Assembly (NCBI GenBank): GCA_028284605.1
Contig: JANQRL010000011.1
Coordinates: forward strand, 1-64,000
Direction: 5' to 3'
Source: Paracoccaceae bacterium
GTDB lineage: Bacteria; Pseudomonadota; Alphaproteobacteria; Rhodobacterales; Rhodobacteraceae
DNA length: 64,000 nucleotides
The notes beneath the pieces are model-generated. The model saw only the letters and a list, made by a program, of their open reading frames with translations, ran no database searches and was not told the DNA's origin. Positions 1-64,000 of this stretch are shown one piece after another. Made by a program: the position numbers and the translations under genes. The stretch's first letter is position 1; every line of letters begins with the position of its first letter.

Positions 1-81
1 ATCGCGACCCGCTTCGACCGACGGGCGGTCTACTTCCTGAGCTTCCTACACATCGCTTCAGCAATGCTATGGATGAGATGA
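1..81 (+). mobile_element. C-terminal end of an IS5-type transposase (partial)
   Basis: Frame 1 is open from the first base of the window to a TGA at 79-81 and reads IATRFDRRAVYFLSFLHIAS followed by AMLWMR. The RxATRxD...FLSxLxIA pattern is the usual C-terminus of IS5-superfamily (DDE) transposases. Only 26 residues are visible; the rest lies outside the window, so it cannot be said whether the element is intact. The stop lies 13 bases before the dat stop codon on the opposite strand, so the right end of the element must sit within about 15 bp of the dat 3' end. The family call rests on a short match. Confidence 0.6.
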
Positions 82-94
82 ATGTCGATTCAGC

Positions 95-949
95 CTAGAC
101 CGCCGCCGCCCGGCTCTCGTCGAGGTAGATCTCGCGCATCCGGCGGGCGACGGGGCCTGGGGTGCCGTCGCCGAGGGGGGCGCCGTCGATCTCGACCACG
201 GGCATGACGAAGCTCGAGGCGGAGGTGATGAAGGCTTCGTCCGCGCCTTGCGCCTCCTCGACGGTGAAGGCGCGCTCCTCGACCTTCATCTGCGCCTCCC
301 GCGCCATCCGCAGCACCGCCGCGCGGGTGATGCCGTGCAGGATTTCCTCGCCCAGATGTCTTGTGACGATGGTGTTGCCCTTCACGATATAGGCGTTGTT
401 CGAGGTGCCTTCGGTGACCTGGCCGTCCTCGACCATCCAGGCGTCGTCGGCGCCCGCCGCCTTGGCCATCATCTTGCCCATGGAGGGGTAGAGGAGCTGC
501 ACCGTCTTGATGTCGCGGCGGCCCCAGCGGCGGTCGGGGATCGAGATCACCTTGATGCCCTTCGCGGCCGCCGGGCTGTCGGCGAGGCCGGGTTTCGACT
601 GGGTGAAGAGCACGATCGTCGGCGCGGCCCCCTCGGGATAGGCGAAGTCGCGGTCCGCCGCGCCGCGGGTGATCTGGAGATAGACCAGGCCATCCTCGAT
701 GCCGTTCTTCTCGACGAGGGTCCGGTGGACGGTCAGCAGGTCGTCGTCGGTCACCGGGCTCTGCATGTCGAGTTCGCCCAGCGACCGGTGCAGCCGCGCC
801 GCGTGGCCCGCGAAATCGATCAGCTTGCCGCCGAGCACGCTGGTGACCTCATAGACCCCGTCGGCGAAGAGAAAGCCCCGGTCGAAGACGCTGACCTTGG
901 CCTCTTCCTCGGGCACATACTCCCCGTTCACATAGACGATGCGGCTCAT
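95..949 (-). CDS. dat: D-amino-acid transaminase (class IV PLP aminotransferase)
   Basis: 284-aa fold-type IV PLP enzyme. It moves the amino group between D-amino acids and 2-oxo acids (typically D-Ala + 2-oxoglutarate to pyruvate + D-Glu) in the cytoplasm. The catalytic lysine is K148 in RRDIKTVQLL; YLQITRG (90-96) and the phosphate-binding TEGTSNNAYIV segment are also present. The start at 949 is chosen over an upstream ATG at 1003 because a GGGAGG Shine-Dalgarno lies 7 bases before it and homologues begin RIVYVNGEY. It is the last gene of the dgcN-dgcA-dat unit (77-bp gap to dgcA), which favours D-amino-acid catabolism over branched-chain aminotransfer. The IS5-like remnant lies just beyond its 3' end. 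Confidence 0.87.
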   Translation of the reverse strand: MSRIVYVNGEYVPEEEAKVSVFDRGFLFADGVYEVTSVLGGKLIDFAGHAARLHRSLGELDMQSPVTDDDLLTVHRTLVEKNGIEDGLVYLQITRGAADRDFAYPEGAAPTIVLFTQSKPGLADSPAAAKGIKVISIPDRRWGRRDIKTVQLLYPSMGKMMAKAAGADDAWMVEDGQVTEGTSNNAYIVKGNTIVTRHLGEEILHGITRAAVLRMAREAQMKVEERAFTVEEAQGADEAFITSASSFVMPVVEIDGAPLGDGTPGPVARRMREIYLDESRAAAV

Positions 950-1025
950 CGGCGCCTCCCTCGATACGCTGCCTTCCCTTTCCCAAGGACGGCGCGGGGT
1001 CAAGGGGCGCGGCGCGGATCGCGGC

Positions 1026-1991
1026 TCAGCCCCAAAGCTCCGGTGCCGCCGGGTGGACCTTGTCGTCGGCGTAGCTGAGCGGTGGGGTGCGGTCCCGGGA
1101 CAGCAGCAGCGGGCCGTCGAGGTCCACGACCTTGGCTCCTTGCGCCAGCAGGACCGCCGGCGCCATGGCCAGCGAGGTGCCGACCATGCAGCCGACCATC
1201 AGGTCGAGCCCGGCCTCCAGCACCGCCGCGCGCATTGCCCCCGCCTCGGTCAGCCCGCCGGCCTTGTCGAGCTTGAGGTTAACCATGTCGTATTTCGCGG
1301 CGAGCCCGGGCAGCGAGGCGCGGTCATGGACCGCCTCGTCGGCACAGACCGGCAGCGGGCGCTCGATCTCGGCCAGCATGTCGTCGGCGCCGGCCGGCAG
1401 GGGCTGCTCCACCATCTCGACGCCAAGGCGCAGGAGATGCGGCGCGAGATCGGCATAGATCTCCGCCGTCCAGCCCTCGTTGGCATCGACGATCAGCCGC
1501 GATGCCGGGGCGCCGCGCCGCACCGCCTCCAGCCGGGGCATGTCCTCCGGCGTGCCGAGCTTGATCTTCAGGAGCGGGCGGTGGGCGGCCTCGCGGGCGG
1601 CCTCCTCCATGGCGTCGGGGGTGTCGAGGGAGAGCGTGTAGGCGGTGGTCTGGGGGCGCGGCCGGGGCAGGCCGGCGAGCTGCCAGACCGGGGCGCCGGT
1701 GAACTTCGCCTGCCAGTCCCAGAGCGCGCAATCGACGGCATTGCGCGCCGCTCCCGGCGGCAGGGCGTCCTGCAGGTTGTGGCGGGTGATGTCGGGGGGC
1801 AGGGCCTCGATCTGGGCGGTCACGCTGTCGAGGGTTTCGCCGTAGCGGGCATAGGGCACGCATTCGCCGCAGCCCATGACGCCTTCGCGATGCACCCGCA
1901 CGGTGAGCACCGCGGCCTCGGTCTTGCTGCCGCGCGAGATGGTGAAGGCCCGGGCGAGCGGGAAGCGGTCGGCCTGCACGCTGATCGACAT
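1026..1991 (-). CDS. dgcA: N-acetyl-D-glutamate racemase DgcA (enolase superfamily)
   Basis: 321-aa muconate-lactonizing/dipeptide-epimerase type enolase-superfamily enzyme. The visible catalytic frame is KxK (K142, K144), metal ligands D169 (VDANEGW), E195 (VEMVEQP) and D218 (CADEA), and the second-face base K240/K243 (LKLDK). In the described DgcN-DgcA route it converts N-acetyl-D-Glu to N-acetyl-L-Glu. Family members can also be L-Ala-D/L-Glu epimerases; the adjacent dgcN (29-bp gap) decides for DgcA. The ATG at 1991 has a GGGGGAGAG ribosome-binding site. The same frame is open further upstream, but that stretch overlaps dgcN. Confidence 0.87.
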   Translation of the reverse strand: MSISVQADRFPLARAFTISRGSKTEAAVLTVRVHREGVMGCGECVPYARYGETLDSVTAQIEALPPDITRHNLQDALPPGAARNAVDCALWDWQAKFTGAPVWQLAGLPRPRPQTTAYTLSLDTPDAMEEAAREAAHRPLLKIKLGTPEDMPRLEAVRRGAPASRLIVDANEGWTAEIYADLAPHLLRLGVEMVEQPLPAGADDMLAEIERPLPVCADEAVHDRASLPGLAAKYDMVNLKLDKAGGLTEAGAMRAAVLEAGLDLMVGCMVGTSLAMAPAVLLAQGAKVVDLDGPLLLSRDRTPPLSYADDKVHPAAPELWG

Positions 1992-2020
1992 AATGCTCTC
2001 CCCCGGGACCCGACCCCAGC

Positions 2021-3022
2021 CTAGAGCGCCAGGAGCGCGTCCACCAGCCGCCCGGCGCCCTGGCGCACCGGATCGATTGTGGGCAGGCCCATCCGGTCCT
2101 CGATTTCCGCGAGGCACATCGCCGCCGCATCGTCGTCGAGCGCCTTGGTGTTGACCGAGATGCCGACGACCGCGCAGGCCGGATTGGCCACCCGGGCCAG
2201 CGGCAAGGCGGTGTCGCGGAGCGTCTCGAGCGAGGGCAGTTGGTAGTCCGGCAGGCCGCGCATATGGGTCCTTGTCGGTTCGTGGGCGAGGATCAGCGCG
2301 TCGGGCTGCCCGCCATGGATCAGCGCCATGGTCACCCCGGAATAGGAGATGTGGAAGAGGCTGCCCTGGCCCTCGATATGGTCCCAATGGTCGGGATCGT
2401 TGTCGGGGGTGAGCCATTCCACCGCGCCGGCCATGAAATCCGCCACCACGGCGTCGAGCGGCACGCCCTCGCCGGTGATCAGAATGCCGGTCTGGCCGGT
2501 GGCGCGGAAGGCGGATTTGAGCCCGCGCTTCTGCATCGCGTCGTCCATGGCGAGCGCGGTGTACATCTTGCCGAGCGAGCAATCGGTGCCGACGGCCAGG
2601 CAGCGCTTGCCGGTGCGCCGGACCCCGTTCGCGATGGGATAGTGGACCGGCGGGACGCGGACATCGTGAAGGATGCGGCCCTCGGCCTTGGCGGCGGCCG
2701 CCAGGTCGGGCTCGTCGCGCAGGAGGTTGTGGAGCCCGCTGGCCAGGTCATAGCCCAGCGCCAGGGCCTCGAGCAGCACCGCCTTCCAGCTTTTCGAGAT
2801 CACGCCGCCTCTGTTGGCCACGCCGATGACCAGGGTCTTCGCGCCGGCCTCGCGCGCCTCGGCGAGACTCATGTCCGGCAGGCCGAGATCGGCGCCGCAG
2901 CCGGGCAGACGGAGCTGGCCGAGCGCCGCTTCGGGGCGCCAGTCGGCGATGCCCTGGGCGACCTTTGCCGCCAGTTGGTCCGGCGCGTCGCCGAGAAAGA
3001 GCAGATACGGCATGTGAATCAT
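2021..3022 (-). CDS. dgcN: D-glutamate N-acetyltransferase DgcN (DUF1611 family)
   Basis: 333-aa DUF1611-type protein. The N-terminal Rossmann-like domain begins PYLLFLGDAPDQLAAKVAQG and is followed by a P-loop, GTDCSLGK at 145-152. DgcN acetylates D-glutamate to N-acetyl-D-glutamate using acetyl-CoA and supplies the substrate of DgcA next door. The Pfam family is named after an unknown function; the assignment follows from the family plus the fixed DgcN-DgcA pairing known from marine bacteria. It is first in a three-gene minus-strand operon. The start at 3022 matches homologue length; an internal ATG at 3013 is possible. No regulator is visible next to it. Confidence 0.85.
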   Translation of the reverse strand: MIHMPYLLFLGDAPDQLAAKVAQGIADWRPEAALGQLRLPGCGADLGLPDMSLAEAREAGAKTLVIGVANRGGVISKSWKAVLLEALALGYDLASGLHNLLRDEPDLAAAAKAEGRILHDVRVPPVHYPIANGVRRTGKRCLAVGTDCSLGKMYTALAMDDAMQKRGLKSAFRATGQTGILITGEGVPLDAVVADFMAGAVEWLTPDNDPDHWDHIEGQGSLFHISYSGVTMALIHGGQPDALILAHEPTRTHMRGLPDYQLPSLETLRDTALPLARVANPACAVVGISVNTKALDDDAAAMCLAEIEDRMGLPTIDPVRQGAGRLVDALLAL

Positions 3023-3251
3023 GATGCGGCCCCCCGTGTCCGGTGAATGATCGGTCAGGACGCGGCGAAAGTCTTTGCCGATCTTGCGCGGCCGGGTCGG
3101 CGGCGCGGGAAATCCGCCCGGTCTGCCGCCCTTTGATGCAGGATTTGCCCATCACGGCGCGTCAGAGGGCATCGGAAAGCCCTTGCGGCCCCCGGCGCAA
3201 CGCAATAGCCCCGGAGGCGATCCGAGACGAAACAATATTGCGGAGGTCCCG

Positions 3252-4226
3252 ATGTCCTTTACCGTCCCGCCCGCGCCGCCGGCGCGCCCGAACCGCTGCC
3301 AGCTCTTCGGTCCCGGCTCGCGGCCCGAACTCTTTGAGAAGATGGCGTCGAGCGCCGCGGATGTGATCAATCTGGACCTCGAGGACAGCGTGGCGCCCGA
3401 CGACAAGGACGCGGCGCGGAGGAATGTGGTCGCCGCGATCAACGACATCGACTGGGGCAGCAAGACGCTGAGCGTGCGGATCAACGGGCTCGACACCGCA
3501 TACTGGTATCGCGATGTGGTGGACCTGCTGGAACAGACCAGCGGTCGGCTCGACCTGATCATGATCCCGAAGGCCGGGGTGGCCGGCGACATCTATGCGG
3601 TCGATGCGCTTGTCAGCGCGGCCGAGGCCGCGTCGGGCAAGGAAAAGCGGCTCGGCTTCGAGGCGATCATCGAGACCGCGGCGGGACTGGCCCATGTCGA
3701 GGAGATCGCGGCGGCGAGCCCACGGATGCAGTCGCTCCATCTCGGGCCCGCGGATTACGCCGCCTATATGGGGATGCAGACGACCCATATCGGCGGCACC
3801 CAGTCGAATTACTACATGCTCTCGCCGAACGAGGGGGAGGGCGAGCGGCAGACGCATTATGCGGACCCGTGGCACTACCCGCACGTTGCCATCGTCGCGG
3901 CCTGCCGGACCCATGGGCTTCTGCCGGTCGACGGGCCGTTCGGGGACTTTTCCGACCCGGACGGGTTCAAGGCCCAGGCGCTGCGCGCGGCGACCTTGGG
4001 CTGTGTCGGCAAATGGGCGATCCATCCGAGCCAGATCGCGCTTTCGAATGAGGTCTTCACGCCCTCCGAAGCGGCGGTGTCCGAGGCCCGCGCGATCATC
4101 GCGGCGATGGAACAGGCCAAGAAGGACGGCAAGGGCGCGGTGACCTACAAGGGCAAGCTGATCGACATCGCCTCGATCAAGCAGGCCGAGGTGATCGTGC
4201 GGCAGGCAGAGATGATCGCGGGGTAG
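3252..4226 (+). CDS. mcl1: L-malyl-CoA/beta-methylmalyl-CoA lyase
   Basis: 324-aa HpcH/HpaI-CitE family TIM-barrel lyase. It cleaves L-malyl-CoA to acetyl-CoA + glyoxylate and beta-methylmalyl-CoA to propionyl-CoA + glyoxylate, the last C-C cleavage of the ethylmalonyl-CoA pathway. The CoA/Mg-binding segments INLDLEDSVAPDDKDAAR and GFEAIIETAAGL are present, and the length matches Rhodobacter Mcl1 (about 318 aa). The start at 3252 follows a CGGAGG site. It is monocistronic in view; the pathway partners pccB, pccA and mcm lie 42-52 kb away. Downstream are two double palindromes that may serve as terminators. Confidence 0.9.
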   Translation: MSFTVPPAPPARPNRCQLFGPGSRPELFEKMASSAADVINLDLEDSVAPDDKDAARRNVVAAINDIDWGSKTLSVRINGLDTAYWYRDVVDLLEQTSGRLDLIMIPKAGVAGDIYAVDALVSAAEAASGKEKRLGFEAIIETAAGLAHVEEIAAASPRMQSLHLGPADYAAYMGMQTTHIGGTQSNYYMLSPNEGEGERQTHYADPWHYPHVAIVAACRTHGLLPVDGPFGDFSDPDGFKAQALRAATLGCVGKWAIHPSQIALSNEVFTPSEAAVSEARAIIAAMEQAKKDGKGAVTYKGKLIDIASIKQAEVIVRQAEMIAG

Positions 4227-4272
4227 AGGTTGCGCATCGGCTGCCTCGGGGACGGAGCGCCGGGGGTGGGGT

Positions 4273-4431
4273 AAAACTCTTCGAAGAGTTTTGCCAGACC
4301 CTTCGAAGGGTCTGGTCGCGCAGCGTCGACGCGCGCCGCCGATCACCGCCGCTACTTGTGTCCGGCGCCTGCCTCGCTCCGCCGCGACAAAACTCTTCGA
4401 AGAGTTTTGGGCAGACCCTTCGAAGGGTCTG
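4273..4431. repeat. Pair of double TTCGAA palindromes between convergent genes
   Basis: Two copies of a double palindrome. Copy A has AAAACTCTTCGAAGAGTTTT at 4273-4292 and CAGACCCTTCGAAGGGTCTG at 4295-4314. Copy B has the same two at 4389-4408 and 4412-4431. Each half is a perfect 20-bp palindrome and would form a 9-10 bp hairpin in RNA. They fill the gap between mcl1 and guaD, which converge, so a bidirectional terminator role is reasonable. The same pair recurs at 58534-58684. The ~70 bp between copies A and B is not conserved in the other pair. Confidence 0.85.
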
Positions 4432-4483
4432 CGCCCCGTCGATCGCCGTGATCCGGACACCGCGGGCGCCCGATCCCGGGGCC

Positions 4484-5785
4484 CTACCGGTCCGGGCGAA
4501 CCGCGTCCCGTCCCGCCACCCGGACCGCCCGGATCGCCCGGTCATCGCCCATCATGATCGTGGGAAACACCGCCTCCCAGATGTCCTCGGCCCGCTCGGC
4601 GCGCTGGGCAATGGCCCGCGTCGAGGCGAGGTCGAGCACCGCCAGATCGGCCTCTGCCCCCGGCCCGAGATGACCGACAGTTCCGCCGAGATGCAGCGCC
4701 CGGGCCGAGCCTTCGGTGGCGAGCCAGAGGAGTTGCGCGGGGTGCAGGACGACGCCCCTCAGATGCGCCACCTCATAGGCCGCCGCCATGGTCCGCAGCA
4801 TCGAGAACGACGACCCGCCGCCGGTATCGGTGGCCAGGCCGACACCGACACCGGCGGTCTTCAGACCGGCCATGTCGAAGAGGCCGGAGCCGATGAAGGT
4901 GTTGGAGGTCGGACAATGCACCAAGGCCGCGCCGATCTCCGCCAGCCGCGCCCGCTCGCGCGCGGTCAGGTGGATCGCATGGCCGTAGAGCCCGCGCGGC
5001 CCGAGCAGGCCCGCCGCCTCGTAGGTGTCGAGATAGTCCCGGGCCTCGGGGAACAGCTCGTGGACCCAGGCGACCTCATCATGCTGCTCGCTCAGATGGG
5101 TCTGCATGAGGCAGGTCGGATGGTCGGCCCAGAGCGCGCCGAGCGCTTCCAGTTGCGCGCGCGTCGAGGTCGGCGAGAACCGTGGCGTGATCGCATAGAC
5201 GGCGCGGCCCTGCCCGTGCCAGCGCGCGATCAGCGCCGCGCTCTGGTCATGGGCGGTCCGGGCGGTGTCGCGCAGCCCCTCGGGCGCGTTGCGGTCCATG
5301 CAGGTCTTTCCGCCCACCACCCGCATGCCCCGCGCCTCGGCGGCGGCGAACCAGGCGTCGACGCTCTCGGGATGGATCGTGCAGAAACTCGCGAGCGTCG
5401 TGGTGCCGTGGGCCAGGGCCAGATCGAGGGTCCGCTCGGCGGCCGCTTCGGCATAGGCCGGGTCGCCGAAGCGCATCTCCTCGGGGAAGGTATAGGTGTT
5501 GAGCCAGTCGATCAGGCGCTTGCCCCAGCTCGCGATGATTCCGGTCTGGGGATAGTGCATATGGGCGTCGACGAAGCCGGCCATCATGAGCCCGTCGCCG
5601 TAATCGGTGACCTCCGCCTCCGGGTAGGCGGCGCGCAGCGCGTCGGCTGCACCAACATCGGCGATCCGCCCGTCCTCGATCAGCACAGCGCCGCGACGTT
5701 CGTGATGGGTCACCTCCTGCCACGGCGCCGCGAAGGGATCGCCGGAGAAGCGCAGAATCTGGCCGAGGAGAAGTTGCCGGGTCAT
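4484..5785 (-). CDS. guaD: Guanine deaminase
   Basis: 433-aa amidohydrolase-superfamily enzyme converting guanine to xanthine plus ammonia for purine nitrogen salvage. The zinc-binding HxH motif is H75/H77 in FVDAHMHYPQTG. Further landmarks are the guanine-binding TFPEE segment after WLNTY, THLSEQHDE, and LATDTGGG with the metal-binding Asp. The length agrees with bacterial GuaD (about 430-440 aa). The start at 5785 (MTRQLLLG) is preferred to 5821 because it matches the family N-terminus, although no strong ribosome-binding site is seen for either. The gene upstream on this strand begins 43 bp away. Confidence 0.9.
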   Translation of the reverse strand: MTRQLLLGQILRFSGDPFAAPWQEVTHHERRGAVLIEDGRIADVGAADALRAAYPEAEVTDYGDGLMMAGFVDAHMHYPQTGIIASWGKRLIDWLNTYTFPEEMRFGDPAYAEAAAERTLDLALAHGTTTLASFCTIHPESVDAWFAAAEARGMRVVGGKTCMDRNAPEGLRDTARTAHDQSAALIARWHGQGRAVYAITPRFSPTSTRAQLEALGALWADHPTCLMQTHLSEQHDEVAWVHELFPEARDYLDTYEAAGLLGPRGLYGHAIHLTARERARLAEIGAALVHCPTSNTFIGSGLFDMAGLKTAGVGVGLATDTGGGSSFSMLRTMAAAYEVAHLRGVVLHPAQLLWLATEGSARALHLGGTVGHLGPGAEADLAVLDLASTRAIAQRAERAEDIWEAVFPTIMMGDDRAIRAVRVAGRDAVRPDR

Positions 5786-5827
5786 TCCCAATGGGTAGGC
5801 CGGAGCGGCCATGGAGGGCAAGCGCGC

Positions 5828-6481
5828 CTAGTTCCGGGCCGGCCGCCAGCCCGCCGCCCGGGCCTCTGCCTCGGTGCAGAACCAGCGCTCGCCGCGGCTT
5901 TCGTCGATCCGGGTGCGGTCGTAATGCGCGTTATGGGGCATGTGGTAGATGCGGCCCGAGCCGGAGATGTTGCCCTTGATGATGCAACCCGCGTTCGGTG
6001 CGGCGGGGTCGGCGGCAACCCGGCCGAGCCGGAAAGCCGCCGGCGCCTCCATCCGCGTCGACCAGAGCCCGGCGCCGCGCACCGCGGCCCGTTTCTCGGC
6101 CAGATCGTACTCCATCGTGTAGCGGCGATAGGCGAAGGCGAGGCCGTCAAGCACGAGGTCCTCCGCGATGTCGGTGCCGCCGACCCCGCAGCGCGCCACG
6201 ATCCTTCCGTAGCGGTCCACGTCGCGTTCGGCGCAGCGCGCCTGGGCGCCGGCATAGCGGTTGGCCACCTCGCCCGCGACCCAGGCGCCGCAATCCCAGC
6301 GCGTGCCGCTCTCCGCCTCGCAGGGCTGGCCGAGTTCCGGCGCGTCGATCCCGTGCAGCCGGACCCGCGTGCCGCCGACCTCCAGCGTGTCGCCATCGAT
6401 CACCACGATGCGGCCAGAGACCTCCGCCGCGACGGGGGCGGCGAGCCAGAGGGTCGCGATGATGGAACAGATCCGGAACAC
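5828..6481 (-). CDS. Secreted thermonuclease-family (SNase-like) protein
   Basis: 217 aa with an N-terminal signal peptide (cleavage near AAPVAA/EV, residue 19). A staphylococcal-nuclease fold follows: VIDGDTLEVGGTRVRLHGID, then DRYGRIVARC, which carries the catalytic Arg. The C-terminal ~55 residues (CIIKGN... GERWFCTEAEARAAGW) are a Cys-containing extension often seen in rhodobacterial SNase proteins. It should be exported to the periplasm or medium and cut nucleic acids; substrate use is inferred from the fold. It is followed on the same strand by guaD (43 bp). The 319-bp gap upstream holds repeat copy A. Confidence 0.82.
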   Translation of the reverse strand: MFRICSIIATLWLAAPVAAEVSGRIVVIDGDTLEVGGTRVRLHGIDAPELGQPCEAESGTRWDCGAWVAGEVANRYAGAQARCAERDVDRYGRIVARCGVGGTDIAEDLVLDGLAFAYRRYTMEYDLAEKRAAVRGAGLWSTRMEAPAAFRLGRVAADPAAPNAGCIIKGNISGSGRIYHMPHNAHYDRTRIDESRGERWFCTEAEARAAGWRPARN

Positions 6482-6589
6482 ATTCTTAACAAAGGGTTAA
6501 GGACGCCTTGGATCAAGGGATTTCGGTCCGTTGCTTCCAAATGGCCAACCATGAGCAAGATGCCCATACCAAGTTGGTTCTCGTTCCCT

Positions 6590-6750
6590 GCCCGAATAGC
6601 GCCGAAGGCGCAGGGCATCGGCAGACCGGTCCGGCGGGCTGGCGATTGGGTTGGCCAGAGCGCGGAGCTCGGAGCGGGGGAGGTGCCTGGCGGGCATAAA
6701 GCACTGAGCTCAACCGACAGATCGCCAGCCCCCGGTCTGTCGTTGCCCGG
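6590..6750. repeat. ~140-bp inverted-end intergenic repeat, copy A
   Basis: First of three copies (others at 15855-16014 and 61045-61206). A conserved lead-in, CCCGAATAGCGCCGAAGGCG, is followed at 6611-6750 by an element whose ends are inverted repeats, GGGCATCGGCAGACCGG against CCGGTCTGTCGTTGCCC. A second inverted pair, GGGCTGGCGAT/ATCGCCAGCCC, lies just inside. No coding frame is shared by the copies. It takes up half of the 319-bp gap between the nuclease gene and the DMT permease. It could be a MITE-like element or fold as a long hairpin RNA. Confidence 0.85.
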
Positions 6751-6800
6751 CTTGCGTTGCGCGGTGGGAGGCCGTGTCGTCCGGACCTCTGGATGCCTCA

Positions 6801-7691
6801 CTACCCCTTCGTCTCCGGCCCCGCCGGGGTGATCGCGCGGCGCGCCTTGGCCTCACGCCAGGTGATGAAGGTCACCGAGCCGAGGATCACCGCGCCCCCC
6901 AGGATCACGAAGCCGTCCACCGGCTCGGCGAAGACCAGGGCCCCCAAAGCCACCGCCCACACGAGTTGCAGGAAGGTCACCGGTTGGGTCACGGTCAAAG
7001 GCGCCGCCGCAAAGGCCAGGGTCATCGTGTAATGCCCGGCGGTGGCGAAACAGGCCACGCCGAAGAGCCAGGCCAGCTCCGTCCAGCCCACCGGTACCCA
7101 GACCGCATAGGCGAAGGGGGCCAGACCGAGCGTCACCGTGATCGACAGCATCCCCACGATCACCGCCGCGCCGACCTCGCCCGAGAGCTGCTTGGCGATC
7201 AGATAACCGGCGGCAAAAAACGCCGCCGTCCCGAGCATCGCGATGTGGCCGATCTCCACCTCGCGGATGCCCGGCCGCAGGATGATCAGCGCGCCCACCA
7301 GCGCCGCGAGTACGGCGGCGAGCCGGCGTGGCGGCAGGCGCTCGCCGAGGATCAGCGCGGCGCCGATGGTGACATAGACCGGGGCGAGGTAGTTCATTGC
7401 CGTCACTTCGGCGATCGAGATCTGCGTCATCGAGAAGAACCACAGGATGACGGCGAGGGTATGGGCCGCGCCGCGCCAGGCGAAGAGCTTCACCTGGCGC
7501 CCGGTCAGCCGGGCCGCGAAGATCGGCTTCAGCATCGGGATCAGGAAGACGAGGCCCAGCACATAGCGCAGGAAGGCCGCCTGGGGGGCGGGCACCGCGC
7601 CGCCGAGATGCTTCACGATGGCGGTGACCGCCACGAAACTGAGCCCCGTAAGGACCATCCAGAAGATACCGAGAAGGGGGCGGGAAGCCAT
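6801..7691 (-). CDS. DMT (EamA) superfamily permease
   Basis: 296-aa inner-membrane protein with about ten hydrophobic segments in two EamA repeats; the second starts near GHIAMLGTAAFFAAG. The EamA mark FWMVLTGLSFVAVTAIVK opens the protein and LGERL closes the first half. DMT permeases export or import amino acids, nucleosides or other metabolites; the substrate cannot be read here. The start at 7691 (MASRPLLG) fits the family; an in-frame ATG at 7709 adds six residues. It lies 41 bp downstream of the LysE-type exporter on the same strand and may be co-transcribed with it. Confidence 0.83.
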   Translation of the reverse strand: MASRPLLGIFWMVLTGLSFVAVTAIVKHLGGAVPAPQAAFLRYVLGLVFLIPMLKPIFAARLTGRQVKLFAWRGAAHTLAVILWFFSMTQISIAEVTAMNYLAPVYVTIGAALILGERLPPRRLAAVLAALVGALIILRPGIREVEIGHIAMLGTAAFFAAGYLIAKQLSGEVGAAVIVGMLSITVTLGLAPFAYAVWVPVGWTELAWLFGVACFATAGHYTMTLAFAAAPLTVTQPVTFLQLVWAVALGALVFAEPVDGFVILGGAVILGSVTFITWREAKARRAITPAGPETKG

Positions 7692-7732
7692 GCTGCCGAT
7701 GTCGCCCATCGCGGCGGGAACGGCAAGGCGGG

Positions 7733-8347
7733 TCAGGCCGGCGACGGCATGAGGATCAGCCCCGCCGCGATGGTCCACATCACGCCGGCGATGATCAGAT
7801 CCAGGACCTGCCAGGCCCGGGGCCGCGCGAAGACCGGCCGGAGCAGGGCGGCGCCGTAGCCGAGCGCGAAGAAGAAGAGGAAGGAGGCCAGCGAGGCGCC
7901 GGCCCAGAAGGCGAGCCCGGCGCCGGGAAACCGGGTTGCGACAGAGCCGCCGAGCACAACCGTGTCGAGATAGACATGGGGGTTCAGCCAGGTCAGCGCG
8001 AGCGTGGTCAGTAGCGCCCGGCGCAAGCTGCCGCCGCCGTTTGCGGAGGGTGTGAGCGTACCGCCCCCCGCAAGAGCGGCCCGCAGGCTGAGCCCGCCAT
8101 AGAGGATCAGCATCGCCGCCCCGAACCAGCGCACGATATCGGCGAAACCGGGGATTGCCTCGGCCAGCGCCGAGAACCCCGCGACGCCGACCCCGAAGAG
8201 CACCGCGTCGGAGACACCGCACAGGAGGCAGATCGCGAAGACATGGGCCCCCGCGATGCCTTGCCGTAGGACGAAGGCATTCTGCGCCCCGATGGCGAGG
8301 ATCAGGCTGAGGCTCAAGGCGAACCCGGCGGAGAAGGCGGTACTCAT
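7733..8347 (-). CDS. LysE/ArgO-type amino-acid exporter
   Basis: 204-aa protein with six predicted membrane segments. The LysE-family signatures ILAIGAQNAFVLRQG near the N-terminus and TWLNPHVYLDT in the middle are present. LysE and ArgO export L-lysine/L-arginine and are switched on by the LysR regulator LysG/ArgP. Here the facing gene on the plus strand is an ArgP-like regulator, although fragments of it intervene. GGAG lies 7 bases upstream of the start. The divergent gap carries a 9-9-9 inverted repeat that is a good operator candidate. Confidence 0.88.
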   Translation of the reverse strand: MSTAFSAGFALSLSLILAIGAQNAFVLRQGIAGAHVFAICLLCGVSDAVLFGVGVAGFSALAEAIPGFADIVRWFGAAMLILYGGLSLRAALAGGGTLTPSANGGGSLRRALLTTLALTWLNPHVYLDTVVLGGSVATRFPGAGLAFWAGASLASFLFFFALGYGAALLRPVFARPRAWQVLDLIIAGVMWTIAAGLILMPSPA

Positions 8348-8388
8348 CTCGGCTCCGTGGCGACGACCGGAGCCGGGTAGCGCAGGCT

Positions 8389-8415
8389 CGAGATATCTGT
8401 CAAAATGATATCTCG
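8389..8415. promoter_or_regulatory. Candidate LysR/ArgP operator, perfect 9-bp inverted repeat
   Basis: CGAGATATC (8389-8397), nine spacer bases, then GATATCTCG (8407-8415): a perfect inverted repeat with a T-N11-A core as in LysR-family sites. It is 42 bp upstream of the lysE-like start and 22 bp upstream of the first (broken) copy of argP, where the regulator's own promoter would be expected. The intact argP start is now 656 bp further on. Confidence 0.65.
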
Positions 8416-8436
8416 GATGGAGTATAGATATGATTG

Positions 8437-8647
8437 ATGATCGACTCAGCCAGCCTTCCCGCCTTTCAGACCCTCCCGCAAGCCGGCTCCTTCGGGGGTG
8501 CGGCGGCTGACTTTCTCCCTCGAACCAAGTGATTCCCGCCAACATCAAGGGGCTGGGCGAGCGGCCCGGCACAACGCGCAACCGTCGCTCCTAGGTGGCG
8601 GCCCCGACCGGCGTGGGACGGTGGCCTTTGAACAAGGGGACCTCGGA
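8437..8647 (+). pseudogene. Decayed argP 5' copy 1
   Basis: 211-bp stretch aligned base by base to the first ~70 codons of argP. It opens MIDSASLPAFQTLPQAGSF and reaches a TGA (8530-8532) after 31 codons where argP continues with its helix-turn-helix. The homology continues past the stop (CATCAAGGGGCTGG...GAGCGGC...). It sits at the natural distance from the candidate operator, so this was probably the original argP start before the duplications. Confidence 0.75.
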
Positions 8648-8860
8648 ATGAACGCCCCCGCCGGCCTCCCTGCCTTCCAGGCCATCCTGCAAACCGGCTC
8701 CGTCGATGGGCGCGCGACGCAGCCTCACCTCTCGCAGCCCGCGGTTTCGGCCTGCTTTAGGGGGCCGGAGGGACGGCTCGGCGCCGCCCCGAACCGCCGC
8801 GCCCGGCCGGTGGCCCCGACCTTGATCGGCCGTCGGCTTCTGAACAGGGGGACCCGATGA
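8648..8860 (+). pseudogene. argP 5' copy 2 (open HTH-only frame, 70 codons)
   Basis: Second tandem copy of the argP 5' end. It encodes a 70-residue winged-HTH-like peptide with PAFQAILQTGSVDG, HLSQPAVSA and RRARPVAPT and no internal stop. Its TGA at 8858-8860 overlaps the ATG of copy 3 (8857). It lies 212 bp before copy 3. The effector-binding domain is absent. Changes in the recognition helix region (ARIKGLEERLGTA to ACFRGPEGRLGAA) suggest relaxed constraint. Confidence 0.7.
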
Positions 8861-9072
8861 TGATCGACCCTACCAGCCTCGCCGCCTTCCAGGCGGTCCT
8901 GCTAGCCGGCTCCTTTGAGGGCGCGGCCACGCAGCCTCACCTCGTGCGACCTGTCGTTTCCGCCCGCTTTGAGGGGTTGGGGCGGCGGCCCAGTACCTCC
9001 CTGAACCGCCGCGCCCGGCCGGTGGCCCCGACCTGTGTGGGCCGACGACGTCTGAACAAGGGGACTCGCTGA
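8857..9072 (+). pseudogene. argP 5' copy 3 (open HTH-only frame)
   Basis: Third tandem copy, beginning MMIDPTSLAAFQAVLLAGSF and keeping about 41 of 70 residues of the argP N-terminus. It has no internal stop. Its TGA at 9070-9072 shares its A with the ATG of intact argP (9072). Copies 2 and 3 share RRARPVAPT, ATQPHL and a LN(R/K)GTR tail that argP lacks, so they are closer to each other than to argP. It is more likely a decaying duplicate than a functional gene, but the frame is open and could be translated and coupled to argP. Confidence 0.7.
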
Positions 9073-9950
9073 TGATCGACCGCGCCAGCCTCGCCGCCTT
9101 CCAGGCGGTCCTGCAAACCGGCTCTTTCGAGGGGGCCGCGGCTGAGCTTCACCTCTCGCAACCGGCGGTCTCGGCCCGCATCAAGGGGCTAGAGGAGCGG
9201 CTCGGCACCGCCCTCATCCGGCGCACCCGCCCCGCCACGCCCACCGAGGCCGGGCGGCGCCTTCTGGCCCATGCCGAGACGCTGCATCTCCTCGAACGCG
9301 ATCTCGCCCGGGACCTGGCCGGTGCCCGGCCCGATCCGGCCAGTCCCCTCCGCATCGCGGTGACCGCCGACAGCCTCGCCACCTGGGTGCTGCCGGCGCT
9401 CGCCTCGGTCGAGGGGCTGCTCTACGACCTGATCATCGACGATCAGGATCATTCGGCGGAGCTCCTGCGCGCCGGCGAGGTGGCCGGGGCGATCACCGCC
9501 TCCACCACCACCGTCCCGGGCTGCGATGCCACGGCGCTGGGCGATCTGACCTATGTCGCCTTCGCATCGCCGGGCTTCGCCGCCACCCATTTCGCCGAGG
9601 GCGTCACCCGCGCCACCCTCGCCGCCGCCCCCGCCATCACCTATTCGCGCAAGGACCGGCTCCAGCGCGCCTGGGCGGAGCGGGCGGCGGGCGGCAAGGT
9701 GGGGCTCAGGACCCACTATCTCGGCTCCACCCACGGCATCACCGAGGCGGCCCGCGCCGGGCTCGGCTGGGCGGTGAACCCGGCACCGCTCATCGCGCCG
9801 CATTTTGCGGCGGGCCACCTCGTGCCTCTGCGCCCGGACATCACGCTCGCCACCCCGCTGGTCTGGCAGGTCCCGCGCCAGAACGCCGCCGCCCTACGCG
9901 ATCTCACCCGCGCCCTGGTCGCGGCCTCCCGCAAAGCGGCGGTTTCGTGA
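9072..9950 (+). CDS. argP: LysR-family regulator, ArgP/LysG type
   Basis: 292-aa LysR-type transcription factor. The N-terminal winged HTH covers residues 1-60 (LAAFQAVLQTGSFEGAAAEL, then SQPAVSARIKGLEERLG); a LysR substrate domain follows from about residue 90. The family controls lysine/arginine export, and the divergent LysE-type gene is the expected target. Three partial copies of its own first 212 bp lie directly upstream in the same orientation, the last overlapping its ATG by one base. Its promoter has therefore either been pushed about 650 bp away or replaced. Confidence 0.87.
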   Translation: MIDRASLAAFQAVLQTGSFEGAAAELHLSQPAVSARIKGLEERLGTALIRRTRPATPTEAGRRLLAHAETLHLLERDLARDLAGARPDPASPLRIAVTADSLATWVLPALASVEGLLYDLIIDDQDHSAELLRAGEVAGAITASTTTVPGCDATALGDLTYVAFASPGFAATHFAEGVTRATLAAAPAITYSRKDRLQRAWAERAAGGKVGLRTHYLGSTHGITEAARAGLGWAVNPAPLIAPHFAAGHLVPLRPDITLATPLVWQVPRQNAAALRDLTRALVAASRKAAVS

Positions 9951-9998
9951 TCCGATGGGTCGCTTTCGGCGTATGAGGAGGAAAGGCGAGGGAGCGGC

Positions 9999-10247
9999 AT
10001 GGCGAAATACAACCGGACATTCGAGCTCGGGCTCGGCGATGTGGAGCTGATCGAGACGGCGCTGAGGGCGCGGAAGACGGCCTTGTCGGAAGAGCGGCTG
10101 GCGCTCCTGAACTCCGAAGCGCCCGAGGAAACCGCCCGCATCGATGCCGAGCTGCAGCAGATCCACGACCTCCTCGGCCACCTGCACAACCAGAAGGTCT
10201 TCTACCGCCCCGACACCGTGGGCGAGGTGCCCTATGTGAGCGGTTGA
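9999..10247 (+). CDS. Small conserved hypothetical protein
   Basis: 82-aa soluble protein rich in charged residues, mostly helical by eye (DVELIETALRARKTALSEER, then ETARIDAELQQIHDLLGHLH). No signal peptide or membrane segment is seen. A GAGGAGGAAAG site lies 14 bases upstream. It follows argP by 48 bp on the same strand; a functional link is not implied. No family function is recognised. The codon use is typical of neighbouring genes, which supports real coding. Confidence 0.7.
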   Translation: MAKYNRTFELGLGDVELIETALRARKTALSEERLALLNSEAPEETARIDAELQQIHDLLGHLHNQKVFYRPDTVGEVPYVSG

Positions 10248-10258
10248 AGCGTCAACCC

Positions 10259-10280
10259 CTTCATTTGGCTGAAAATACTC
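10259..10280 (+). repeat. 22-bp CATTTGG...AAATACTC motif, copy 1
   Basis: CTTCATTTGG followed by CTGAAAATACTC, 11 bp past the stop of the 82-aa gene. Other copies are at 21888, 23667 (inverted) and 38112. It is AT-rich against a G+C-rich background and always in a gene-free gap. Confidence 0.8.
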
Positions 10281-10371
10281 AATTCGGACTTCGCTCTGTC
10301 AAGATCGGGCCGGCGGCGGGCTGGGCAATTCCGGAGCCGGGGGCGGGCATCCCTCCGGCGGACCCGCGCGG

Positions 10372-10463
10372 AAGGCGCGTCGACGCGCCTTGATCAAGCG
10401 CCGTCGACGGCGCTTCGAGACCCGCTTTCGAAAGCGGGTAACCGCGGCCCGTCGACGGGCCGC
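10372..10463. repeat. Row of four 20-bp palindromes at 24-bp period
   Basis: Four perfect, mutually different 20-bp palindromes start at 10372, 10396, 10420 and 10444, exactly 24 bp apart with 4-bp spacers (gatc, cgag, aacc). They are AAGGCGCGTCGACGCGCCTT, AAGCGCCGTCGACGGCGCTT, ACCCGCTTTCGAAAGCGGGT and GCGGCCCGTCGACGGGCCGC. All are centred on TCGA. They occupy the 304-bp gap between the 82-aa gene and the 3' end of yebC, which converge, so termination is one possible role. No T-run follows. Confidence 0.85.
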
Positions 10464-10551
10464 CGCCCGGCAGCCCCGGCGGAGCATCATCTGGTTGAGC
10501 ACGCTGCCGGCAACTGGGCGTGGTAGCGGAAGCGTATCCCTCCGGACAGTC

Positions 10552-11301
10552 TCAGGCCGCCGAGTAAGCCTCCATCACCTCCTCCGTCGCCTCGAAGTTC
10601 GTCGTGACATTCTGGATGTCGTCGTCGTCCTCGAGGGCCTCGACCAGCTTCATCAGCTTCGTCAGACCTTCCAGGTCCAGCTCGGTCGTCGTCGTGGGTT
10701 GCCAGATCAGCTTCGCGCTCTCGCTCTCGCCCAGCGCGGCCTCCAGCGCGGTTGACACCTCGTTGAGGTCGGTATCGGCGCAGAGGATCACGTGGCCGTC
10801 CTCGGCGCTCTCGCAATCCTCCGCCCCGGCCTCGATGGCGGCCATCATCACCGTGTCGGCATCCCCGGCCTCCGCGGCGTAGAGGATCTGCCCCTTGCGC
10901 TCGAACATGAAGCCGACGGAGCCGGTCTCACCCAGATTGCCGCCGTTCTTGCCGAAGGTGGAGCGGACGGTCGAGGCGGTGCGGTTGCGATTATCGGTCA
11001 TCGCCTCGACGATCACCGCGACCCCGCCCGGCCCGTAGCCCTCATACCGGATTTCCTCGTAGTTCTCGCCCTCGCCGCCCTGGCTCTTCTTGATCGCCCG
11101 CTCGATCACGTCCTTCGGGACCGATTGCGACTTCGCCTCCTTCACGGCGAGCCGTAGCCGCGGGTTCTTCTCGGGATCGGGGTCGCCCATCTTCGCCGCC
11201 ACGGTGATCTCCTTGGCGAGCTTGGAGAAGAGCTTGGAGCGCGCCGCGTCCTGGCGCCCCTTGCGGTGCTGGATGTTCGCCCATTTGGAGTGGCCGGCCA
11301 T
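10552..11301 (-). CDS. yebC: YebC/PmpR-family protein
   Basis: 249-aa YebC family protein ([20 protein letters not shown] opening, full family length). Members bind DNA as regulators, and recent work links YebC-type proteins to relief of ribosome stalling at proline stretches; which role applies here is open. Domains: an N-terminal three-helix domain (1-75), then two alpha/beta domains around the [17 protein letters not shown] and TLNEV-like segments. It is single in its transcription unit. The four-palindrome row lies just beyond its stop. Confidence 0.93.
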
Positions 11302-11430
11302 GGCTGCCTCGTGCGGTCGGAATTGTCTGACGGTCCCTATAGGACAGGGGCCGGGGGCCGCACAACACCTGCGCTTTCCAAGCCCCGCCGGGCCTGATTA
11401 GGTGGTCCTGTATACCAGCGGGGTGCCGTG

Positions 11431-13431
11431 ATGACCGATTTCCTGATGCTTGCCTTCACCTTCCTGGTGGCGGGGGTGATCGCGGTGCCGATCGCGACGC
11501 GGCTCGGGCTCGGCTCGGTGCTGGGCTATCTGATCGCCGGGATCGCGATCAGCCCGGCGCTGACGGTGCTCGGCGTCGATGTCATCGCGATCCAGCATTT
11601 CGCCGAGTTCGGCGTGGTGATGATGCTGTTCCTCGTCGGGCTGGAGCTGGAGCCGAGGGCGCTCTGGGCGATGCGCGGGCGGCTCTTGGGCCTCGGCGGC
11701 GGGCAGGTGGGGATTTCGGCGGCGCTGATCGCGGCGGTGGCCCTGGCTCTGGGCCAGCCCTGGACCGTGGCGCTGGCCTGCGGCCTCGTCCTGTCGCTCT
11801 CCTCCACGGCTATCGTGCTGCAAACCCTGAACGAAAAGGGGCTCCTGAAGAGCGATGGCGGGCAGTCGAGTTTCTCGGTGCTGCTGACCCAGGACATCGC
11901 GGTGATCCCGATGCTGGCGCTGCTGCCGCTGCTCGCGATGCCGGAGCTGATGGACGGGGCAGGGGCGGCCCATGGGGCGGAGGCCCATGCGGTCGAGACC
12001 CACGCGGCCGGCGACCACGGCGGGGAGGCCCACGGTGCCGATGACCACGGCGATCACGGCGCCAGTTTCAGTCTGGTCGAGGGCCTTCCGGGCTGGCAGA
12101 CGGCGCTGATCACCCTCGCGGCCATCGCCGCCGTGGTGGTCGGCGGCAATCTCCTGACCCGCCCGCTCTTCCGCTTCATTGCCGCCGCGAACTTGCGCGA
12201 GCTTTTCACCGCCACGGCGCTGCTGATCGTCATCGGCATCGCGCTCCTGATGTCGCTCGTGGGCCTGTCGCCGGCGCTCGGCACCTTCCTCGCGGGGGTG
12301 GTGCTGGCGTCGAGCGAATACCGCCACGAACTGGAAAGCGATATCGACCCGTTCCGGGGCCTACTTCTCGGGCTCTTCTTCATGACCGTGGGCGCGAGCA
12401 TCGATTTCGGGCTGCTGGCAGAGGCGCTGCTGCCCACGCTCGCCCTCACACTCGGCCTTCTGGCGCTCAAGGCGGCCGTGCTCTATGGCCTTGCCGTGGT
12501 CTTCCGGTTGCGCGGCGGCGACCGCTGGCTCATGGCCCTCGGCCTCGCCCAGGCCGGGGAATTCGGCTTCGTCCTGCTCTCTTTCACCGTCGCCAACGCC
12601 GTCCTGCCGCAGAGCGTCTCCGACCAGCTCCTCCTCGTCATCGCGCTCTCCATGCTGCTGACGCCGGTGCTCTTCATCCTCTACGAACGGGTCATCGCGC
12701 CGCGCTATATCGAGGCGGAGACCCGCGAGGCCGATGAGATCGACGAACAGGGCGACGTGCTGATCGCGGGTTTCGGGCGCATGGGCGGGGTGGTGGACCG
12801 GATCGCCACCGCCGGCGGCTGCACCACCACGGTGATCGACTACAATGCCGGGCGTCTGGAACGGCTCCGCGCCTTCGACATCCGCGCCTATTACGGCGAC
12901 GCGACCCGGCCCGATCTGCTCGCCGCCGCGGGCATCGCCGAGGCACGGGTCTTCGTCATCGCCATCGACGACCGCGAGAAGATCACCGAACTGGTGCGTT
13001 ACACCACCAAGACCTTCCCCGACCTCCATGTCATCGCCCGGGCCGTCGACCGCGACCATGTCTATGACCTCTGGTTCGCCGGCTGCCGCGACATCATCCG
13101 GGAGAACTTCGATGGCTCCCTGCGCATGGGCCGCTCGGTCTTCGAGGCGATGGGCACCCCGCGCGAGACGGCGGATGAGATGATCGCGGTCTTCAACGAG
13201 ATGGACCGCGACGCGATGGTGCAGGTGGCCGATGTCCACGACCCGGCGATCCCGCCGCACGAGAACCCGGCCTATGTGGCCAGGGTCCGGGAGCTGCGCG
13301 GCGATTGGGAGGCGCGGCTGCATGAGCGGATGCAGGCGATCCGGAGGGGTCGCCGGCAGGCGGAGGAGCCGGCGCGGGAAGAGGACCCGCGCGAGGATGA
13401 CGGCGGCGCAGCGGGGGAACCCGTCACCTGA
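11431..13431 (+). CDS. KefB/RosB-like monovalent cation:proton antiporter with RCK domain
   Basis: 666-aa CPA2-family antiporter. About 12 membrane segments cover residues 1-410. A RCK/TrkA-N NAD-binding domain follows from about residue 442 (VLIAGFGRMGG), then a charged tail. It would export K+ (or Na+) for protons under RCK control. Odd feature: residues ~178-212 form a hydrophilic loop with seven histidines (segments AAHGAEAHAVETH and DDHGDHGA), not usual for KefB. The ATG at 11431 is chosen over the GTG at 11428; both are in frame. It faces away from yebC across a 129-bp gap holding both promoters. Confidence 0.88.
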   Translation: MTDFLMLAFTFLVAGVIAVPIATRLGLGSVLGYLIAGIAISPALTVLGVDVIAIQHFAEFGVVMMLFLVGLELEPRALWAMRGRLLGLGGGQVGISAALIAAVALALGQPWTVALACGLVLSLSSTAIVLQTLNEKGLLKSDGGQSSFSVLLTQDIAVIPMLALLPLLAMPELMDGAGAAHGAEAHAVETHAAGDHGGEAHGADDHGDHGASFSLVEGLPGWQTALITLAAIAAVVVGGNLLTRPLFRFIAAANLRELFTATALLIVIGIALLMSLVGLSPALGTFLAGVVLASSEYRHELESDIDPFRGLLLGLFFMTVGASIDFGLLAEALLPTLALTLGLLALKAAVLYGLAVVFRLRGGDRWLMALGLAQAGEFGFVLLSFTVANAVLPQSVSDQLLLVIALSMLLTPVLFILYERVIAPRYIEAETREADEIDEQGDVLIAGFGRMGGVVDRIATAGGCTTTVIDYNAGRLERLRAFDIRAYYGDATRPDLLAAAGIAEARVFVIAIDDREKITELVRYTTKTFPDLHVIARAVDRDHVYDLWFAGCRDIIRENFDGSLRMGRSVFEAMGTPRETADEMIAVFNEMDRDAMVQVADVHDPAIPPHENPAYVARVRELRGDWEARLHERMQAIRRGRRQAEEPAREEDPREDDGGAAGEPVT

Positions 13432-13495
13432 TCGGCGGATCGGAGGACATCTCACCACCCACGCTCCCGCAATCAATTCCAAGGACAGTCCGGAA

Positions 13496-13984
13496 ATGCT
13501 CAGCACGCTTGCCGATATCGCCGATCTACTCGCCGCCGCCGGCGTCATCGCGTCGCTGATCTTCCTCGGCGTCCAGTTGCGGGACCAGAACCGCGAGACC
13601 GGGCTCAACAACTGGCGCGAGCTTCTGGTGACGCTGACCGATTTCAAGGCGGTGACCAACGACCCCTACATGGCCGATCTCGTGACGCGCGGGCATCTGG
13701 ACTACCATGCGCTCAACGCGGCAGAGCGAACGACCTTTGGAAACTACCTCGAACAGGGCATCCACATCATCGGCAATTTCGAGAAGCACAGCGGCACCGT
13801 GCCGAGCCAGATGCAGGATCTGCGCTACCCGGTCCACAACCTGATGCTTGACCATCTGGCGACGCCGGGGGCGCGGGCATGGTGGATCGAAAGCAAGCCC
13901 AAGGGGCGGTTTCTGCCCTCGACCGTTGCCACCATCGAGGCGGTTCAGGCCGAAGGGGCTGTTCCGATCGGGCCGCATCTCTAG
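13496..13984 (+). CDS. Membrane-anchored hypothetical protein
   Basis: 162 aa. One N-terminal hydrophobic helix (IADLLAAAGVIASLIFLGVQ, residues 7-26) is followed by a soluble helical domain (RDQNRETGLNNWRELLVTLT..., then EQGIHIIGNFEKH). The pattern 'TM helix, LRxQN, two-helix repeats' recurs in many proteobacterial proteins annotated only as hypothetical. It sits 64 bp after the antiporter and 45 bp before the SLC13 gene on the same strand, so it may be co-transcribed with one of them. No function can be given. Confidence 0.7.
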   Translation: MLSTLADIADLLAAAGVIASLIFLGVQLRDQNRETGLNNWRELLVTLTDFKAVTNDPYMADLVTRGHLDYHALNAAERTTFGNYLEQGIHIIGNFEKHSGTVPSQMQDLRYPVHNLMLDHLATPGARAWWIESKPKGRFLPSTVATIEAVQAEGAVPIGPHL

Positions 13985-14029
13985 ATCGGCGGTCGCGCGG
14001 ACCGCCGGGGCCGTTTAGGTTCGACGCTA

Positions 14030-15808
14030 ATGACCCAGGATCAGACCATCCTCTTCGTGCTCTTCGCGGCGGTCTTCGGACTGCTGCTCTGGGGCCGGTT
14101 TCGGTACGATCTGGTTGCCTTCTCCGCGCTCATGGCGGGAGTGGTGCTTGGCGTCGTGCCGGTGGACGAGGCGTTTTCGGGCTTCGGCCATCCGGCGACG
14201 CTGATCGTGGCGCTGGTGCTGGTGGTCTCCGCCGGGCTGGTGCGCTCCGGCGCGGTCTTCCTGATCACCCGGACGCTGGTCGACGCCTCGCGCTCGCTGG
14301 GCGCCCATATCGCGATCATGGGCGGGATCGGCGGGGTGCTTTCGGCCTTCATGAACAACGTGGCGGCGCTCGCGCTCCTGATGCCCGTCGACATGCAGAC
14401 CGCGCGCAAGGCGGGCCGCGCGCCCGGGCTGTCGCTCATGCCGCTCAGCTTCGCCACCATCCTTGGCGGCATGGTGACGCTGATCGGCACCCCGCCCAAC
14501 ATCATCATCGCCTCGATCCGCGAGGATCAGCTCGGCTCCGCCTTCCAGATGTTCGACTTCGCGCCGGTGGGCCTTGCCGCGGCCGGGGCGGGCCTGGCCT
14601 TCGTGGCGCTCTTCGGCTGGCGCCTGATCCCGGTGCCGGACGGGGCCGATGCCGCGAAGAAACTGATGGAGACGGCGGCCTATATCGCGGAACTGACCGT
14701 GCCCGAGAAAAACAAGCTGATCGGCACGCGGCTCGGCGATCTCGATGAGGAGGCGGACAAGGCCGGGGTCGCGATCCTCGGCCTCATTCGCGGCGGTAAG
14801 CGGCTCTACGGGCCGCAGCGGAATGCCGAATTGCAGGCGGGCGACGTCCTGATCCTGGAGGCCGGGGCCGACGCGCTCGACGAGTTCCGCGCCGGCAAGT
14901 CCCTCGCCTTCACCGACAGTGAGCGGCGCAAGCTGGTGGAGGGCGCCAAGGATGGCTTGACCCTGAGCGAGGTGGTGGTGCCGCGCGAGGCCCGGATCGC
15001 CGGCAAGACGGCCCAGGCCATCGGGCTGCATTGGCGGCAGCGGACGGTGATCGTGGGCATCTCGCGGCAGGGCCGGCGGATCACCTCGCATCTGCGCAAG
15101 ACATTGGTGAAGCCCGGCGACATCCTGCTCCTGCTCTCGCCGTCCGAGATCGCGAGCGACGTGGCCGACTGGCTCGGCGCCCTGCCGCTCGCCGACCGGG
15201 GCCTGACGGTGACCGCCGACAGCAAGGTCTGGCTCGCCATCGGGCTCTTTGCCGGGGCGGTGGCGGGGGCGTCCTTCGGGCTCCTGGCCCTGCCCATCGC
15301 GCTGGGGATCGTCGTGGTGGCCTACGCCTTGCTCAGGATCGTGCCGCTCTCGGAGCTTTACGACCAGATCGAATGGCCGGTTGTGGTGCTCCTGGGCTCG
15401 ATGATCCCCCTCGGCGCGGCGCTCGACGCCTCCGGCGGGACCGAGCTGATCGCCGGCGGGCTGGTGGGGCTCACCGAGGGCCTGCCGGCCTGGGCGGTGC
15501 TGACCGTACTGATGGTGGTGACGATGACGCTGTCGGATGTGCTCAACAACACGGCGACTGCCATTGTCGCGGCGCCGGTGGGCATCCAGATGGCCAATGC
15601 GCTGGGCGTCTCGCCCGACCCGTTCCTGATGGCGGTGGCGGTCGCGGCCTCGGCGGCGTTCCTCACCCCCATCGGGCACAAGAACAACACCCTGATCCTG
15701 GGCCCGGGTGGCTACCGGTTCGGGGATTACTGGCGCATGGGCCTGCCGCTTGAAGTGATCGTCATCGCGGTGTCGGTCCCGGTGATCCTGATCGTCTGGC
15801 CGCTTTGA
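14030..15808 (+). CDS. SLC13-family permease with two RCK-C domains
   Basis: 592-aa ArsB/NhaD-superfamily transporter. An N-terminal membrane half (about 1-205) is followed by two TrkA-C (RCK-C) regulatory domains in the central loop (roughly 220-300 and 305-385) and a second membrane half to the end. The SLC13 signatures TLIGTPPNIIIAS and FLTPIGHKNNTLILGPGGY are clear. Members carry sulfate, dicarboxylates or other anions with Na+; the substrate is unknown. A paralogue of the same architecture and length lies 3.3 kb downstream on the other strand. Confidence 0.88.
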   Translation: MTQDQTILFVLFAAVFGLLLWGRFRYDLVAFSALMAGVVLGVVPVDEAFSGFGHPATLIVALVLVVSAGLVRSGAVFLITRTLVDASRSLGAHIAIMGGIGGVLSAFMNNVAALALLMPVDMQTARKAGRAPGLSLMPLSFATILGGMVTLIGTPPNIIIASIREDQLGSAFQMFDFAPVGLAAAGAGLAFVALFGWRLIPVPDGADAAKKLMETAAYIAELTVPEKNKLIGTRLGDLDEEADKAGVAILGLIRGGKRLYGPQRNAELQAGDVLILEAGADALDEFRAGKSLAFTDSERRKLVEGAKDGLTLSEVVVPREARIAGKTAQAIGLHWRQRTVIVGISRQGRRITSHLRKTLVKPGDILLLLSPSEIASDVADWLGALPLADRGLTVTADSKVWLAIGLFAGAVAGASFGLLALPIALGIVVVAYALLRIVPLSELYDQIEWPVVVLLGSMIPLGAALDASGGTELIAGGLVGLTEGLPAWAVLTVLMVVTMTLSDVLNNTATAIVAAPVGIQMANALGVSPDPFLMAVAVAASAAFLTPIGHKNNTLILGPGGYRFGDYWRMGLPLEVIVIAVSVPVILIVWPL

Positions 15809-15854
15809 GGCAGAACATCGACCGGACGGTTGCATCGCGGCCAGTCCAGGTCCC

Positions 15855-16014
15855 GCCCGAATAGCGCCGAAGGCGCCGGGCATCGACAGACCGTCCCGCG
15901 GGCTGGCGATTGGGTTGTCGTTGGCGCGAAGCTTGGAGCGAGGAAGTATTTGGCTGGCATAAAGCGCGGCAGCTCGGACCGAGGATCACCAGCCCCCGGT
16001 CTGTCGATGCCCGG
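15855..16014. repeat. ~140-bp inverted-end intergenic repeat, copy B
   Basis: Lead-in CCCGAATAGCGCCGAAGGCG is followed by the element at 15876-16014, with ends CCGGGCATCGACAGACCG and CCGGTCTGTCGATGCCCGG. It has the same orientation as copies A and C. It fills most of the 269-bp gap between the SLC13 gene and the following oxidoreductase. The interior keeps scattered blocks (GCTTGGAGCGAGG, TTGGCTGGCATAAAGCGC) but no reading frame. Confidence 0.85.
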
Positions 16015-16077
16015 CCTGCGGAGTGCCAAGTCGCCAAACAGCTTCAACCCGAAATCATCCTGCCCTAGGGTGGCCCG

Positions 16078-16953
16078 ATGACGGAGCGTATGGAACGGAT
16101 CGGCGTCGCCGGGTTGGGCAAGATGGGGGCGGCCCTGGCGCGGGCCTGGGCCGGGCACGGCCTGCCCTTGACCGGCTGGACCCGGCGCGGCCTCGACCCC
16201 GCCGAGGCCGAGGCGATGGGCGTCGCGGTTGCCGCCGATCCGGCGGCGCTCGCGGCGGCCTCGGACATCCTCGTCACCTCGCTTACCGACGACGCGGCGG
16301 TTGAGGCGGTCCTCGGCGCCCTCGCGCAAACCGATCTCACCGGCAAGCTCATCGTCGAGACCAGCACGATCAGCCCGGAGACCACTCGCCGCCTCGCCGT
16401 TCCCCTTCGTGCCGCCGGCGCCGAAATCATCGACGCTCCGATCTCCGGCGGGCCGGAGATGATCGCCGCCGGGACCGCCGGGTTCTTCCTCGGCGGACCG
16501 GTCGATGCAGTGGCCCGCTTCCAGCCCATCGCCGCCCCGATCGCGAACCGCTGGCACCATTCCGGGACCCTGGGGCAGGGGCTTTCGATGAAGATCGTCA
16601 ACAACATGGTGCTCTCGGGCTATGTCCGGGCGCTCCATGACGCGGTGGCGGTCGGCGCCCGCGCCGGTCTCGGCCTGCCGGAGATGCTGGCGGTGCTGCT
16701 CGAAAGCCCTGCCGCCAGCGGCTTCCTCAAGGCCCGGGCCGCCGCGGTTCTGGGCGAGGACGACCGCGTCGGCTTCGCCGCGGAGCAGGCGGTGGGCGAC
16801 ATGGAGGTGTTTCTGGCCGAGGCCGCGCGGCTCGGCGTCGAGGCGCCGGGTGTCGCGGGGATGAAGGCGCTCGCGGAGACAGCCGTCGCGGGCGGCTACG
16901 GCGCAGAGGATGTCGCGTCGCTCGTCCACCGCGCGGCGACGGGCGCGGAGTGA
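16078..16953 (+). CDS. NAD(P)-dependent beta-hydroxyacid dehydrogenase (3-hydroxyisobutyrate dehydrogenase family)
   Basis: 291 aa. The N-terminal Rossmann domain has GLGKMG at 13-18. Next come the VETSTISPETTRRLA substrate-side segment, the substrate-binding IDAPISGGPEMIAAGT motif, and a C-terminal helical domain with the catalytic Lys in GLSMKIVNNM. The family oxidises 3-hydroxyisobutyrate, tartronate semialdehyde/glycerate or related acids; the exact substrate is not readable. GATase follows after 7 bp, so the two are probably one operon. Confidence 0.85.
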   Translation: MTERMERIGVAGLGKMGAALARAWAGHGLPLTGWTRRGLDPAEAEAMGVAVAADPAALAAASDILVTSLTDDAAVEAVLGALAQTDLTGKLIVETSTISPETTRRLAVPLRAAGAEIIDAPISGGPEMIAAGTAGFFLGGPVDAVARFQPIAAPIANRWHHSGTLGQGLSMKIVNNMVLSGYVRALHDAVAVGARAGLGLPEMLAVLLESPAASGFLKARAAAVLGEDDRVGFAAEQAVGDMEVFLAEAARLGVEAPGVAGMKALAETAVAGGYGAEDVASLVHRAATGAE

Positions 16954-16960
16954 GCCGCCG

Positions 16961-17695
16961 GTGAAACCCTTCCTGATCCTCCAGCTCCGGCCCGAGACCG
17001 AAGCCGCCGATGACGAGTTCGCCGCGATCCTGCGCAAGGGTCGGATCGCCGAGGGCCGCGCCCGCCGCATCCGCCTCGACCGCGCGGAGGTCCCCGCCGA
17101 CCTCAACCTCTCCGACTATGCCGGGGTCATCGTCGGCGGCGGCCCGGGCTGCGTCAGCGACCCGCCGGAGAAGAAGAAACCGCTCGATGCGAAGATGGAG
17201 GCGGCCTGCCTCGCGCTCATGGTCCCCATCGTCGAACGCGACTTTCCCTATCTCGGCTGCTGCTACGGGATCGGCATTCTGGCCCATCATCTCGGGGCGG
17301 AGGTCTCGAAAGGACGCTGGAGCGAGCCCGTTGGCACCTCGGCCTGCGCGCTCACCGAGGCCGGCCGCGCCGACCCGATCACCGCCGATTTCCCCGCCCG
17401 GTTCGATGCCTTCGTGGGCCACAAGGAGGCGGTGCAGGAGCTCCCCGAGGGCTGTGTCGATCTGGTCACCTCCGCGGCCTGCCGGTTCCAGATGATCCGG
17501 CACGGGGCAAACGTCTACGCCACCCAGTTCCACCCGGAAGGCGATGCCGAGGGTTTCGAGACAAGGGTGCGGATCTACAAGAACTACGGCTATTTCCCGC
17601 CGGAAGAAGCGGACGACCTCATCGCGCTCTGCCGGGCGGCGGATGTCACCGTGCCGGAGAAGGTGCTCGAGCGCTTCGTGGCGCGCTACGGCTGA
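16961..17695 (+). CDS. Class I glutamine amidotransferase-like protein
   Basis: 244 aa with the class I GATase fold. The nucleophile elbow is YLGCCYGIGIL (Cys in place of the usual GxCxGxQ core) and the catalytic His-Glu pair is TQFHPEGD. It begins with GTG at 16961, 7 bp after the preceding stop; the frame is open further upstream but would overlap the oxidoreductase. It resembles the free-standing GuaA-like amidotransferases. Whether it hydrolyses gamma-glutamyl compounds or feeds a partner synthetase is unknown; no partner is adjacent. Confidence 0.8.
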   Translation: MKPFLILQLRPETEAADDEFAAILRKGRIAEGRARRIRLDRAEVPADLNLSDYAGVIVGGGPGCVSDPPEKKKPLDAKMEAACLALMVPIVERDFPYLGCCYGIGILAHHLGAEVSKGRWSEPVGTSACALTEAGRADPITADFPARFDAFVGHKEAVQELPEGCVDLVTSAACRFQMIRHGANVYATQFHPEGDAEGFETRVRIYKNYGYFPPEEADDLIALCRAADVTVPEKVLERFVARYG

Positions 17696-17857
17696 GGCAC
17701 TGCCACCTCCCGGCGCCCTGCAAGGCCCGCAAGCCGCATTAACCTTAACTCAAACGCTCTCGTGGCAAGACTGGCGGGCGGAGAGGCCGCACCGCGATCT
17801 GCCGGCGCTGCCCCGTCGAGCTGGGGCGATGAACGCCATCTGACGCGGAGCACGGGA

Positions 17858-18982
17858 ATGGCACTGGTCGATCCACCACCGAATTTCATTCTCCTGGGCA
17901 ATTTTCCCGATATCGACACCACCGATACGATTGGGAACACCTCCAATTTCAGCGGCAATGAAGCGGCGCTAGTGGGTCAGGTGTTCACCGGGACCACGCA
18001 TTCGATCCAGAGCGTTACGCTCGATGACGCGAATAACAGCTTCTACATCAATACCAACCACGACAGTTTCCAACCGGGTAGCGGCGACTCCATCAACGGG
18101 AGTGAGATCGACACGTTCCTCTCAATCTATGTCGATGTGCGCTTGGACGCGACGACGGTTCTGAGCAACGCGCGCATGTTGGGCATTCAGACGGTGAATG
18201 GCGACGTCTATCTGGCAAATGCCAACAACCAGTTGGACAATCTGACCTTCTCGGAGATTGAGATCAACTCAGTCGAGTCGACGGGGCAGAACTCGTTCCT
18301 GACCCTTTGGTATCAGAACGGTGCACGGTCTATCGACAATGCCAGCTTCGTCTGTTTCGCCGCCGACGCACGGATTGCGACGCCCGCCGGCGAGGTGTCG
18401 GCCGGCGCGTTGCGGCACGGGGATATCGTGACCACGAGGGATCATGGGCCGCAGCGGATCAGATGGGTCGGGCGCCGCCATCTCGACGCCGAAGAGCTGG
18501 ACCGCGCGCCGCATCTGCGTCCGGTCCGGATCAGGACGGGGGCATTGGGGCGCGGCCTGCCGCGGCGCGATCTGCTTGTCAGCCCGTAGCACCGGATGCT
18601 TCTGAGTTCGAAGGCCGCGCGGAGGATGTTTGGCGCAGATGAGGTGCGGGTCGCCGCCAAGCACCTTCTGGCGCTCGACGGGGTCGAGATCGCCGACGAT
18701 TTGAGGATAGTGACCTATTTGCATTTCCTCTGCGCACATCACGAGGTCGTCTTCGCCGAAGGCGCGCCATCTGAGAGCCTCTATACCGGACCGGAAGCGC
18801 TGAAATCGGTTGGCGCAGCGGCGCGGGCGGAAATCTTCTCCCTGTTCCCGAGCCTTGCCCACGCGGAAGGGGCGGATCGCCCCATTGCCGCCCGGCCGCT
18901 GATCCCCGGCCGGAAGGGTCGCGCGCTGGCCCGGCGGATCGCGGATAAGGCGGACCGGGCGCCGCTGGAACTCTGGCATTAG
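17858..18982 (+). pseudogene. Hint-domain protein gene broken by an in-frame amber codon
   Basis: 375 codons in one frame with a single internal TAG at 18587-18589 (codon 244). The N-terminal part (1-165) is a Ser/Asn/Thr-rich beta domain; a Hint (hedgehog/intein) domain starts at C166 (VCFAADARIATPAGEV). The stop falls within DLLVSP-stop-HRMLLSS. In the intact relative at 29975-31210 the same place reads VVSPQHRMLIS, so a CAG Gln codon became TAG. Sequence after the stop stays Hint-like to the C-terminus (VFAEGAPSESLYTGPEAL). GGAG lies upstream of the ATG at 17858. A recent nonsense mutation, a sequencing error or readthrough are the options. Confidence 0.83.
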
Positions 18983-19009
18983 CGGAGATGCGGGCGGGCT
19001 CGGCGGGGC

Positions 19010-19057
19010 CGATCTTTCATTCAGAAAGATCGTCGACGATTTCTCGATGAGAAATCG
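19010..19057. terminator. Two adjacent hairpins between convergent genes
   Basis: CGATCTTTC-attca-GAAAGATCG (19010-19032) and CGATTTCTC-gat-GAGAAATCG (19037-19057) are perfect 9-bp stems, linked by the palindrome ATCGTCGACGAT (19029-19040). They lie between the Hint gene stop (18982) and the SLC13 stop (19065, minus strand), a good place for a two-way terminator. No long T-run follows on either strand. Confidence 0.65.
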
Positions 19058-19064
19058 GCCCCAC

Positions 19065-20846
19065 TCAAAGCGGCCAGATCAGCGGAATGGCGGCGGAGGC
19101 GAGGAGCCCCACGGAGAGGTTCAGCGGGATGCCCACGCGCAGGAAGTCGCTGAACTTGTACCCGCCCGGCCCGTAGACCAGCGTGTTGGTCTGGTAGCCG
19201 ATGGGGGTCGCGAAACTGGCCGAGGCCGCGATCATCACCGCCACGACCAGGGGCCGCGGGTCGATCCCGATCGCGGTGGCGAGCCCGATGGCGATGGGCG
19301 TGACCACCACAGCCACCGCGTTGTTCGACACCAGTTCGGTCAGCACCGAGGTCAGCAGGTAGACCGCCCAGACGATCAGGAAGGGCGGCAGGCCGGTCAG
19401 GAGCGGCGCCACCGCCTCGACGATCAGCGCGACCGCACCGGAGGCCTGCAAAGCGGCGCCCACCGCCAGCATCGCGAAGATCAGCGCGAGCAGCCGCCCT
19501 TCGATGAAAGAAAACGCCTCTTCCGCGTCGATGCAGCGGGTGATCAGCACCAGCGCCACGGCCAGCACCGACAGGAAGAAGATCGGCGCCACCCCGAGTG
19601 CGGCCAGCACCACGATCCCAAGCAGCGCCGTCACCGCCACAGGCGCATGGGACCGCCGGAAGGCCCGGCCAGAGGGGCGCGAGACATCGACGAGATCCAT
19701 CTCCGCCGCCAGCCGCCGTATATCCTCCGGCGCCCCTTCCAGCAGCAGGGTATCGCCGACCCGCACCGTCAGATCGTCGATCTGCCGGCCGATATTCTGG
19801 CTCCGCCGATGCACCGCCAGCACATAGACCCCGTAGCGCCGCCGGAGCCGGAGCGAGCCCAGGGTCCGGCCCACCATCCGGCAGCCGGGCGTGATGAGGA
19901 CCTCGACGGTCTGGGTCTCCACTGCCGAGACCTGATCGACCCGGCGCAGAGACTTGTCGCGTTGCAGGCTCAGAAGCTCCGTCATCGCGGTCCGGAGCAC
20001 CACGCGGTCGCCGATCTGGAGCGTCACCCCCTGCAGGTTGCGCCTCAGCGACGCGTCGCCGCGCACCACGTCGATCAGCCGGACGCCCTCGCGCTTGAAG
20101 AGCTGCACCCCGGTCACGTCCCGGCCGATCAGGTTCGACTCCGGCGGGATCACCGCCTCGGTGAAGAACCGCATCCGCGACCGGTCCGAGAGCAGTGTCG
20201 CCATGCTGTCCCGGTCGGGCAGCAGGCGCGGGGCGATGAAGCGCAGATAGACCATGCCCCAGGCCACTAGCAGCAGGCCGAGCGGGGTGATCTCGAAGAT
20301 GGTGAACGCCTCCAGCCCCTCGGCCCGCGCGACACCGTCCACCAAGAGGTTCGTCGAGGTGCCGATCAGGGTGAGCGTGCCCCCGAGGATCGCGCCGTAA
20401 CTCAGCGGGATCAGCAGTTTGGACGCGCTCACGTCGAGGGTCCGGGCAAGCTGCACGAAGACCGGGATCATCACCACGACCACCGGCGTGTTCGACACGA
20501 TGGCCGAGCCGCCCACCACGGCGCCCATCAGCGCGCCCAAGGCAAGGGCGGGCCGGGTCTTGGCATGGCGCTCAGCGAGCCCGGTCAGGCTCTCCAGCGC
20601 GCCGGTCCGGACCAGCGCCCCCATCACGATGAACATCGCCGCGATGGTCCAGGGCGCCGGGTTCGACAGCACCCCAAGCGCGGCGTCATAGGGCAGGATG
20701 CCCGAGATCAGTAGCACCGCCACGCCGCCGATCGCCACGACCTCGGTCGGGTAGGCCTCTCGCAGGAACAGCACGAACATCGCGGCGACGATGCAGAGCG
20801 CGAAGACGGCCTCGCCGGTGGGGCCCAGGTTCAGAAGCTCGATCAC
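19065..20846 (-). CDS. SLC13-family permease with two RCK-C domains (second copy)
   Basis: 593 aa if started at the GTG at 20846 (VIELLNLGPTGEAVFAL). Architecture: membrane half, two RCK-C domains (about 215-385: LIGRDVTGVQLFKREGV, then GRTLGSLRLRRRYGVYVLAV), second membrane half with FATPIGYQTNTLVYGPGGY. It has the same layout as the 14030 gene but diverged sequence. The extended frame to 21104 overlaps the preceding gene and is rejected. It is the last gene of a minus-strand run (31 bp after the EamA gene). The substrate is unknown (sulfate or dicarboxylate class). Confidence 0.85.
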   Translation of the reverse strand: MIELLNLGPTGEAVFALCIVAAMFVLFLREAYPTEVVAIGGVAVLLISGILPYDAALGVLSNPAPWTIAAMFIVMGALVRTGALESLTGLAERHAKTRPALALGALMGAVVGGSAIVSNTPVVVVMIPVFVQLARTLDVSASKLLIPLSYGAILGGTLTLIGTSTNLLVDGVARAEGLEAFTIFEITPLGLLLVAWGMVYLRFIAPRLLPDRDSMATLLSDRSRMRFFTEAVIPPESNLIGRDVTGVQLFKREGVRLIDVVRGDASLRRNLQGVTLQIGDRVVLRTAMTELLSLQRDKSLRRVDQVSAVETQTVEVLITPGCRMVGRTLGSLRLRRRYGVYVLAVHRRSQNIGRQIDDLTVRVGDTLLLEGAPEDIRRLAAEMDLVDVSRPSGRAFRRSHAPVAVTALLGIVVLAALGVAPIFFLSVLAVALVLITRCIDAEEAFSFIEGRLLALIFAMLAVGAALQASGAVALIVEAVAPLLTGLPPFLIVWAVYLLTSVLTELVSNNAVAVVVTPIAIGLATAIGIDPRPLVVAVMIAASASFATPIGYQTNTLVYGPGGYKFSDFLRVGIPLNLSVGLLASAAIPLIWPL

Positions 20847-20877
20847 GGGGGCTCTTGGGTCTCTCGCAGTGCCGGCG

Positions 20878-21837
20878 TCAGGTCCGTCGGGCAGTCTGGG
20901 CCACGCCGTCCGCCGGGGCAAGGGGGCCGCGCGGGCGCGGCTGGACCAGGGCGAGACCGACGAGAACCAGCGCCATGGCGACCCAGAACCAGCCGGAATA
21001 GCGCTCGCCGAGGAAGGCGAAGGCGATGGCGACCCCGAACGGCGTGACGAGATAGCTGATCTGCACCGCGAAGACCGGCCCGGCGCGGCCGACGAGCCAG
21101 ACATAGCCCGTATAGGCGGTCACATGCAGAACCGCATTGCCGAGGATGGCCCATTCCGCCGCGCCCCAGGTCGTCAGCGGCGAGATGAACTGCCCGGTGC
21201 CGAGCGCCAGCGGCAGGGCGAGAGCCGCGGTCAGGACCGATGCGCCGCAGAGAAGCTGTACCGGGTCGAGCCCGCCGGTGCCCCAGCGTGCGACGATATT
21301 GCCCTCGCTGCCGTAGCAGAGGACCGGGATCAGCACCGCCAGCACCCAGATCACCGGCACCGAGGCCGGCAGGCTCGCCTCCGGCAGGATCAGGATCAGC
21401 ACGCCGGCGAGCCCGGCCATGAGGCCGAGCAGGCGCCGGGCCGCGAAGCGCTCGACCCCGAGGGCCAGGGCGAGCGGAAAGGAGACCATCGGCACCAGCG
21501 ACATCATCACCGAATAGACCCCGGCGGGGATATGGACGATGGCCTGATAGGAGACCGAGTTCGGGATCACCGCGCCGACGAGCGCGATCACGACGATCAT
21601 CCGCAGCGCCGGCGCGCCGAGCCGCAGGCCGCGTCCGGTCACCGCTAGCAGGAGCGCCAGTAGGCCGGCCCCGATCAGTCCCTGCCAGAACAGCAGCCCG
21701 AACGGCTCGTAGCCGGTGCTGACCGCCACCTTGGTCAGGGTCTGGGTCGCCCCCCAGCAGGCACCGAAAACCACCAGCGCAACGAAGGGCAGGAGACTGC
21801 CTCCGCCGCGGCGCCTGCCCGTGACGGTCTCTACCAT
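20878..21837 (-). CDS. EamA-family permease
   Basis: 319-aa ten-helix DMT permease with two EamA repeats. The first begins FVALVVFGACWGATQTLTKV; the second follows ASVPVIWVLAVLIPVLCYG and contains LVTPFGVAIAFAFLGERYS. It is presumably an exporter of small metabolites. The start at 21837 (MVETVTGRRRG) is preferred over an upstream ATG at 21996, whose extra 53 residues are Arg/Pro-rich and cross the repeated 22-bp motif. Gap to the downstream SLC13 gene is 31 bp. Confidence 0.83.
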   Translation of the reverse strand: MVETVTGRRRGGGSLLPFVALVVFGACWGATQTLTKVAVSTGYEPFGLLFWQGLIGAGLLALLLAVTGRGLRLGAPALRMIVVIALVGAVIPNSVSYQAIVHIPAGVYSVMMSLVPMVSFPLALALGVERFAARRLLGLMAGLAGVLILILPEASLPASVPVIWVLAVLIPVLCYGSEGNIVARWGTGGLDPVQLLCGASVLTAALALPLALGTGQFISPLTTWGAAEWAILGNAVLHVTAYTGYVWLVGRAGPVFAVQISYLVTPFGVAIAFAFLGERYSGWFWVAMALVLVGLALVQPRPRGPLAPADGVAQTARRT

Positions 21838-21887
21838 GACCGCAACCCCGAACGTCTCATGGTCCGCCGGTCGGAACCGCCCCCTGT

Positions 21888-21909
21888 CTTCATTTGGCCG
21901 CAAATACTC
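21888..21909 (+). repeat. 22-bp CATTTGG...AAATACTC motif, copy 2
   Basis: CTTCATTTGG then CCGCAAATACTC, 51 bp upstream of the EamA start, between two minus-strand genes. One substitution from copy 4. Confidence 0.8.
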
Positions 21910-22026
21910 ATCGGCCCGTCCCCTCCGTCGCCGCGAGGCTGGGGGCGGGGCGTTGCGCGGACACGAGGCGGAATGAACGCGCGCGGAAGCGCACATTTGG
22001 ATCGTGCCCGCTCAACGGGACCGCAC

Positions 22027-22842
22027 TCATACCGGCCCTGCCGGCGAAAGCCGTCCCCTCTGGCGCACCGGCACCGCGCGGGTCGCCTTGCCGGTCTTGT
22101 CATCGGTTTCGACATAGAGGCCCGTGAGCGTGGCCTCGCCCCCCGCCGGCTCGAACCGGCCTCTGGACATGCCGGTCAGGAACCGGCGCATCGGCTCGGC
22201 CCTGTCCATGCCGATGATCGAATCGTAATCGCCGCACATGCCGGCATCGCTCTGATAGGCGGTCCCGCCCGGCAGGATCACCACGTCGGCGGTGGGCACA
22301 TGGGTGTGGGTGCCCACCGCGATGCTGGCCCGGCCGTCGCAGTAATGCCCGAGCGCCATCTTTTCGGAGGTCGCCTCGCAATGGATGTCGATGAGGCTGG
22401 CCTGGACGAGCCCGCCCGGCGGATGCGCCTTGAGCACCGGGTCGAGGGCCGAGAACGGGTCGTCGAAGGGCCGCTTCATGAAGACCTGGCCGAGGACCTG
22501 AGCCACCAGGACCTTCCGGCCCCCCGGTGCGTCATAGACCCGCGCGCCCTGACCCGGCGCGGATTTGGCATAGTTCAGCGGGCGCAGGATGCGCGGCTCG
22601 CGCTCGATGGCCTGGAGCATCTCCTTCTGGTCGAAGGCATGATCGCCGAGGGTCAGGACATCGGCGCCGGCCTCAAGCAGGGCTTTTGCATGGGCCTCGG
22701 TCAGCCCGGCGCCGCTGGTCGCGTTCTCGGCATTGACGACGACGAAATCGAGCCGCCACTCGGCGCGGAGCCGCGGCAGATGCTCGATAACGGAGGCCCG
22801 CCCGGCGCGGCCCATGACGTCGCCCAGAAAGAGGATGCGCAT
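22027..22842 (-). CDS. YmdB-family metallophosphoesterase
   Basis: 271 aa, TIGR00282/YmdB type. Visible motifs: RILFLGDVMGRAGR, which carries the first metal ligand; VVNAENATSG; TLGDHAFD; DIHCEATSEK; and VGTHTHVPTAD. YmdB of Bacillus and its relatives hydrolyse 2',3'-cyclic AMP; that activity is inferred here. It is cytoplasmic, and the length equals the family's (~265-275). It is followed by the EamA gene at 189 bp and preceded by the SDR gene at 86 bp, all on the minus strand. Confidence 0.87.
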   Translation of the reverse strand: MRILFLGDVMGRAGRASVIEHLPRLRAEWRLDFVVVNAENATSGAGLTEAHAKALLEAGADVLTLGDHAFDQKEMLQAIEREPRILRPLNYAKSAPGQGARVYDAPGGRKVLVAQVLGQVFMKRPFDDPFSALDPVLKAHPPGGLVQASLIDIHCEATSEKMALGHYCDGRASIAVGTHTHVPTADVVILPGGTAYQSDAGMCGDYDSIIGMDRAEPMRRFLTGMSRGRFEPAGGEATLTGLYVETDDKTGKATRAVPVRQRGRLSPAGPV

Positions 22843-22928
22843 GGGCCGGATAGAGCAAGGGGCGGCAGGGGGCGCAAGGGGTTTCGGGTCGGGTCGGCGT
22901 GGCCGGGTTTGGCGGGCCGGGCCCGGGG

Positions 22929-23591
22929 TCACCAGGGTAGCTCGGCGCCGGAATAGTCGAAGAAGCCCCCCGATTGCGCCGGGGTCAGGCCCGCCATGAC
23001 GGAGAGGAGGTTGCCCGCGGCCTGCTCCGCCGGGACCTTGCTATGGCCGGGATAGGCGGCGGTGAAGGGGGTCGCGACGGTGCCGGGATGGAGGGCGGCG
23101 ACAATGGCTTCCGGGTGGGTCCGGCCGATCTCGATGGCGGCGGTGCGGACGATCTGGTTCGCGGCGGCCTTCGACGCCCGGTAGGCGTACCAACCGCCCA
23201 GCCGGTTGTCGCTGATGGAGCCGACACGGGCGGTGAGGATGCCGGTGACGGAACGCCGGTCGCGGGGCAGGAGCCGGGGCAATTCGCGCAGGATCAGCGC
23301 GGGGCCGATCGTGTTGACGGCGAGGACCCGGGCCATGGTGGCGGCGTCGATGGCGGCGAGGGACTTCTCCGGCGCGCTGCCCTCGGGCGCGAGGATGCCG
23401 GTGGCGATCAGGACGAGGTCGAAGGGCGCCTCGAACGCGCCCATCAGGCGCGCAACCGAGGCGGGATCGGTCACGTCGAGGCCGTCGTCCCTGCGCGACA
23501 GACCGCTGACCGCCACGCCGCCTGCGCGGAGCGTGGCCGCCATGGCCGCGCCGATCCCGCCCGAGGCGCCGATAATGAGGGCTCTCTTCAT
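22929..23591 (-). CDS. Short-chain dehydrogenase/reductase (C-factor-like)
   Basis: 220-aa SDR. The nucleotide-binding GASGGIGAAMA motif is at residues 8-18, NTIG lies in place of NNAG, and the active-site YRASK carries the Tyr-x-x-x-Lys pair with its Ser in RVGSIS. It is close to the short CsgA/C-factor-like SDRs (SSGGFFDYSGAE-type tail). The cofactor is probably NADP(H), and no substrate can be assigned. Its promoter faces that of the secreted protein at 23754; the divergent gap holds copy 3 of the 22-bp motif. Confidence 0.83.
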   Translation of the reverse strand: MKRALIIGASGGIGAAMAATLRAGGVAVSGLSRRDDGLDVTDPASVARLMGAFEAPFDLVLIATGILAPEGSAPEKSLAAIDAATMARVLAVNTIGPALILRELPRLLPRDRRSVTGILTARVGSISDNRLGGWYAYRASKAAANQIVRTAAIEIGRTHPEAIVAALHPGTVATPFTAAYPGHSKVPAEQAAGNLLSVMAGLTPAQSGGFFDYSGAELPW

Positions 23592-23666
23592 GGTCCCGCC
23601 AGCTAGGGCCGGGGGCGGGCGGGTCCAGAACCGGCAGCGTCGCGCCCGGTACGGGCTGTCGCGACT

Positions 23667-23688
23667 GAGTATTTCTGGCCAAATGAAG
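23667..23688 (-). repeat. 22-bp CATTTGG...AAATACTC motif, copy 3 (inverted)
   Basis: Plus strand reads GAGTATTTCTGG then CCAAATGAAG. It is the only copy in the opposite orientation and lies in a divergent promoter region (SDR gene to the left, secreted protein gene to the right). Confidence 0.8.
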
Positions 23689-23753
23689 CCATGCTGTGCG
23701 GTGCCCAGCGCCGCGCTAGGTTCTCTCGGGCGATCCACTTCCGGAGAGGTCCG

Positions 23754-24536
23754 ATGCGCGCCCTGATCTTCGTCCTTTGCCTGGCCCAGTGCTTGGCCCT
23801 GCGCTTTGCCGGACCGGCCGCCGCCCTCGATCTGCGGATCACCGACAGCTACCGGATCGACCGCCCGGCGAGCCTCGACTACGACCCGGCCTTTTGCGGG
23901 CTCTGGATCGCCAATGAGGGCCCGGAGGTGATCCTCGTTACCCTCGACGGTCTCGAATTGCGGCGCTTCGGCTCCGATCTGGTGCGGATCAAGGCGGTGT
24001 CGGTGGAGGGGGACGGGCTGATCGTTGCCGACGGGACCGGCGCCTTCCAGCGGCTCTCGAAGAGTGGCGCGGCGCTGGGCGCGCCATTCCGCGTCGCCGA
24101 TCCCTGGGCCGATACCGAGGGGATTGCGGTCGATGCCGATGGCAGCCTGATCACCGTGGAGGACGACCCCGAGCGGCTGAGCTGGTTCTCGCCCGAGGGC
24201 CAACTCCTGCGCCGGATCGACACCCTGACCCTGGATCCACCGCTCAGCGAGGCCCAGGGCATCGCCCGGGACCCGCGCACCGGACATCTGCTGATCGTCG
24301 ACGATCTGGAAGGCACCAACAGCCTCTATGAGTTCGATGCCGCGGGGCGGCTTCTGGCGACCGCGTCGCTGATCGAGTACGGGCTCGACCCGGAAGGGAT
24401 CGCGATCCGTCCGGGCTCCAATCAGATCTTCATCGCTTTCGATCAGGGTGCGCGGATCGCGGCCTTCGACTACAGCCCGACCCTGCCGGAGGGGGCGGAG
24501 GCGCTGCCGCCGGGGGCGGATTGCATGCTCTCCTGA
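23754..24536 (+). CDS. Secreted propeller-like protein (SdiA-regulated/phytase-like fold)
   Basis: 260 aa with a signal peptide (residues 1-24, RFAGPAAA/LD). The rest consists of repeated beta blades with NHL/phytase-like phrases (LDYDPAFCGLWIANEGPEV, TEGIAVDADGSLITVEDDPE, AQGIARDPRTGHLLIVDD, DPEGIAIRPGSNQIFIAFD). Such 'SdiA-regulated' or esterase-like phytase domains are periplasmic and of uncertain role. A CCGGAGAGG site precedes the ATG at 23754. The 288 bp after it carry no gene with family support. Confidence 0.75.
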   Translation: MRALIFVLCLAQCLALRFAGPAAALDLRITDSYRIDRPASLDYDPAFCGLWIANEGPEVILVTLDGLELRRFGSDLVRIKAVSVEGDGLIVADGTGAFQRLSKSGAALGAPFRVADPWADTEGIAVDADGSLITVEDDPERLSWFSPEGQLLRRIDTLTLDPPLSEAQGIARDPRTGHLLIVDDLEGTNSLYEFDAAGRLLATASLIEYGLDPEGIAIRPGSNQIFIAFDQGARIAAFDYSPTLPEGAEALPPGADCMLS

Positions 24537-24824
24537 CGGTTGATGCGGTGGCAGTTCTACGGCGGATCGTCCGGGCGGCGCGGTTCCCAGAGATGGTGTC
24601 GGCCGAGAGATTCGGGTCGGAATCGTCCGGCGCCATGAGTCTCGGGTCGAGGGTCGCATCGGGCCTGGGCTGCACCAGCTCCCGCCGCTCGTCAGCAAGA
24701 ACCACCGAGTTTGACGCGGAAGGCGCGGCGAAGGCCGCTTTCGGAAAGCTCTTCGCCGAAATCAATATGGTCGAGATCGAGCTCTCTGGTATCGTCGATC
24801 ATGGCGCCCCTTGGAGGAGAATCG

Positions 24825-26168
24825 ATGGACGCAGAAGCGCCGGATGCGAAGGCGGAGCTGATCAAAGAGGCGGATCGGTATTTGTACCCTCTTTTCCAGG
24901 GGGCCTCGGAATACTACGAACTCCCGAAGTCTCTTTTCGATGTCGCGATGAATTCGTCCAATCCCGGTTACATCTTCGAGTGGTACGGCGTTACTCGCGA
25001 TGACGTCGGCGCGCTGAGAGACGTGGCGCCGGAGGTCTTTGTCAAATCGGAACTCACGCTTAAACCGCAGTGGAAGATAGACAAGATAAATGAACGAAAG
25101 AGCGCTTTGACGCTCGACTACAGCGAGCTTCTGGACGGGCAGACGGAAGAGGTCATCCGGGTCAAGGACAGCTACGAGACCGATCCGGCTCTCTCCTATC
25201 CCGCTGCTCTGCTCTACAATGGCAATCTGGGGTTTCATATCAGAGGCGACGAGACGGCGAATGAGCTGCCCGGCACCGATGGCGACGATCTCCTGACAGG
25301 GTTCGCCGGAGACGATTTTCTGGAGGGAAATTCAGGCGATGACGTCCTCGACGGCGGTGACGGAAACGATACGGGCGTGTTTTCCGGCACCCAGGCGAGC
25401 TACACGCTCACGCTGGGCGGACAGCTGGCGACGCTGACCGACCGGCGGGAGTTCGGGAATGGTGTCGATTCGCTGATCGACCTCGAATTCCTGGATTTCG
25501 ACGAGAACGTTCTTGACGGTGCTTTCGAGCTGTCGAAGTTCGACCGTCTCGCTGAGCTGTCGCAGGCCGAGATCGCGCGCGTCGTGGAGCTTTATATCGC
25601 CTATTTCAATCGCGCGCCCGACGCGATGGGGCTCAATTTCTGGGGCACCGCCTTTGCGAATGGCATGAGCCTGGAGGAGATCGCATCGCAATTCCTTGAC
25701 CAGGAGGAAACAGCGGCGATCTATTCGGCGCAGCAGACAGTTCTGGAATTGGCGACCGCCGTTTACGACAATGTGCTCGGGCGAATGCCGGATCAGCAGG
25801 GGCTCGACTTCTGGGTCGACCAATTGGAAAGCGGGGCCGTCGGCCGCGATGCGTTCATTCTCGAAGTGCTGAACGGAGCCAAGGCGGAGCCGCCGCAGGA
25901 CGCCACGCAGCACTTTATCGAGCAACAATTCGCGGACCGCGACTATCTTTCCGACAAGACGGAGGTCGGGGTCTATTTCGCGGTTATAAAGGGTCTCTCG
26001 GAGGTCGACGGGGCCAGAGCTGCGATGGGCCTCTTCGAGGGAACGAGCGCGAGCATGGATGCGGCATTCGCGGAGATCGATCGGATTTTTACGGAGGCGG
26101 CGGATGCCGAGACCGGGGCGTTCCTGATGCCGCTGGTCGGCGTCATCGACGATCCATCCGTTGCTTAG
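24825..26168 (+). CDS. RTX-repeat protein with DUF4214 domain
   Basis: 447 aa, no signal peptide. Residues 1-140 are an unrecognised acidic region. At about 150-182 there are three or four RTX calcium-binding nonapeptides (GTDGDDLLTG, GDDFLEGNSGDD, DGGDGND). At about 255-355 there is a DUF4214 domain with the hallmark ELYIAYFNRAPDAMGLNFW and its repeat LGRMPDQQGLDFWVDQL. RTX proteins are exported by type I secretion using a C-terminal signal, and DUF4214 is frequent in S-layer-like or adhesive proteins. The start at 24825 has GGAGGAG eight bases upstream. Base composition is visibly lower in G+C than the neighbours, suggesting transfer. Confidence 0.83.
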   Translation: MDAEAPDAKAELIKEADRYLYPLFQGASEYYELPKSLFDVAMNSSNPGYIFEWYGVTRDDVGALRDVAPEVFVKSELTLKPQWKIDKINERKSALTLDYSELLDGQTEEVIRVKDSYETDPALSYPAALLYNGNLGFHIRGDETANELPGTDGDDLLTGFAGDDFLEGNSGDDVLDGGDGNDTGVFSGTQASYTLTLGGQLATLTDRREFGNGVDSLIDLEFLDFDENVLDGAFELSKFDRLAELSQAEIARVVELYIAYFNRAPDAMGLNFWGTAFANGMSLEEIASQFLDQEETAAIYSAQQTVLELATAVYDNVLGRMPDQQGLDFWVDQLESGAVGRDAFILEVLNGAKAEPPQDATQHFIEQQFADRDYLSDKTEVGVYFAVIKGLSEVDGARAAMGLFEGTSASMDAAFAEIDRIFTEAADAETGAFLMPLVGVIDDPSVA

Positions 26169-26252
26169 TCCCCAGCTCCACCGAAGTTCGGGTTCGGAGA
26201 ATGGGGGTGGCGCCGCTGCCGTTGGCGGAGGGCTGCCCGCTCTCCTGAACGC

Positions 26253-26960
26253 TCAGGGCGTTGGCGCGAGGTCGCGGCGGATCGCCTCCGCAGCCTCCTC
26301 GGCCCAACGGGCGTAGATGCGCGGGCCGGGGTGGAACCCGTCGGAGGCCATGAGGTCCGGGTCGAGCGCCATGTCGGGCCGCAGATGCACGGCCTCCGCC
26401 CGGTCGGCTGCGAGGTCCTCCAGCACGCGGTCGAAGGCCAGGCCGCGCCGGCCCAGTACGTCGCGGAGCGGGCGCGGCAGAAGTGGAAACGCCCCGATGG
26501 GCGGCACCGCGGAGAGATAGACCCGACGCGCCCCGAAATCCGCGACGAGCCGATCCACCAAAGCGCTGTAGTTGGTGGTCCACCGCGCCTTCGCGACGCC
26601 GTTCTTGACATCGTTGACACCGAGGACCGTCAGGACGGCATCGAATGGGGGTCGGGGGGCCTCCGCCAGCATCTCCAGGGCCGTGGCAGTCGTCGCGCCC
26701 GATCGCGCGAGGAGCCGCCATTCCACGGCAAAGGACCGCCCGAGTTCCGCGGCCAGCCGCCCGGCCAGGGCCTCGTCCTGGTGGTCCGCCCCGACCCCGG
26801 CGGCGGAACTGTCGCCGAGGATCAGGAGCCGCAGGCCCGGGCCGCTGCCGCACCGGCCCTGGCGCGGGCCCGCGGCCTCCGGCAGGCGGGTCGCCCGGGC
26901 CATGACCCAGAGCGCCTGCGGGATCAGGACCGGGGACAGGAGGAGCGGGGAGAGCGGCAT
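26253..26960 (-). CDS. SGNH/GDSL-family hydrolase
   Basis: 235 aa. A hydrophobic N-terminus (MPLSPLLLSPVLIPQALWVM) is a likely membrane anchor or signal. The SGNH blocks are LLILGDSSAAGVGADHQDE (block I nucleophile Ser), the block II Gly in LLARSGATTATALEML, block III LTVLGVNDVKNG with Asn, and block V DGFHPGPRIYARWA with the catalytic Asp-His. The product is likely a lipase, esterase or acyl hydrolase at the envelope. It is transcribed away from leuA, so the 109 bp to the leader peptide hold both promoters. Confidence 0.85.
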   Translation of the reverse strand: MPLSPLLLSPVLIPQALWVMARATRLPEAAGPRQGRCGSGPGLRLLILGDSSAAGVGADHQDEALAGRLAAELGRSFAVEWRLLARSGATTATALEMLAEAPRPPFDAVLTVLGVNDVKNGVAKARWTTNYSALVDRLVADFGARRVYLSAVPPIGAFPLLPRPLRDVLGRRGLAFDRVLEDLAADRAEAVHLRPDMALDPDLMASDGFHPGPRIYARWAEEAAEAIRRDLAPTP

Positions 26961-27069
26961 CGTCGGCACGCTAACAGCGTGGATTTCCCGGCACAAACCC
27001 GGTGCGGCCGGTGGCGCTAGCGCGAGATAGGACTTCCCCTCTCGCCCCGAATCGCTATCATCGCGGCCC

Positions 27070-27165
27070 ATGACGACGAAGGTGCATATCCTCGGCCCGA
27101 TCCTGGGTCTGCCCGCGCCCCGCGCGGCGCTCCTTCGTGGCCTGCTTCTCCTTAGCCGCCTCTGA
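27070..27165 (+). CDS. leuL: Leucine-rich leader peptide of leuA
   Basis: 31-codon frame from ATG 27070 to TGA 27163. It begins MTTKVHILGPILGLP and ends ALLRGLLLLSRL; eleven of 31 codons are Leu or Ile, with four consecutive Leu codons (CTG CTT CTC CTT) near the end. Its position 75 bp upstream of leuA and the clustered Leu codons fit transcription attenuation by charged tRNA-Leu, as predicted for leuA in alphaproteobacteria. No convincing Shine-Dalgarno is visible, which lowers confidence. Confidence 0.62.
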   Translation: MTTKVHILGPILGLPAPRAALLRGLLLLSRL

Positions 27166-27194
27166 GCGTGCCTTTCGGCGCGACCGCTCAGGGG
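27159..27194 (+). promoter_or_regulatory. Stem-loop overlapping the leader-peptide stop codon
   Basis: CCTCTGAGCG (27159-27168, containing the TGA) pairs with CGCTCAGGGG (27185-27194) over ten positions with one G-U pair. A ribosome stalled on the Leu run or stopped at the TGA would change whether this stem forms. There is no T-run after it, so a simple intrinsic terminator is not shown. Confidence 0.5.
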
Positions 27195-27240
27195 AGGATC
27201 AGCGCCGGACCGGAGACACCCAAAGGCTAAGGACCACATC

Positions 27241-28806
27241 ATGACCCAAGACCCCAATCACGTGTTGATCTTCGACACGACCCTGCGCGACGGCGAGCAG
27301 AGCCCGGGCGCGACGATGACCCATGACGAGAAGCTGGAAATCGCCGAGATGCTCGACGAGATGGGCGTGGACATCATCGAGGCGGGCTTTCCCATCGCCT
27401 CGGCGGGCGATTTCCGCGCCGTCAGCGAGATCGCGGAGCGCGCGCAGAGCGCGATGATCTGCGGGCTGGCGCGGGCGAACCTCAAGGATATCGACCGCTG
27501 CTGGGATGCGGTGAAACACGCCAAGGCGCCGCGCATCCACACCTTCATCGGCACCTCGCCGCTGCACCGCGCGATCCCGAACCTCACCCAGGACGAAATG
27601 GCCGACCGCATCCACGACACCGTCACCCATGCCCGCAATCTCTGCGAGAACGTGCAATGGTCGCCGATGGACGCGACCCGGACCGAATGGGACTACCTCT
27701 GCCGGGTGATCGAGATCGCGATCAACGCCGGGGCGAGCACGATCAACATCCCCGACACCGTGGGCTATACCGCGCCGCGGGAGAGCGCCGACCTGATCCG
27801 GCGGCTGATCGAGACCGTGCCCGGCGCCGACAAGGTGACCTTCGCCACCCATTGCCACAACGACCTCGGCATGGCGACGGCCAACAGCCTGGCCGCCGTG
27901 GAGGCCGGGGCACGGCAGATCGAATGCACGATCAACGGCCTCGGAGAGCGCGCCGGCAATACCGCGCTGGAAGAGGTCGTGATGGCGATGAAGGTCCGCA
28001 ACGACATCATGCCGTTCCAGACCGGCATCGACACCACGAAGATCATGTCGATCTCGCGCCGTGTCGCCACCGTCTCGGGCTTTCCGGTGCAGTTCAACAA
28101 GGCCATCGTCGGCAAGAACGCCTTTGCGCATGAGAGCGGCATCCACCAGGACGGGATGCTGAAGAACCCGGAGAATTTCGAGATCATGCGGCCCGAGGAT
28201 GTGGGGCTTTCCGAGACCTCGCTGGTCATGGGCAAGCATTCCGGTCGCGCGGCCCTGCGCGCGAAGCTGGAGGATCTGGGGTTCGATCTGGCGGATAATC
28301 AGCTCAACGACGTCTTCGTGCGGTTCAAGGAACTCGCCGACCGCAAGAAGGAGGTCTATGACGACGACCTCATCGCGCTGATGCAGGTGGGCGAGGGCGC
28401 CGAGGATAAGCTGAAGCTCGTTTCCCTGCGGGTGGTCTGCGGCACCGACGGGCCGCAGGAGGCGACGATGACGCTGTCGGTGGATGGCGAAGAGAAGAGC
28501 GTCACCGCCACCGGCGACGGACCCGTCGATGCGAGCTTCAATGCGGTGAAGGCGCTCTATCCCCATGGCGCGCGGCTGCAACTCTACCAGGTCCATGCGG
28601 TGACCGAGGGCACCGACGCCCAGGCCACGGTCAGCGTCCGGATGGAGGAGGAGGGCCGCATCGCCACCGGCCAGTCGGCCGATACCGACACAGTGGTGGC
28701 TTCGGTACGGGCCTATATCAACTGCCTCAACCGGCTGATCCTGCGGCGCGAGAAGCTCGGGCCCGGATCGGACGCCAAGGAGATCAGCTATCGCGACGTC
28801 AGCTAG
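27241..28806 (+). CDS. leuA: 2-isopropylmalate synthase
   Basis: 521-aa enzyme condensing acetyl-CoA and 2-oxoisovalerate, the first committed step of leucine synthesis. The N-terminal TIM barrel has FDTTLRDGEQSPGATM and the metal-binding HCHNDLGMATANSLA; the GxGERxGN segment (NGLGERAGNTALEE) follows. The C-terminal LeuA regulatory domain (about 380-510) is the allosteric leucine site. Full length. The 'AAGGACC' site and the leader peptide upstream point to attenuation. The methyltransferase gene begins 68 bp after its stop. Confidence 0.96.
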   Translation: MTQDPNHVLIFDTTLRDGEQSPGATMTHDEKLEIAEMLDEMGVDIIEAGFPIASAGDFRAVSEIAERAQSAMICGLARANLKDIDRCWDAVKHAKAPRIHTFIGTSPLHRAIPNLTQDEMADRIHDTVTHARNLCENVQWSPMDATRTEWDYLCRVIEIAINAGASTINIPDTVGYTAPRESADLIRRLIETVPGADKVTFATHCHNDLGMATANSLAAVEAGARQIECTINGLGERAGNTALEEVVMAMKVRNDIMPFQTGIDTTKIMSISRRVATVSGFPVQFNKAIVGKNAFAHESGIHQDGMLKNPENFEIMRPEDVGLSETSLVMGKHSGRAALRAKLEDLGFDLADNQLNDVFVRFKELADRKKEVYDDDLIALMQVGEGAEDKLKLVSLRVVCGTDGPQEATMTLSVDGEEKSVTATGDGPVDASFNAVKALYPHGARLQLYQVHAVTEGTDAQATVSVRMEEEGRIATGQSADTDTVVASVRAYINCLNRLILRREKLGPGSDAKEISYRDVS

Positions 28807-28874
28807 ATTGACCCAAACCGGACATCGCCCCTATGGGCGGTGTCGCCGGGTCGCGTTGGAACGAGGGGGATCGC

Positions 28875-29804
28875 ATGGCGCAGAAGACGAGGGCCGGCCT
28901 GGCCGGACTTCTTGACCGGATGTTCGGCCGCGGGGCGGCGCCGGTTGAGCCGGCGGACGCGACCGCCGGATCCGGCGCGGCGGAGGCCGGTCAGGGCGGG
29001 GGTGCATGCGCGGCGGATCCTCACGACATCCATCTCGACACCTTGCAGTATCTCGACCTGACCGAGGCGCCCGAGGTGCTGGCGGCACTCTACGAAAAAA
29101 CAGCGACCTACTGGCGAAACGTGGCCTCCGATCCTGAGGAGATGTACTTCTCCGTCATCACCGACCCGCAATTCGCCGGGCTGCTCGACCACGATATGCG
29201 GGCGTTTTTTCTGTCGACCGGGGCCCACGACATCGACCGGGTGCAGTCGATCCTCGACCGTTGGTTGATGACCGAAGGGAAGCCGGTGATGCTGGATTTC
29301 GGGGTCGGCGTCGGCCGGCTGGCCTGCAACGCGGCGCCGCTCGCGGAGCGGCTCCACGCGGTGGATTTCAGCCGCGCGCATCTCGACGAGGCGAAGGTGA
29401 ATGCCGAGATGCTCGGGCTGACCAATATGGAGTTCATCGCGGTCGACGGGCTGGACGACATGGAGGCCCTGCCGAAGGTCGACGCGGTCTACTCGCTTCT
29501 GGTTCTCCAGCACAATACGCCGCCGGTGATGGCGCGGCTGCTGCGCGGGCTGCTTGCCGCGCTGAACCCCGGCGGGGTCGCGGTGATCCACATCCCGCTG
29601 GCCTCGATCAACTACCAGTTCGACGCCGCGACCTATCTGGACAGCCCCGAATTCGGTGCGCAGATGGAAATGCACGTTCTGCCTCGCAACAACCTCAACG
29701 AGATCGCAGACCAGGCCGGGTGCGACGTGGTGGCCTCCTACAGCCATGGCGGGACGGTCGGCCTCTATTCCGAGTGGGTGACGTTCCGAAAGCTGGCCGG
29801 GTGA
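28875..29804 (+). CDS. Class I SAM-dependent methyltransferase
   Basis: 309 aa. The SAM-binding motif I VMLDFGVGVGRLA lies in the middle and YSLLVLQHNTPP in place of motif IV. An N-terminal extension of about 85 residues begins with a Gly/Ala-rich linker (residues 10-48) and a helical segment (YEKTATYWRNVASDPEEMYF). The acceptor is unknown. The start at 28875 has GAGGGGGA upstream; an ATG at 28833 in the same frame lacks one. The downstream gap of 170 bp leads to the Hint gene. Confidence 0.8.
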   Translation: MAQKTRAGLAGLLDRMFGRGAAPVEPADATAGSGAAEAGQGGGACAADPHDIHLDTLQYLDLTEAPEVLAALYEKTATYWRNVASDPEEMYFSVITDPQFAGLLDHDMRAFFLSTGAHDIDRVQSILDRWLMTEGKPVMLDFGVGVGRLACNAAPLAERLHAVDFSRAHLDEAKVNAEMLGLTNMEFIAVDGLDDMEALPKVDAVYSLLVLQHNTPPVMARLLRGLLAALNPGGVAVIHIPLASINYQFDAATYLDSPEFGAQMEMHVLPRNNLNEIADQAGCDVVASYSHGGTVGLYSEWVTFRKLAG

Positions 29805-29974
29805 CGGCCTGAGGCGACGGCCAAGGGTCGCTCGCCAGCGCGGACAGGCAGGGGCAGACTCCCGAAGACCGGCTCGAATTTGCCTAAATGGCGCGACATA
29901 TTCGTCTAGATCGAGAGGGTTAATTCACCAAGCTCCGCTATGACCGGGCGGCGCTAGTGTGAGGACGGTTCTCG

Positions 29975-31210
29975 ATGACGGTATTCAGCGGAAGCACAGG
30001 TCTTGACGGATTCTATATCGGCCAGACCGCCGAGTGGGAGACCAGTACCGGGCCCGGAAGCGCCGGCGACCCGATCAGCCTGGGCAGCACCGCGGCCCAG
30101 ATACTGCGCGTCTTCCAGAAGGAAGACATCATCCTGCTCAACAACAACGACATCACCGTCGACACCGGATCCCACGGCGCCGTGATGCGGGAGGACAACG
30201 TCCCCGCATTCCCCGATGCCGCGCAGTGGAGCTACGATCTCGGCGCCGGACAGGTCGACACGGTGCTCGACACCTTGGCCAATGTCCGCGCGACCTTCTA
30301 TGACGGCCCCGGAAACGTGCTGGCGAGCAATGTGATCATCTACGCCGCGCGGATGACCAACGGCGACACGTTCCTGATCGGCTCGATCTTCGGCAACCCG
30401 ATGTTCGACGCGGTGAACACTTACGGCGATATCGAGATCACCAACATCGTCTCGGTCACCGCCATGTCCGGGATTTCGGCCGCCAGCAATATCGACATCA
30501 ACGATGCCAGCACGATGGCGATCTGCTTTGCCGGCGGCACGCGGATCGAGACCTGTGACGGGCCGGTACCGGTCGAGGATCTGCGGGCGGGGACGATGGT
30601 CCGGACCCTGGATGACGGGTATCGGCCGGTCCGCTGGATCGCGAAGACCGATGTCTCCCCGGCCGACCTGGCCGCGCATCCGGAGGTGCGGCCGATCCGG
30701 TTCCGCCGGGGCGTTCTGGGCCATGGATTGCCGGCGCGTGACCTCGTGGTCTCGCCGCAGCACCGGATGCTGATCTCCTCCCCTGTCGCGCTGAGGATGT
30801 TCGGCGCGCGCGACATCCTCGCGCCGGCGAAACAGCTTCTCGGCTGGCCGGGGATCGAGCGGGTGGAGGCCTGCGCCGAGGGTGTCTCCTACCACCATCT
30901 TCTCTTCGACCGGCACCAGGTGATCTTTGCCGAGGGCGCGCCGACCGAGAGCCTGCTGCCCGGACCGCAGGCGCTGTCGGCGGTGGGGCCGGCGGCGCGG
31001 GCGGAGCTGGCCGCGCGGTTTCCCGACCAGATGGCGCTCTGTCCCCCGGCGCGGCTGATCCCGGCGCGGAACCGTCTGGTGCGCAAGCTGGTGGAGCGCC
31101 ATCTTCGGAACGGAAAGCCGCTTCTGGCGGGCGCCATTCAGGACATGCGCATCGCGGGTCGAGCGGGTCCCGGTCTGACGCCGCCCGCGCACTATCTGGA
31201 AGCCGCCTGA
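29975..31210 (+). CDS. Hint-domain protein (intact)
   Basis: 411 aa. Residues 1-183 form an Asn/Thr/Asp-rich beta domain without a signal peptide. The Hint domain runs from C184 (ICFAGGTRIETCDGPVPVED) to about 330, including LVVSPQHRMLIS and HHLLFDRHQVIFAEGAPTES. Rhodobacteral Hint proteins of this type are predicted to cleave autocatalytically at the Cys and are probably secreted without a Sec signal; function is unknown. It is the reference for the broken copy at 17858. The C-terminal tail is basic (LIPARNRLVRKLVERHL). Confidence 0.83.
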   Translation: MTVFSGSTGLDGFYIGQTAEWETSTGPGSAGDPISLGSTAAQILRVFQKEDIILLNNNDITVDTGSHGAVMREDNVPAFPDAAQWSYDLGAGQVDTVLDTLANVRATFYDGPGNVLASNVIIYAARMTNGDTFLIGSIFGNPMFDAVNTYGDIEITNIVSVTAMSGISAASNIDINDASTMAICFAGGTRIETCDGPVPVEDLRAGTMVRTLDDGYRPVRWIAKTDVSPADLAAHPEVRPIRFRRGVLGHGLPARDLVVSPQHRMLISSPVALRMFGARDILAPAKQLLGWPGIERVEACAEGVSYHHLLFDRHQVIFAEGAPTESLLPGPQALSAVGPAARAELAARFPDQMALCPPARLIPARNRLVRKLVERHLRNGKPLLAGAIQDMRIAGRAGPGLTPPAHYLEAA

Positions 31211-32608
<1,398 letters not shown>

Positions 32609-32642
32609 CGCCCCGCCGGGGCAGCCCAGACCGAAAAAGACA

Positions 32643-33566
32643 GTGGATCTCAGGCCCTTGGCACGAGACAGACAGAGCGGCGAGGACTATGTCGCCCCGA
32701 TCCGCAGGCTGCTGGTCGGGCTGTTGGTGCTGGTGCTTCTCGGCGTCTTCCTGATCTGGCGCATCGACAGCCCGCGGGTGGAGCGGCTCCGCGCCGAGGT
32801 GATCGACACCGTCGTCCCCTCCTTCGACTGGGCCATGGCGCCGGTCACGGCCACCGCCGACCTGATCGCGGATTTCCAGTCCTATCAGCGGCTTGCGCAG
32901 CAGAACCAGGACCTCAGGCGCGAGTTGCAGCAGATGAAGGCCTGGCGCGAGGCGGCGCTGCAACTGGAGCAGGAAAACGCCAAGCTGCGCGATCTCAACA
33001 ACGTGCAGCTCGACCCGGATCTGACCTTCGTCACCGGCGTGGTGCTGGCCGATTCAGGCTCGCCGTTCCGGCAATCGGTGCTGCTGAATGTCGGCCAGCG
33101 CGACGGGATCGTGGACGGCTGGGCGACGATGGACGGGCTCGGCCTCGTCGGGCGGATCAGCGGTGTGGGCTCCGACACCTCCCGGGTGATCCTGCTCACC
33201 GACACGTCGAGCCGTATTCCCGTCACCATCCAGCCCTCCGGCCAGCGGGCGATCCTGTCGGGGGACAACACGCTCAATCCACCGCTCGATTTCGTCGAGG
33301 ATGCCGATCAGGTCCGTCCCGGCGACCGGGTGGTCACCTCCGGCGATGGCGGGGTGTTCCCGTCCGATCTCCAGGTCGGGCAGGTGGCGCTCGGCACCGA
33401 CCAAAGGCTGCGGGTCCGGCTTTCGGCGGACTACGAGCGGTTGCAATTCGTCCGCGTTCTGCGCAGCCAGGGGATCGAGCGGATCGAGGACCCCGGCGGC
33501 CTCGTCGCCCCCGCCGACCTGCCCTTACCGACCGCCGAAGCGACAGCGGAGGCCACCGATGGCTGA
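32643..33566 (+). CDS. mreC: Rod-shape-determining protein MreC
   Basis: 307-aa bitopic inner-membrane protein. It has a short cytoplasmic N-terminus, one membrane helix (RLLVGLLVLVLLGVFLIW), a coiled coil (about 80-120, LAQQNQDLRRELQQMKAW) and the periplasmic beta-barrel MreC domain (VGQRDGIVDGWATMDGLGLV, GDRVVTSGDGGVFP). It binds PBP2 and transmits the MreB signal. The start is a GTG at 32643. The C-terminus is Ala/Thr/Glu-rich. Its last 8 bp overlap mreD. Confidence 0.93.
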   Translation: MDLRPLARDRQSGEDYVAPIRRLLVGLLVLVLLGVFLIWRIDSPRVERLRAEVIDTVVPSFDWAMAPVTATADLIADFQSYQRLAQQNQDLRRELQQMKAWREAALQLEQENAKLRDLNNVQLDPDLTFVTGVVLADSGSPFRQSVLLNVGQRDGIVDGWATMDGLGLVGRISGVGSDTSRVILLTDTSSRIPVTIQPSGQRAILSGDNTLNPPLDFVEDADQVRPGDRVVTSGDGGVFPSDLQVGQVALGTDQRLRVRLSADYERLQFVRVLRSQGIERIEDPGGLVAPADLPLPTAEATAEATDG

Positions 33567-34098
33567 GCTGCGCACCTCCCGGCTCTGGCTCGCGCGCGGT
33601 GGGTTCCTGCTGATCGCTCTGGGGCTGATCTATATCCAGCTCTTGCCGATGAACACGACGCCGAGCGCCTGGGCCCCGCCGGATCTTCTCCTGGCGGTGA
33701 CTCTCGCCTGGGTGGTGCGGCGGCCCGATTACCTGCCCGTCCTGCTGATCGCCGCGGTCTTTCTTCTGGCCGATTTCCTGTTCCAGCGCCCGCCGGGGCT
33801 CTGGGCCGCGCTCATCGTCATCCTGACCGAGGTGCTCCGGGCCCAGGCCAAATCGCTGCGCACCGCGAGCTTTCCGATGGAATGGGCGACCGTGGCCTTC
33901 GGCATCGTCGCGCTGATGCTGGCCTACCGGGTGACCAATGCCGCCGTGCTGCTGCCCCAGGCGCCGCTGGCGCTGACCCTGATCCAGATGGTGCTGACGA
34001 TCCTGATCTACCCGGTCATCGTGCTGCTCTCGCATCTGCTCTTCGGGATCCGCCGCCCGGCGCCCGGGGAGATCGACGCGCTGGGGCGGCGGACATGA
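33559..34098 (+). CDS. mreD: Rod-shape-determining protein MreD
   Basis: 179-aa integral membrane protein with five or six hydrophobic helices and the family phrase PPDLLLAVTLAWVVRRPDYLP; length fits MreD. It is part of the MreBCD-PBP2-RodA elongasome. The start at 33559 overlaps mreC by 8 bp, and the stop overlaps mrdA by 4 bp (ATGA), so translation is probably coupled. Confidence 0.93.
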   Translation: MAELRTSRLWLARGGFLLIALGLIYIQLLPMNTTPSAWAPPDLLLAVTLAWVVRRPDYLPVLLIAAVFLLADFLFQRPPGLWAALIVILTEVLRAQAKSLRTASFPMEWATVAFGIVALMLAYRVTNAAVLLPQAPLALTLIQMVLTILIYPVIVLLSHLLFGIRRPAPGEIDALGRRT

Positions 34099-36035
34099 AG
34101 AAGACCGAGGCCGATACCGCCGAAAGCGCCCGCCGTGTCTCGCGCCGCGGGCTGATCATGGGCGCCGCGCAGCTCGGCTTCATCGGTGTGCTCGGCTGGC
34201 GGATGCAGTCGATGCAAGTCGAGCAGGCCGACGAGTTCCGCCTGCTGGCCGAGGAGAACCGGATCAATATCCGCCTGCTGCCCCCGGCCCGTGGCGTGAT
34301 CTTCGATGTCAACGGCGTGCCGCTCGCCGAGAACGAGCAGAACCTGCGCATCGTCATGGTGCGCGAGGATGCCGGCGATGTGGGCGAGGTGCTGGCCCGG
34401 CTGACCGAACTGATGCCGCTCGAGCCCGACACCCTGACCCGGGCGCTGGAAGAGATGAACGCGCGCTCCCCCTTCGTGCCGGTCACCGTCGTCGATCGCG
34501 TGGCGTGGGAGGATTTCGCCCGCGTCGCCGCCAATGCCCCGGCGCTGCCGGGCGTGATCCCGGAGGTCGGGCTGTCCCGCGTCTATCCGCTGGGCGCGGA
34601 CATGGCCCATGTGGTGGGTTATGTCGGCCCGGTGAGCGATTTCGATCTCAACCGGATTGACGACCGAGACCCGCTCCTGCAAATCCCCCGCTTCCAGATC
34701 GGCAAGACCGGGGTCGAGCAGCGCCTCGAACGGTCGCTGCGCGGCTCTGCCGGCACCGCCCGGGTCGAGGTCAATTCCGCCGGCCGGGTGATGCGCGAAC
34801 TGGGCCAGCAGCCGAGCCGGGCCGGCTCCGATTTGCAACTGACCGTCGACGCCCGGCTCCAGAACTACCTTCAGGCCCGGCTCGAGGGCGAGAGCGCCAG
34901 CGCCGTGGTGATGGATGTGGAAACCGGCGATCTGCACGCCATCGGTTCGGCGCCGAGCTTCGATCCCAATCTTTTCGTGCGCGGTATCTCGGTGCCGGAC
35001 TGGAACGCGCTCAACGACAACAAGTACCGCCCGCTCTCCGCCAAGGCGGTCCAGGGCGCCTATCCGCCCGGCTCCACCTTCAAGATGATCACCGCGCTCG
35101 CCGCTCTGGAGGCGGGTGTGGTCGATCCCGAGGAGACCGTTTATTGCCCCGGGCACATGGATGTCTCCGATGTCCGGTTCCATTGCTGGAAGCGCGGCGG
35201 TCACGGCAACATGAACCTCCATGAGAGCCTCAAGCAGAGCTGCGATGTCTACTACTACGAGATCGCCCAGCGGGTCGGCATCGACAAGATCGCCGAGATG
35301 TCGCGCCGGTTCGGCCTCGGCTCCGACCACGGCGTGCCGCTCTCGGCGGTCTCCGACGGGCTGGTGCCGAACCGGGACTGGAAGCGCGAGGTGCGTGGAG
35401 AGAACTGGCGGATCGGCGATACGGTCAACGCCTCGATCGGCCAGGGCTATGTGCTGACCTCGGCGCTGCAATTGGCGGTGATGACCGCGCGGCTGGCGAC
35501 GGGCCGCGCGGTCACGCCACGGCTCGTCCGCTCGGTTTCCGGAATCGAACAGGCAACGGGCGAGGGCCCGGCGCTGGGGCTCAACGAAAACCACCTGCGC
35601 CGCATCCGGCAGGCGATGTATGACGTGAACAACCACCGCCGCGGCACCGGCTACGGCTCGCGGATCATCGCCGACGGCTACCGGCTGGCCGGCAAGACCG
35701 GCACCAGCCAGGTCCGCCGGATCACGCCCGAGGAACGCGCCGCCGGGATCATCCGCAACGAGGACCTGCCGTGGGAGCGCCGGGACCACGCGCTCTTCGT
35801 CAATTACGCGCCCTATGACGCGCCGCGCTACGCTGTCGCGGTGATCGTGGAACATGGCGGTGGCGGCTCCCGCGCCGCGGCGCCGATTGCCCGGGACATC
35901 ACGCTCCAGGCGCTCTATGGCGGCACCCCGCCGCTCGACGCCTATCCCAGCGCCGACCGCCGCCGGATTGCCGAGCAGCAGCGCCGGATCGAGCTGCGCC
36001 GGATCGAGGGGCCCGGCCCCAGCGACAGGGCGTAA
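34095..36035 (+). CDS. mrdA: Penicillin-binding protein 2 (peptidoglycan DD-transpeptidase)
   Basis: 646-aa class B PBP that cross-links lateral peptidoglycan. N-terminal cytoplasmic segment and membrane helix (residues 20-38), PBP dimer domain (RGVIFDVNGVPLAENE), then the transpeptidase domain. The transpeptidase carries the SxxK nucleophile S327 in YPPGSTFKMI, the SxN-like SCDVYYY, and KTGTSQVRR. An ATGA overlap joins it to mreD, and rodA follows 4 bp after its stop. Full length for alphaproteobacterial PBP2. Confidence 0.96.
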   Translation: MKKTEADTAESARRVSRRGLIMGAAQLGFIGVLGWRMQSMQVEQADEFRLLAEENRINIRLLPPARGVIFDVNGVPLAENEQNLRIVMVREDAGDVGEVLARLTELMPLEPDTLTRALEEMNARSPFVPVTVVDRVAWEDFARVAANAPALPGVIPEVGLSRVYPLGADMAHVVGYVGPVSDFDLNRIDDRDPLLQIPRFQIGKTGVEQRLERSLRGSAGTARVEVNSAGRVMRELGQQPSRAGSDLQLTVDARLQNYLQARLEGESASAVVMDVETGDLHAIGSAPSFDPNLFVRGISVPDWNALNDNKYRPLSAKAVQGAYPPGSTFKMITALAALEAGVVDPEETVYCPGHMDVSDVRFHCWKRGGHGNMNLHESLKQSCDVYYYEIAQRVGIDKIAEMSRRFGLGSDHGVPLSAVSDGLVPNRDWKREVRGENWRIGDTVNASIGQGYVLTSALQLAVMTARLATGRAVTPRLVRSVSGIEQATGEGPALGLNENHLRRIRQAMYDVNNHRRGTGYGSRIIADGYRLAGKTGTSQVRRITPEERAAGIIRNEDLPWERRDHALFVNYAPYDAPRYAVAVIVEHGGGGSRAAAPIARDITLQALYGGTPPLDAYPSADRRRIAEQQRRIELRRIEGPGPSDRA

Positions 36036-36039
36036 GTCC

Positions 36040-37179
36040 ATGTCCTATTTGGAGTATCAGGCCAAATACGTCCCCACCGGCTTTCGCAAGCTGCTCTACC
36101 TGAACTGGCCGATCATCCTGCTCCTGACCGCCGTCGCCGCGACCGGGTTTCTGATGCTCTATTCGGTCGCCGGCGGCGATCTGGAGCGCTGGGCCGAGCC
36201 GCAGATCCGCCGCTTCGGTGCCGGGCTCGCGATCCTGCTGATCGTGGCGATGATCCCGATCTGGTTCTGGCGCAATGTGGCCGCGCTCGCCTATGGGCTG
36301 TCGGTCCTGCTCCTCGTGCTGGTGGAGTTCTTCGGGGTCACCGGCATGGGGGCGCAGCGCTGGATCGACCTCGGCTTCATGCGGCTGCAACCCTCGGAAC
36401 TGACCAAGATCACCCTGGTGATGATGCTCGCCGCCTATTACGACTGGCTGCCCTTGAAGAAGGCGTCCCGGCCCTTCTGGGTGCTGGTGCCGCTCATCTT
36501 CATCGCCCTGCCCACCTTTCTCGTGCTGCGCCAGCCCGATCTCGGCACCGCGATCCTGCTGGTCGCCGGGGGCGGCGCGGTGATGTTCCTCGCCGGGGTC
36601 CACTGGGCCTATTTCGTCTCCGTCATCGCCGCCGGGATCGGCACCGTCTGGGCGGTGCTGGCGAGCCGGGGGACCGACTGGCAGATTTTGCAGGATTACC
36701 AGTACCGCCGCATCGACACCTTCCTCGACCCGTCCGCCGACCCGCTCGGTGCGGGCTATCACATCACCCAGGCCAAGATCGCGCTCGGCTCCGGCGGCTG
36801 GACCGGGCGGGGGTTCATGGAAGGGACGCAATCGCGGCTGAACTTCCTGCCCGAGAAGCACACCGATTTCATCTTCACCACCCTGGCCGAGGAATTCGGC
36901 TTTGTCGGCGCGGTCTCGCTTCTGCTGCTCTACGGGTTGATCCTGTTCTTCCTGATCGCCTCCGCGCTCCAGAACCGCGACCGGTTCGCCTCACTGCTGA
37001 TCCTGGGGATCGCGGCGGCCTTCTTCCTCTTCTTCGCGGTCAATATGGCCATGGTGATGGGGCTGGCGCCGGTGGTCGGCGTGCCGCTGCCGCTGGTGAG
37101 CTATGGCGGCTCGGCGATGCTGGTGCTGATGGGGGCCTTCGGGCTGGTCCAGTCGGCCCATGTCCACCGCCCGAGATAG
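36040..37179 (+). CDS. rodA: Peptidoglycan glycosyltransferase RodA (SEDS family)
   Basis: 379-aa SEDS polymerase with about ten membrane helices. It polymerises lipid II into glycan strands with PBP2. Family motifs: GMGAQRWIDLGFMRLQPSEL, RQPDLGTAILL, FLPEKHTDFIFTTLAEEFGF and PVVGVPLPLVSYGGSAML. The start at 36040 follows the mrdA stop by 4 bp. It is the last gene of the mre operon; ghrA begins 1 bp after its stop and may be read through. Confidence 0.96.
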   Translation: MSYLEYQAKYVPTGFRKLLYLNWPIILLLTAVAATGFLMLYSVAGGDLERWAEPQIRRFGAGLAILLIVAMIPIWFWRNVAALAYGLSVLLLVLVEFFGVTGMGAQRWIDLGFMRLQPSELTKITLVMMLAAYYDWLPLKKASRPFWVLVPLIFIALPTFLVLRQPDLGTAILLVAGGGAVMFLAGVHWAYFVSVIAAGIGTVWAVLASRGTDWQILQDYQYRRIDTFLDPSADPLGAGYHITQAKIALGSGGWTGRGFMEGTQSRLNFLPEKHTDFIFTTLAEEFGFVGAVSLLLLYGLILFFLIASALQNRDRFASLLILGIAAAFFLFFAVNMAMVMGLAPVVGVPLPLVSYGGSAMLVLMGAFGLVQSAHVHRPR

Positions 37180-37180
37180 C

Positions 37181-38110
37181 ATGCTGAAGGTCCTGTTTTC
37201 CTCGACCCCGGAACGGTGGGAGAGCTACCGCGAGGTCCTCCCCGCGAAGCTCGCCGCCGCGGGCGTGGAGGCCGAGGTCTCCCTCACCCATGCCGCCGAG
37301 GAGGTGGACTATATCGTCCTCGCCCCCGGGGGCCCGATCGCGGATTTCGCGCCGTTCACGAAGGCCCGCGCCGTCATGTGCCTTTGGGCCGGCGTGGAAA
37401 ACGTGGTGGCGAACGAGACCCTGACCCAGCCGCTGACCCGCATGGTTGACACCGGCCTGCGCGACGGGATGGTGGAATGGGTCGCGGGCCATGTGCTGCG
37501 CCACCATCTCGGGATCGATGCCCATATCGCGAACCCGGATCAGTGCTGGGACCCGGTCGCCCCGCCGCTCGCCCGCGACCGCCCGGTGACGATCCTCGGG
37601 ATCGGCGAGTTGGGCGCCGCCTGCGGGCAGGCCCTCGCTCGGCTCGGTTTCCCGGTCACCGGCTGGTCCCGCAGCCCGAAGGACATCCCCGGCCTCACCT
37701 GCCATCACGGCTTCGAGGGCCTGCGCGCGGCCCTGGCGGGCGCCCGGATCGTCGTCCTGCTGGTGCCGCTGACGCCGGAAACCGAAAACCTGATGAACGC
37801 CGCGACCCTGGCCCTGCCGGCCCCGGGCGCGGTCCTGCTGAACCCCGGCCGTGGCGCTCTGATCGACGACGACGCCTTGCTCGAGGCGCTCGATACCGGC
37901 CAGATCGGCCATGCCACCCTCGACACGTTCCGCATCGAACCGCTCCCCGCCGACCACCCGTTCTGGAGCGACCCCAAAGTCACCGTCACCCCGCATATCG
38001 CCTCCGAAACCCGCCCCGATACGGCGAGCGAGGTCATCGCCGAGAACATCCGCCGCGCCGAGGCCGGAGAGCCGCTCCTCTATCTGGTCGACCGCGCCCG
38101 CGGCTACTGA
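37181..38110 (+). CDS. ghrA: Glyoxylate/hydroxypyruvate reductase A
   Basis: 309-aa D-2-hydroxyacid dehydrogenase reducing glyoxylate to glycolate and hydroxypyruvate to glycerate with NADPH. It has the GhrA-type N-terminus (VLFSSTPERWESYREVLP), a Rossmann GIGELGAACGQAL motif, the catalytic Arg region in LLNPGRGALIDDDAL, and H in TPHIASETRPDTA. It starts one base after the rodA stop. Glyoxylate is released by Mcl1, so a role in handling that intermediate is conceivable, but linkage is weak. Copy 4 of the 22-bp motif begins 2 bp after the stop. Confidence 0.88.
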   Translation: MLKVLFSSTPERWESYREVLPAKLAAAGVEAEVSLTHAAEEVDYIVLAPGGPIADFAPFTKARAVMCLWAGVENVVANETLTQPLTRMVDTGLRDGMVEWVAGHVLRHHLGIDAHIANPDQCWDPVAPPLARDRPVTILGIGELGAACGQALARLGFPVTGWSRSPKDIPGLTCHHGFEGLRAALAGARIVVLLVPLTPETENLMNAATLALPAPGAVLLNPGRGALIDDDALLEALDTGQIGHATLDTFRIEPLPADHPFWSDPKVTVTPHIASETRPDTASEVIAENIRRAEAGEPLLYLVDRARGY

Positions 38111-38111
38111 T

Positions 38112-38133
38112 CTTCATTTGGCCGAAAATACTC
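38112..38133 (+). repeat. 22-bp CATTTGG...AAATACTC motif, copy 4
   Basis: CTTCATTTGG then CCGAAAATACTC, starting two bases after the ghrA stop. Identical to the apparent consensus of the four copies. Confidence 0.8.
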
Positions 38134-38204
38134 AAATCCCCGAGCGGCCCGCGCCGGCGGGTCGCGAGACAAACGGCGTGCCGCAGGCACTCATCTGGAT
38201 CAGA

Positions 38205-38981
38205 TCACCGCAGCCGCGGCGGTCGGTCGGGGTCGCTGCCGGGGGCGGCGGGCGGCTCCGGCATCTCGGGCTCCGGCAGATCGATCCGGAGCCCGTGCCG
38301 CGCCAGCGCCCCGGCGAGCGGGTCCGAGGCTTTGAGGAACACCACGTCGAGCGCCCCGGCCTCGATCCCGGAGAAGGTCAGCGCCTGGCTCACCGCCCGC
38401 GCCAGGGCCGCCTCCGCCTCGGGGATGGCGTCGATGAAGGCCAGAAGCGTGCCACTCGCCCCGCCTTCCATCCGCGCCTCGGCGAGATAGGCGAAGCGGG
38501 CCCGTCCCGCCGCGAGGGCCAGCTTGCGGTCGAGCGCCGCGAGCAACGCCTCCGGCAACGCCCGCGGCGGCGCCACCGTCTCGATCCGGGCCTCCGCCTC
38601 GACCGGGCCTTCGGCCAGGGTCTCGGCGAGCCAGGTCACGGCGTCGGGCGGCAGCAGCATCTCCGACGGTGCCACGCCGGGGTTCAGCGCGATGCCGATC
38701 TCCTGACCGGCCAGCATCGTGGCGAGAGCGCGGCCCGAGAGCGCCGCATAGGGCACCTCGCGTTCGGCGAAATCCGCCAGCCGCTCGGCCCGGTCGAAGG
38801 CGAGCACGAAGGTCCGACCCTCCACCTCGAAGGTCTCGGGTTCGACCGCGTCGCCTTCCGCCTCCCGCGCGAGCATCAGAAAAAGCTCGGTCTCCGCGAG
38901 CCGGGCGAAGAAGGCCAGCCGCGCGGTGCCATTGTCCTCCGCCGCAATCATCGCCCCATGCGCCGCGTCGAGTTCCGTCAC
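38205..38981 (-). CDS. SseB-family protein
   Basis: 258 aa. The N-terminal SseB domain is LDAAHGAMIAAEDNGTARLA, then FLAFAxxERLADFAE-like text and ALNPGVAPSEMLLPP, followed by an SseB C-terminal domain (about 140-230). SseB-type proteins (enhanced serine sensitivity) have no settled biochemical role. The start is a GTG at 38981 that overlaps the stop of the upstream uracil-DNA glycosylase gene by 4 bp (GTGA), so the two are translationally coupled. The C-terminus is Pro-rich (EPEMPEPPAAPGSDPDRPP). Confidence 0.78.
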   Translation of the reverse strand: MTELDAAHGAMIAAEDNGTARLAFFARLAETELFLMLAREAEGDAVEPETFEVEGRTFVLAFDRAERLADFAEREVPYAALSGRALATMLAGQEIGIALNPGVAPSEMLLPPDAVTWLAETLAEGPVEAEARIETVAPPRALPEALLAALDRKLALAAGRARFAYLAEARMEGGASGTLLAFIDAIPEAEAALARAVSQALTFSGIEAGALDVVFLKASDPLAGALARHGLRIDLPEPEMPEPPAAPGSDPDRPPRLR

Positions 38982-39559
38982 CCGAGCGCCTCCCGCACCC
39001 GCGCCCGCAACGCGGGCAACAGTTCCGCCTCGAACCACGGATTGCGTTTCAGCCAGCCGGTGTTGCGCCAGGACGGGTGGGGCAGGGGGACGACCGCCGG
39101 CCCGTGGTCGCGCCAGCCCGCGACGGTCTCGGTCACCCCGGCCCGCGTGCCGAGATGCCAGCGATGGGCATGGCCACCCACCAGTACGGTCAACCGGACC
39201 GCCTCAAGCGCCGCCATCACCCGGTCGTGCCAGGTCTCTGCGCAGATCCTCGGAGGCGGCAGGTCCGAGCCCTTGGCGTCGTAGCCCGGAAAGCAGAACG
39301 CCATCGGGACGACGGCCACGCGGTCGCGATCATAGAACGTGGCCTCGTCGATCCCGAGCCAGTCCCTGAGCCTGTCGCCGGAACGGTCGCGGAACGGCTC
39401 GCCCAGCTCATGAACCCGGATCCCGGGGGCCTGGCCTGCGATCAGCAGCCGTGCCCCGGGGCGGAACCAGACGATCGGGCGCGGTTCGTGGCCGGTGACG
39501 GTGACGGCGAAGCGCGGGGCGCAGATCCGGCAGGCGGCGATCTCGGCGGCAAGGGACAT
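38978..39559 (-). CDS. Uracil-DNA glycosylase-family protein
   Basis: 193-aa single-domain UDG-superfamily protein. The water-activating/pocket motif is LLIAGQAPGIRVHELGEPF (GQAPG) and the C-terminal motif is PLPHPSWRNTGW (HPSxRN). Two Cys near the N-terminus (CRIC) are not enough for the Fe-S cluster of families 4/5. Excision of damaged bases is the family role; substrate range is unknown. The start at 39559 is ATG. The 229 bp between it and arsC hold no recognisable gene. Confidence 0.82.
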   Translation of the reverse strand: MSLAAEIAACRICAPRFAVTVTGHEPRPIVWFRPGARLLIAGQAPGIRVHELGEPFRDRSGDRLRDWLGIDEATFYDRDRVAVVPMAFCFPGYDAKGSDLPPPRICAETWHDRVMAALEAVRLTVLVGGHAHRWHLGTRAGVTETVAGWRDHGPAVVPLPHPSWRNTGWLKRNPWFEAELLPALRARVREALG

Positions 39560-39788
39560 CCGCCCAGACCTAGGGTCTTTTGCCGGTAGCGGACAAGGGG
39601 GAGATATGCCGCCATCGCGCCGAGATGGGCCTCGGCACAAGAGCGAACAAGAGAGCGGCGGCGCGCCGGGTCGCGCGCGTGGACGAGGTATCGCGCCGAC
39701 CGGACCAGAGCCAAGCATCCATACACCGCATGAACCGGCCGCGGACGGCCCGGCTTCGCTTTGGCACCGCTTCCAGTGATTCCTTGCC

Positions 39789-40214
39789 TCACTCCGGCAG
39801 CCGGTTGCCCTCCGCATCGATCAGAAGGTTGCCATCTTCCTTCGCGAAGGGCGCCGGCGGCCAGGTGTCGAGCAGGTCGAGCACCGCGCCGGAGGGCCGG
39901 CAGAGCCGGACCCCGTTGCGGCAGGCCACGATGGGGCGGTTCACCAGAACGGGGTGCGCCAGCATCGCGTCGAGGATCGTCTCCTCCGCCACGCCGTCCT
40001 CCGTCAGGCCCAGCTCCCTGGCGGGAGACTTGCTGGTCCGGAGCGCCGTGCGGGGCGTCAGGTCTGCCGCGGCGAAGAGCGCCAGAAGCTGGGGCCGGGT
40101 CCAGCCGGTCTTCAGGTACTCGATCACGACCGGCGCATAGCCCGCCGCCTCGATGATCCGCAGAACGTTCCGCGAGGTGCCGCACTCGGGGTTGTGGTGG
40201 ATGACGATGTCCAT
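39789..40214 (-). CDS. arsC: Arsenate reductase (glutaredoxin-type ArsC)
   Basis: 141-aa ArsC/Spx-superfamily protein. The catalytic C11 lies in HHNPECGTSRNVL; the arsenate-binding arginines are in HPVLVNRPIV and NGVRLCRP. It reduces arsenate to arsenite with glutathione/glutaredoxin. No ars operon is adjacent: it is placed 15 bp after fthC in a housekeeping run, so it may be an orphan ArsC with a general redox function. Confidence 0.9.
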   Translation of the reverse strand: MDIVIHHNPECGTSRNVLRIIEAAGYAPVVIEYLKTGWTRPQLLALFAAADLTPRTALRTSKSPARELGLTEDGVAEETILDAMLAHPVLVNRPIVACRNGVRLCRPSGAVLDLLDTWPPAPFAKEDGNLLIDAEGNRLPE

Positions 40215-40229
40215 GGGACGTCCTTTCGG

Positions 40230-40790
40230 TCAGGGCTCTATGATCCCGGCCTCGGTCACGATCAGGTCGAGGGGCTGGTCGGTGGGCTCCATCGGCAGGG
40301 CAGGGGCCTCCTGGGCGGCATAGGCGAAGCCGATGGCGAGGGTGGGGCGGGTGGCGCGCAGCGCCTCCAGCGTCCGGTCGTAGAAGCCGCCGCCATAGCC
40401 GAGCCGGGCGCCGGCCCGGGTGAAGGCGACAAGGGGGACGATCAGCACTTCGGGGACCATGGGCTGCGGATCGGCGGGGATCAGGGCGCCGAACGCGCCC
40501 GCGACCATCTCCGTTTCCGGGGTCCAGAGCGCGAAATCGAGGGGCTGGCCCGGCTCCCGGATCACCGGGACGCCGACCGGGCCATGGGCGGCGGCCTCCG
40601 CCATGGCGGGCAGGGGGTCTATCTCTGTCCGCATCGGCATGTAGCCGGCGAGCGGGCGCCCGCGATGGGCGGCGAGAACCCGGCCGAGACAGGGTCCCGG
40701 CCCGATCCCCGCCGCATGCGCCGCCTTGCGCCGGGCAAAGGCGGCCCTGCGGGCCTCGGCCTTCGCTTCGGTCAGAGCGGCATCTATCAA
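40230..40790 (-). CDS. fthC: 5-formyltetrahydrofolate cyclo-ligase
   Basis: 186-aa MTHFS. It converts 5-formyl-THF to 5,10-methenyl-THF with ATP. Present are the N-terminal basic region (KAEARRAAFARRKAAH), GYMPMRTEIDPLPAM, PEVLIVPLVAFTRAGARLGYGGGFYDR (substrate loop) and GFAYAAQEA. No ATG or GTG fits the start; a TTG at 40790 overlaps the mgtE stop in TTGA, which gives the family length, so coupled initiation at TTG is proposed. Confidence 0.87.
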   Translation of the reverse strand: MIDAALTEAKAEARRAAFARRKAAHAAGIGPGPCLGRVLAAHRGRPLAGYMPMRTEIDPLPAMAEAAAHGPVGVPVIREPGQPLDFALWTPETEMVAGAFGALIPADPQPMVPEVLIVPLVAFTRAGARLGYGGGFYDRTLEALRATRPTLAIGFAYAAQEAPALPMEPTDQPLDLIVTEAGIIEP

Positions 40791-42163
40791 AGCAGCACCA
40801 TTGCGGCGAGCCCGAGGAAGGCGAAGAACCCCACCACGTCCGTCACCGTGGTCACGAAAGCGCCGGAGGCGAGCGCCGGGTCGATGCCGAGCTTTTCGAG
40901 CAGCACCGGGATCACCGTCCCGGCGAGCCCGGCGATCACCAGGTTGATCACCATCGCCGCGCCGATCACCACGCCGAGCATCGGCGCCGAGAACCAGACA
41001 GCGCCAACGATCCCCATCACCACGGCGAAGATCACGCCATTGATCAGCCCAACCAGCACCTCGCGCCGGATCACCCGCCAGACATTCGAGCCGCTGAGGT
41101 CCTTCGTCGCGATGGCCCGGACCGCCACGGTCAGCGACTGCGTGCCCGCATTGCCGCCCATGGAGGCCACGATGGGCATCAGAACGGCTAGCGCCACCAG
41201 CCCCGCGATCACCTCGTCGAAGAGCGCGATGACCAGCGAGGCAAGGATCGCCGTCACCAGGTTCACCGCGAGCCAAGGGAATCGCCGCTTCGTCGTCTCG
41301 ATCACCTTGTCGGTCAGGCTGCCCTCACCGACGCCGGCGAGCCGCAGGATGTCCTCCTCGGCCTCCTCGTCGAGCACGATCATCGCATCGTCGATGGTGA
41401 TCACGCCCACGAGCCGCTCATCGGCGTCCACCACCGGGGCAGAGATGATGTGGTACTGGTTGAAGGCATAGGCCACCTCGCCCTCGTCCTGATCGACCGG
41501 GATGGTGCGGAACATCTCCTCCTGGATGTCGGTCAGCTTGACCTCCCGGCGCGAGCCGAGGAGCCGACCGAGGGCGACATTGCCCACCGGCTTCATCCGC
41601 GGATCGACAAGAATGACGTGGTAGAAATGTTCGGGCAGGCCGTCCTTGTGGGCGCGCAGGAAGTCGATGGTCTCGCCCACGGACCAGTGCTTGGGCGCGC
41701 GCACGGTCTCGACCTGCATGAGCCGCCCGGCGCTGTCCTCGGGATAGGACAGCGCCCGCTCGACCACCACCCGGTCGGGGGCTTCGAGGACGTCGAGGAC
41801 CGCCTCCTGCTGCTCCTCGTCCATGTATTCGACGAGGTCGACGACATCGTCGCTTTCCAGATCGCGGACCGCCTCGGCGAGTTCCTTCGGGGCCAGCGCC
41901 GCGATGATCTCCTCGCGGATCGAATCCTCAAGCTCGGAGAGCACGTCGCCATCGAGCCCGCCGCGCCACAGGGTCAGCAGCTTCTCGCGTTCGCGCTCCT
42001 CGATCTGTTCGAGGAGGTCGGCGATATCGGCGGGGTGGAGCGGTTCGAGGAGGCGGTCGATCTCGCCGGCATCGTCGGTATCGAGCGCGGCGCGGACATC
42101 GGTGAAGAGCGCGCTTTGCAGTGCGTAGCCGTCTTCGCCGATCTCGACCGTCTCGTCCGCCAT
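40787..42163 (-). CDS. mgtE: Magnesium transporter MgtE
   Basis: 458 aa. An N-terminal superhelical MgtE_N domain (about 25-125) is followed by two CBS domains (about 140-260) that sense cytosolic Mg2+, the plug helix, and five membrane helices with the pore-forming MPIVASMGGNAGTQSLT and ASGAFVTTVTDVVGFFAF. The start at 42163 (MADETVEIG) has AGGGGG upstream. It shares a divergent gap with ydcH that contains a perfect 21-bp palindrome. Confidence 0.95.
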   Translation of the reverse strand: MADETVEIGEDGYALQSALFTDVRAALDTDDAGEIDRLLEPLHPADIADLLEQIEEREREKLLTLWRGGLDGDVLSELEDSIREEIIAALAPKELAEAVRDLESDDVVDLVEYMDEEQQEAVLDVLEAPDRVVVERALSYPEDSAGRLMQVETVRAPKHWSVGETIDFLRAHKDGLPEHFYHVILVDPRMKPVGNVALGRLLGSRREVKLTDIQEEMFRTIPVDQDEGEVAYAFNQYHIISAPVVDADERLVGVITIDDAMIVLDEEAEEDILRLAGVGEGSLTDKVIETTKRRFPWLAVNLVTAILASLVIALFDEVIAGLVALAVLMPIVASMGGNAGTQSLTVAVRAIATKDLSGSNVWRVIRREVLVGLINGVIFAVVMGIVGAVWFSAPMLGVVIGAAMVINLVIAGLAGTVIPVLLEKLGIDPALASGAFVTTVTDVVGFFAFLGLAAMVLL

Positions 42164-42254
42164 ACCGCCCCCTGCCGCTTGCCGCGCACCATAGCCCAAT
42201 GCGGCATTGCGGCAAGCGGATCGGCCCGGTCGGTGCCCCGCGGTCGGGGCGGGG

Positions 42255-42275
42255 CGATCTTTCGACGAAAGATCG
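42255..42275. repeat. 21-bp palindrome in the mgtE/ydcH divergent gap
   Basis: CGATCTTTCG, one A, CGAAAGATCG: a perfect 10-bp stem. It shares CGATCTTTC/GAAAGATCG with the first hairpin at 19010. Here it lies between divergent starts (92 bp from mgtE, 118 bp from ydcH), so a terminator role is unlikely; an operator or 5'-leader hairpin of mgtE fits better. Confidence 0.7.
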
Positions 42276-42393
42276 GGCGCCCCTGGCCGATGTCAGGTCG
42301 ACTTGGGGCCGCGCCCGTGCCATTTGATCCCGGTCAAAGCGGCGGGCCGGTCTGCGGGCCTAGCCTCGTCCGAACCATTTGGAGAGCCATGCG

Positions 42394-42639
42394 ATGTCCC
42401 ACACGCCCCATGAACTGGCCGAGGAATTCCCCGACCATGTCGAGACGATCCACAAGCTGAAGACCACGGATGCGCATTTCGCCTCGCTCATGGACAAGTA
42501 CCACGAGATCAACCGCGCCGTGCACCGGGCCGAGACGGATATCGAGCCGACGGACGACCTGCACATGTCGGAGATGCGCAAGGAACGGCTGCACCTGAAG
42601 GATCAGATCTGGGCGATGCTCTCGAAGGCCGAGGCCTGA
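42394..42639 (+). CDS. YdcH family protein (DUF465)
   Basis: 81-aa mostly helical cytoplasmic protein of the YdcH/DUF465 family: ELAEEFPDHVETIHKLKTTD, then HFASLMDKYHEINRAVHRAE and MRKERLHLKDQIWAML. A short antiparallel helical hairpin is expected; function unknown. The start at 42394 follows GGAGAG by 7 bases; an upstream ATG at 42379 precedes that site. The MFS gene ends 10 bp after its stop, on the other strand. Confidence 0.88.
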   Translation: MSHTPHELAEEFPDHVETIHKLKTTDAHFASLMDKYHEINRAVHRAETDIEPTDDLHMSEMRKERLHLKDQIWAMLSKAEA

Positions 42640-42649
42640 GGGCGGGCGG

Positions 42650-43864
42650 TCAGAGCCCGAGCCGGCGCTCGCGCCGCATCACGAAGAGGATCGCCACGCC
42701 CGAGAGCGCGGTGGTCACGAACATGATCGCCTGAAGCGGCAGGGCGCCGGACTCGACGCTCAGAAGCGCGCCGGCAAGCGCGGAGAGCGCCGCGCCGCCG
42801 CCGATCATGATCGCGCCGCCGAGCCCGCTCGCCGTGCCGGCCAGATGCGGGCGGACCGAGAGCATGCCGGCCATGGAGTTCGGCATGGTCATCCCGTTGC
42901 CGAGGCCGAGGAAGGTGCAGAAACTGAAGAAGATCCAGGCCGTCGAGAGGCCGGCGAGGGAGAGCAGGAGCGAAAGCCCCATGCCGGACCCGCTCAGGAT
43001 CGCGCCGGCGAGAATCATCCGGTTGATGCCGAACCTGACCGAGAAGCGCCCCGATATGCCGTTGCCGATGGCATAGCCGATGGCCGGCGCGCCGAGCGCC
43101 ACGCCGGTCCAGAGCGGGGTCAGGCCGAAGATATCCTGCGCCACGAAGGAGGCGCCGCCGAGAAAAGCGAAGAAGGCGCCCGAGGCGAAGGCGGCGCAGA
43201 GCACATAGCCCCAGAACCGCGGCGAGGCGAGTAGCTCGGGATAGGTGCGGACTTGGTCGGAGAAGGCCATGCCCTCGCCCCGCACCGTCTCGCCCTGATC
43301 GACGAGGCAGAGCAGCCCGACACCGATCCCCATCAGGACCAGAAAGACGAAGGTCGCCTGCCAGCCGAAGACCTGGTCGAGCGCCCCGCCGATCACCGGC
43401 CCGACCATCGGGACCAGCGCCATGCCCATGGTGACATAGCCGATCATCGAGGCGGCTTCCTCCTGGGGGACCATGTCGCGGACCACGGCGCGGGAGAGCA
43501 CCATGCCGGCGACCACCGCGCCTTGCAGCATCCGGAAGGCCAGGAAGACCTCGACACTCTGCGCCAGCATGGCGCCGATCGTGGCGAGGACGAAGATGAC
43601 GATGCCGCCGAGCACGACCGGGCGCCGTCCGAACCGGTCCGAGACCGGTCCGATGACGATCTGAAGCGCCGCCGTCACCGCCAGATAGCCGGAGACGGCG
43701 ATCTGCATGACCGCGTAATCGGTGCCGAAATACTCGGCCATGCCGCTTAAGCTGGGCAGGAACACCGCCATGTTGAGCGCGGCCAGGCCGGCCATCAGGA
43801 TCAGCGTCAAAATGTGGGGTGGCGTGGTCCGGTCGAAAAGCCGGACCTCGGGCGCACTGGACAT
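42650..43864 (-). CDS. Bcr/CflA-type multidrug MFS transporter
   Basis: 404 aa with 12 membrane helices, DHA1 family. The Bcr/CflA marks are DYAVMQIAVSGYLAVTAALQ, the loop 2-3 motif GPVSDRFGRRPVVLGG, and the motif C-like ALVPMVGPVIGGALDQVFGW. It would export drugs or small metabolites with proton antiport. The start at 43864 is the most family-like, but no ribosome-binding site is clear and a further ATG exists at 43918. Confidence 0.87.
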   Translation of the reverse strand: MSSAPEVRLFDRTTPPHILTLILMAGLAALNMAVFLPSLSGMAEYFGTDYAVMQIAVSGYLAVTAALQIVIGPVSDRFGRRPVVLGGIVIFVLATIGAMLAQSVEVFLAFRMLQGAVVAGMVLSRAVVRDMVPQEEAASMIGYVTMGMALVPMVGPVIGGALDQVFGWQATFVFLVLMGIGVGLLCLVDQGETVRGEGMAFSDQVRTYPELLASPRFWGYVLCAAFASGAFFAFLGGASFVAQDIFGLTPLWTGVALGAPAIGYAIGNGISGRFSVRFGINRMILAGAILSGSGMGLSLLLSLAGLSTAWIFFSFCTFLGLGNGMTMPNSMAGMLSVRPHLAGTASGLGGAIMIGGGAALSALAGALLSVESGALPLQAIMFVTTALSGVAILFVMRRERRLGL

Positions 43865-44035
43865 GGGGAGAGACGTAGACCCGGGCGGGGTCGGTGTCCA
43901 TGGGGGCAGGACGGTCACCGGCGGCAGAGCGAGGTCGGAACGCCCTTTCGCTCTGGCCGTCGTGGGAGCGGATACCGGGGGGGGCGGCGCGGCCGGCTGA
44001 CGGTCTCGGTCCGAATGCGCCGCCTGTCCGACGGG

Positions 44036-45070
44036 TCAGGATGCCGGACGGGTCGGCCAGGTGTCGGACACCCGGTAGCCCCGCGGCCATGGATCGGTCG
44101 GGTCGAGGAAGATTTGGTGGGTGCCGGTGATCCAGGCCTGGCCCCGGATCGAGGGCACGATGGCGGGGCGTCCGGCGATCTCGGTGACCGCCTCGCAGCG
44201 GGCCAGGAAGGTCCCGCCCACGATGCTGCGCGCGCGGTAGGCGGTTTCGGGTGTGACCTCGCCCCGGGCGATCATCAGCGCCAGCCGGGCCGAGGCGCCG
44301 GTACCGCAGGGCGAGCGGTCGAGGCGCCCGGGGTCGATCACCACCGCATTGCGGCCCGTCACCTCGCCCTCCGCACGCTTCAGGGGGCCGGCGAACTGGC
44401 AGAAGGAAATCACCGACCAGTCCAGTTCCGGGTGATGAAAGCCAATCTGAGCATTGGCGGCGGCGGTGATCCGGGCGCCGAGCGTGGCCATCTCCGCGCC
44501 TTCGTCCGGCGTAACGGCGAGGCCGAGGGCGCTGGCATCCACGATGCAGTAGCTGTCCCCGCCCCAGGCCGTACTGACGGTCAGCGTACCGTGACCCTCG
44601 ACCTCGAGCGGCACGTCGATCCGGTCGGCGAAGCTCGGCACATTGACCAGGGTGCAGGCGGTGACCTTACCGTCCTCGCAGCGCGCCCGCACCCGCACCA
44701 GGCCCGCCGGCGCTTCCAGCATGATCCTGGTCTCGGGCTCCCGCATCGGCAGGATGCCGGTTTCGAGACAAACCGTCGCAACGCAGATCGCGTTGGAGCC
44801 GGACATCGGCGGCGTGTGCTCGGGCTCCATGATCAGAAAACCGATCTGCGCCTCGGGCTGCGTCGCGGGCACCAGCAGATTGACATGGGTACTCACATGG
44901 CCGCGGGGCTCGTTGAGCAGCAGATCCCGCAACATGCCGTCCGAGTGCAGGAAATCCCTTTGCTCCCAGAGCGTTGCTCCGGGGACCGGGCCGACGCCGC
45001 CGGTGATAACATGGCCGTTCTCGCCCTCCGCATGGGCCGAGACCATTTGGATTGCCCGCTCGGTCCTCAT
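44036..45070 (-). CDS. Proline racemase-family enzyme, Ser/Cys type (hydroxyproline 2-epimerase-like)
   Basis: 344 aa, two-domain PLP-independent epimerase fold. The first catalytic position is Ser in PPMSGSNAICVATV (Cys in classical proline racemase); the second is Cys in LDRSPCGTGASARLALM. In this family Cys/Cys and Ser/Cys pairs are epimerases, while Cys/Thr marks trans-3-hydroxy-L-proline dehydratases. Epimerisation of hydroxyproline is therefore the best call. No other hydroxyproline-catabolic gene is adjacent, which leaves substrate and pathway open. The start at 45070 is ATG. Confidence 0.82.
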   Translation of the reverse strand: MRTERAIQMVSAHAEGENGHVITGGVGPVPGATLWEQRDFLHSDGMLRDLLLNEPRGHVSTHVNLLVPATQPEAQIGFLIMEPEHTPPMSGSNAICVATVCLETGILPMREPETRIMLEAPAGLVRVRARCEDGKVTACTLVNVPSFADRIDVPLEVEGHGTLTVSTAWGGDSYCIVDASALGLAVTPDEGAEMATLGARITAAANAQIGFHHPELDWSVISFCQFAGPLKRAEGEVTGRNAVVIDPGRLDRSPCGTGASARLALMIARGEVTPETAYRARSIVGGTFLARCEAVTEIAGRPAIVPSIRGQAWITGTHQIFLDPTDPWPRGYRVSDTWPTRPAS

Positions 45071-45254
45071 GGCGCCTCCCGTCCCGATCCGCCCGGCATG
45101 TCGGGCCGCCTGCGCGCCGCCGCCATCGGGCCCTGCCGGGCGGCGCGGGTTCTCGCGGGATCGTGCATCCCGGCTTTTCGCGACCGTATCGCGTCGGTAG
45201 GGTCGCGCGCAATCAATGCCGGCTCATCCGGCAGCAGTTTCGGGAGGGCCCGCC

Positions 45255-46787
45255 ATGAAGGACATCTTGAGAGAGCTTGACGACCGCCGCGACGCGGCCC
45301 GGCTCGGCGGCGGGGAAAAGCGCATCGCCGCGCAGCATGACAAGGGCAAGCTCACCGCCCGCGAGCGTATCGAACTCCTCCTGGACGAGGATAGTTTCGA
45401 GGAGTTCGACATGTTCGTCGCCCATCGCTGTACCGATTTCGGGATGGAGAAGAACCGCCCTTCCGGCGATGGCGTCGTGACCGGCTGGGGCACGATCAAC
45501 GGCCGCATGGTCTATGTCTTCTCTCAGGATTTCACGGTGCTCGGCGGCTCGGTCTCCGCCACCCATGCCCAGAAGATCGTCAAGATCATGGACATGGCGA
45601 TGCAGAACGGCGCCCCGGTGATCGGCATCAACGATTCCGGCGGTGCCCGCATCCAGGAAGGCGTCGACAGCCTCGCCGGCTATGGCGATGTCTTCGACCG
45701 CAATATCCGCGCCTCCGGCGTCGTCCCCCAGATCAGCCTCATCATGGGCCCCTGCGCTGGCGGCGCGGTCTATTCCCCGGCGATGACCGATTTCATCTTC
45801 ATGGTGAAGGATTCCAGCTACATGTTCGTCACCGGCCCGGATGTGGTGAAGACGGTCACCAACGAACAGGTCACGGCCGAGGAACTGGGCGGCGCCACCA
45901 CCCATACCCGCAAGTCCTCCGTCGCCGACGGTGCCTTCGAGAACGATGTCGAGGCGCTCGCCGAAATCCGCCGCCTCGTCGATTTCCTGCCGCTCTCGAA
46001 CCGTGAGAAGGCCCCGGTGCGTCCGTTCTTCGACGATGTGGACCGGGTGGAGGAGAGCCTCGACACCCTGATCCCCGCGAACCCGAACCAGCCCTACGAC
46101 ATGAAGGAGCTGATCCTGAAAGTCGCCGACGAAGGAGATTTTTATGAGATTCAGGAGGAGTTCGCGAAGAACATCATCACCGGCTTCATCCGGCTCGAAG
46201 GTCAGACCGTGGGGGTGGTGGCGAACCAGCCCATGGTGCTCGCCGGCTGCCTCGACATCGACAGCTCGCGCAAGGCCGCGCGGTTTGTGCGCTTCTGCGA
46301 CTGTTTCGAAATCCCGATCCTGACCTTCGTCGACGTGCCGGGCTTTCTGCCTGGCACGGGTCAGGAATATGGCGGGGTCATCAAGCACGGGGCGAAGCTC
46401 CTCTTCGCCTATGGCCAGGCCACGGTGCCGAAGGTGACGGTGATCACGCGCAAAGCCTATGGCGGCGCCTATGTGGTCATGGCGTCGAAACACCTGCGGG
46501 CCGATTTCAACTATGCCTGGCCGACCTCCGAGATCGCGGTGATGGGGGCCAAGGGGGCGACGGAGATCATCCACCGTGCCGATCTCGGCGATGCAGAGAA
46601 GATCGCGGCCCATACGGCGGAATACGAGAACCGCTTCGCCAACCCCTTCGTGGCCGCGGAACGGGGATTCATCGACGAGGTGATCCAGCCGCGCAGCACC
46701 CGCCGCCGCATCTGCCGCGCCTTCGCGGCGCTCAGAAGCAAGCGGGCGGATGCGCCCTGGAAGAAGCACGACAACCTCCCCCTCTAG
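45255..46787 (+). CDS. pccB: Propionyl-CoA carboxylase beta subunit
   Basis: 510-aa carboxyltransferase subunit. With PccA it turns propionyl-CoA to (S)-methylmalonyl-CoA. Crotonase-fold N- and C-domains are visible: [39 protein letters not shown], oxyanion [20 protein letters not shown], then [21 protein letters not shown] and [12 protein letters not shown]. The start at 45255 follows GGGAGGG. The alpha subunit is 2.9 kb downstream, with four small genes and a DUF418 gene between. Confidence 0.96.
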
Positions 46788-46795
46788 GTGATGCG

Positions 46796-47173
46796 GTGAG
46801 GTGGTTCCTTGGTCTTCCGTTGCTGTTCTTGGGCGCAGCGACGGCCGCCGCCCAGGACCTCACCCTCCCGTCCGGCCAGACCGTGACCCTCGCCGAGGTG
46901 ATCTTCGAGGAGGACGGGGCGCTGGCGCGGTTCCGGTTTCTCGCCCCCCGGATCGGCGCGGACCTGACCTTTCCGGATGTGGCGGGCGATTTTCCCTGGC
47001 TCTGCGAACAGGCGATTGTCCCCGCGCTCGCCGTGGCCGAGGCGGCGGCGGAGCGCGTCGTGATCTCCATGGCCGACCGGCCGGTGGAGTTTGGCGAGAT
47101 CACCCCCGATGCGACCCAGTTCTTCGAGGCGTTCAGCCTCTCGGACGGGGTCTGTATCTGGGACGAATTCTGA
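46796..47173 (+). CDS. Secreted DUF6497-family protein
   Basis: 125 aa. Signal peptide at residues 1-19 (LGLPLLFLGAATAAAQ). The mature part has LTLPSGQTVTLAEVIFEEDG, VISMADRPVEFGEITPDATQ and a C-terminal DGVCIWDEF with two Cys that could form a disulfide. Family DUF6497 is typical of Rhodobacterales and sometimes mislabelled acetolactate synthase. The start is GTG at 46796, 8 bp after the pccB stop (the ATG at 46791 is followed at once by a stop). Probably co-transcribed with pccB. Confidence 0.8.
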   Translation: MRWFLGLPLLFLGAATAAAQDLTLPSGQTVTLAEVIFEEDGALARFRFLAPRIGADLTFPDVAGDFPWLCEQAIVPALAVAEAAAERVVISMADRPVEFGEITPDATQFFEAFSLSDGVCIWDEF

Positions 47174-47390
47174 TGCCTCCACAACATCTTGCGGATCGAA
47201 CCTCAACCAAGGCTCAAGTTGGTGCCGCCGCGCCACAGCCCAGGCTCGCGACCCGGCCTGGATGTCTTTTTCACAGCCTTTCCCGTATCTTTCCACCGGG
47301 TTGCCCACAGGCCGCCCCTCGAGCAAACGGGGTGCCAAACCGGCCGACGAAGCGCCGCGCCGCCCCGACGGACAGATACAGGAGACGCCC

Positions 47391-47543
47391 ATGTCCTTCC
47401 CTCTCAAGGCGCTTCTCGGCGCTTGCGCCCTGGCCTTCCTGGCCGCCTGCGCCCAGAACGACAGCTCCGATGTCGAGGAATTCGTCATCGTCGACCCCGC
47501 GCCGGTCACCGCCGAGCCGGTCTTCCACGGCAAGTACAACTGA
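47391..47543 (+). CDS. Small lipoprotein
   Basis: 50 aa. Lipoprotein signal with lipobox LAAC (Cys20 in AFLAACAQND), followed by an acidic 30-residue tail ending AEPVFHGKYN. ACAGGAG lies 8 bases upstream of the ATG. A similar tiny lipoprotein is often found beside pcc genes in this order, by recollection rather than search. The 217 bp before it carry no gene. Confidence 0.7.
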   Translation: MSFPLKALLGACALAFLAACAQNDSSDVEEFVIVDPAPVTAEPVFHGKYN

Positions 47544-47597
47544 TCGCGGCACGGGGCGGGTTCTGGCTCGCCCCGGTGCAAACCCGGTCTGCCGCGG

Positions 47598-47957
47598 ATG
47601 CTGAAGCATCGCGGCTTTCCCGGTCGGCTGCCCGGCACGGATTTCCAGTTCACCCTGCGCCGCGCCGCCAAGGGCACACCCACGCGGCTGACACCGCGCG
47701 AGCGCTTCGCCGACCGCCGCCCGGCGGACCGGCGCGCCGATGCGGGCTTCCTCTGGGCGCTCAAGGAGCATTTCGGTGCCGACCCCTTCGCGCGCGGCAA
47801 TCTCGATGCCGGACGGCTGAGCTGGCTCTTCGGGCGCGAGGTGCTCCCCGCGGAAGAGCCTTTCGACCCGGAAAGCTACGACGCCCTTCTGCGGGTCGAT
47901 CTGGACCGCGCCCGCGCCGCTTTCCCGGACATTTTCGATCCCGATTGGGCGCCGTGA
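47598..47957 (+). CDS. Conserved hypothetical protein
   Basis: 119-aa basic, soluble protein (MLKHRGFPGRLPGTDFQFTL, then RLTPRERFADRRPADRRADA and SWLFGREVLPAEEPFDPESY). No signal or membrane segment is seen. It starts 54 bp after the small lipoprotein. The ribosome-binding site is weak. The reading frame and codon use look genuine, but no function is recognised. The opposite strand frames are more Arg/Ala-rich and were rejected. Confidence 0.62.
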   Translation: MLKHRGFPGRLPGTDFQFTLRRAAKGTPTRLTPRERFADRRPADRRADAGFLWALKEHFGADPFARGNLDAGRLSWLFGREVLPAEEPFDPESYDALLRVDLDRARAAFPDIFDPDWAP

Positions 47958-48104
47958 TCGGCCGACGAGGCGGGACGATCGGTCTCACCCCTGATCGGCG
48001 CGAAATCGCCGACCTGAGTACACTTTTGGCGCGAATCCGCCAATCCCGGGTCTCCATTGTCGACGCCGGATGACAGCGCGATCGTCCTGTGCCAGCCTCA
48101 ACCT

Positions 48105-48209
48105 GCATCGGGCGGACCCAGCAAGCTACCCGATGCGAACTGTCAAAACCGTTACCCTTCCCCTTCGGGGTGGTCTGGTCCCTTCGGGAGCAGGCCACCC
48201 TTCCCTTTT
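48105..48209. ncRNA. Candidate structured RNA or attenuator upstream of a lipoprotein gene
   Basis: Within a 326-bp gap there are three stems in ~100 bp. GCATCGGG/CCCGATGC (48105-48112 with 48129-48136) is a perfect 8-bp stem. CCCCTTCGGGG (48160-48170) is a small UUCG hairpin. GGGTGGTCT...AGGCCACCC (48168-48176 with 48192-48200) encloses TCCC-TTC-GGGA and is followed by TTCCCTTTT. The last two overlap at 48168-48170 and exclude each other. This resembles an attenuator ending in a terminator, or a small RNA; no known family was matched. Confidence 0.35.
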
Positions 48210-48283
48210 GTGCGGGTCTGGCCGATATTGGCCGCGCGGGGCGCAGGCCCCGCCAAACAAAGAGCAGACAGAGGTTTCTCACG

Positions 48284-48490
48284 ATGCAGTTCAAGACCTG
48301 GATCTTCGCCGCGGCTGCGGCGCTTACCCTTGCCGCCTGCGGCGATACCGATCTCGAACGCGGGCTCAGCGGCGCGGCCATCGGCGCCGTCGCGGCGGAG
48401 GCCACGGGCGGCGATGCCCTGGTGGGCGCGGCGGTCGGCGGCGCGGCCGGTGTGTTGTGCGACGATGCCAACGTTCCGGGATGCACCTGA
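48284..48490 (+). CDS. Small glycine-zipper lipoprotein
   Basis: 68 aa. Lipobox LAAC at residues 16-19 (LTLAACGDTD), then a glycine-zipper-like segment LSGAAIGAVAAEATGGDALV followed by GAAVGGAAG, and a C-terminal pair of Cys (VLCDDANVPGCT). It is probably anchored in the outer membrane inner leaflet. The ATG at 48284 is preceded by CAGAGG. The long gap upstream holds the structured region at 48105-48209. Confidence 0.72.
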   Translation: MQFKTWIFAAAAALTLAACGDTDLERGLSGAAIGAVAAEATGGDALVGAAVGGAAGVLCDDANVPGCT

Positions 48491-48540
48491 CCGGCGTTTT
48501 CTGAGTTTTCGGGCGCGCGGGAGGCGGGTAAGGCTACCCC

Positions 48541-49659
48541 ATGGCCGACCGCGCGCTCATGCCCGATTATCTGCGCCTCCTGGCGCTTTTCGGGATCGTG
48601 GTGGTGAACGTTCAGTTCATCGCATTCCCGAGCGATGGCGGGTTCTTCTCGGCAAGCTCGCAGATGCCGGCCGATCAGGTCGCCACCTGGCTGGTCAACG
48701 GGATCGCGACGCTCAAGACCTACGGGCTCTTTTCCTTCATGTTCGGGGTCGGTCTGGCCTTCCAGATCCGCTCGGCCGAACGCCGCGGCCTGCGTTTCGG
48801 TAAACTGTATCGGAACCGGATGCTGGGGCTCACGCTTCTCGGCATCCTGCACGGGGTGTTCTTCTTTTTCGGCGATATCCTGGTGATCTACGCGATCCTC
48901 GGCACGCTGCTCTATTTCTGGCGCGACTGGCCAGTGCGGCGGCTGGTCAAGGTCGGGGCGGTGCTGCTGGTCGTGCAGCTTCTGATCGCCGGGGCGCTGT
49001 CGCTCGTGACGCCGGAGATGCCCGACGATCTGGCGGCGTTCGAGCGCGCCGTGATGACCGGCGGCAGTTTCTGGGAGGTTGCGCAGTATCGCGGGATCTC
49101 GTTTGCGATCTTCCTGCCTTTCGGCCTGCTCTATCAGGGCATCTCGGCACTGGGCTGGTTCTGCCTCGGCCTTGCCGCGGTGAAATCGGGGATGATCGAC
49201 AACGCCGCCCATCCGCTCTGGGCCCGGGCGCGGCGGGTTTGCCTGATCCCCGGCGTGGTCCTGAGCCTGGCTGCCTCGGCGGTCTGGCAGTGGACCGACA
49301 GCCCGTTCGGCGACGCGCTTGTCGCCATTGCCGCGCCGATTGCCACCTTGGGCTATCTCGGCCTGATCGCCGCGATTGCCCGTCCGCCGGGGCCTTGGAT
49401 GGCGCGGCTCCTGAAGGCCGGGGGCGCCAGCCTCAGCGTCTATCTCGGCCAGTCCATCGTGCTGTCGTTTCTTTTCGCCGGCTACGGGTTCGGCCTCTGG
49501 GATGCCGTGGGCCCTGCGACGGTGGTCCTGATTGCGCTAACTGTGACACTTCTGCTGATGTTTGTGCTGACGCTCTGGCTTAGCCGGTTCCCCATGGGGC
49601 CGTTCGAGGTGATATTGCGCCGCATCACCCGGGCCGGGACCCGCGGGGCGACGACTTGA
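48541..49659 (+). CDS. DUF418-family membrane protein
   Basis: 372 aa with about nine membrane helices. The DUF418/YeiB family opening is MPDYLRLLALFGIVVVNVQF and TYGLFSFMFGVGLAFQI; the conserved C-terminal part is GGASLSVYLGQSIVLSFLFA with GYGFGLWDAVGP and RFPMGPFEVILR. The family is related to acyltransferase-3-like membrane proteins, but no reaction is established. pccA follows 19 bp after its stop, so they likely share a transcript. Confidence 0.83.
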   Translation: MADRALMPDYLRLLALFGIVVVNVQFIAFPSDGGFFSASSQMPADQVATWLVNGIATLKTYGLFSFMFGVGLAFQIRSAERRGLRFGKLYRNRMLGLTLLGILHGVFFFFGDILVIYAILGTLLYFWRDWPVRRLVKVGAVLLVVQLLIAGALSLVTPEMPDDLAAFERAVMTGGSFWEVAQYRGISFAIFLPFGLLYQGISALGWFCLGLAAVKSGMIDNAAHPLWARARRVCLIPGVVLSLAASAVWQWTDSPFGDALVAIAAPIATLGYLGLIAAIARPPGPWMARLLKAGGASLSVYLGQSIVLSFLFAGYGFGLWDAVGPATVVLIALTVTLLLMFVLTLWLSRFPMGPFEVILRRITRAGTRGATT

Positions 49660-49678
49660 AGAAGAAGCCGAGGGGCGA

Positions 49679-51706
49679 ATGTTTGACAAAATCCTGATCG
49701 CCAACCGGGGCGAGATCGCATGCCGCGTCATCAAGACCGCGCGCCGGATGGGGATCAAGACCGTGGCGGTCTATTCCGATGCGGACCAGCACGCGCTTCA
49801 CGTACAAATGGCCGACGAGGCGGTCCATATCGGCCCGCCGCCGGCCAATCAGTCCTACATCGTCATCGACAACATCATGGCGGCGATCCACGACACCGGC
49901 GCCCAGGCGGTCCATCCGGGTTATGGCTTTCTCTCGGAGAACGCGAAATTCGCCGAAGCGCTCGACAAGGCCGGCGTCGCCTTCATCGGCCCGCCGAAAG
50001 GCGCCATCGAGGCGATGGGCGACAAGATCACCTCCAAGAAGATCGCCCAGGAAGCCGGGGTCTCCACCGTGCCGGGCTATATGGGGCTGATCGAGGATGC
50101 CGATGAGGCGGTGAAGATCGCCGCCGAGATCGGCTACCCGGTCATGATCAAGGCCAGCGCGGGCGGCGGCGGCAAGGGGATGCGGATCGCCTGGGACGAG
50201 ACCGAGACCCGCGAGGGGTTCCAGTCGTCCAAGAACGAGGCCGCCAACTCCTTCGGCGACGACCGCATCTTTATCGAGAAATTCGTGACGCAGCCGCGCC
50301 ATATCGAGATCCAGGTCCTTTGCGACAGCCATGGCAACGGCATCTATCTGGGCGAGCGGGAATGCTCGATCCAGCGCCGGAACCAGAAGGTGATCGAAGA
50401 GGCGCCGTCGCCCTTCCTCGACCCGGAGACCCGCAAGGCCATGGGCGATCAGGCGGTCGCGCTGGCGAAGGCCGTGGGCTATACCTCCGCCGGCACCGTC
50501 GAATTCATCGTTGATGGGGACAAGAACTTCTACTTCCTCGAAATGAATACCCGGCTTCAGGTCGAACACCCGGTGACGGAGCTGATCACCGGCGTCGATC
50601 TGGTCGAACAGATGATCCGTGTGGCCGACGGTCAGGTGCTCCAGATCGAGCAGGACGAGGTGCAGCTCAACGGCTGGGCGCTGGAAAGCCGGCTCTATGC
50701 CGAGGACCCCTACCGCAACTTCCTGCCTTCCATCGGCCGGCTGACCCGTTACCGCCCGCCCGAGGAGATCGCCACGCCCGAACGCGCCGTGCGCAACGAT
50801 ACCGGCGTCTATGAGGGCGGCGAGATTTCCATGTATTACGACCCGATGATCGCGAAGCTCTGCACCTGGGCGCCGACCCGCGCGCAGGCGCTAGAGGAGA
50901 TGCGGCTGGCGCTCGACGGGTTCGAGGTGGAGGGGATCGGGCACAACCTTCCGTTCCTCTCGGCGGTGATGGACCATCCGCGCTTTATCTCCGGCGAGAT
51001 CACCACGGCCTTCATTGCCGAGGAGTACCCGGACGGGTTTCAGGGGGCGGAACTGGACACCGCCTCGATCCGCCGCATCGCGGCGGCCTCAGCGGCCATG
51101 CACCGGGTCGCCGAGATTCGCCGCACCCGGGTCTCCGGCCGGCTCGGCAATCATGAGCGCCATGTGGGCCCGGACTGGGTGGTCTCTATCGCGGGCGAGG
51201 AATTCCAGACCCATATCGAGGCCGACCGCGCCGGCGCCGATGTCCGGTTCGGCACCGGCGAAGGCGACATCATCCCCTCCGAGGTCGCGCCTGTGCGGGT
51301 GGAAAGCGATTGGACGCCGGGGGATAGCCTCGCTCGGCTCACCGTCGATGGGCAGCCTCTTGTTCTGAAGGTCGGCAAGATCACCGGCGGCTTCCGCATC
51401 CGATCCCGCGGTGCCGACCTGAAGGTTCATGTCCGGACGCCGCGGCAGGCGGAACTGGCCGCGCTGATGCCGGAGAAGGTGCCGCCGGATACGTCGAAGA
51501 TGCTGCTCTGCCCGATGCCCGGTCTCATCGTGAAGGTCGATGTGGCCGTCGGCGACGCGGTCGAGGAAGGTCAGGCGCTCTGCACCGTCGAGGCGATGAA
51601 GATGGAGAACATCCTGCGCGCCGAGCGCAAGGCGGTGGTGGCCAGGGTCAATGCCGGGCCGGGCGACAGCCTCGCGGTGGACGACGTGATCATGGAGTTC
51701 GAATGA
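49679..51706 (+). CDS. pccA: Propionyl-CoA carboxylase alpha subunit (biotin carboxylase + BCCP)
   Basis: 675 aa. Biotin carboxylase domain 1-450 (ANRGEIACRVIKTARRMGIK, GYGFLSENAKFAEAL, ATP-grasp KASAGGGGKGMRIA, GTVEFIVDGDKNFYFLEMNT). Next come the BT linker domain and a C-terminal biotinyl domain with the biotin lysine K641 in TVEAMKMENIL. It supplies carboxybiotin to PccB. The start at 49679 is ATG. The last 4 bp overlap the next gene (ATGA). Confidence 0.96.
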   Translation: MFDKILIANRGEIACRVIKTARRMGIKTVAVYSDADQHALHVQMADEAVHIGPPPANQSYIVIDNIMAAIHDTGAQAVHPGYGFLSENAKFAEALDKAGVAFIGPPKGAIEAMGDKITSKKIAQEAGVSTVPGYMGLIEDADEAVKIAAEIGYPVMIKASAGGGGKGMRIAWDETETREGFQSSKNEAANSFGDDRIFIEKFVTQPRHIEIQVLCDSHGNGIYLGERECSIQRRNQKVIEEAPSPFLDPETRKAMGDQAVALAKAVGYTSAGTVEFIVDGDKNFYFLEMNTRLQVEHPVTELITGVDLVEQMIRVADGQVLQIEQDEVQLNGWALESRLYAEDPYRNFLPSIGRLTRYRPPEEIATPERAVRNDTGVYEGGEISMYYDPMIAKLCTWAPTRAQALEEMRLALDGFEVEGIGHNLPFLSAVMDHPRFISGEITTAFIAEEYPDGFQGAELDTASIRRIAAASAAMHRVAEIRRTRVSGRLGNHERHVGPDWVVSIAGEEFQTHIEADRAGADVRFGTGEGDIIPSEVAPVRVESDWTPGDSLARLTVDGQPLVLKVGKITGGFRIRSRGADLKVHVRTPRQAELAALMPEKVPPDTSKMLLCPMPGLIVKVDVAVGDAVEEGQALCTVEAMKMENILRAERKAVVARVNAGPGDSLAVDDVIMEFE

Positions 51707-52095
51707 CGGCGATCGGCCGTCCCATGGGCAGTCTCTGGCACCCGCTGGTCTTCGGGCTGGCGCTGGCCGCCGGTCTGGGCTTCTTCCTGGGCGCCCTGCG
51801 GCTTTCGGGGGCCGTCATGTTCAGCGCCGCGCCGGGGGCGGGCGTGATCCTGTCCTGGCTCTCGCCCTTGGCCGGGATCGCGGGCTTCGCCGCGGTCTAC
51901 GGACCGGGGCGGGGCAGGGCGTTGCGCGCGCGGTTCTGGCTTGTCGCGGTGGCGCTGGTCTATGGGCTCGGCGCTCTGGGGATGGCCGCGACCTGGTCCG
52001 GGGCCGTGAGCCTTCCCGTGGCATTCGCGCCGATGGTCGTGGGCGCCTTTGTCGGCGCGGTCCTGCTCTACCTCCGGGATCGCGACCATGGCTAG
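51703..52095 (+). CDS. Small membrane protein, unknown function
   Basis: 130 aa with four hydrophobic helices (LVFGLALAAGLGFFLGALRL, SWLSPLAGIAGFAAVYGPG, FWLVAVALVYGLGALGMAAT, PMVVGAFVGAVLLYL). It starts inside the pccA stop (ATGA) and overlaps the next gene by 8 bp, so all three are translationally linked. No family recognised. A role with the following glycosyltransferase-like protein is possible from context only. Confidence 0.68.
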   Translation: MTAIGRPMGSLWHPLVFGLALAAGLGFFLGALRLSGAVMFSAAPGAGVILSWLSPLAGIAGFAAVYGPGRGRALRARFWLVAVALVYGLGALGMAATWSGAVSLPVAFAPMVVGAFVGAVLLYLRDRDHG

Positions 52096-53629
52096 GACGC
52101 TGCCGGCGCTGTCGGTCGCCGCGGCGCTTGCCGCCTTCGCCACGCTGATGGCGGTGGCCATGGCGCGCGCGGGCTGGGTCTTCGAATATCCGCTCGACGA
52201 CGTCTATATCCACCTCGCCATGGCCGAGCAGATCCGGGCCGGCGGCTATGGGGTGAACCCGGGCGAGATCGCCTCCGCCGCCTCCTCGCCGCTCTATCCG
52301 CTGCTCCTGATGTGGTTCCCCGGGACCGAGATCCAGCGGATGCTGCCGCTTCTGTGGAACATCGCCGGGCTCGGCCTCGCCGCCTGGCTCTGGGGCCGGA
52401 TTCTGGTGGTTTCCGGCTATGGCGACGGCGCGCTCCGGCCGGTCGGCCTCATCGCCGCGGCGCTCGGCCCGGTGGCGCTCAACATGTTCGGGGTCGCCTT
52501 CACCGGCATGGAGCACGCGCTCCACGTCGCCGCCACGCTGGCCATCGTGCTGGGTCTGCTGCGGCTGGAGGCGGAAGAGCGGGTGCCGCTGATCCTTTTC
52601 GCGGGGTGCTTCTTCACAACGGCGCTGCGGCTCGAAGGGCTGGCGCTGGGCCTTCTCGCCGCCCTGGTCCTCTGGCGCGTCCGAGGTTTCGGCCCCGCGG
52701 CATTGGCCGCCACCCTGACGCTTCTCCCCGCACTCGCTTTTGTTGGCACGCTCACCGCCCTCGGTCTCGATCCGCTGCCCGAATCGGTCCAGGCGAAGCT
52801 CTCCAACGAGGACACCACCGATTTCGGGCCGGTGACCCGCACCATCGCGCAGGTTCAGGTCAATATCGGTAAGGGCGGCGGCTTTCTGCTGCTGCTCGGC
52901 TGTGGCGCCCTGGGGCTGCTGCTCTTCGCCAATCCCCGGCTCCGCGCCGTGCTGCCGCGCAGTGTCGCGCTGGCGCTGCTGCTCGCCGGGATCGCCCATC
53001 TGATGTTCGGCCAGATCGGCTGGATGGACCGCTACGAGGGGTATATCTGGGCCGGCCTCGCCGCCGGAATCGTAGCCTTCGCCATAGGAGGGCCGCGCCG
53101 GCTCCCCGCGCTGGCGGTTATCGGCGTGCTTGGTGCCGGCGCCACCACCTATTGGCAGAGCTGGACGGAGCATTTTCCCTGGAACATCCGCGGCATCCAC
53201 CTCCAGCCCGTGCAATCGGCGCGTTTCGCCAAGGAGTTCGCCCGCGTTCCTGTCGCGGTAAACGATCTCGGCGCGGCGAGTTGGGCCAATCCGAACTATG
53301 TGCTCGACCTCTGGGGGCTGGCCAGCGCCGAGGCCCGGTTCAAGCGCATTTTCGACCCGACCCCGGGCTGGGCCGATCCGCTCGCCGAGGCGCGCGGGGT
53401 GCAGCTCGCGATGATCTACGAGGACTGGCTCGAAGCGGCGATCGGCCCCGATTGGGTCAAGCTGGGCGAGCTGCGCCTCGATATCAGACGCGGCTATCTC
53501 GGCGGTGCGGAGGTGGCCTATTTCGCCACAGATCCGGCCCATGTCGAGAGCCTCGCCGCGGCCCTGCGCGCCTGGGCGCCGACCCTGCCGGAGGGCGCCT
53601 TCTTCGTCTTCGAGGACGGGGTGGAGTGA
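52088..53629 (+). CDS. Polytopic membrane protein, GT-C glycosyltransferase-like
   Basis: 513 aa. About ten membrane helices over residues 1-345, then a periplasmic C-terminal domain. The first periplasmic loop has FEYPLDDVYIHLAMAEQIRA, an acidic DD motif as in GT-C (GT39/ArnT-like) enzymes that use lipid-linked sugars. The soluble tail contains VAVNDLGAASWANPNYVLDL, a phrase common in such membrane glycosyltransferases. Donor and acceptor are unknown. It overlaps the preceding small gene by 8 bp and ends 10 bp before the convergent DUF4174 gene. Confidence 0.68.
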   Translation: MARTLPALSVAAALAAFATLMAVAMARAGWVFEYPLDDVYIHLAMAEQIRAGGYGVNPGEIASAASSPLYPLLLMWFPGTEIQRMLPLLWNIAGLGLAAWLWGRILVVSGYGDGALRPVGLIAAALGPVALNMFGVAFTGMEHALHVAATLAIVLGLLRLEAEERVPLILFAGCFFTTALRLEGLALGLLAALVLWRVRGFGPAALAATLTLLPALAFVGTLTALGLDPLPESVQAKLSNEDTTDFGPVTRTIAQVQVNIGKGGGFLLLLGCGALGLLLFANPRLRAVLPRSVALALLLAGIAHLMFGQIGWMDRYEGYIWAGLAAGIVAFAIGGPRRLPALAVIGVLGAGATTYWQSWTEHFPWNIRGIHLQPVQSARFAKEFARVPVAVNDLGAASWANPNYVLDLWGLASAEARFKRIFDPTPGWADPLAEARGVQLAMIYEDWLEAAIGPDWVKLGELRLDIRRGYLGGAEVAYFATDPAHVESLAAALRAWAPTLPEGAFFVFEDGVE

Positions 53630-53639
53630 GACCGCGCGC

Positions 53640-54155
53640 TCAGATCGAACCGGCGCGGCGGTCCTCGATCTCCTGCTGGCGCAGTGGCATCTTGTCGATG
53701 GAGCGGGTCAGTTCCCGCACATCCCAGGGCAGGGGCTTGCGGAGCGAGACGCGCCCGTCCTTGGCCACCAGCGCCATCATGAAGCCGCGCGGGCGGAGCT
53801 GGATGCGGATGTCGGTGCGGGCGTCGGGATCGGTATCGGTGACGATGATCACATCGCGTTCCGCCAATTCTTCCGGTTCGGCCAGAAGCAGGTCCATCTG
53901 GCGGCGGAAATTCGGGTCCACCGGGCTGTCAGCGAAGACCACGACGGGCCGCGCGATCCAGACAAAATCGTCGAGATCGATCTCCGAGGCGTCGAAAACC
54001 CGGGTGCGGTCGGCTTCCCAAAGCTCCGGGCCGCTCAGTGGCGCGACTTCCTCGGCCTCGCCGACGACCGGCGCGATGGTTTCCTGGGCCAGCGCCGGCT
54101 CGGGGAGAACCGCGGCAAGGCCGAGCGCGACGGCCTGGGTAAAGAAAGTGTTCAT
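53640..54155 (-). CDS. Secreted DUF4174-family protein
   Basis: 171 aa. Signal peptide (MNTFFTQAVALGLAAVLPEP, cleavage near ALA/QE). The DUF4174 domain covers the C-terminal half (DFVWIARPVVVFADSPVDPN, RDVIIVTDTDP, GFMMALVAKDGRVSLRKP). The fold resembles thioredoxin-like proteins without a CxxC pair. It is periplasmic; role unknown. The start at 54155 is preferred to one at 54218 because the signal peptide then sits at the N-terminus. Confidence 0.8.
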   Translation of the reverse strand: MNTFFTQAVALGLAAVLPEPALAQETIAPVVGEAEEVAPLSGPELWEADRTRVFDASEIDLDDFVWIARPVVVFADSPVDPNFRRQMDLLLAEPEELAERDVIIVTDTDPDARTDIRIQLRPRGFMMALVAKDGRVSLRKPLPWDVRELTRSIDKMPLRQQEIEDRRAGSI

Positions 54156-54321
54156 GGGCCGAGATATAGGCGCAGTTTCGGGCGAGGCGAAGGGGCGGCG
54201 GGCCCCAGACGCGAACAATTTTCCGTTTAAGCGTTCGGTTAGGGTTTACCAACCATGATGCCGGCGGGGTCGATTTCGCCGCGTCCGCCCCGCGCGGCCT
54301 GGACAAGAGGCTTGCCGGTTC

Positions 54322-55317
54322 ATGGATATCACGTTGCATCTGGGCGCCCACCGCACGGGCACGACAACATTTCAGGCCTATCTGGAGCGCAACTCCGGCG
54401 CGCTCGCCGCCGCCGGGGTCGTCGCCTGGACGCCGAGGCGAACCCGCGGCGGGCTTCTGTCCGGCCTGGTCCGGCGTCCCGAGGAGGTCACCTGGGAGGT
54501 GGAGCGGCGCGCTTTCCGGACCCGCGGCCGGATCGCCCTGGAGCGCGCCCGACTCGCCCGCCACGGCATGCGGCAGCTCCTGATCAGCGAGGAAAATCTG
54601 ATCGGATCGGTGCGCAACAACCTGCGCGAGGGGGCATTCTATCCTTCGCTGGATGCGCGTCTGGAGCGGCTGGCACCGGTCTTTGCCTGCGAACGGCTAC
54701 GCATCGGCCTATCGATCCGAAACTATCAGAGCTACTGGACCTCCGCCTTGTCCTTTGCCATCGCCCGGGGGCATCCTGTGCCCGGGCCGGACCGGATCTC
54801 CCAGCTTGTCGGCCAGTCCCGGCGGTGGCGGCATATCGTCCGGGAGGTCGCGCGGGTCTTTCCCGGAGCGGAACTCGTGGTATGGCCGTTCGAGCGCTAT
54901 GTGTCGCAGCCCGATGCGCAGCTCCGCTTCATCACCGGCGGCGTGAGTCTTCCGATTCGGGCGGCGGGGTCGCGGGACTGGCGCAATCCGGGGCCGCGGG
55001 CGAAAGAACTGCGCGAGATGGTCGCCTGCCTCGGACCGGGCCAGGCCGGCCGGCTCCGCGAGGTGACCGGGGACGGGCGCTGGATGCCGTTCGATGCCGC
55101 GCAGCGCGCCCGGCTCGACGCCGAGTATCGCCGCGACCTCGATTGGCTGCGCGGGGGCGCCGACGGGATTGCGCGGTTCATCGACGGACCGCGCGCCATA
55201 ACGTCCTCTGCGCGGCCGGACGGGAATGTGGAATACTCCGCGGGGCGAGTCGGCAGAGACCGAACCGGCGGCGAAGACAGAGGACATGACAATGAAACGA
55301 CGAGGGTCGCGATCTGA
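54322..55317 (+). CDS. Sulfotransferase-like P-loop protein
   Basis: 331 aa. The N-terminus [20 protein letters not shown] resembles the 5'-phosphosulfate loop (HxGxxKTGTT) of PAPS-dependent sulfotransferases, with Arg in place of the usual Lys. [17 protein letters not shown] would match the 3'-phosphate motif (RNPxxxxxS). Otherwise the protein is diverged. The acceptor is unknown. The last 26 bp overlap the mcm start in another frame, and the final ~35 residues look unstructured. The ATG is at 54322. This is an unusual immediate neighbour of mcm. Confidence 0.62.
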
Positions 55318-57436
55318 TTGGGAGGCATTGGCCGAGGCTGAACTCCGGGGGCGTCCGCTCATGGACCTGACCTGGGACACGCTCGAAGGGATCGCGGTCC
55401 AGCCGCTCTATACGGAGGACGACCTTGAGGGGCTCGATCATCTCGGCTCGATCCCGGGCGCCGAACCCTACACGCGGGGCGTCAAGGCTACGATGTATGC
55501 CGGCCGGCCCTGGACGATCCGGCAATATGCCGGCTTCTCCACAGCGGAGGAATCGAACGCTTTCTACCGCAAGGCCCTGGCCGCCGGGCAGCAGGGGGTC
55601 TCCGTGGCCTTCGATCTCGCCACCCATCGCGGCTATGACAGCGACCACCCCCGGGTCGTCGGCGATGTCGGCAAGGCCGGCGTGGCCATCGATTCCGTCG
55701 AGGACATGAAGATCCTCTTCGACGGCATTCCGCTCGACAGGATCTCCGTCTCGATGACGATGAACGGCGCGGTGATTCCGGTCCTGGCGAATTTCATCGT
55801 CACCGGAGAGGAGCAGGGCCATGACCGCTCGGTCCTTTCGGGCACGATCCAGAACGACATCCTCAAGGAGTTCATGGTCCGCAACACCTATGTCTATCCG
55901 CCCGACCCCTCGATGCGGATCATCGCGGATATCATCGAATACACCGCCGCCGAGATGCCGAAATTCAACTCGATCTCGATCTCCGGCTATCACATGCAGG
56001 AGGCCGGCGCGAACCTGGTGCAGGAACTGGCCTTCACCCTCGCCGACGGGCGCGAATATGTCCGCACCGCGCTGGCCCGCGGCATGGATGTGGACCGTTT
56101 CGCCCCGCGGCTCAGCTTCTTCTTCGCGATCGGCATGAACTTCTTCATGGAGGCCGCGAAGCTGCGTGCGGCGCGGCTGCTCTGGCACCGGATCATGAGC
56201 GAGTTCGCGCCGAAGAACCCGAAATCCTCGATGCTGCGCACCCATTGCCAGACCTCGGGCGTCAGCCTTCAGGAGCAGGATCCTTACAACAACGTGGTCC
56301 GCACGGCCTACGAGGCGATGAGCGCGGTGCTCGGCGGCACCCAGTCGCTCCATACCAATGCGCTCGACGAGGCCATCGCGCTGCCCACCGAATTCGCCGC
56401 CCGGATCGCGCGCAACACCCAGCTCATCCTACAGGAAGAGACCGGGGTGACTAGGGTCGTCGATCCGCTCGCCGGCTCCTATTATGTCGAGAGCCTGACG
56501 GCGGAACTTGCGGACGCGGCCTGGGCGCTGATCGAAGAGGTCGAGGAGATGGGGGGCATGACCAAGGCCGTGATCTCCGGCATGCCCAAGCTCCGGATCG
56601 AGGAGACCGCGGCGCGGCGTCAGGCGATGATCGACCGGGGCGAGGAGGTCATCGTCGGCGTCAACAAGTACCGGCTCGAAAAGGAAGACGACATCGACAT
56701 CCTCGATATCGACAACGACAAGGTGCGGGAGGCCCAGATCGCCCGGCTGGAGCGTATCCGGGCCACACGGGACGACACGGCCTGTCAGGCGGCGCTCGAC
56801 GAGTTGAAACGGCGCGCGGTGGAGGGCGGCAACCTGCTCGAAGCGGCGGTGGAGGCCGCCCGCGCCCGGGCCAGCGTGGGGGAGATCAGCATGGCGATGG
56901 AAGAGAAATTCGGCCGCCACCGGGCCGAGGTGAAAACCCTCGCCGGGGTCTATGGCGCGGCCTATGAGGGCGACGAGGGCTTCGCCGAAATCCAGCATTC
57001 CGTCGAGCGTTTCGCGGACGAAGAGGGCCGCCGGCCCCGGATGCTCGTCGTCAAGATGGGCCAGGACGGGCACGATCGCGGTGCCAAGGTCATCGCCACC
57101 GCCTTCGCCGATATCGGCTTCGACGTGGATGTCGGGCCGCTGTTCCAGACCCCGGAGGAGGCCGCCCAGGACGCCATCGACAACGATGTCCACGTCATCG
57201 GCATCTCGTCCCAGGCGGCGGGCCACAAGACCCTGGCGCCGAAGCTGATCGAGGCGCTGAAGGCGGCGGGGGCGGGCGACATCATCGTGATCTGCGGCGG
57301 GGTGATCCCGCAGCAGGACTACGCCTTCCTGGAGAAGGCCGGTGTGAAGGCGATCTTCGGCCCCGGCACCAATATCCCCGAGGCGGCCCAGGACATCCTG
57401 CGCCTGATCCGCGAGGCCCGCGCCGAGGCCGCCTGA
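55292..57436 (+). CDS. mcm: Methylmalonyl-CoA mutase
   Basis: 714-aa single-chain adenosylcobalamin mutase converting (R)-methylmalonyl-CoA to succinyl-CoA, the end of the propionyl-CoA branch. The catalytic TIM barrel has [20 protein letters not shown] and [20 protein letters not shown]. The C-terminal B12 domain has the cobalt ligand His in [11 protein letters not shown] (about residue 592). The start at 55292 is spaced 8 bases from CAGAGG; the ATG at 55286 is too close. It overlaps the sulfotransferase-like gene by 26 bp. No meaB or epimerase gene is adjacent in view. Confidence 0.95.
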
Positions 57437-57439
57437 TCC

Positions 57440-58042
57440 ATGAAACTCGACCATCTCGCGGTCTGCGCCGGCCATCTGGGCGAGGGTGTGGCCTGGGCCG
57501 AGGAGGTCCTGGATCAGCGGATCGCCCCGGGCGGGCGGCATCCGCGCTACGGGACCCACAACGCCCTCTTGGGTCTGTCGGAGGGGCTCTACCTGGAGGT
57601 CATCGCCATCGATCCGGAGGCGGAGCCGCAGGATCGGCCCCGGTGGTTCGATCTCGATCGGTTCACCGGGCCGCCGCGGCTCGCCAACTGGATCTGCCGG
57701 GTGTCCGATCTCGATGCGGCACTGGCGGATGCGCCGGAGGGGGCCGGCCGCGCGGTCGATATGGAACGCGGCGACCTGCGCTGGCGCATCGCGGTGCCCG
57801 AAGATGGCGGGCTGCCGATGCAGGGCGGCTATCCGACGCTGATCGAGTGGCAGAGCCCCGTTCCGCCGGGCCGTTCCCTGCCGGCCACCGGCCTGCGCCT
57901 GACCCGCCTCGACATCCACCACCCCGAGGCCCGCGCGCTGGCCAGGCTCGTCGACCTGCCCCAGGTCCGCTTTCACCGCGCCCGGACGCCACGCCTCGCC
58001 GCCCAGTTCGACGGGCCCGGCGGCGCCAGGAGGCTCGAATGA
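57440..58042 (+). CDS. VOC-superfamily (glyoxalase-like) protein
   Basis: 200 aa. Glyoxalase_3-like opening KLDHLAVCAGHLGEGVAWAE with the first metal His, GGRHPRYGTHNALLGLSEGL, and YLEVIAIDPEA with the Glu ligand. It follows mcm by 3 bp and overlaps the next gene by 4 bp (ATGA). Methylmalonyl-CoA epimerase is also a VOC protein, but this one is of the longer glyoxalase-like type, so epimerase function is not claimed. Confidence 0.75.
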   Translation: MKLDHLAVCAGHLGEGVAWAEEVLDQRIAPGGRHPRYGTHNALLGLSEGLYLEVIAIDPEAEPQDRPRWFDLDRFTGPPRLANWICRVSDLDAALADAPEGAGRAVDMERGDLRWRIAVPEDGGLPMQGGYPTLIEWQSPVPPGRSLPATGLRLTRLDIHHPEARALARLVDLPQVRFHRARTPRLAAQFDGPGGARRLE

Positions 58043-58509
58043 TCCGTCCCGCCAGGATCGACGACGCGCCGGGGATCGAGGCGATCTCGACGCCCGCGAT
58101 CCTCGAGACGGCCATCACCTTCAACGACCGGGTGAAATCCGTCGACGAGATTGCCGAAATGATCGCGGATCGGCCGTTCTTCGTGGCGGAAGAGGCGGGG
58201 GAGGTGGTCGGCTTTGCCAGCTACACCCAGTTCCGCCGGGCCGACGGCTATCGGTTCACGATTGAACATACGATCATGCTTGCCGAGGAGGCCCACGGGA
58301 AAGGGCTGGGCCGGGCGCTGATGGTGGCGCTGATGGACCATGCGAGGGCGGCGGGGATGCACTCGATCTGGGCCGGGATCAGCGCCGAGAACCCGCAGGG
58401 TATCGCGTTTCACGAACGGCTCGGCTTCGACCATGTTGCGCGGCTCCCCGAGGTCGGTTTCAAGTTCGGCCGCTGGATGGATCTCGTACTGATGCGCCGG
58501 AGCCTCTGA
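58039..58509 (+). CDS. GNAT N-acetyltransferase (phosphinothricin/methionine-sulfoximine type)
   Basis: 156 aa GNAT fold of the Pat/MddA type. It opens IRPARIDDAPGIEAISTPAI; acetyl-CoA is bound at EEAHGKGLGRALMVALMDHA; the C-terminal motif is NPQGIAFHERLGFDHVARLP followed by GFKFGRWMDLVLM. Members acetylate methionine sulfone/sulfoximine, phosphinothricin or other amino acids. AGGAGG lies 5 bases upstream of the ATG, inside the preceding gene, and the ATGA overlap suggests coupling. Double palindromes follow. Confidence 0.85.
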   Translation: MIRPARIDDAPGIEAISTPAILETAITFNDRVKSVDEIAEMIADRPFFVAEEAGEVVGFASYTQFRRADGYRFTIEHTIMLAEEAHGKGLGRALMVALMDHARAAGMHSIWAGISAENPQGIAFHERLGFDHVARLPEVGFKFGRWMDLVLMRRSL

Positions 58510-58533
58510 GGCCCCTGTCGACGGCGCGGCGAC

Positions 58534-58684
58534 AAAACTCTTCGAAGAGTTTTGCCAGACCCTTCGAAGGGTCTGCGGCGCCCCCCCCGGGGCCGGCCGG
58601 AGCCGGAGTGCGGATGCCGGGGACCGGTCCGGCAATCCGGCGGAAACTCTTCGAAGAGTTTCGTCAGACCCTTCGAAGGGTCTG
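58534..58684. repeat. Second pair of double TTCGAA palindromes
   Basis: Copy C: AAAACTCTTCGAAGAGTTTT at 58534-58553 and CAGACCCTTCGAAGGGTCTG at 58556-58575. Copy D: GAAACTCTTCGAAGAGTTTC at 58643-58662 and CAGACCCTTCGAAGGGTCTG at 58665-58684. In copy D both arms changed together (A to G and T to C), keeping the palindrome. Orientation and order are those of the 4273-4431 pair. They lie between two plus-strand genes, so they may end the mcm transcript. Confidence 0.85.
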
Positions 58685-58757
58685 GCCTCGCCCGGGTGAG
58701 GGCCGCGCGCCGACATACGCAGTTGTCCGCCCTCTCCGCCGCCCCTAGGCTCCGCCC

Positions 58758-59438
58758 ATGTCGATCTGGAGCCGCATCGGAGACGCCATCGCCGCGCTGC
58801 GCGAGGGGCAGGGCCTCGCGTCCGTCTTCGATGCCTTCCGCACCCCGCCGGAACGCTCCGCCGCCTTCGCCATCGCGGTCATCGCGCTGGGGGCAAAAAT
58901 GGCCAAGGCCGACGGGCTCGTCACCCGCGACGAGGTCACCGCCTTCCGCGAGGTCTTTCACATCCCCCGGGCACAGGAGAGGAACGCCGCCAAGCTCTTC
59001 AACCTCGCTCGCACAGATATCGCGGGGTTCGAGGAATATGCGACCAGGATCCGCGCCATGTTCGAGGGTGAGTCCGAGGCGCTGTCCGATCTCATGGAGG
59101 GGCTGTTCTACATCGCCATGGCCGACGGCACCTATCACCCGAGCGAAGAGGAGTTCCTGCGCCGGGTGGCAGAGATCTTCGGCTTCGACGAGCGCCGGTT
59201 CCGCCGCTACCGTGCGCTCTTCGTCCCCGGTGCCGAGCGCGACCCCTATGATGTCCTCGGCGTCGCCGCCGATGCGCCGCTGGGCGAGGTCCGCGCCGCC
59301 TGGCGCCAGATGGTGCGCGACAGCCATCCCGACCGGATGATGGCCCGCGGCGTGCCGGAAGAGGCGGTGAAGCTCGCTGAGAGGCGGCTGATCGCCGCCA
59401 ACCGCGCCTGGGAAGAGATCAGCGAGGCCCGCGGGTGA
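58758..59438 (+). CDS. TerB/DjlA-like J-domain protein
   Basis: 226 aa. A TerB-like helical domain (about 30-145, including AKMAKADGLVTRDEVTAFRE and YIAMADGTYHPSEEEFLRRV) is joined to a C-terminal J domain (165-226) with DPYDVLGVAADAPLGEVRAA and the HPD motif in SHPDRMMARG. It is probably a DnaK co-chaperone of the DjlA type but lacks a clear N-terminal membrane helix. The stop overlaps the next gene (GTGA). Confidence 0.87.
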   Translation: MSIWSRIGDAIAALREGQGLASVFDAFRTPPERSAAFAIAVIALGAKMAKADGLVTRDEVTAFREVFHIPRAQERNAAKLFNLARTDIAGFEEYATRIRAMFEGESEALSDLMEGLFYIAMADGTYHPSEEEFLRRVAEIFGFDERRFRRYRALFVPGAERDPYDVLGVAADAPLGEVRAAWRQMVRDSHPDRMMARGVPEEAVKLAERRLIAANRAWEEISEARG

Positions 59439-60460
59439 GGATCGCGACCTACAATGTGGAGTGGTTCACCAACCTCTTCGACGATGACGGGCATCTCCTC
59501 GACGACGGCGAATGGTCCGGCCGGCAGGATGTGACCCGGGGCGAGCAGATCGCGGCGCTGACCCGGGTCTTCACCGCGCTCGATGCCGATGCGGTGATGG
59601 TGATCGAGGCGCCCGACGACAACCGCCGCCGGGACGGGGCGGTGGCGCTCGAAGCCTTCGCCGCCCATGCCGGTCTGCGCGCCCGCAAAGCCCTGCTGGG
59701 CTTTGCCAACGACACCCAGCAGGAGATTGCGCTGCTTTACGATCCCGACCCGCTGAGGGCCCGCCACGACCCGCATGGCGCGGAGACCGGCAAGAGGGGC
59801 TCGCGCGATGCACCGCGCTTCGACGGCGTCTTCCGCTTCGATCTCGACACCGATGCGAGCCCGGAGGCGATCCGCTGGTCGAAACCTCCCCTCGAAGCCC
59901 TGGTCGAGACCGCCAGCGGTGCGTCCTTCCGAATGATCGGGGTCCATGCCAAGTCGAAGGCGCCCCATGGCGCCGACACGCCCGACGAGATCATGCGGGT
60001 TTCCATCGCCAACCGGCGCAAGCAGCTCGCGCAATGCGTCTGGTTGCGGCAGCGGGTGACCGCTCATCTGGAGGCCGAGGAACCGCTGATCGTTCTTGGC
60101 GATTTCAACGATGGCCCGGGGCTCGACGAATACGAGAAGCTCTTCGGCCGGTCGAGCGTGGAGATCGTGATGGGCGAGGAAGGCGAGATCGAGCTTTACG
60201 ACCCCCATGCCCGCATGGCGGTGACCTCGCGGATCGGGGCGCGTCCGACGACGGCGCGGTTCAGGATCGGGCCCGAGGGGCGCTATCTCCACGCGCTCCT
60301 CGACTACATCATGCTGTCGCCGGACCTGATGTCGCGCCGCCCGGCCTGGCGCATCTGGAACCCGTTCGAGGACCCCGAGTGTTTGCGCGATCGCGAGATG
60401 CAGCAGGCGCTGCTCATGGCGTCCGACCACTTCCCGGTGACGGTCGATATCGAGCTCTGA
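59435..60460 (+). CDS. Endonuclease/exonuclease/phosphatase-family protein
   Basis: 341-aa EEP-superfamily hydrolase. RIATYNVEWFTNLFDDDG opens the fold, VMVIEAPDDN carries the metal Glu, IGVHAKSKAP, LIVLGDFNDGPG carries the catalytic Asp-x-Asn, and SDHFPVTVDI the C-terminal Asp-His pair. No signal peptide. The substrate could be nucleic acid or phosphodiester lipids; unknown. GTG start at 59435, overlapping the J-domain gene by 4 bp. Confidence 0.85.
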   Translation: MRIATYNVEWFTNLFDDDGHLLDDGEWSGRQDVTRGEQIAALTRVFTALDADAVMVIEAPDDNRRRDGAVALEAFAAHAGLRARKALLGFANDTQQEIALLYDPDPLRARHDPHGAETGKRGSRDAPRFDGVFRFDLDTDASPEAIRWSKPPLEALVETASGASFRMIGVHAKSKAPHGADTPDEIMRVSIANRRKQLAQCVWLRQRVTAHLEAEEPLIVLGDFNDGPGLDEYEKLFGRSSVEIVMGEEGEIELYDPHARMAVTSRIGARPTTARFRIGPEGRYLHALLDYIMLSPDLMSRRPAWRIWNPFEDPECLRDREMQQALLMASDHFPVTVDIEL

Positions 60461-60497
60461 CCTTGGGCCGGCCGGGCGGAGCGCCTATATTGGCGCC

Positions 60498-60881
60498 ATG
60501 AGACATGTGATTGCCCTGAGTTTCGCCGCGGCACTCGCTGCTGCGCCCCTTGCCGCCCAGGAGAGCGAGGCGGAGCCCCCCGGCGAGATCGCCGAAGGGT
60601 TCAGCCTGATGGAGGAGGGGGCCAAGCTCCTGATGCGCGGGCTGGCCGAGGAGATGGAGCCGGCGCTGGAAGAGCTTCAGGATATGGCGAAGGAGATCGA
60701 ACCGGCGCTCCGGGCCTTTGCCGCCGAGATGGGGCCGGCGCTGACCGAGCTGATGCGGGTCGTGGACGAGATCCGCTACTACGAGGCGCCGGAGGTTCTG
60801 CCCAACGGGGACATCATCCTGCACCGCCGCGACGACGCCCCGCCTTACGTGGCGCCGCCGGGGGAAGAAACGGAGCTGTGA
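60498..60881 (+). CDS. Small periplasmic protein, conserved in Rhodobacterales
   Basis: 127 aa. Signal peptide (VIALSFAAALAAAPLAAQ), then a Met/Glu/Leu-rich amphipathic repeat (MEPALEELQDMAKEIEPALR, then MGPALTELMRVVDEIRYY) and an acidic tail (EVLPNGDIILHRRDDAPPY). Relatives are sometimes labelled AAA ATPase, but no P-loop is present. It lies 37 bp after the EEP gene. Function unknown. Confidence 0.75.
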   Translation: MRHVIALSFAAALAAAPLAAQESEAEPPGEIAEGFSLMEEGAKLLMRGLAEEMEPALEELQDMAKEIEPALRAFAAEMGPALTELMRVVDEIRYYEAPEVLPNGDIILHRRDDAPPYVAPPGEETEL

Positions 60882-61044
60882 CGGCGGGGCGGTTTGGTGG
60901 CTACCGACTGCCAAATGCGCCCTTAAGCGTTCCTCAGGTGGCAGCCTTGCCTTGGCCGGATTCTTGAGACAACGAAGGGCTGTGTCCGGCTGGTGCGCCC
61001 AAACCCCACCCTCCAACTCATCCGATACGGTCGGTCTACGCCCC

Positions 61045-61206
61045 GCCCGAATAGCGCCGAAGGCGCCGGGCATCGACAGACCGGTCCGGCGGGCTGGCGA
61101 TTGGGCTGCCGTGGGCGCTTAGCTCGGAGCAGGGGACGTGCTTGGCTGCCATGAAGCGCCGTAGCTCAGCCGTTCGATCGCCAGCCCCCGGTCTGTCGAT
61201 GCCCGG
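61045..61206. repeat. ~140-bp inverted-end intergenic repeat, copy C
   Basis: The best-preserved copy. Ends CCGGGCATCGACAGACCGG (61066-61084) and CCGGTCTGTCGATGCCCGG (61188-61206) are a perfect 19-bp inverted repeat; GGGCTGGCGAT (61091-61101) and ATCGCCAGCCC (61177-61187) form a second inner arm. It lies in the 349-bp gap between convergent genes (the small periplasmic protein gene and ppx), where nothing else is recognised. The lead-in CCCGAATAGCGCCGAAGGCG is kept. Confidence 0.87.
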
Positions 61207-61230
61207 CGCGCGCCATAACGAACTGCGCCG

Positions 61231-62781
61231 CTACCCCACCTTCACCGACGCCGCCGCCTCCAGCACCCCCGCCAGCGCCATGAACCGGGCCTCGGCCACC
61301 TCGCCGTAGAGCGGTTCGGCCGCGGCGCTCAGATGCAGGGTCAGCTCGCGCTTCTGCGGCTGCCAGCGGAGCCGCCCCGGTGCTTCGTCCGACCCGGTCC
61401 AGAGCATGGCCCCAAGACGCATCGCGCGGCCCAGGATTTCCGCATCCTTCAGTTGCCGAGGCTCCAGCAGCGCATCGAGCGCATCGAACCGCCCGCCCGG
61501 GCTCTTCGACGAATAGCGATACATCAGCGCCCGGCCGAGAAAGACCCGCTCGCCATGCTTCAGCCCGCCCAGATTGGCCCGGGTCGCATTGTCGAAGGTC
61601 ACCTCCGCCCGGTAATCGGGATGCGCCCGCCAGCTCACATCGTGCAGCAGACAGGCCGCCTGGATCAGCCGCACCCGCTGCCAGTCGGCCCGGGGAAAGA
61701 GCGGTTTGACGAAATCATAGAGCCGCCGCCCGAAGCCCGGCAGGCGGGCATCCTTGGCCTCGGCGAACCGGCAGGCCTCGATCAGCGGATCGCGCTCGCG
61801 CAGGTCGCGGGGCATCTGCTCGTAAAGCAGCCCCTCGCGGATGCCGTAGGAGGAGACGGTGATGTCCTTGGGCTTGAAGCTGCGGATCAGTTCCGAGAGC
61901 ACCAGAGAGGCCAGCGGCACCAGACTCATCCGCGCTTCGGAGACGCTGACGGCGGCGCGGAGACCCGCGACATCCTCCGAGCCGATAAAATCCCGGGTCT
62001 TCGAGATCGCCCGCGCGGTCATCCGGTATTCGTGGAGCACGGTCAGCGGATAGGCCCGGCGGTGCATGTCGATCTTCGCAATCGCCCGCCAGGAGCCGCC
62101 GACGAGGAAGAGGCGCTTGCCGGTCGGCTCGCCCATGGCCGTGAAGAGATCGGCCATGACCTCGCGGATATGGGCCTTCACCGCCTTCCGTCCGCCTTTG
62201 AGATCGCGCAGTTTCAGCGGCCCGAGGGCGGAGGTGACGCGGTGGCCGACCCGGCCATCGGAGAGATGGGCCAGTTCCATCGACGAGCCGCCGATATCGC
62301 AGACGAGGCCGTAGGAGCCGGGCCAGCCGAGGAGCACGCCCTGCGCCGAGAGCCGCGCCTCCTCCTGGCCGTCGATGACCCAGAGCTTGATGCCCGTTTC
62401 GGCCTCGATCTCGGCCCGGAACGCGGCACCATCGGCGGCGTCGCGCACCGCGGCGGTGGCGACGGCGGTCAGCGGCGGGATGCCCATGCCCTTGGCCAGG
62501 GCGGCGAAACGGCGGAGCGCGCCGAGCGCCCGGACCCGGCCCTCCGGGTTGAGGCGCCCGGTCTCGCTCAGCCCCGCGCCGAGGCCGCACATGACCTTCT
62601 CATTGTAGAAATAGGCCGGGCTCCGCGCGGCGCCGTCGAACACGACGAGGCGCACCGAGTTCGAGCCGACATCCACCACGCCGACGCGCGACAGCGCCCG
62701 CGATTGCGGATCGGCGAAGAGCGGGCGCCCGAACGGTCCCCAGTCGGTGCCCTCGCCCCTAGTCTTCTGCACCCCGTCCAT
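61231..62781 (-). CDS. ppx: Exopolyphosphatase (Ppx/GppA family)
   Basis: 516 aa. N-terminal actin-like Ppx/GppA domain with VGVVDVGSNSVRLVVFDGAA, VATAAVRDAADGAAF, the catalytic Glu in IDGQEEARLSAQG and CDIGGSSMELA. A C-terminal HD-like helical domain has ACLLHDVSWRAHPDYRAE. It removes phosphate from polyphosphate ends or converts pppGpp. The start at 62781 (MDGVQKTRGEG) is likely; the longer frame upstream covers the palindrome and ppk end. ppk precedes it on the same strand at 104 bp, the usual pairing. Confidence 0.93.
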   Translation of the reverse strand: MDGVQKTRGEGTDWGPFGRPLFADPQSRALSRVGVVDVGSNSVRLVVFDGAARSPAYFYNEKVMCGLGAGLSETGRLNPEGRVRALGALRRFAALAKGMGIPPLTAVATAAVRDAADGAAFRAEIEAETGIKLWVIDGQEEARLSAQGVLLGWPGSYGLVCDIGGSSMELAHLSDGRVGHRVTSALGPLKLRDLKGGRKAVKAHIREVMADLFTAMGEPTGKRLFLVGGSWRAIAKIDMHRRAYPLTVLHEYRMTARAISKTRDFIGSEDVAGLRAAVSVSEARMSLVPLASLVLSELIRSFKPKDITVSSYGIREGLLYEQMPRDLRERDPLIEACRFAEAKDARLPGFGRRLYDFVKPLFPRADWQRVRLIQAACLLHDVSWRAHPDYRAEVTFDNATRANLGGLKHGERVFLGRALMYRYSSKSPGGRFDALDALLEPRQLKDAEILGRAMRLGAMLWTGSDEAPGRLRWQPQKRELTLHLSAAAEPLYGEVAEARFMALAGVLEAAASVKVG

Positions 62782-62849
62782 GGGCCCGTTGTGGCAGGCC
62801 AGGGGCGGGGGGTTCAAGAAAAAGGCGACATCGGCGGCCACCGGGCGCA

Positions 62850-62870
62850 AAATCCTTCGACGAAGGATTT
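62850..62870. repeat. 21-bp palindrome between ppk and ppx
   Basis: AAATCCTTCG, one A, CGAAGGATTT: perfect 10-bp arms with the same CTTCGACGAAG-type centre as the 42255 palindrome. Located 15 bp after the ppk stop; it may end or process the ppk transcript before ppx. Confidence 0.7.
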
Positions 62871-62885
62871 CGCCCCGCCCGCCCG

Positions 62886-64000
<1,115 letters not shown>

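Follow-up and report, generated by a model that had tools for sequence, protein, structure and literature searches.

Enterobacterial BIMEs and rhizobial intergenic mosaic elements (RIME) are mosaics of several palindromic intergenic motifs, as are the arrays described here. In the alphaproteobacteria the CGTC super-family of REP elements is common, and no dedicated transposase is known for REPs of this type (PMC3733652). The array at positions 10372-10463 of the window, which is the whole stretch of 64,000 nt of DNA that was analysed, is best read as a single copy of a REP-like stem-loop array that is dispersed through the extragenic DNA of the genome.

Structure and setting of the array

The original prediction of four perfect 20-bp palindromes at 24-bp spacing, with TCGA centres and 4-bp spacers, proved exact to the base for all four modules, p1 to p4 (Table 1). 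The array lies inside the 304-bp gap between two genes that converge, one a small CDS whose product has no match in Pfam and the other a gene of the yebC/TACO1 family. From each 20-bp module a hairpin can form, with a stem of 8 bp and UCGA as the loop or, alternatively, a stem of 9 bp and CG as the loop. RNA folding of the 116-nt array stretch gives four hairpins (z = -3.6), and with DNA parameters the stems are about equally stable (z = -3.2). No T-tract is visible at 10372-10463. Rfam 15 yielded no match at gathering (the best sub-threshold match by E-value had 22.5 bits versus a cut-off of 80), and no plasmid matched positions 10240-10560. With respect to viral carriage, IMG/VR contains no exact match for p1 or for a module of the second family described below.

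Table 1. Modules, spacers, neighbouring genes and second-family elements in the window.
Feature	Position	Strand	Remarks
Module p1, AAGGCGCGTCGACGCGCCTT	10372-10391	.	perfect 20-bp palindrome
Module p2, AAGCGCCGTCGACGGCGCTT	10396-10415	.	perfect 20-bp palindrome
Module p3, ACCCGCTTTCGAAAGCGGGT	10420-10439	.	perfect 20-bp palindrome
Module p4, GCGGCCCGTCGACGGGCCGC	10444-10463	.	perfect 20-bp palindrome
4-bp spacers	GATC 10392-10395, CGAG 10416-10419, AACC 10440-10443	.	
Small CDS, 82 aa	9999-10247	+	stop 124 bp before array at 10372
yebC/TACO1-family gene	10552-11301	-	Pfam PF01709 + PF20772; stop 88 bp beyond array
Second family, two pairs	4273-4315, 4388-4432 (4273-4432)	.	convergent gap
Second family, two pairs	58533-58575, 58643-58684 (58533-58684)	.	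co-directional gap, 23 bp after upstream stop

Palindrome excess and the repeat family

The window contains 12 perfect palindromes of at least 20 bp, versus 0.2 of 20 bp (none longer seen) per dinucleotide shuffle. A sample of 1.22 Mb, stitched from the 3.56-Mb genome and representing about a third of it, contains perfect palindromes of 20 bp (148), 22 bp (58), and 24 bp (21), as compared with 9 and 1 of 20 and 24 bp, respectively, in order-4 Markov sequence. Among the 277 palindromes of at least 16 bp in this sample, 221 have a TCGA centre. If any series of perfect palindromes (18 bp or longer) at steps of 20-27 bp is counted as a run, the sample comprises 84 runs of at least two and 19 of at least three palindromes, namely 65 with two members, 4 with three, 13 with four, and one each with five and six. 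When sequence of the same size was simulated five times with an order-5 Markov model, only single palindromes and no runs appeared. The objection raised alongside the original prediction, that shuffled sequence may contain comparable runs equally often, therefore does not hold.

The 14-mer core of p1 has 51 copies in the genome, versus 1 for the reversed control. At 26 of 27 p1-core sites in the 1.22 Mb at least three further modules are present in register, whereas even one module was found at only 22 of 3000 random sites. The p1-core sites were picked by p1 sequence alone, and the own-genome array set is therefore not an ascertainment effect. The usual module order, in either orientation, is p1 AAGGCG, p2 AAGCGC, p3 ACGCGx, and p4 xCGGCC, and a few arrays of this genome have five or six modules. 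Because all four modules recur genome-wide in fixed order, the array belongs to a repeat family, which contradicts the initial view that it is not a repeat. Dozens of array copies with unrelated flanks are present in this one genome. Between copies, the mean pairwise identity of modules 1-4 is 0.97, 0.85, 0.76, and 0.90, respectively, while the spacers (0.36, 0.43, and 0.29) are almost random. Hence, the proposal that geometry is conserved and sequence is not applies within one array and fails between copies, where the sequence of each module is conserved. The related proposal that a period of about two helical turns matters, and with it helical phasing of the modules, is not supported, because the steps range from 22 to 26 bp and the second family uses 22 bp.

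Copies of p2 elsewhere often keep the arms and alter the central 4-6 nt (e.g., AAGCGCCGCAGGCGGCGCTT). The p3 module at 10420-10439 represents a private two-sided change from the family form ACGCGCTTTCGAAAGCGCGT, other copies carry the two-sided p3 variants CTTGCGCAAG, ATCTCGAGAT, and ATCGCGCGAT, and the outer pairs of p4 vary on both sides between copies.

The second family consists of pairs at 22 bp, CAAAACTCTTCGAAGAGTTTTG and CCAGACCCTTCGAAGGGTCTGG, which are often repeated about 100-200 bp apart. In some of its copies TTGGAA replaces TTCGAA, and the central-base variants seen with arms kept in second-family and p2 copies are TTGGAA, TTCCAA, and GCAGGC. A region elsewhere in the genome (C8:27751-28190, corresponding to L022:7751-8190) has three second-family pairs at a spacing of ~199 bp with partly similar inter-pair DNA, and looks like a tandem duplication of the element plus flank. 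There are also tandem hairpins with an odd centre (TTCGACGAA) or with triloops. A third tandem-hairpin family is represented in a convergent gap at window positions 19010-19057 by two 9-bp hairpins with odd loops, CGATCTTTC-ATTCA-GAAAGATCG and CGATTTCTC-GAT-GAGAAATCG. Single 21-nt palindromes with an odd centre, of the TTTCGACGAAA type, occur at window positions 42255-42275 and 62850-62870; these may be a different, promoter-side element. Similar copies, CGATTATTCG-N-CGAATAATCG, occupy divergent gaps elsewhere in the genome.

Covariation of the arms

Across 16 arrays of the genome, 99.6% of 512 cells are paired, and the stems show 56 two-sided versus 4 one-sided changes (14:1). None of 500 shuffles matched this covariation, and in slid structures the paired cells fall to 27-52%. 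A set of 16 arrays from five genera, which includes the own genome once, shows 118 two-sided versus 3 one-sided changes (about 39:1); the rows from other genera were found with palindromic seeds and chosen partly by symmetry, so that their pairing percentage is inflated. Both comparisons agree with the original prediction that symmetry is kept as the letters change. As related bacteria have the same layout with different letters, base pairing is retained (and perhaps copied) even as the letters drift. Deviations from pairing concentrate in the module centre. Such changes of the centre with the arms kept are expected of short-loop hairpins and not of a two-fold protein site. That single-sided intermediates are almost absent is compatible with strong selection acting on the two strands as well as with template-switch copying, a process that creates and maintains stems via multi-base compensatory changes (PMC8794818).

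Placement at gene ends

Relative to the 1139 genes called in this analysis, 227 of the 244 palindromes that reach 18 bp or more fall between genes. Among gaps of 60 bp or longer, two or more palindromes are found in 36 of 103 convergent (35%), 20 of 303 co-directional (7%), and 5 of 178 divergent cases (3%). The enrichment in convergent gaps over the rest (Fisher p = 7e-15) is the clustering at convergent gene ends that had been predicted from the single locus. In co-directional gaps the element is nearer to the upstream stop in 16 of 18 cases (p = 0.0013). T-tract terminator-like sites were found at 3-17% of gene ends in this genome, at 5-9% in relatives, and at 6% of the array-carrying convergent 3' ends. 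Canonical hairpin-plus-U-tract terminators thus look rare in this genome. Since such T-tract sites are scarce whether or not an array is present, and in relatives as well, there is no signal of replacement, and the idea that the arrays replace canonical terminators was rejected.

Distribution in other genomes

The distribution was searched with a three-centre pattern, which matches 33 places in the own genome versus none for the reversed-pattern control. Matches number 19, 10, and 10 in G205, G210, and G302, which represent three further genera of this GTDB family, and fewer true arrays were found in G232, G277, and G025. Raw counts can mislead, as the 8 matches in G253 are mostly a non-palindromic tandem repeat. 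With other, genus-specific arms, the four-module geometry has a patchy distribution among the genera of this family (Rhodobacteraceae-type), most of which lack arrays. No four-module arrays were found in 285 sampled genomes of other alphaproteobacterial families; none of these has more than 4 pattern matches, and among the matches listed they are apparently chance and non-palindromic. The arrays of other genera are likewise located at gene ends, with 11 convergent, 11 co-directional, and 0 divergent clusters in the stretches sampled.

A Marivita MAG carries a five-palindrome array with different arms after its own yebC. In three genomes other than the own one (L116, L251, and L252), arrays or pairs are found at yebC 3' ends, although this locus was chosen for having one here. 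Sharing of element positions between orthologues of different genera is not above chance (1/10 versus 8/62). At one of these loci (L251:1319-1408, genome G232), the stop of the gene convergent to yebC is located just where the first palindrome of a four-module array ends, so that array and coding sequence seem to overlap. Perfect palindromes of 22-24 bp also occur in pairs near gene ends in other Rhodobacteraceae (L121:212-257 and L082:5792-5837), and one pair of this set has GCGC/CGCG centres.

Possible functions and origin

The arrays are characterized by perfect symmetry, an order of four modules, arms that covary on both sides, a location at gene 3' ends, and a single geometry with genus-specific arms. 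As the palindromes extend over whole modules, the hairpins are the same in both transcripts that enter a convergent gap, and a strand-symmetric 3'-end element is possible. We give an even chance to a reading in which facing transcripts have their 3' ends marked or protected by the array, as a REP-like set of strand-symmetric hairpins; folding and placement suggest such a function at the RNA level. Transcripts from both sides of the gap would form the same array hairpins. The array might then stop or slow the polymerase or, more likely, block 3'-to-5' exonucleases that trim the transcripts, for example after Rho termination. Both facing genes would gain a stable 3' end, and read-through would be limited. 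The symmetry would be kept by selection and perhaps also renewed by hairpin-templated (template-switch) copying. Several observations count against a 3'-end role. The element occupies only a third of the convergent gaps, its positions are shared between orthologues of different genera no more than by chance, folding with DNA parameters is about as good, and a preference for 3' ends would also be expected of a neutral or selfish repeat that is kept out of promoters. A more far-reaching version, which we consider only tentatively, is that family-specific multi-hairpin elements at transcript ends have their symmetry physically copied by hairpin-templated replication. The geometry would then be the inherited trait, and the stems would drift by two-sided changes with almost no single-sided intermediates.

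Alternatively, the array could be a selfish REP-like repeat that spreads as a unit through a hairpin-recognizing trans-acting enzyme and has no host function, its location at gene ends reflecting only where insertions are tolerated. This is rather unlikely. The dozens of copies in unrelated flanks of one genome, the absence from most genera of the family, and the unshared positions would be in line with it, and known REPs show the same gene-end preference (PMC3733652). However, mobilization by a RAYT was rejected because the own genome lacks a Y1 tyrosine transposase (PF01797), which is also absent from six of the seven array-bearing genomes (the seventh has one match). Moreover, almost random spacers beside modules that are 76-97% identical indicate that the copies are not recent insertions and that the modules look maintained.

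It appears improbable that the element acts as DNA, its tandem sites being dyads or able to form cruciforms and recognized by a topoisomerase, a recombinase, or a nucleoid protein at convergent ends, where supercoils accumulate. The modules are palindromic throughout, centre included, G-U intermediates are few, and the two strands are equivalent, all of which would suit such sites, and E. coli BIMEs bind gyrase and IHF. However, the middle arm positions vary freely but symmetrically, which a sequence-reading dimer does not require, the helical phase is loose (steps of 22-26 bp), and 8-bp GC-rich arms extrude poorly.

Even less probable is a purely mutational product, in which replication template switching in hairpins copies one arm onto the other and the palindromes persist and drift without function. 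The preponderance of two-sided changes within the genome and across genera is what such copying would leave behind, and stems are known to arise and be maintained through this process (PMC8794818). On its own, however, this process leaves the module order, the sequence conservation between copies, the constant TCGA centre, the ~24-bp register, and the gene-end bias unexplained. A chance or composition artefact of a GC-rich genome has practically no probability left and is already refuted by the controls (84 runs observed and none simulated; 33 pattern matches versus 0 for the reversed pattern).

How stem pairing is kept while the letters change is a long-standing question of RNA evolution, and compensatory changes are usually thought to proceed via G-U. 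With dozens of copies and a 14:1 ratio of two-sided changes, strain-level sequencing could tell symmetric copying from selection. The arrays also offer a testable candidate for the separation of facing genes in genomes that are apparently poor in U-tract terminators.

Comparison with known elements

The motifs of BIMEs and RIME are imperfect palindromes and, unlike the arrays, are not known to form a regular lattice. A MITE or insertion sequence, with conserved terminal inverted repeats around a conserved body, was rejected, as only the modules are conserved, the spacers are near random, and the outer flanks pair no better than shuffled partners. No closing stem around the array was detected (longest outer helix 3.67 versus 3.82 for shuffled partners). 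A CRISPR was rejected as well, since the four units differ and the spacers measure 4 bp.

The arrays share with REPs that they are short palindromic extragenic repeats in many copies. Like CGTC REPs, they are hairpins scattered outside genes, with stems of 8 bp, loops of 4 nt, and A-T as outer pairs, located between convergent or after co-directional genes and showing complementary stem variants (PMC3733652). However, they lack the tag beside the stems (GTAG in 1, CGTC in 3, and TGTC in 1 of 166 outer flanks), and their centre is fully palindromic. Whereas CGTC REPs form inverted dimers of one unit, the arrays consist of four different modules in fixed order at ~24-bp steps. These modules have no head or tail, and neither head-head nor tail-tail dimers were found.

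Like intrinsic bidirectional terminators, the arrays provide hairpins for two facing genes; unlike these, they have no T-tracts and comprise not one hairpin but two or four in register. The sequence features of an intrinsic terminator, a GC-rich hairpin followed by a T-tract, were thus not found, and by sequence the arrays do not qualify as such terminators. No description of a two- or four-module lattice was found in the literature searched, which leaves most subscription journals outside its coverage. The arrays would belong to the general class of repeated bacterial stem-loop families (PMC1590033, PMC2267715), for which the same literature contained no two- or four-module lattice with genus-specific arms.
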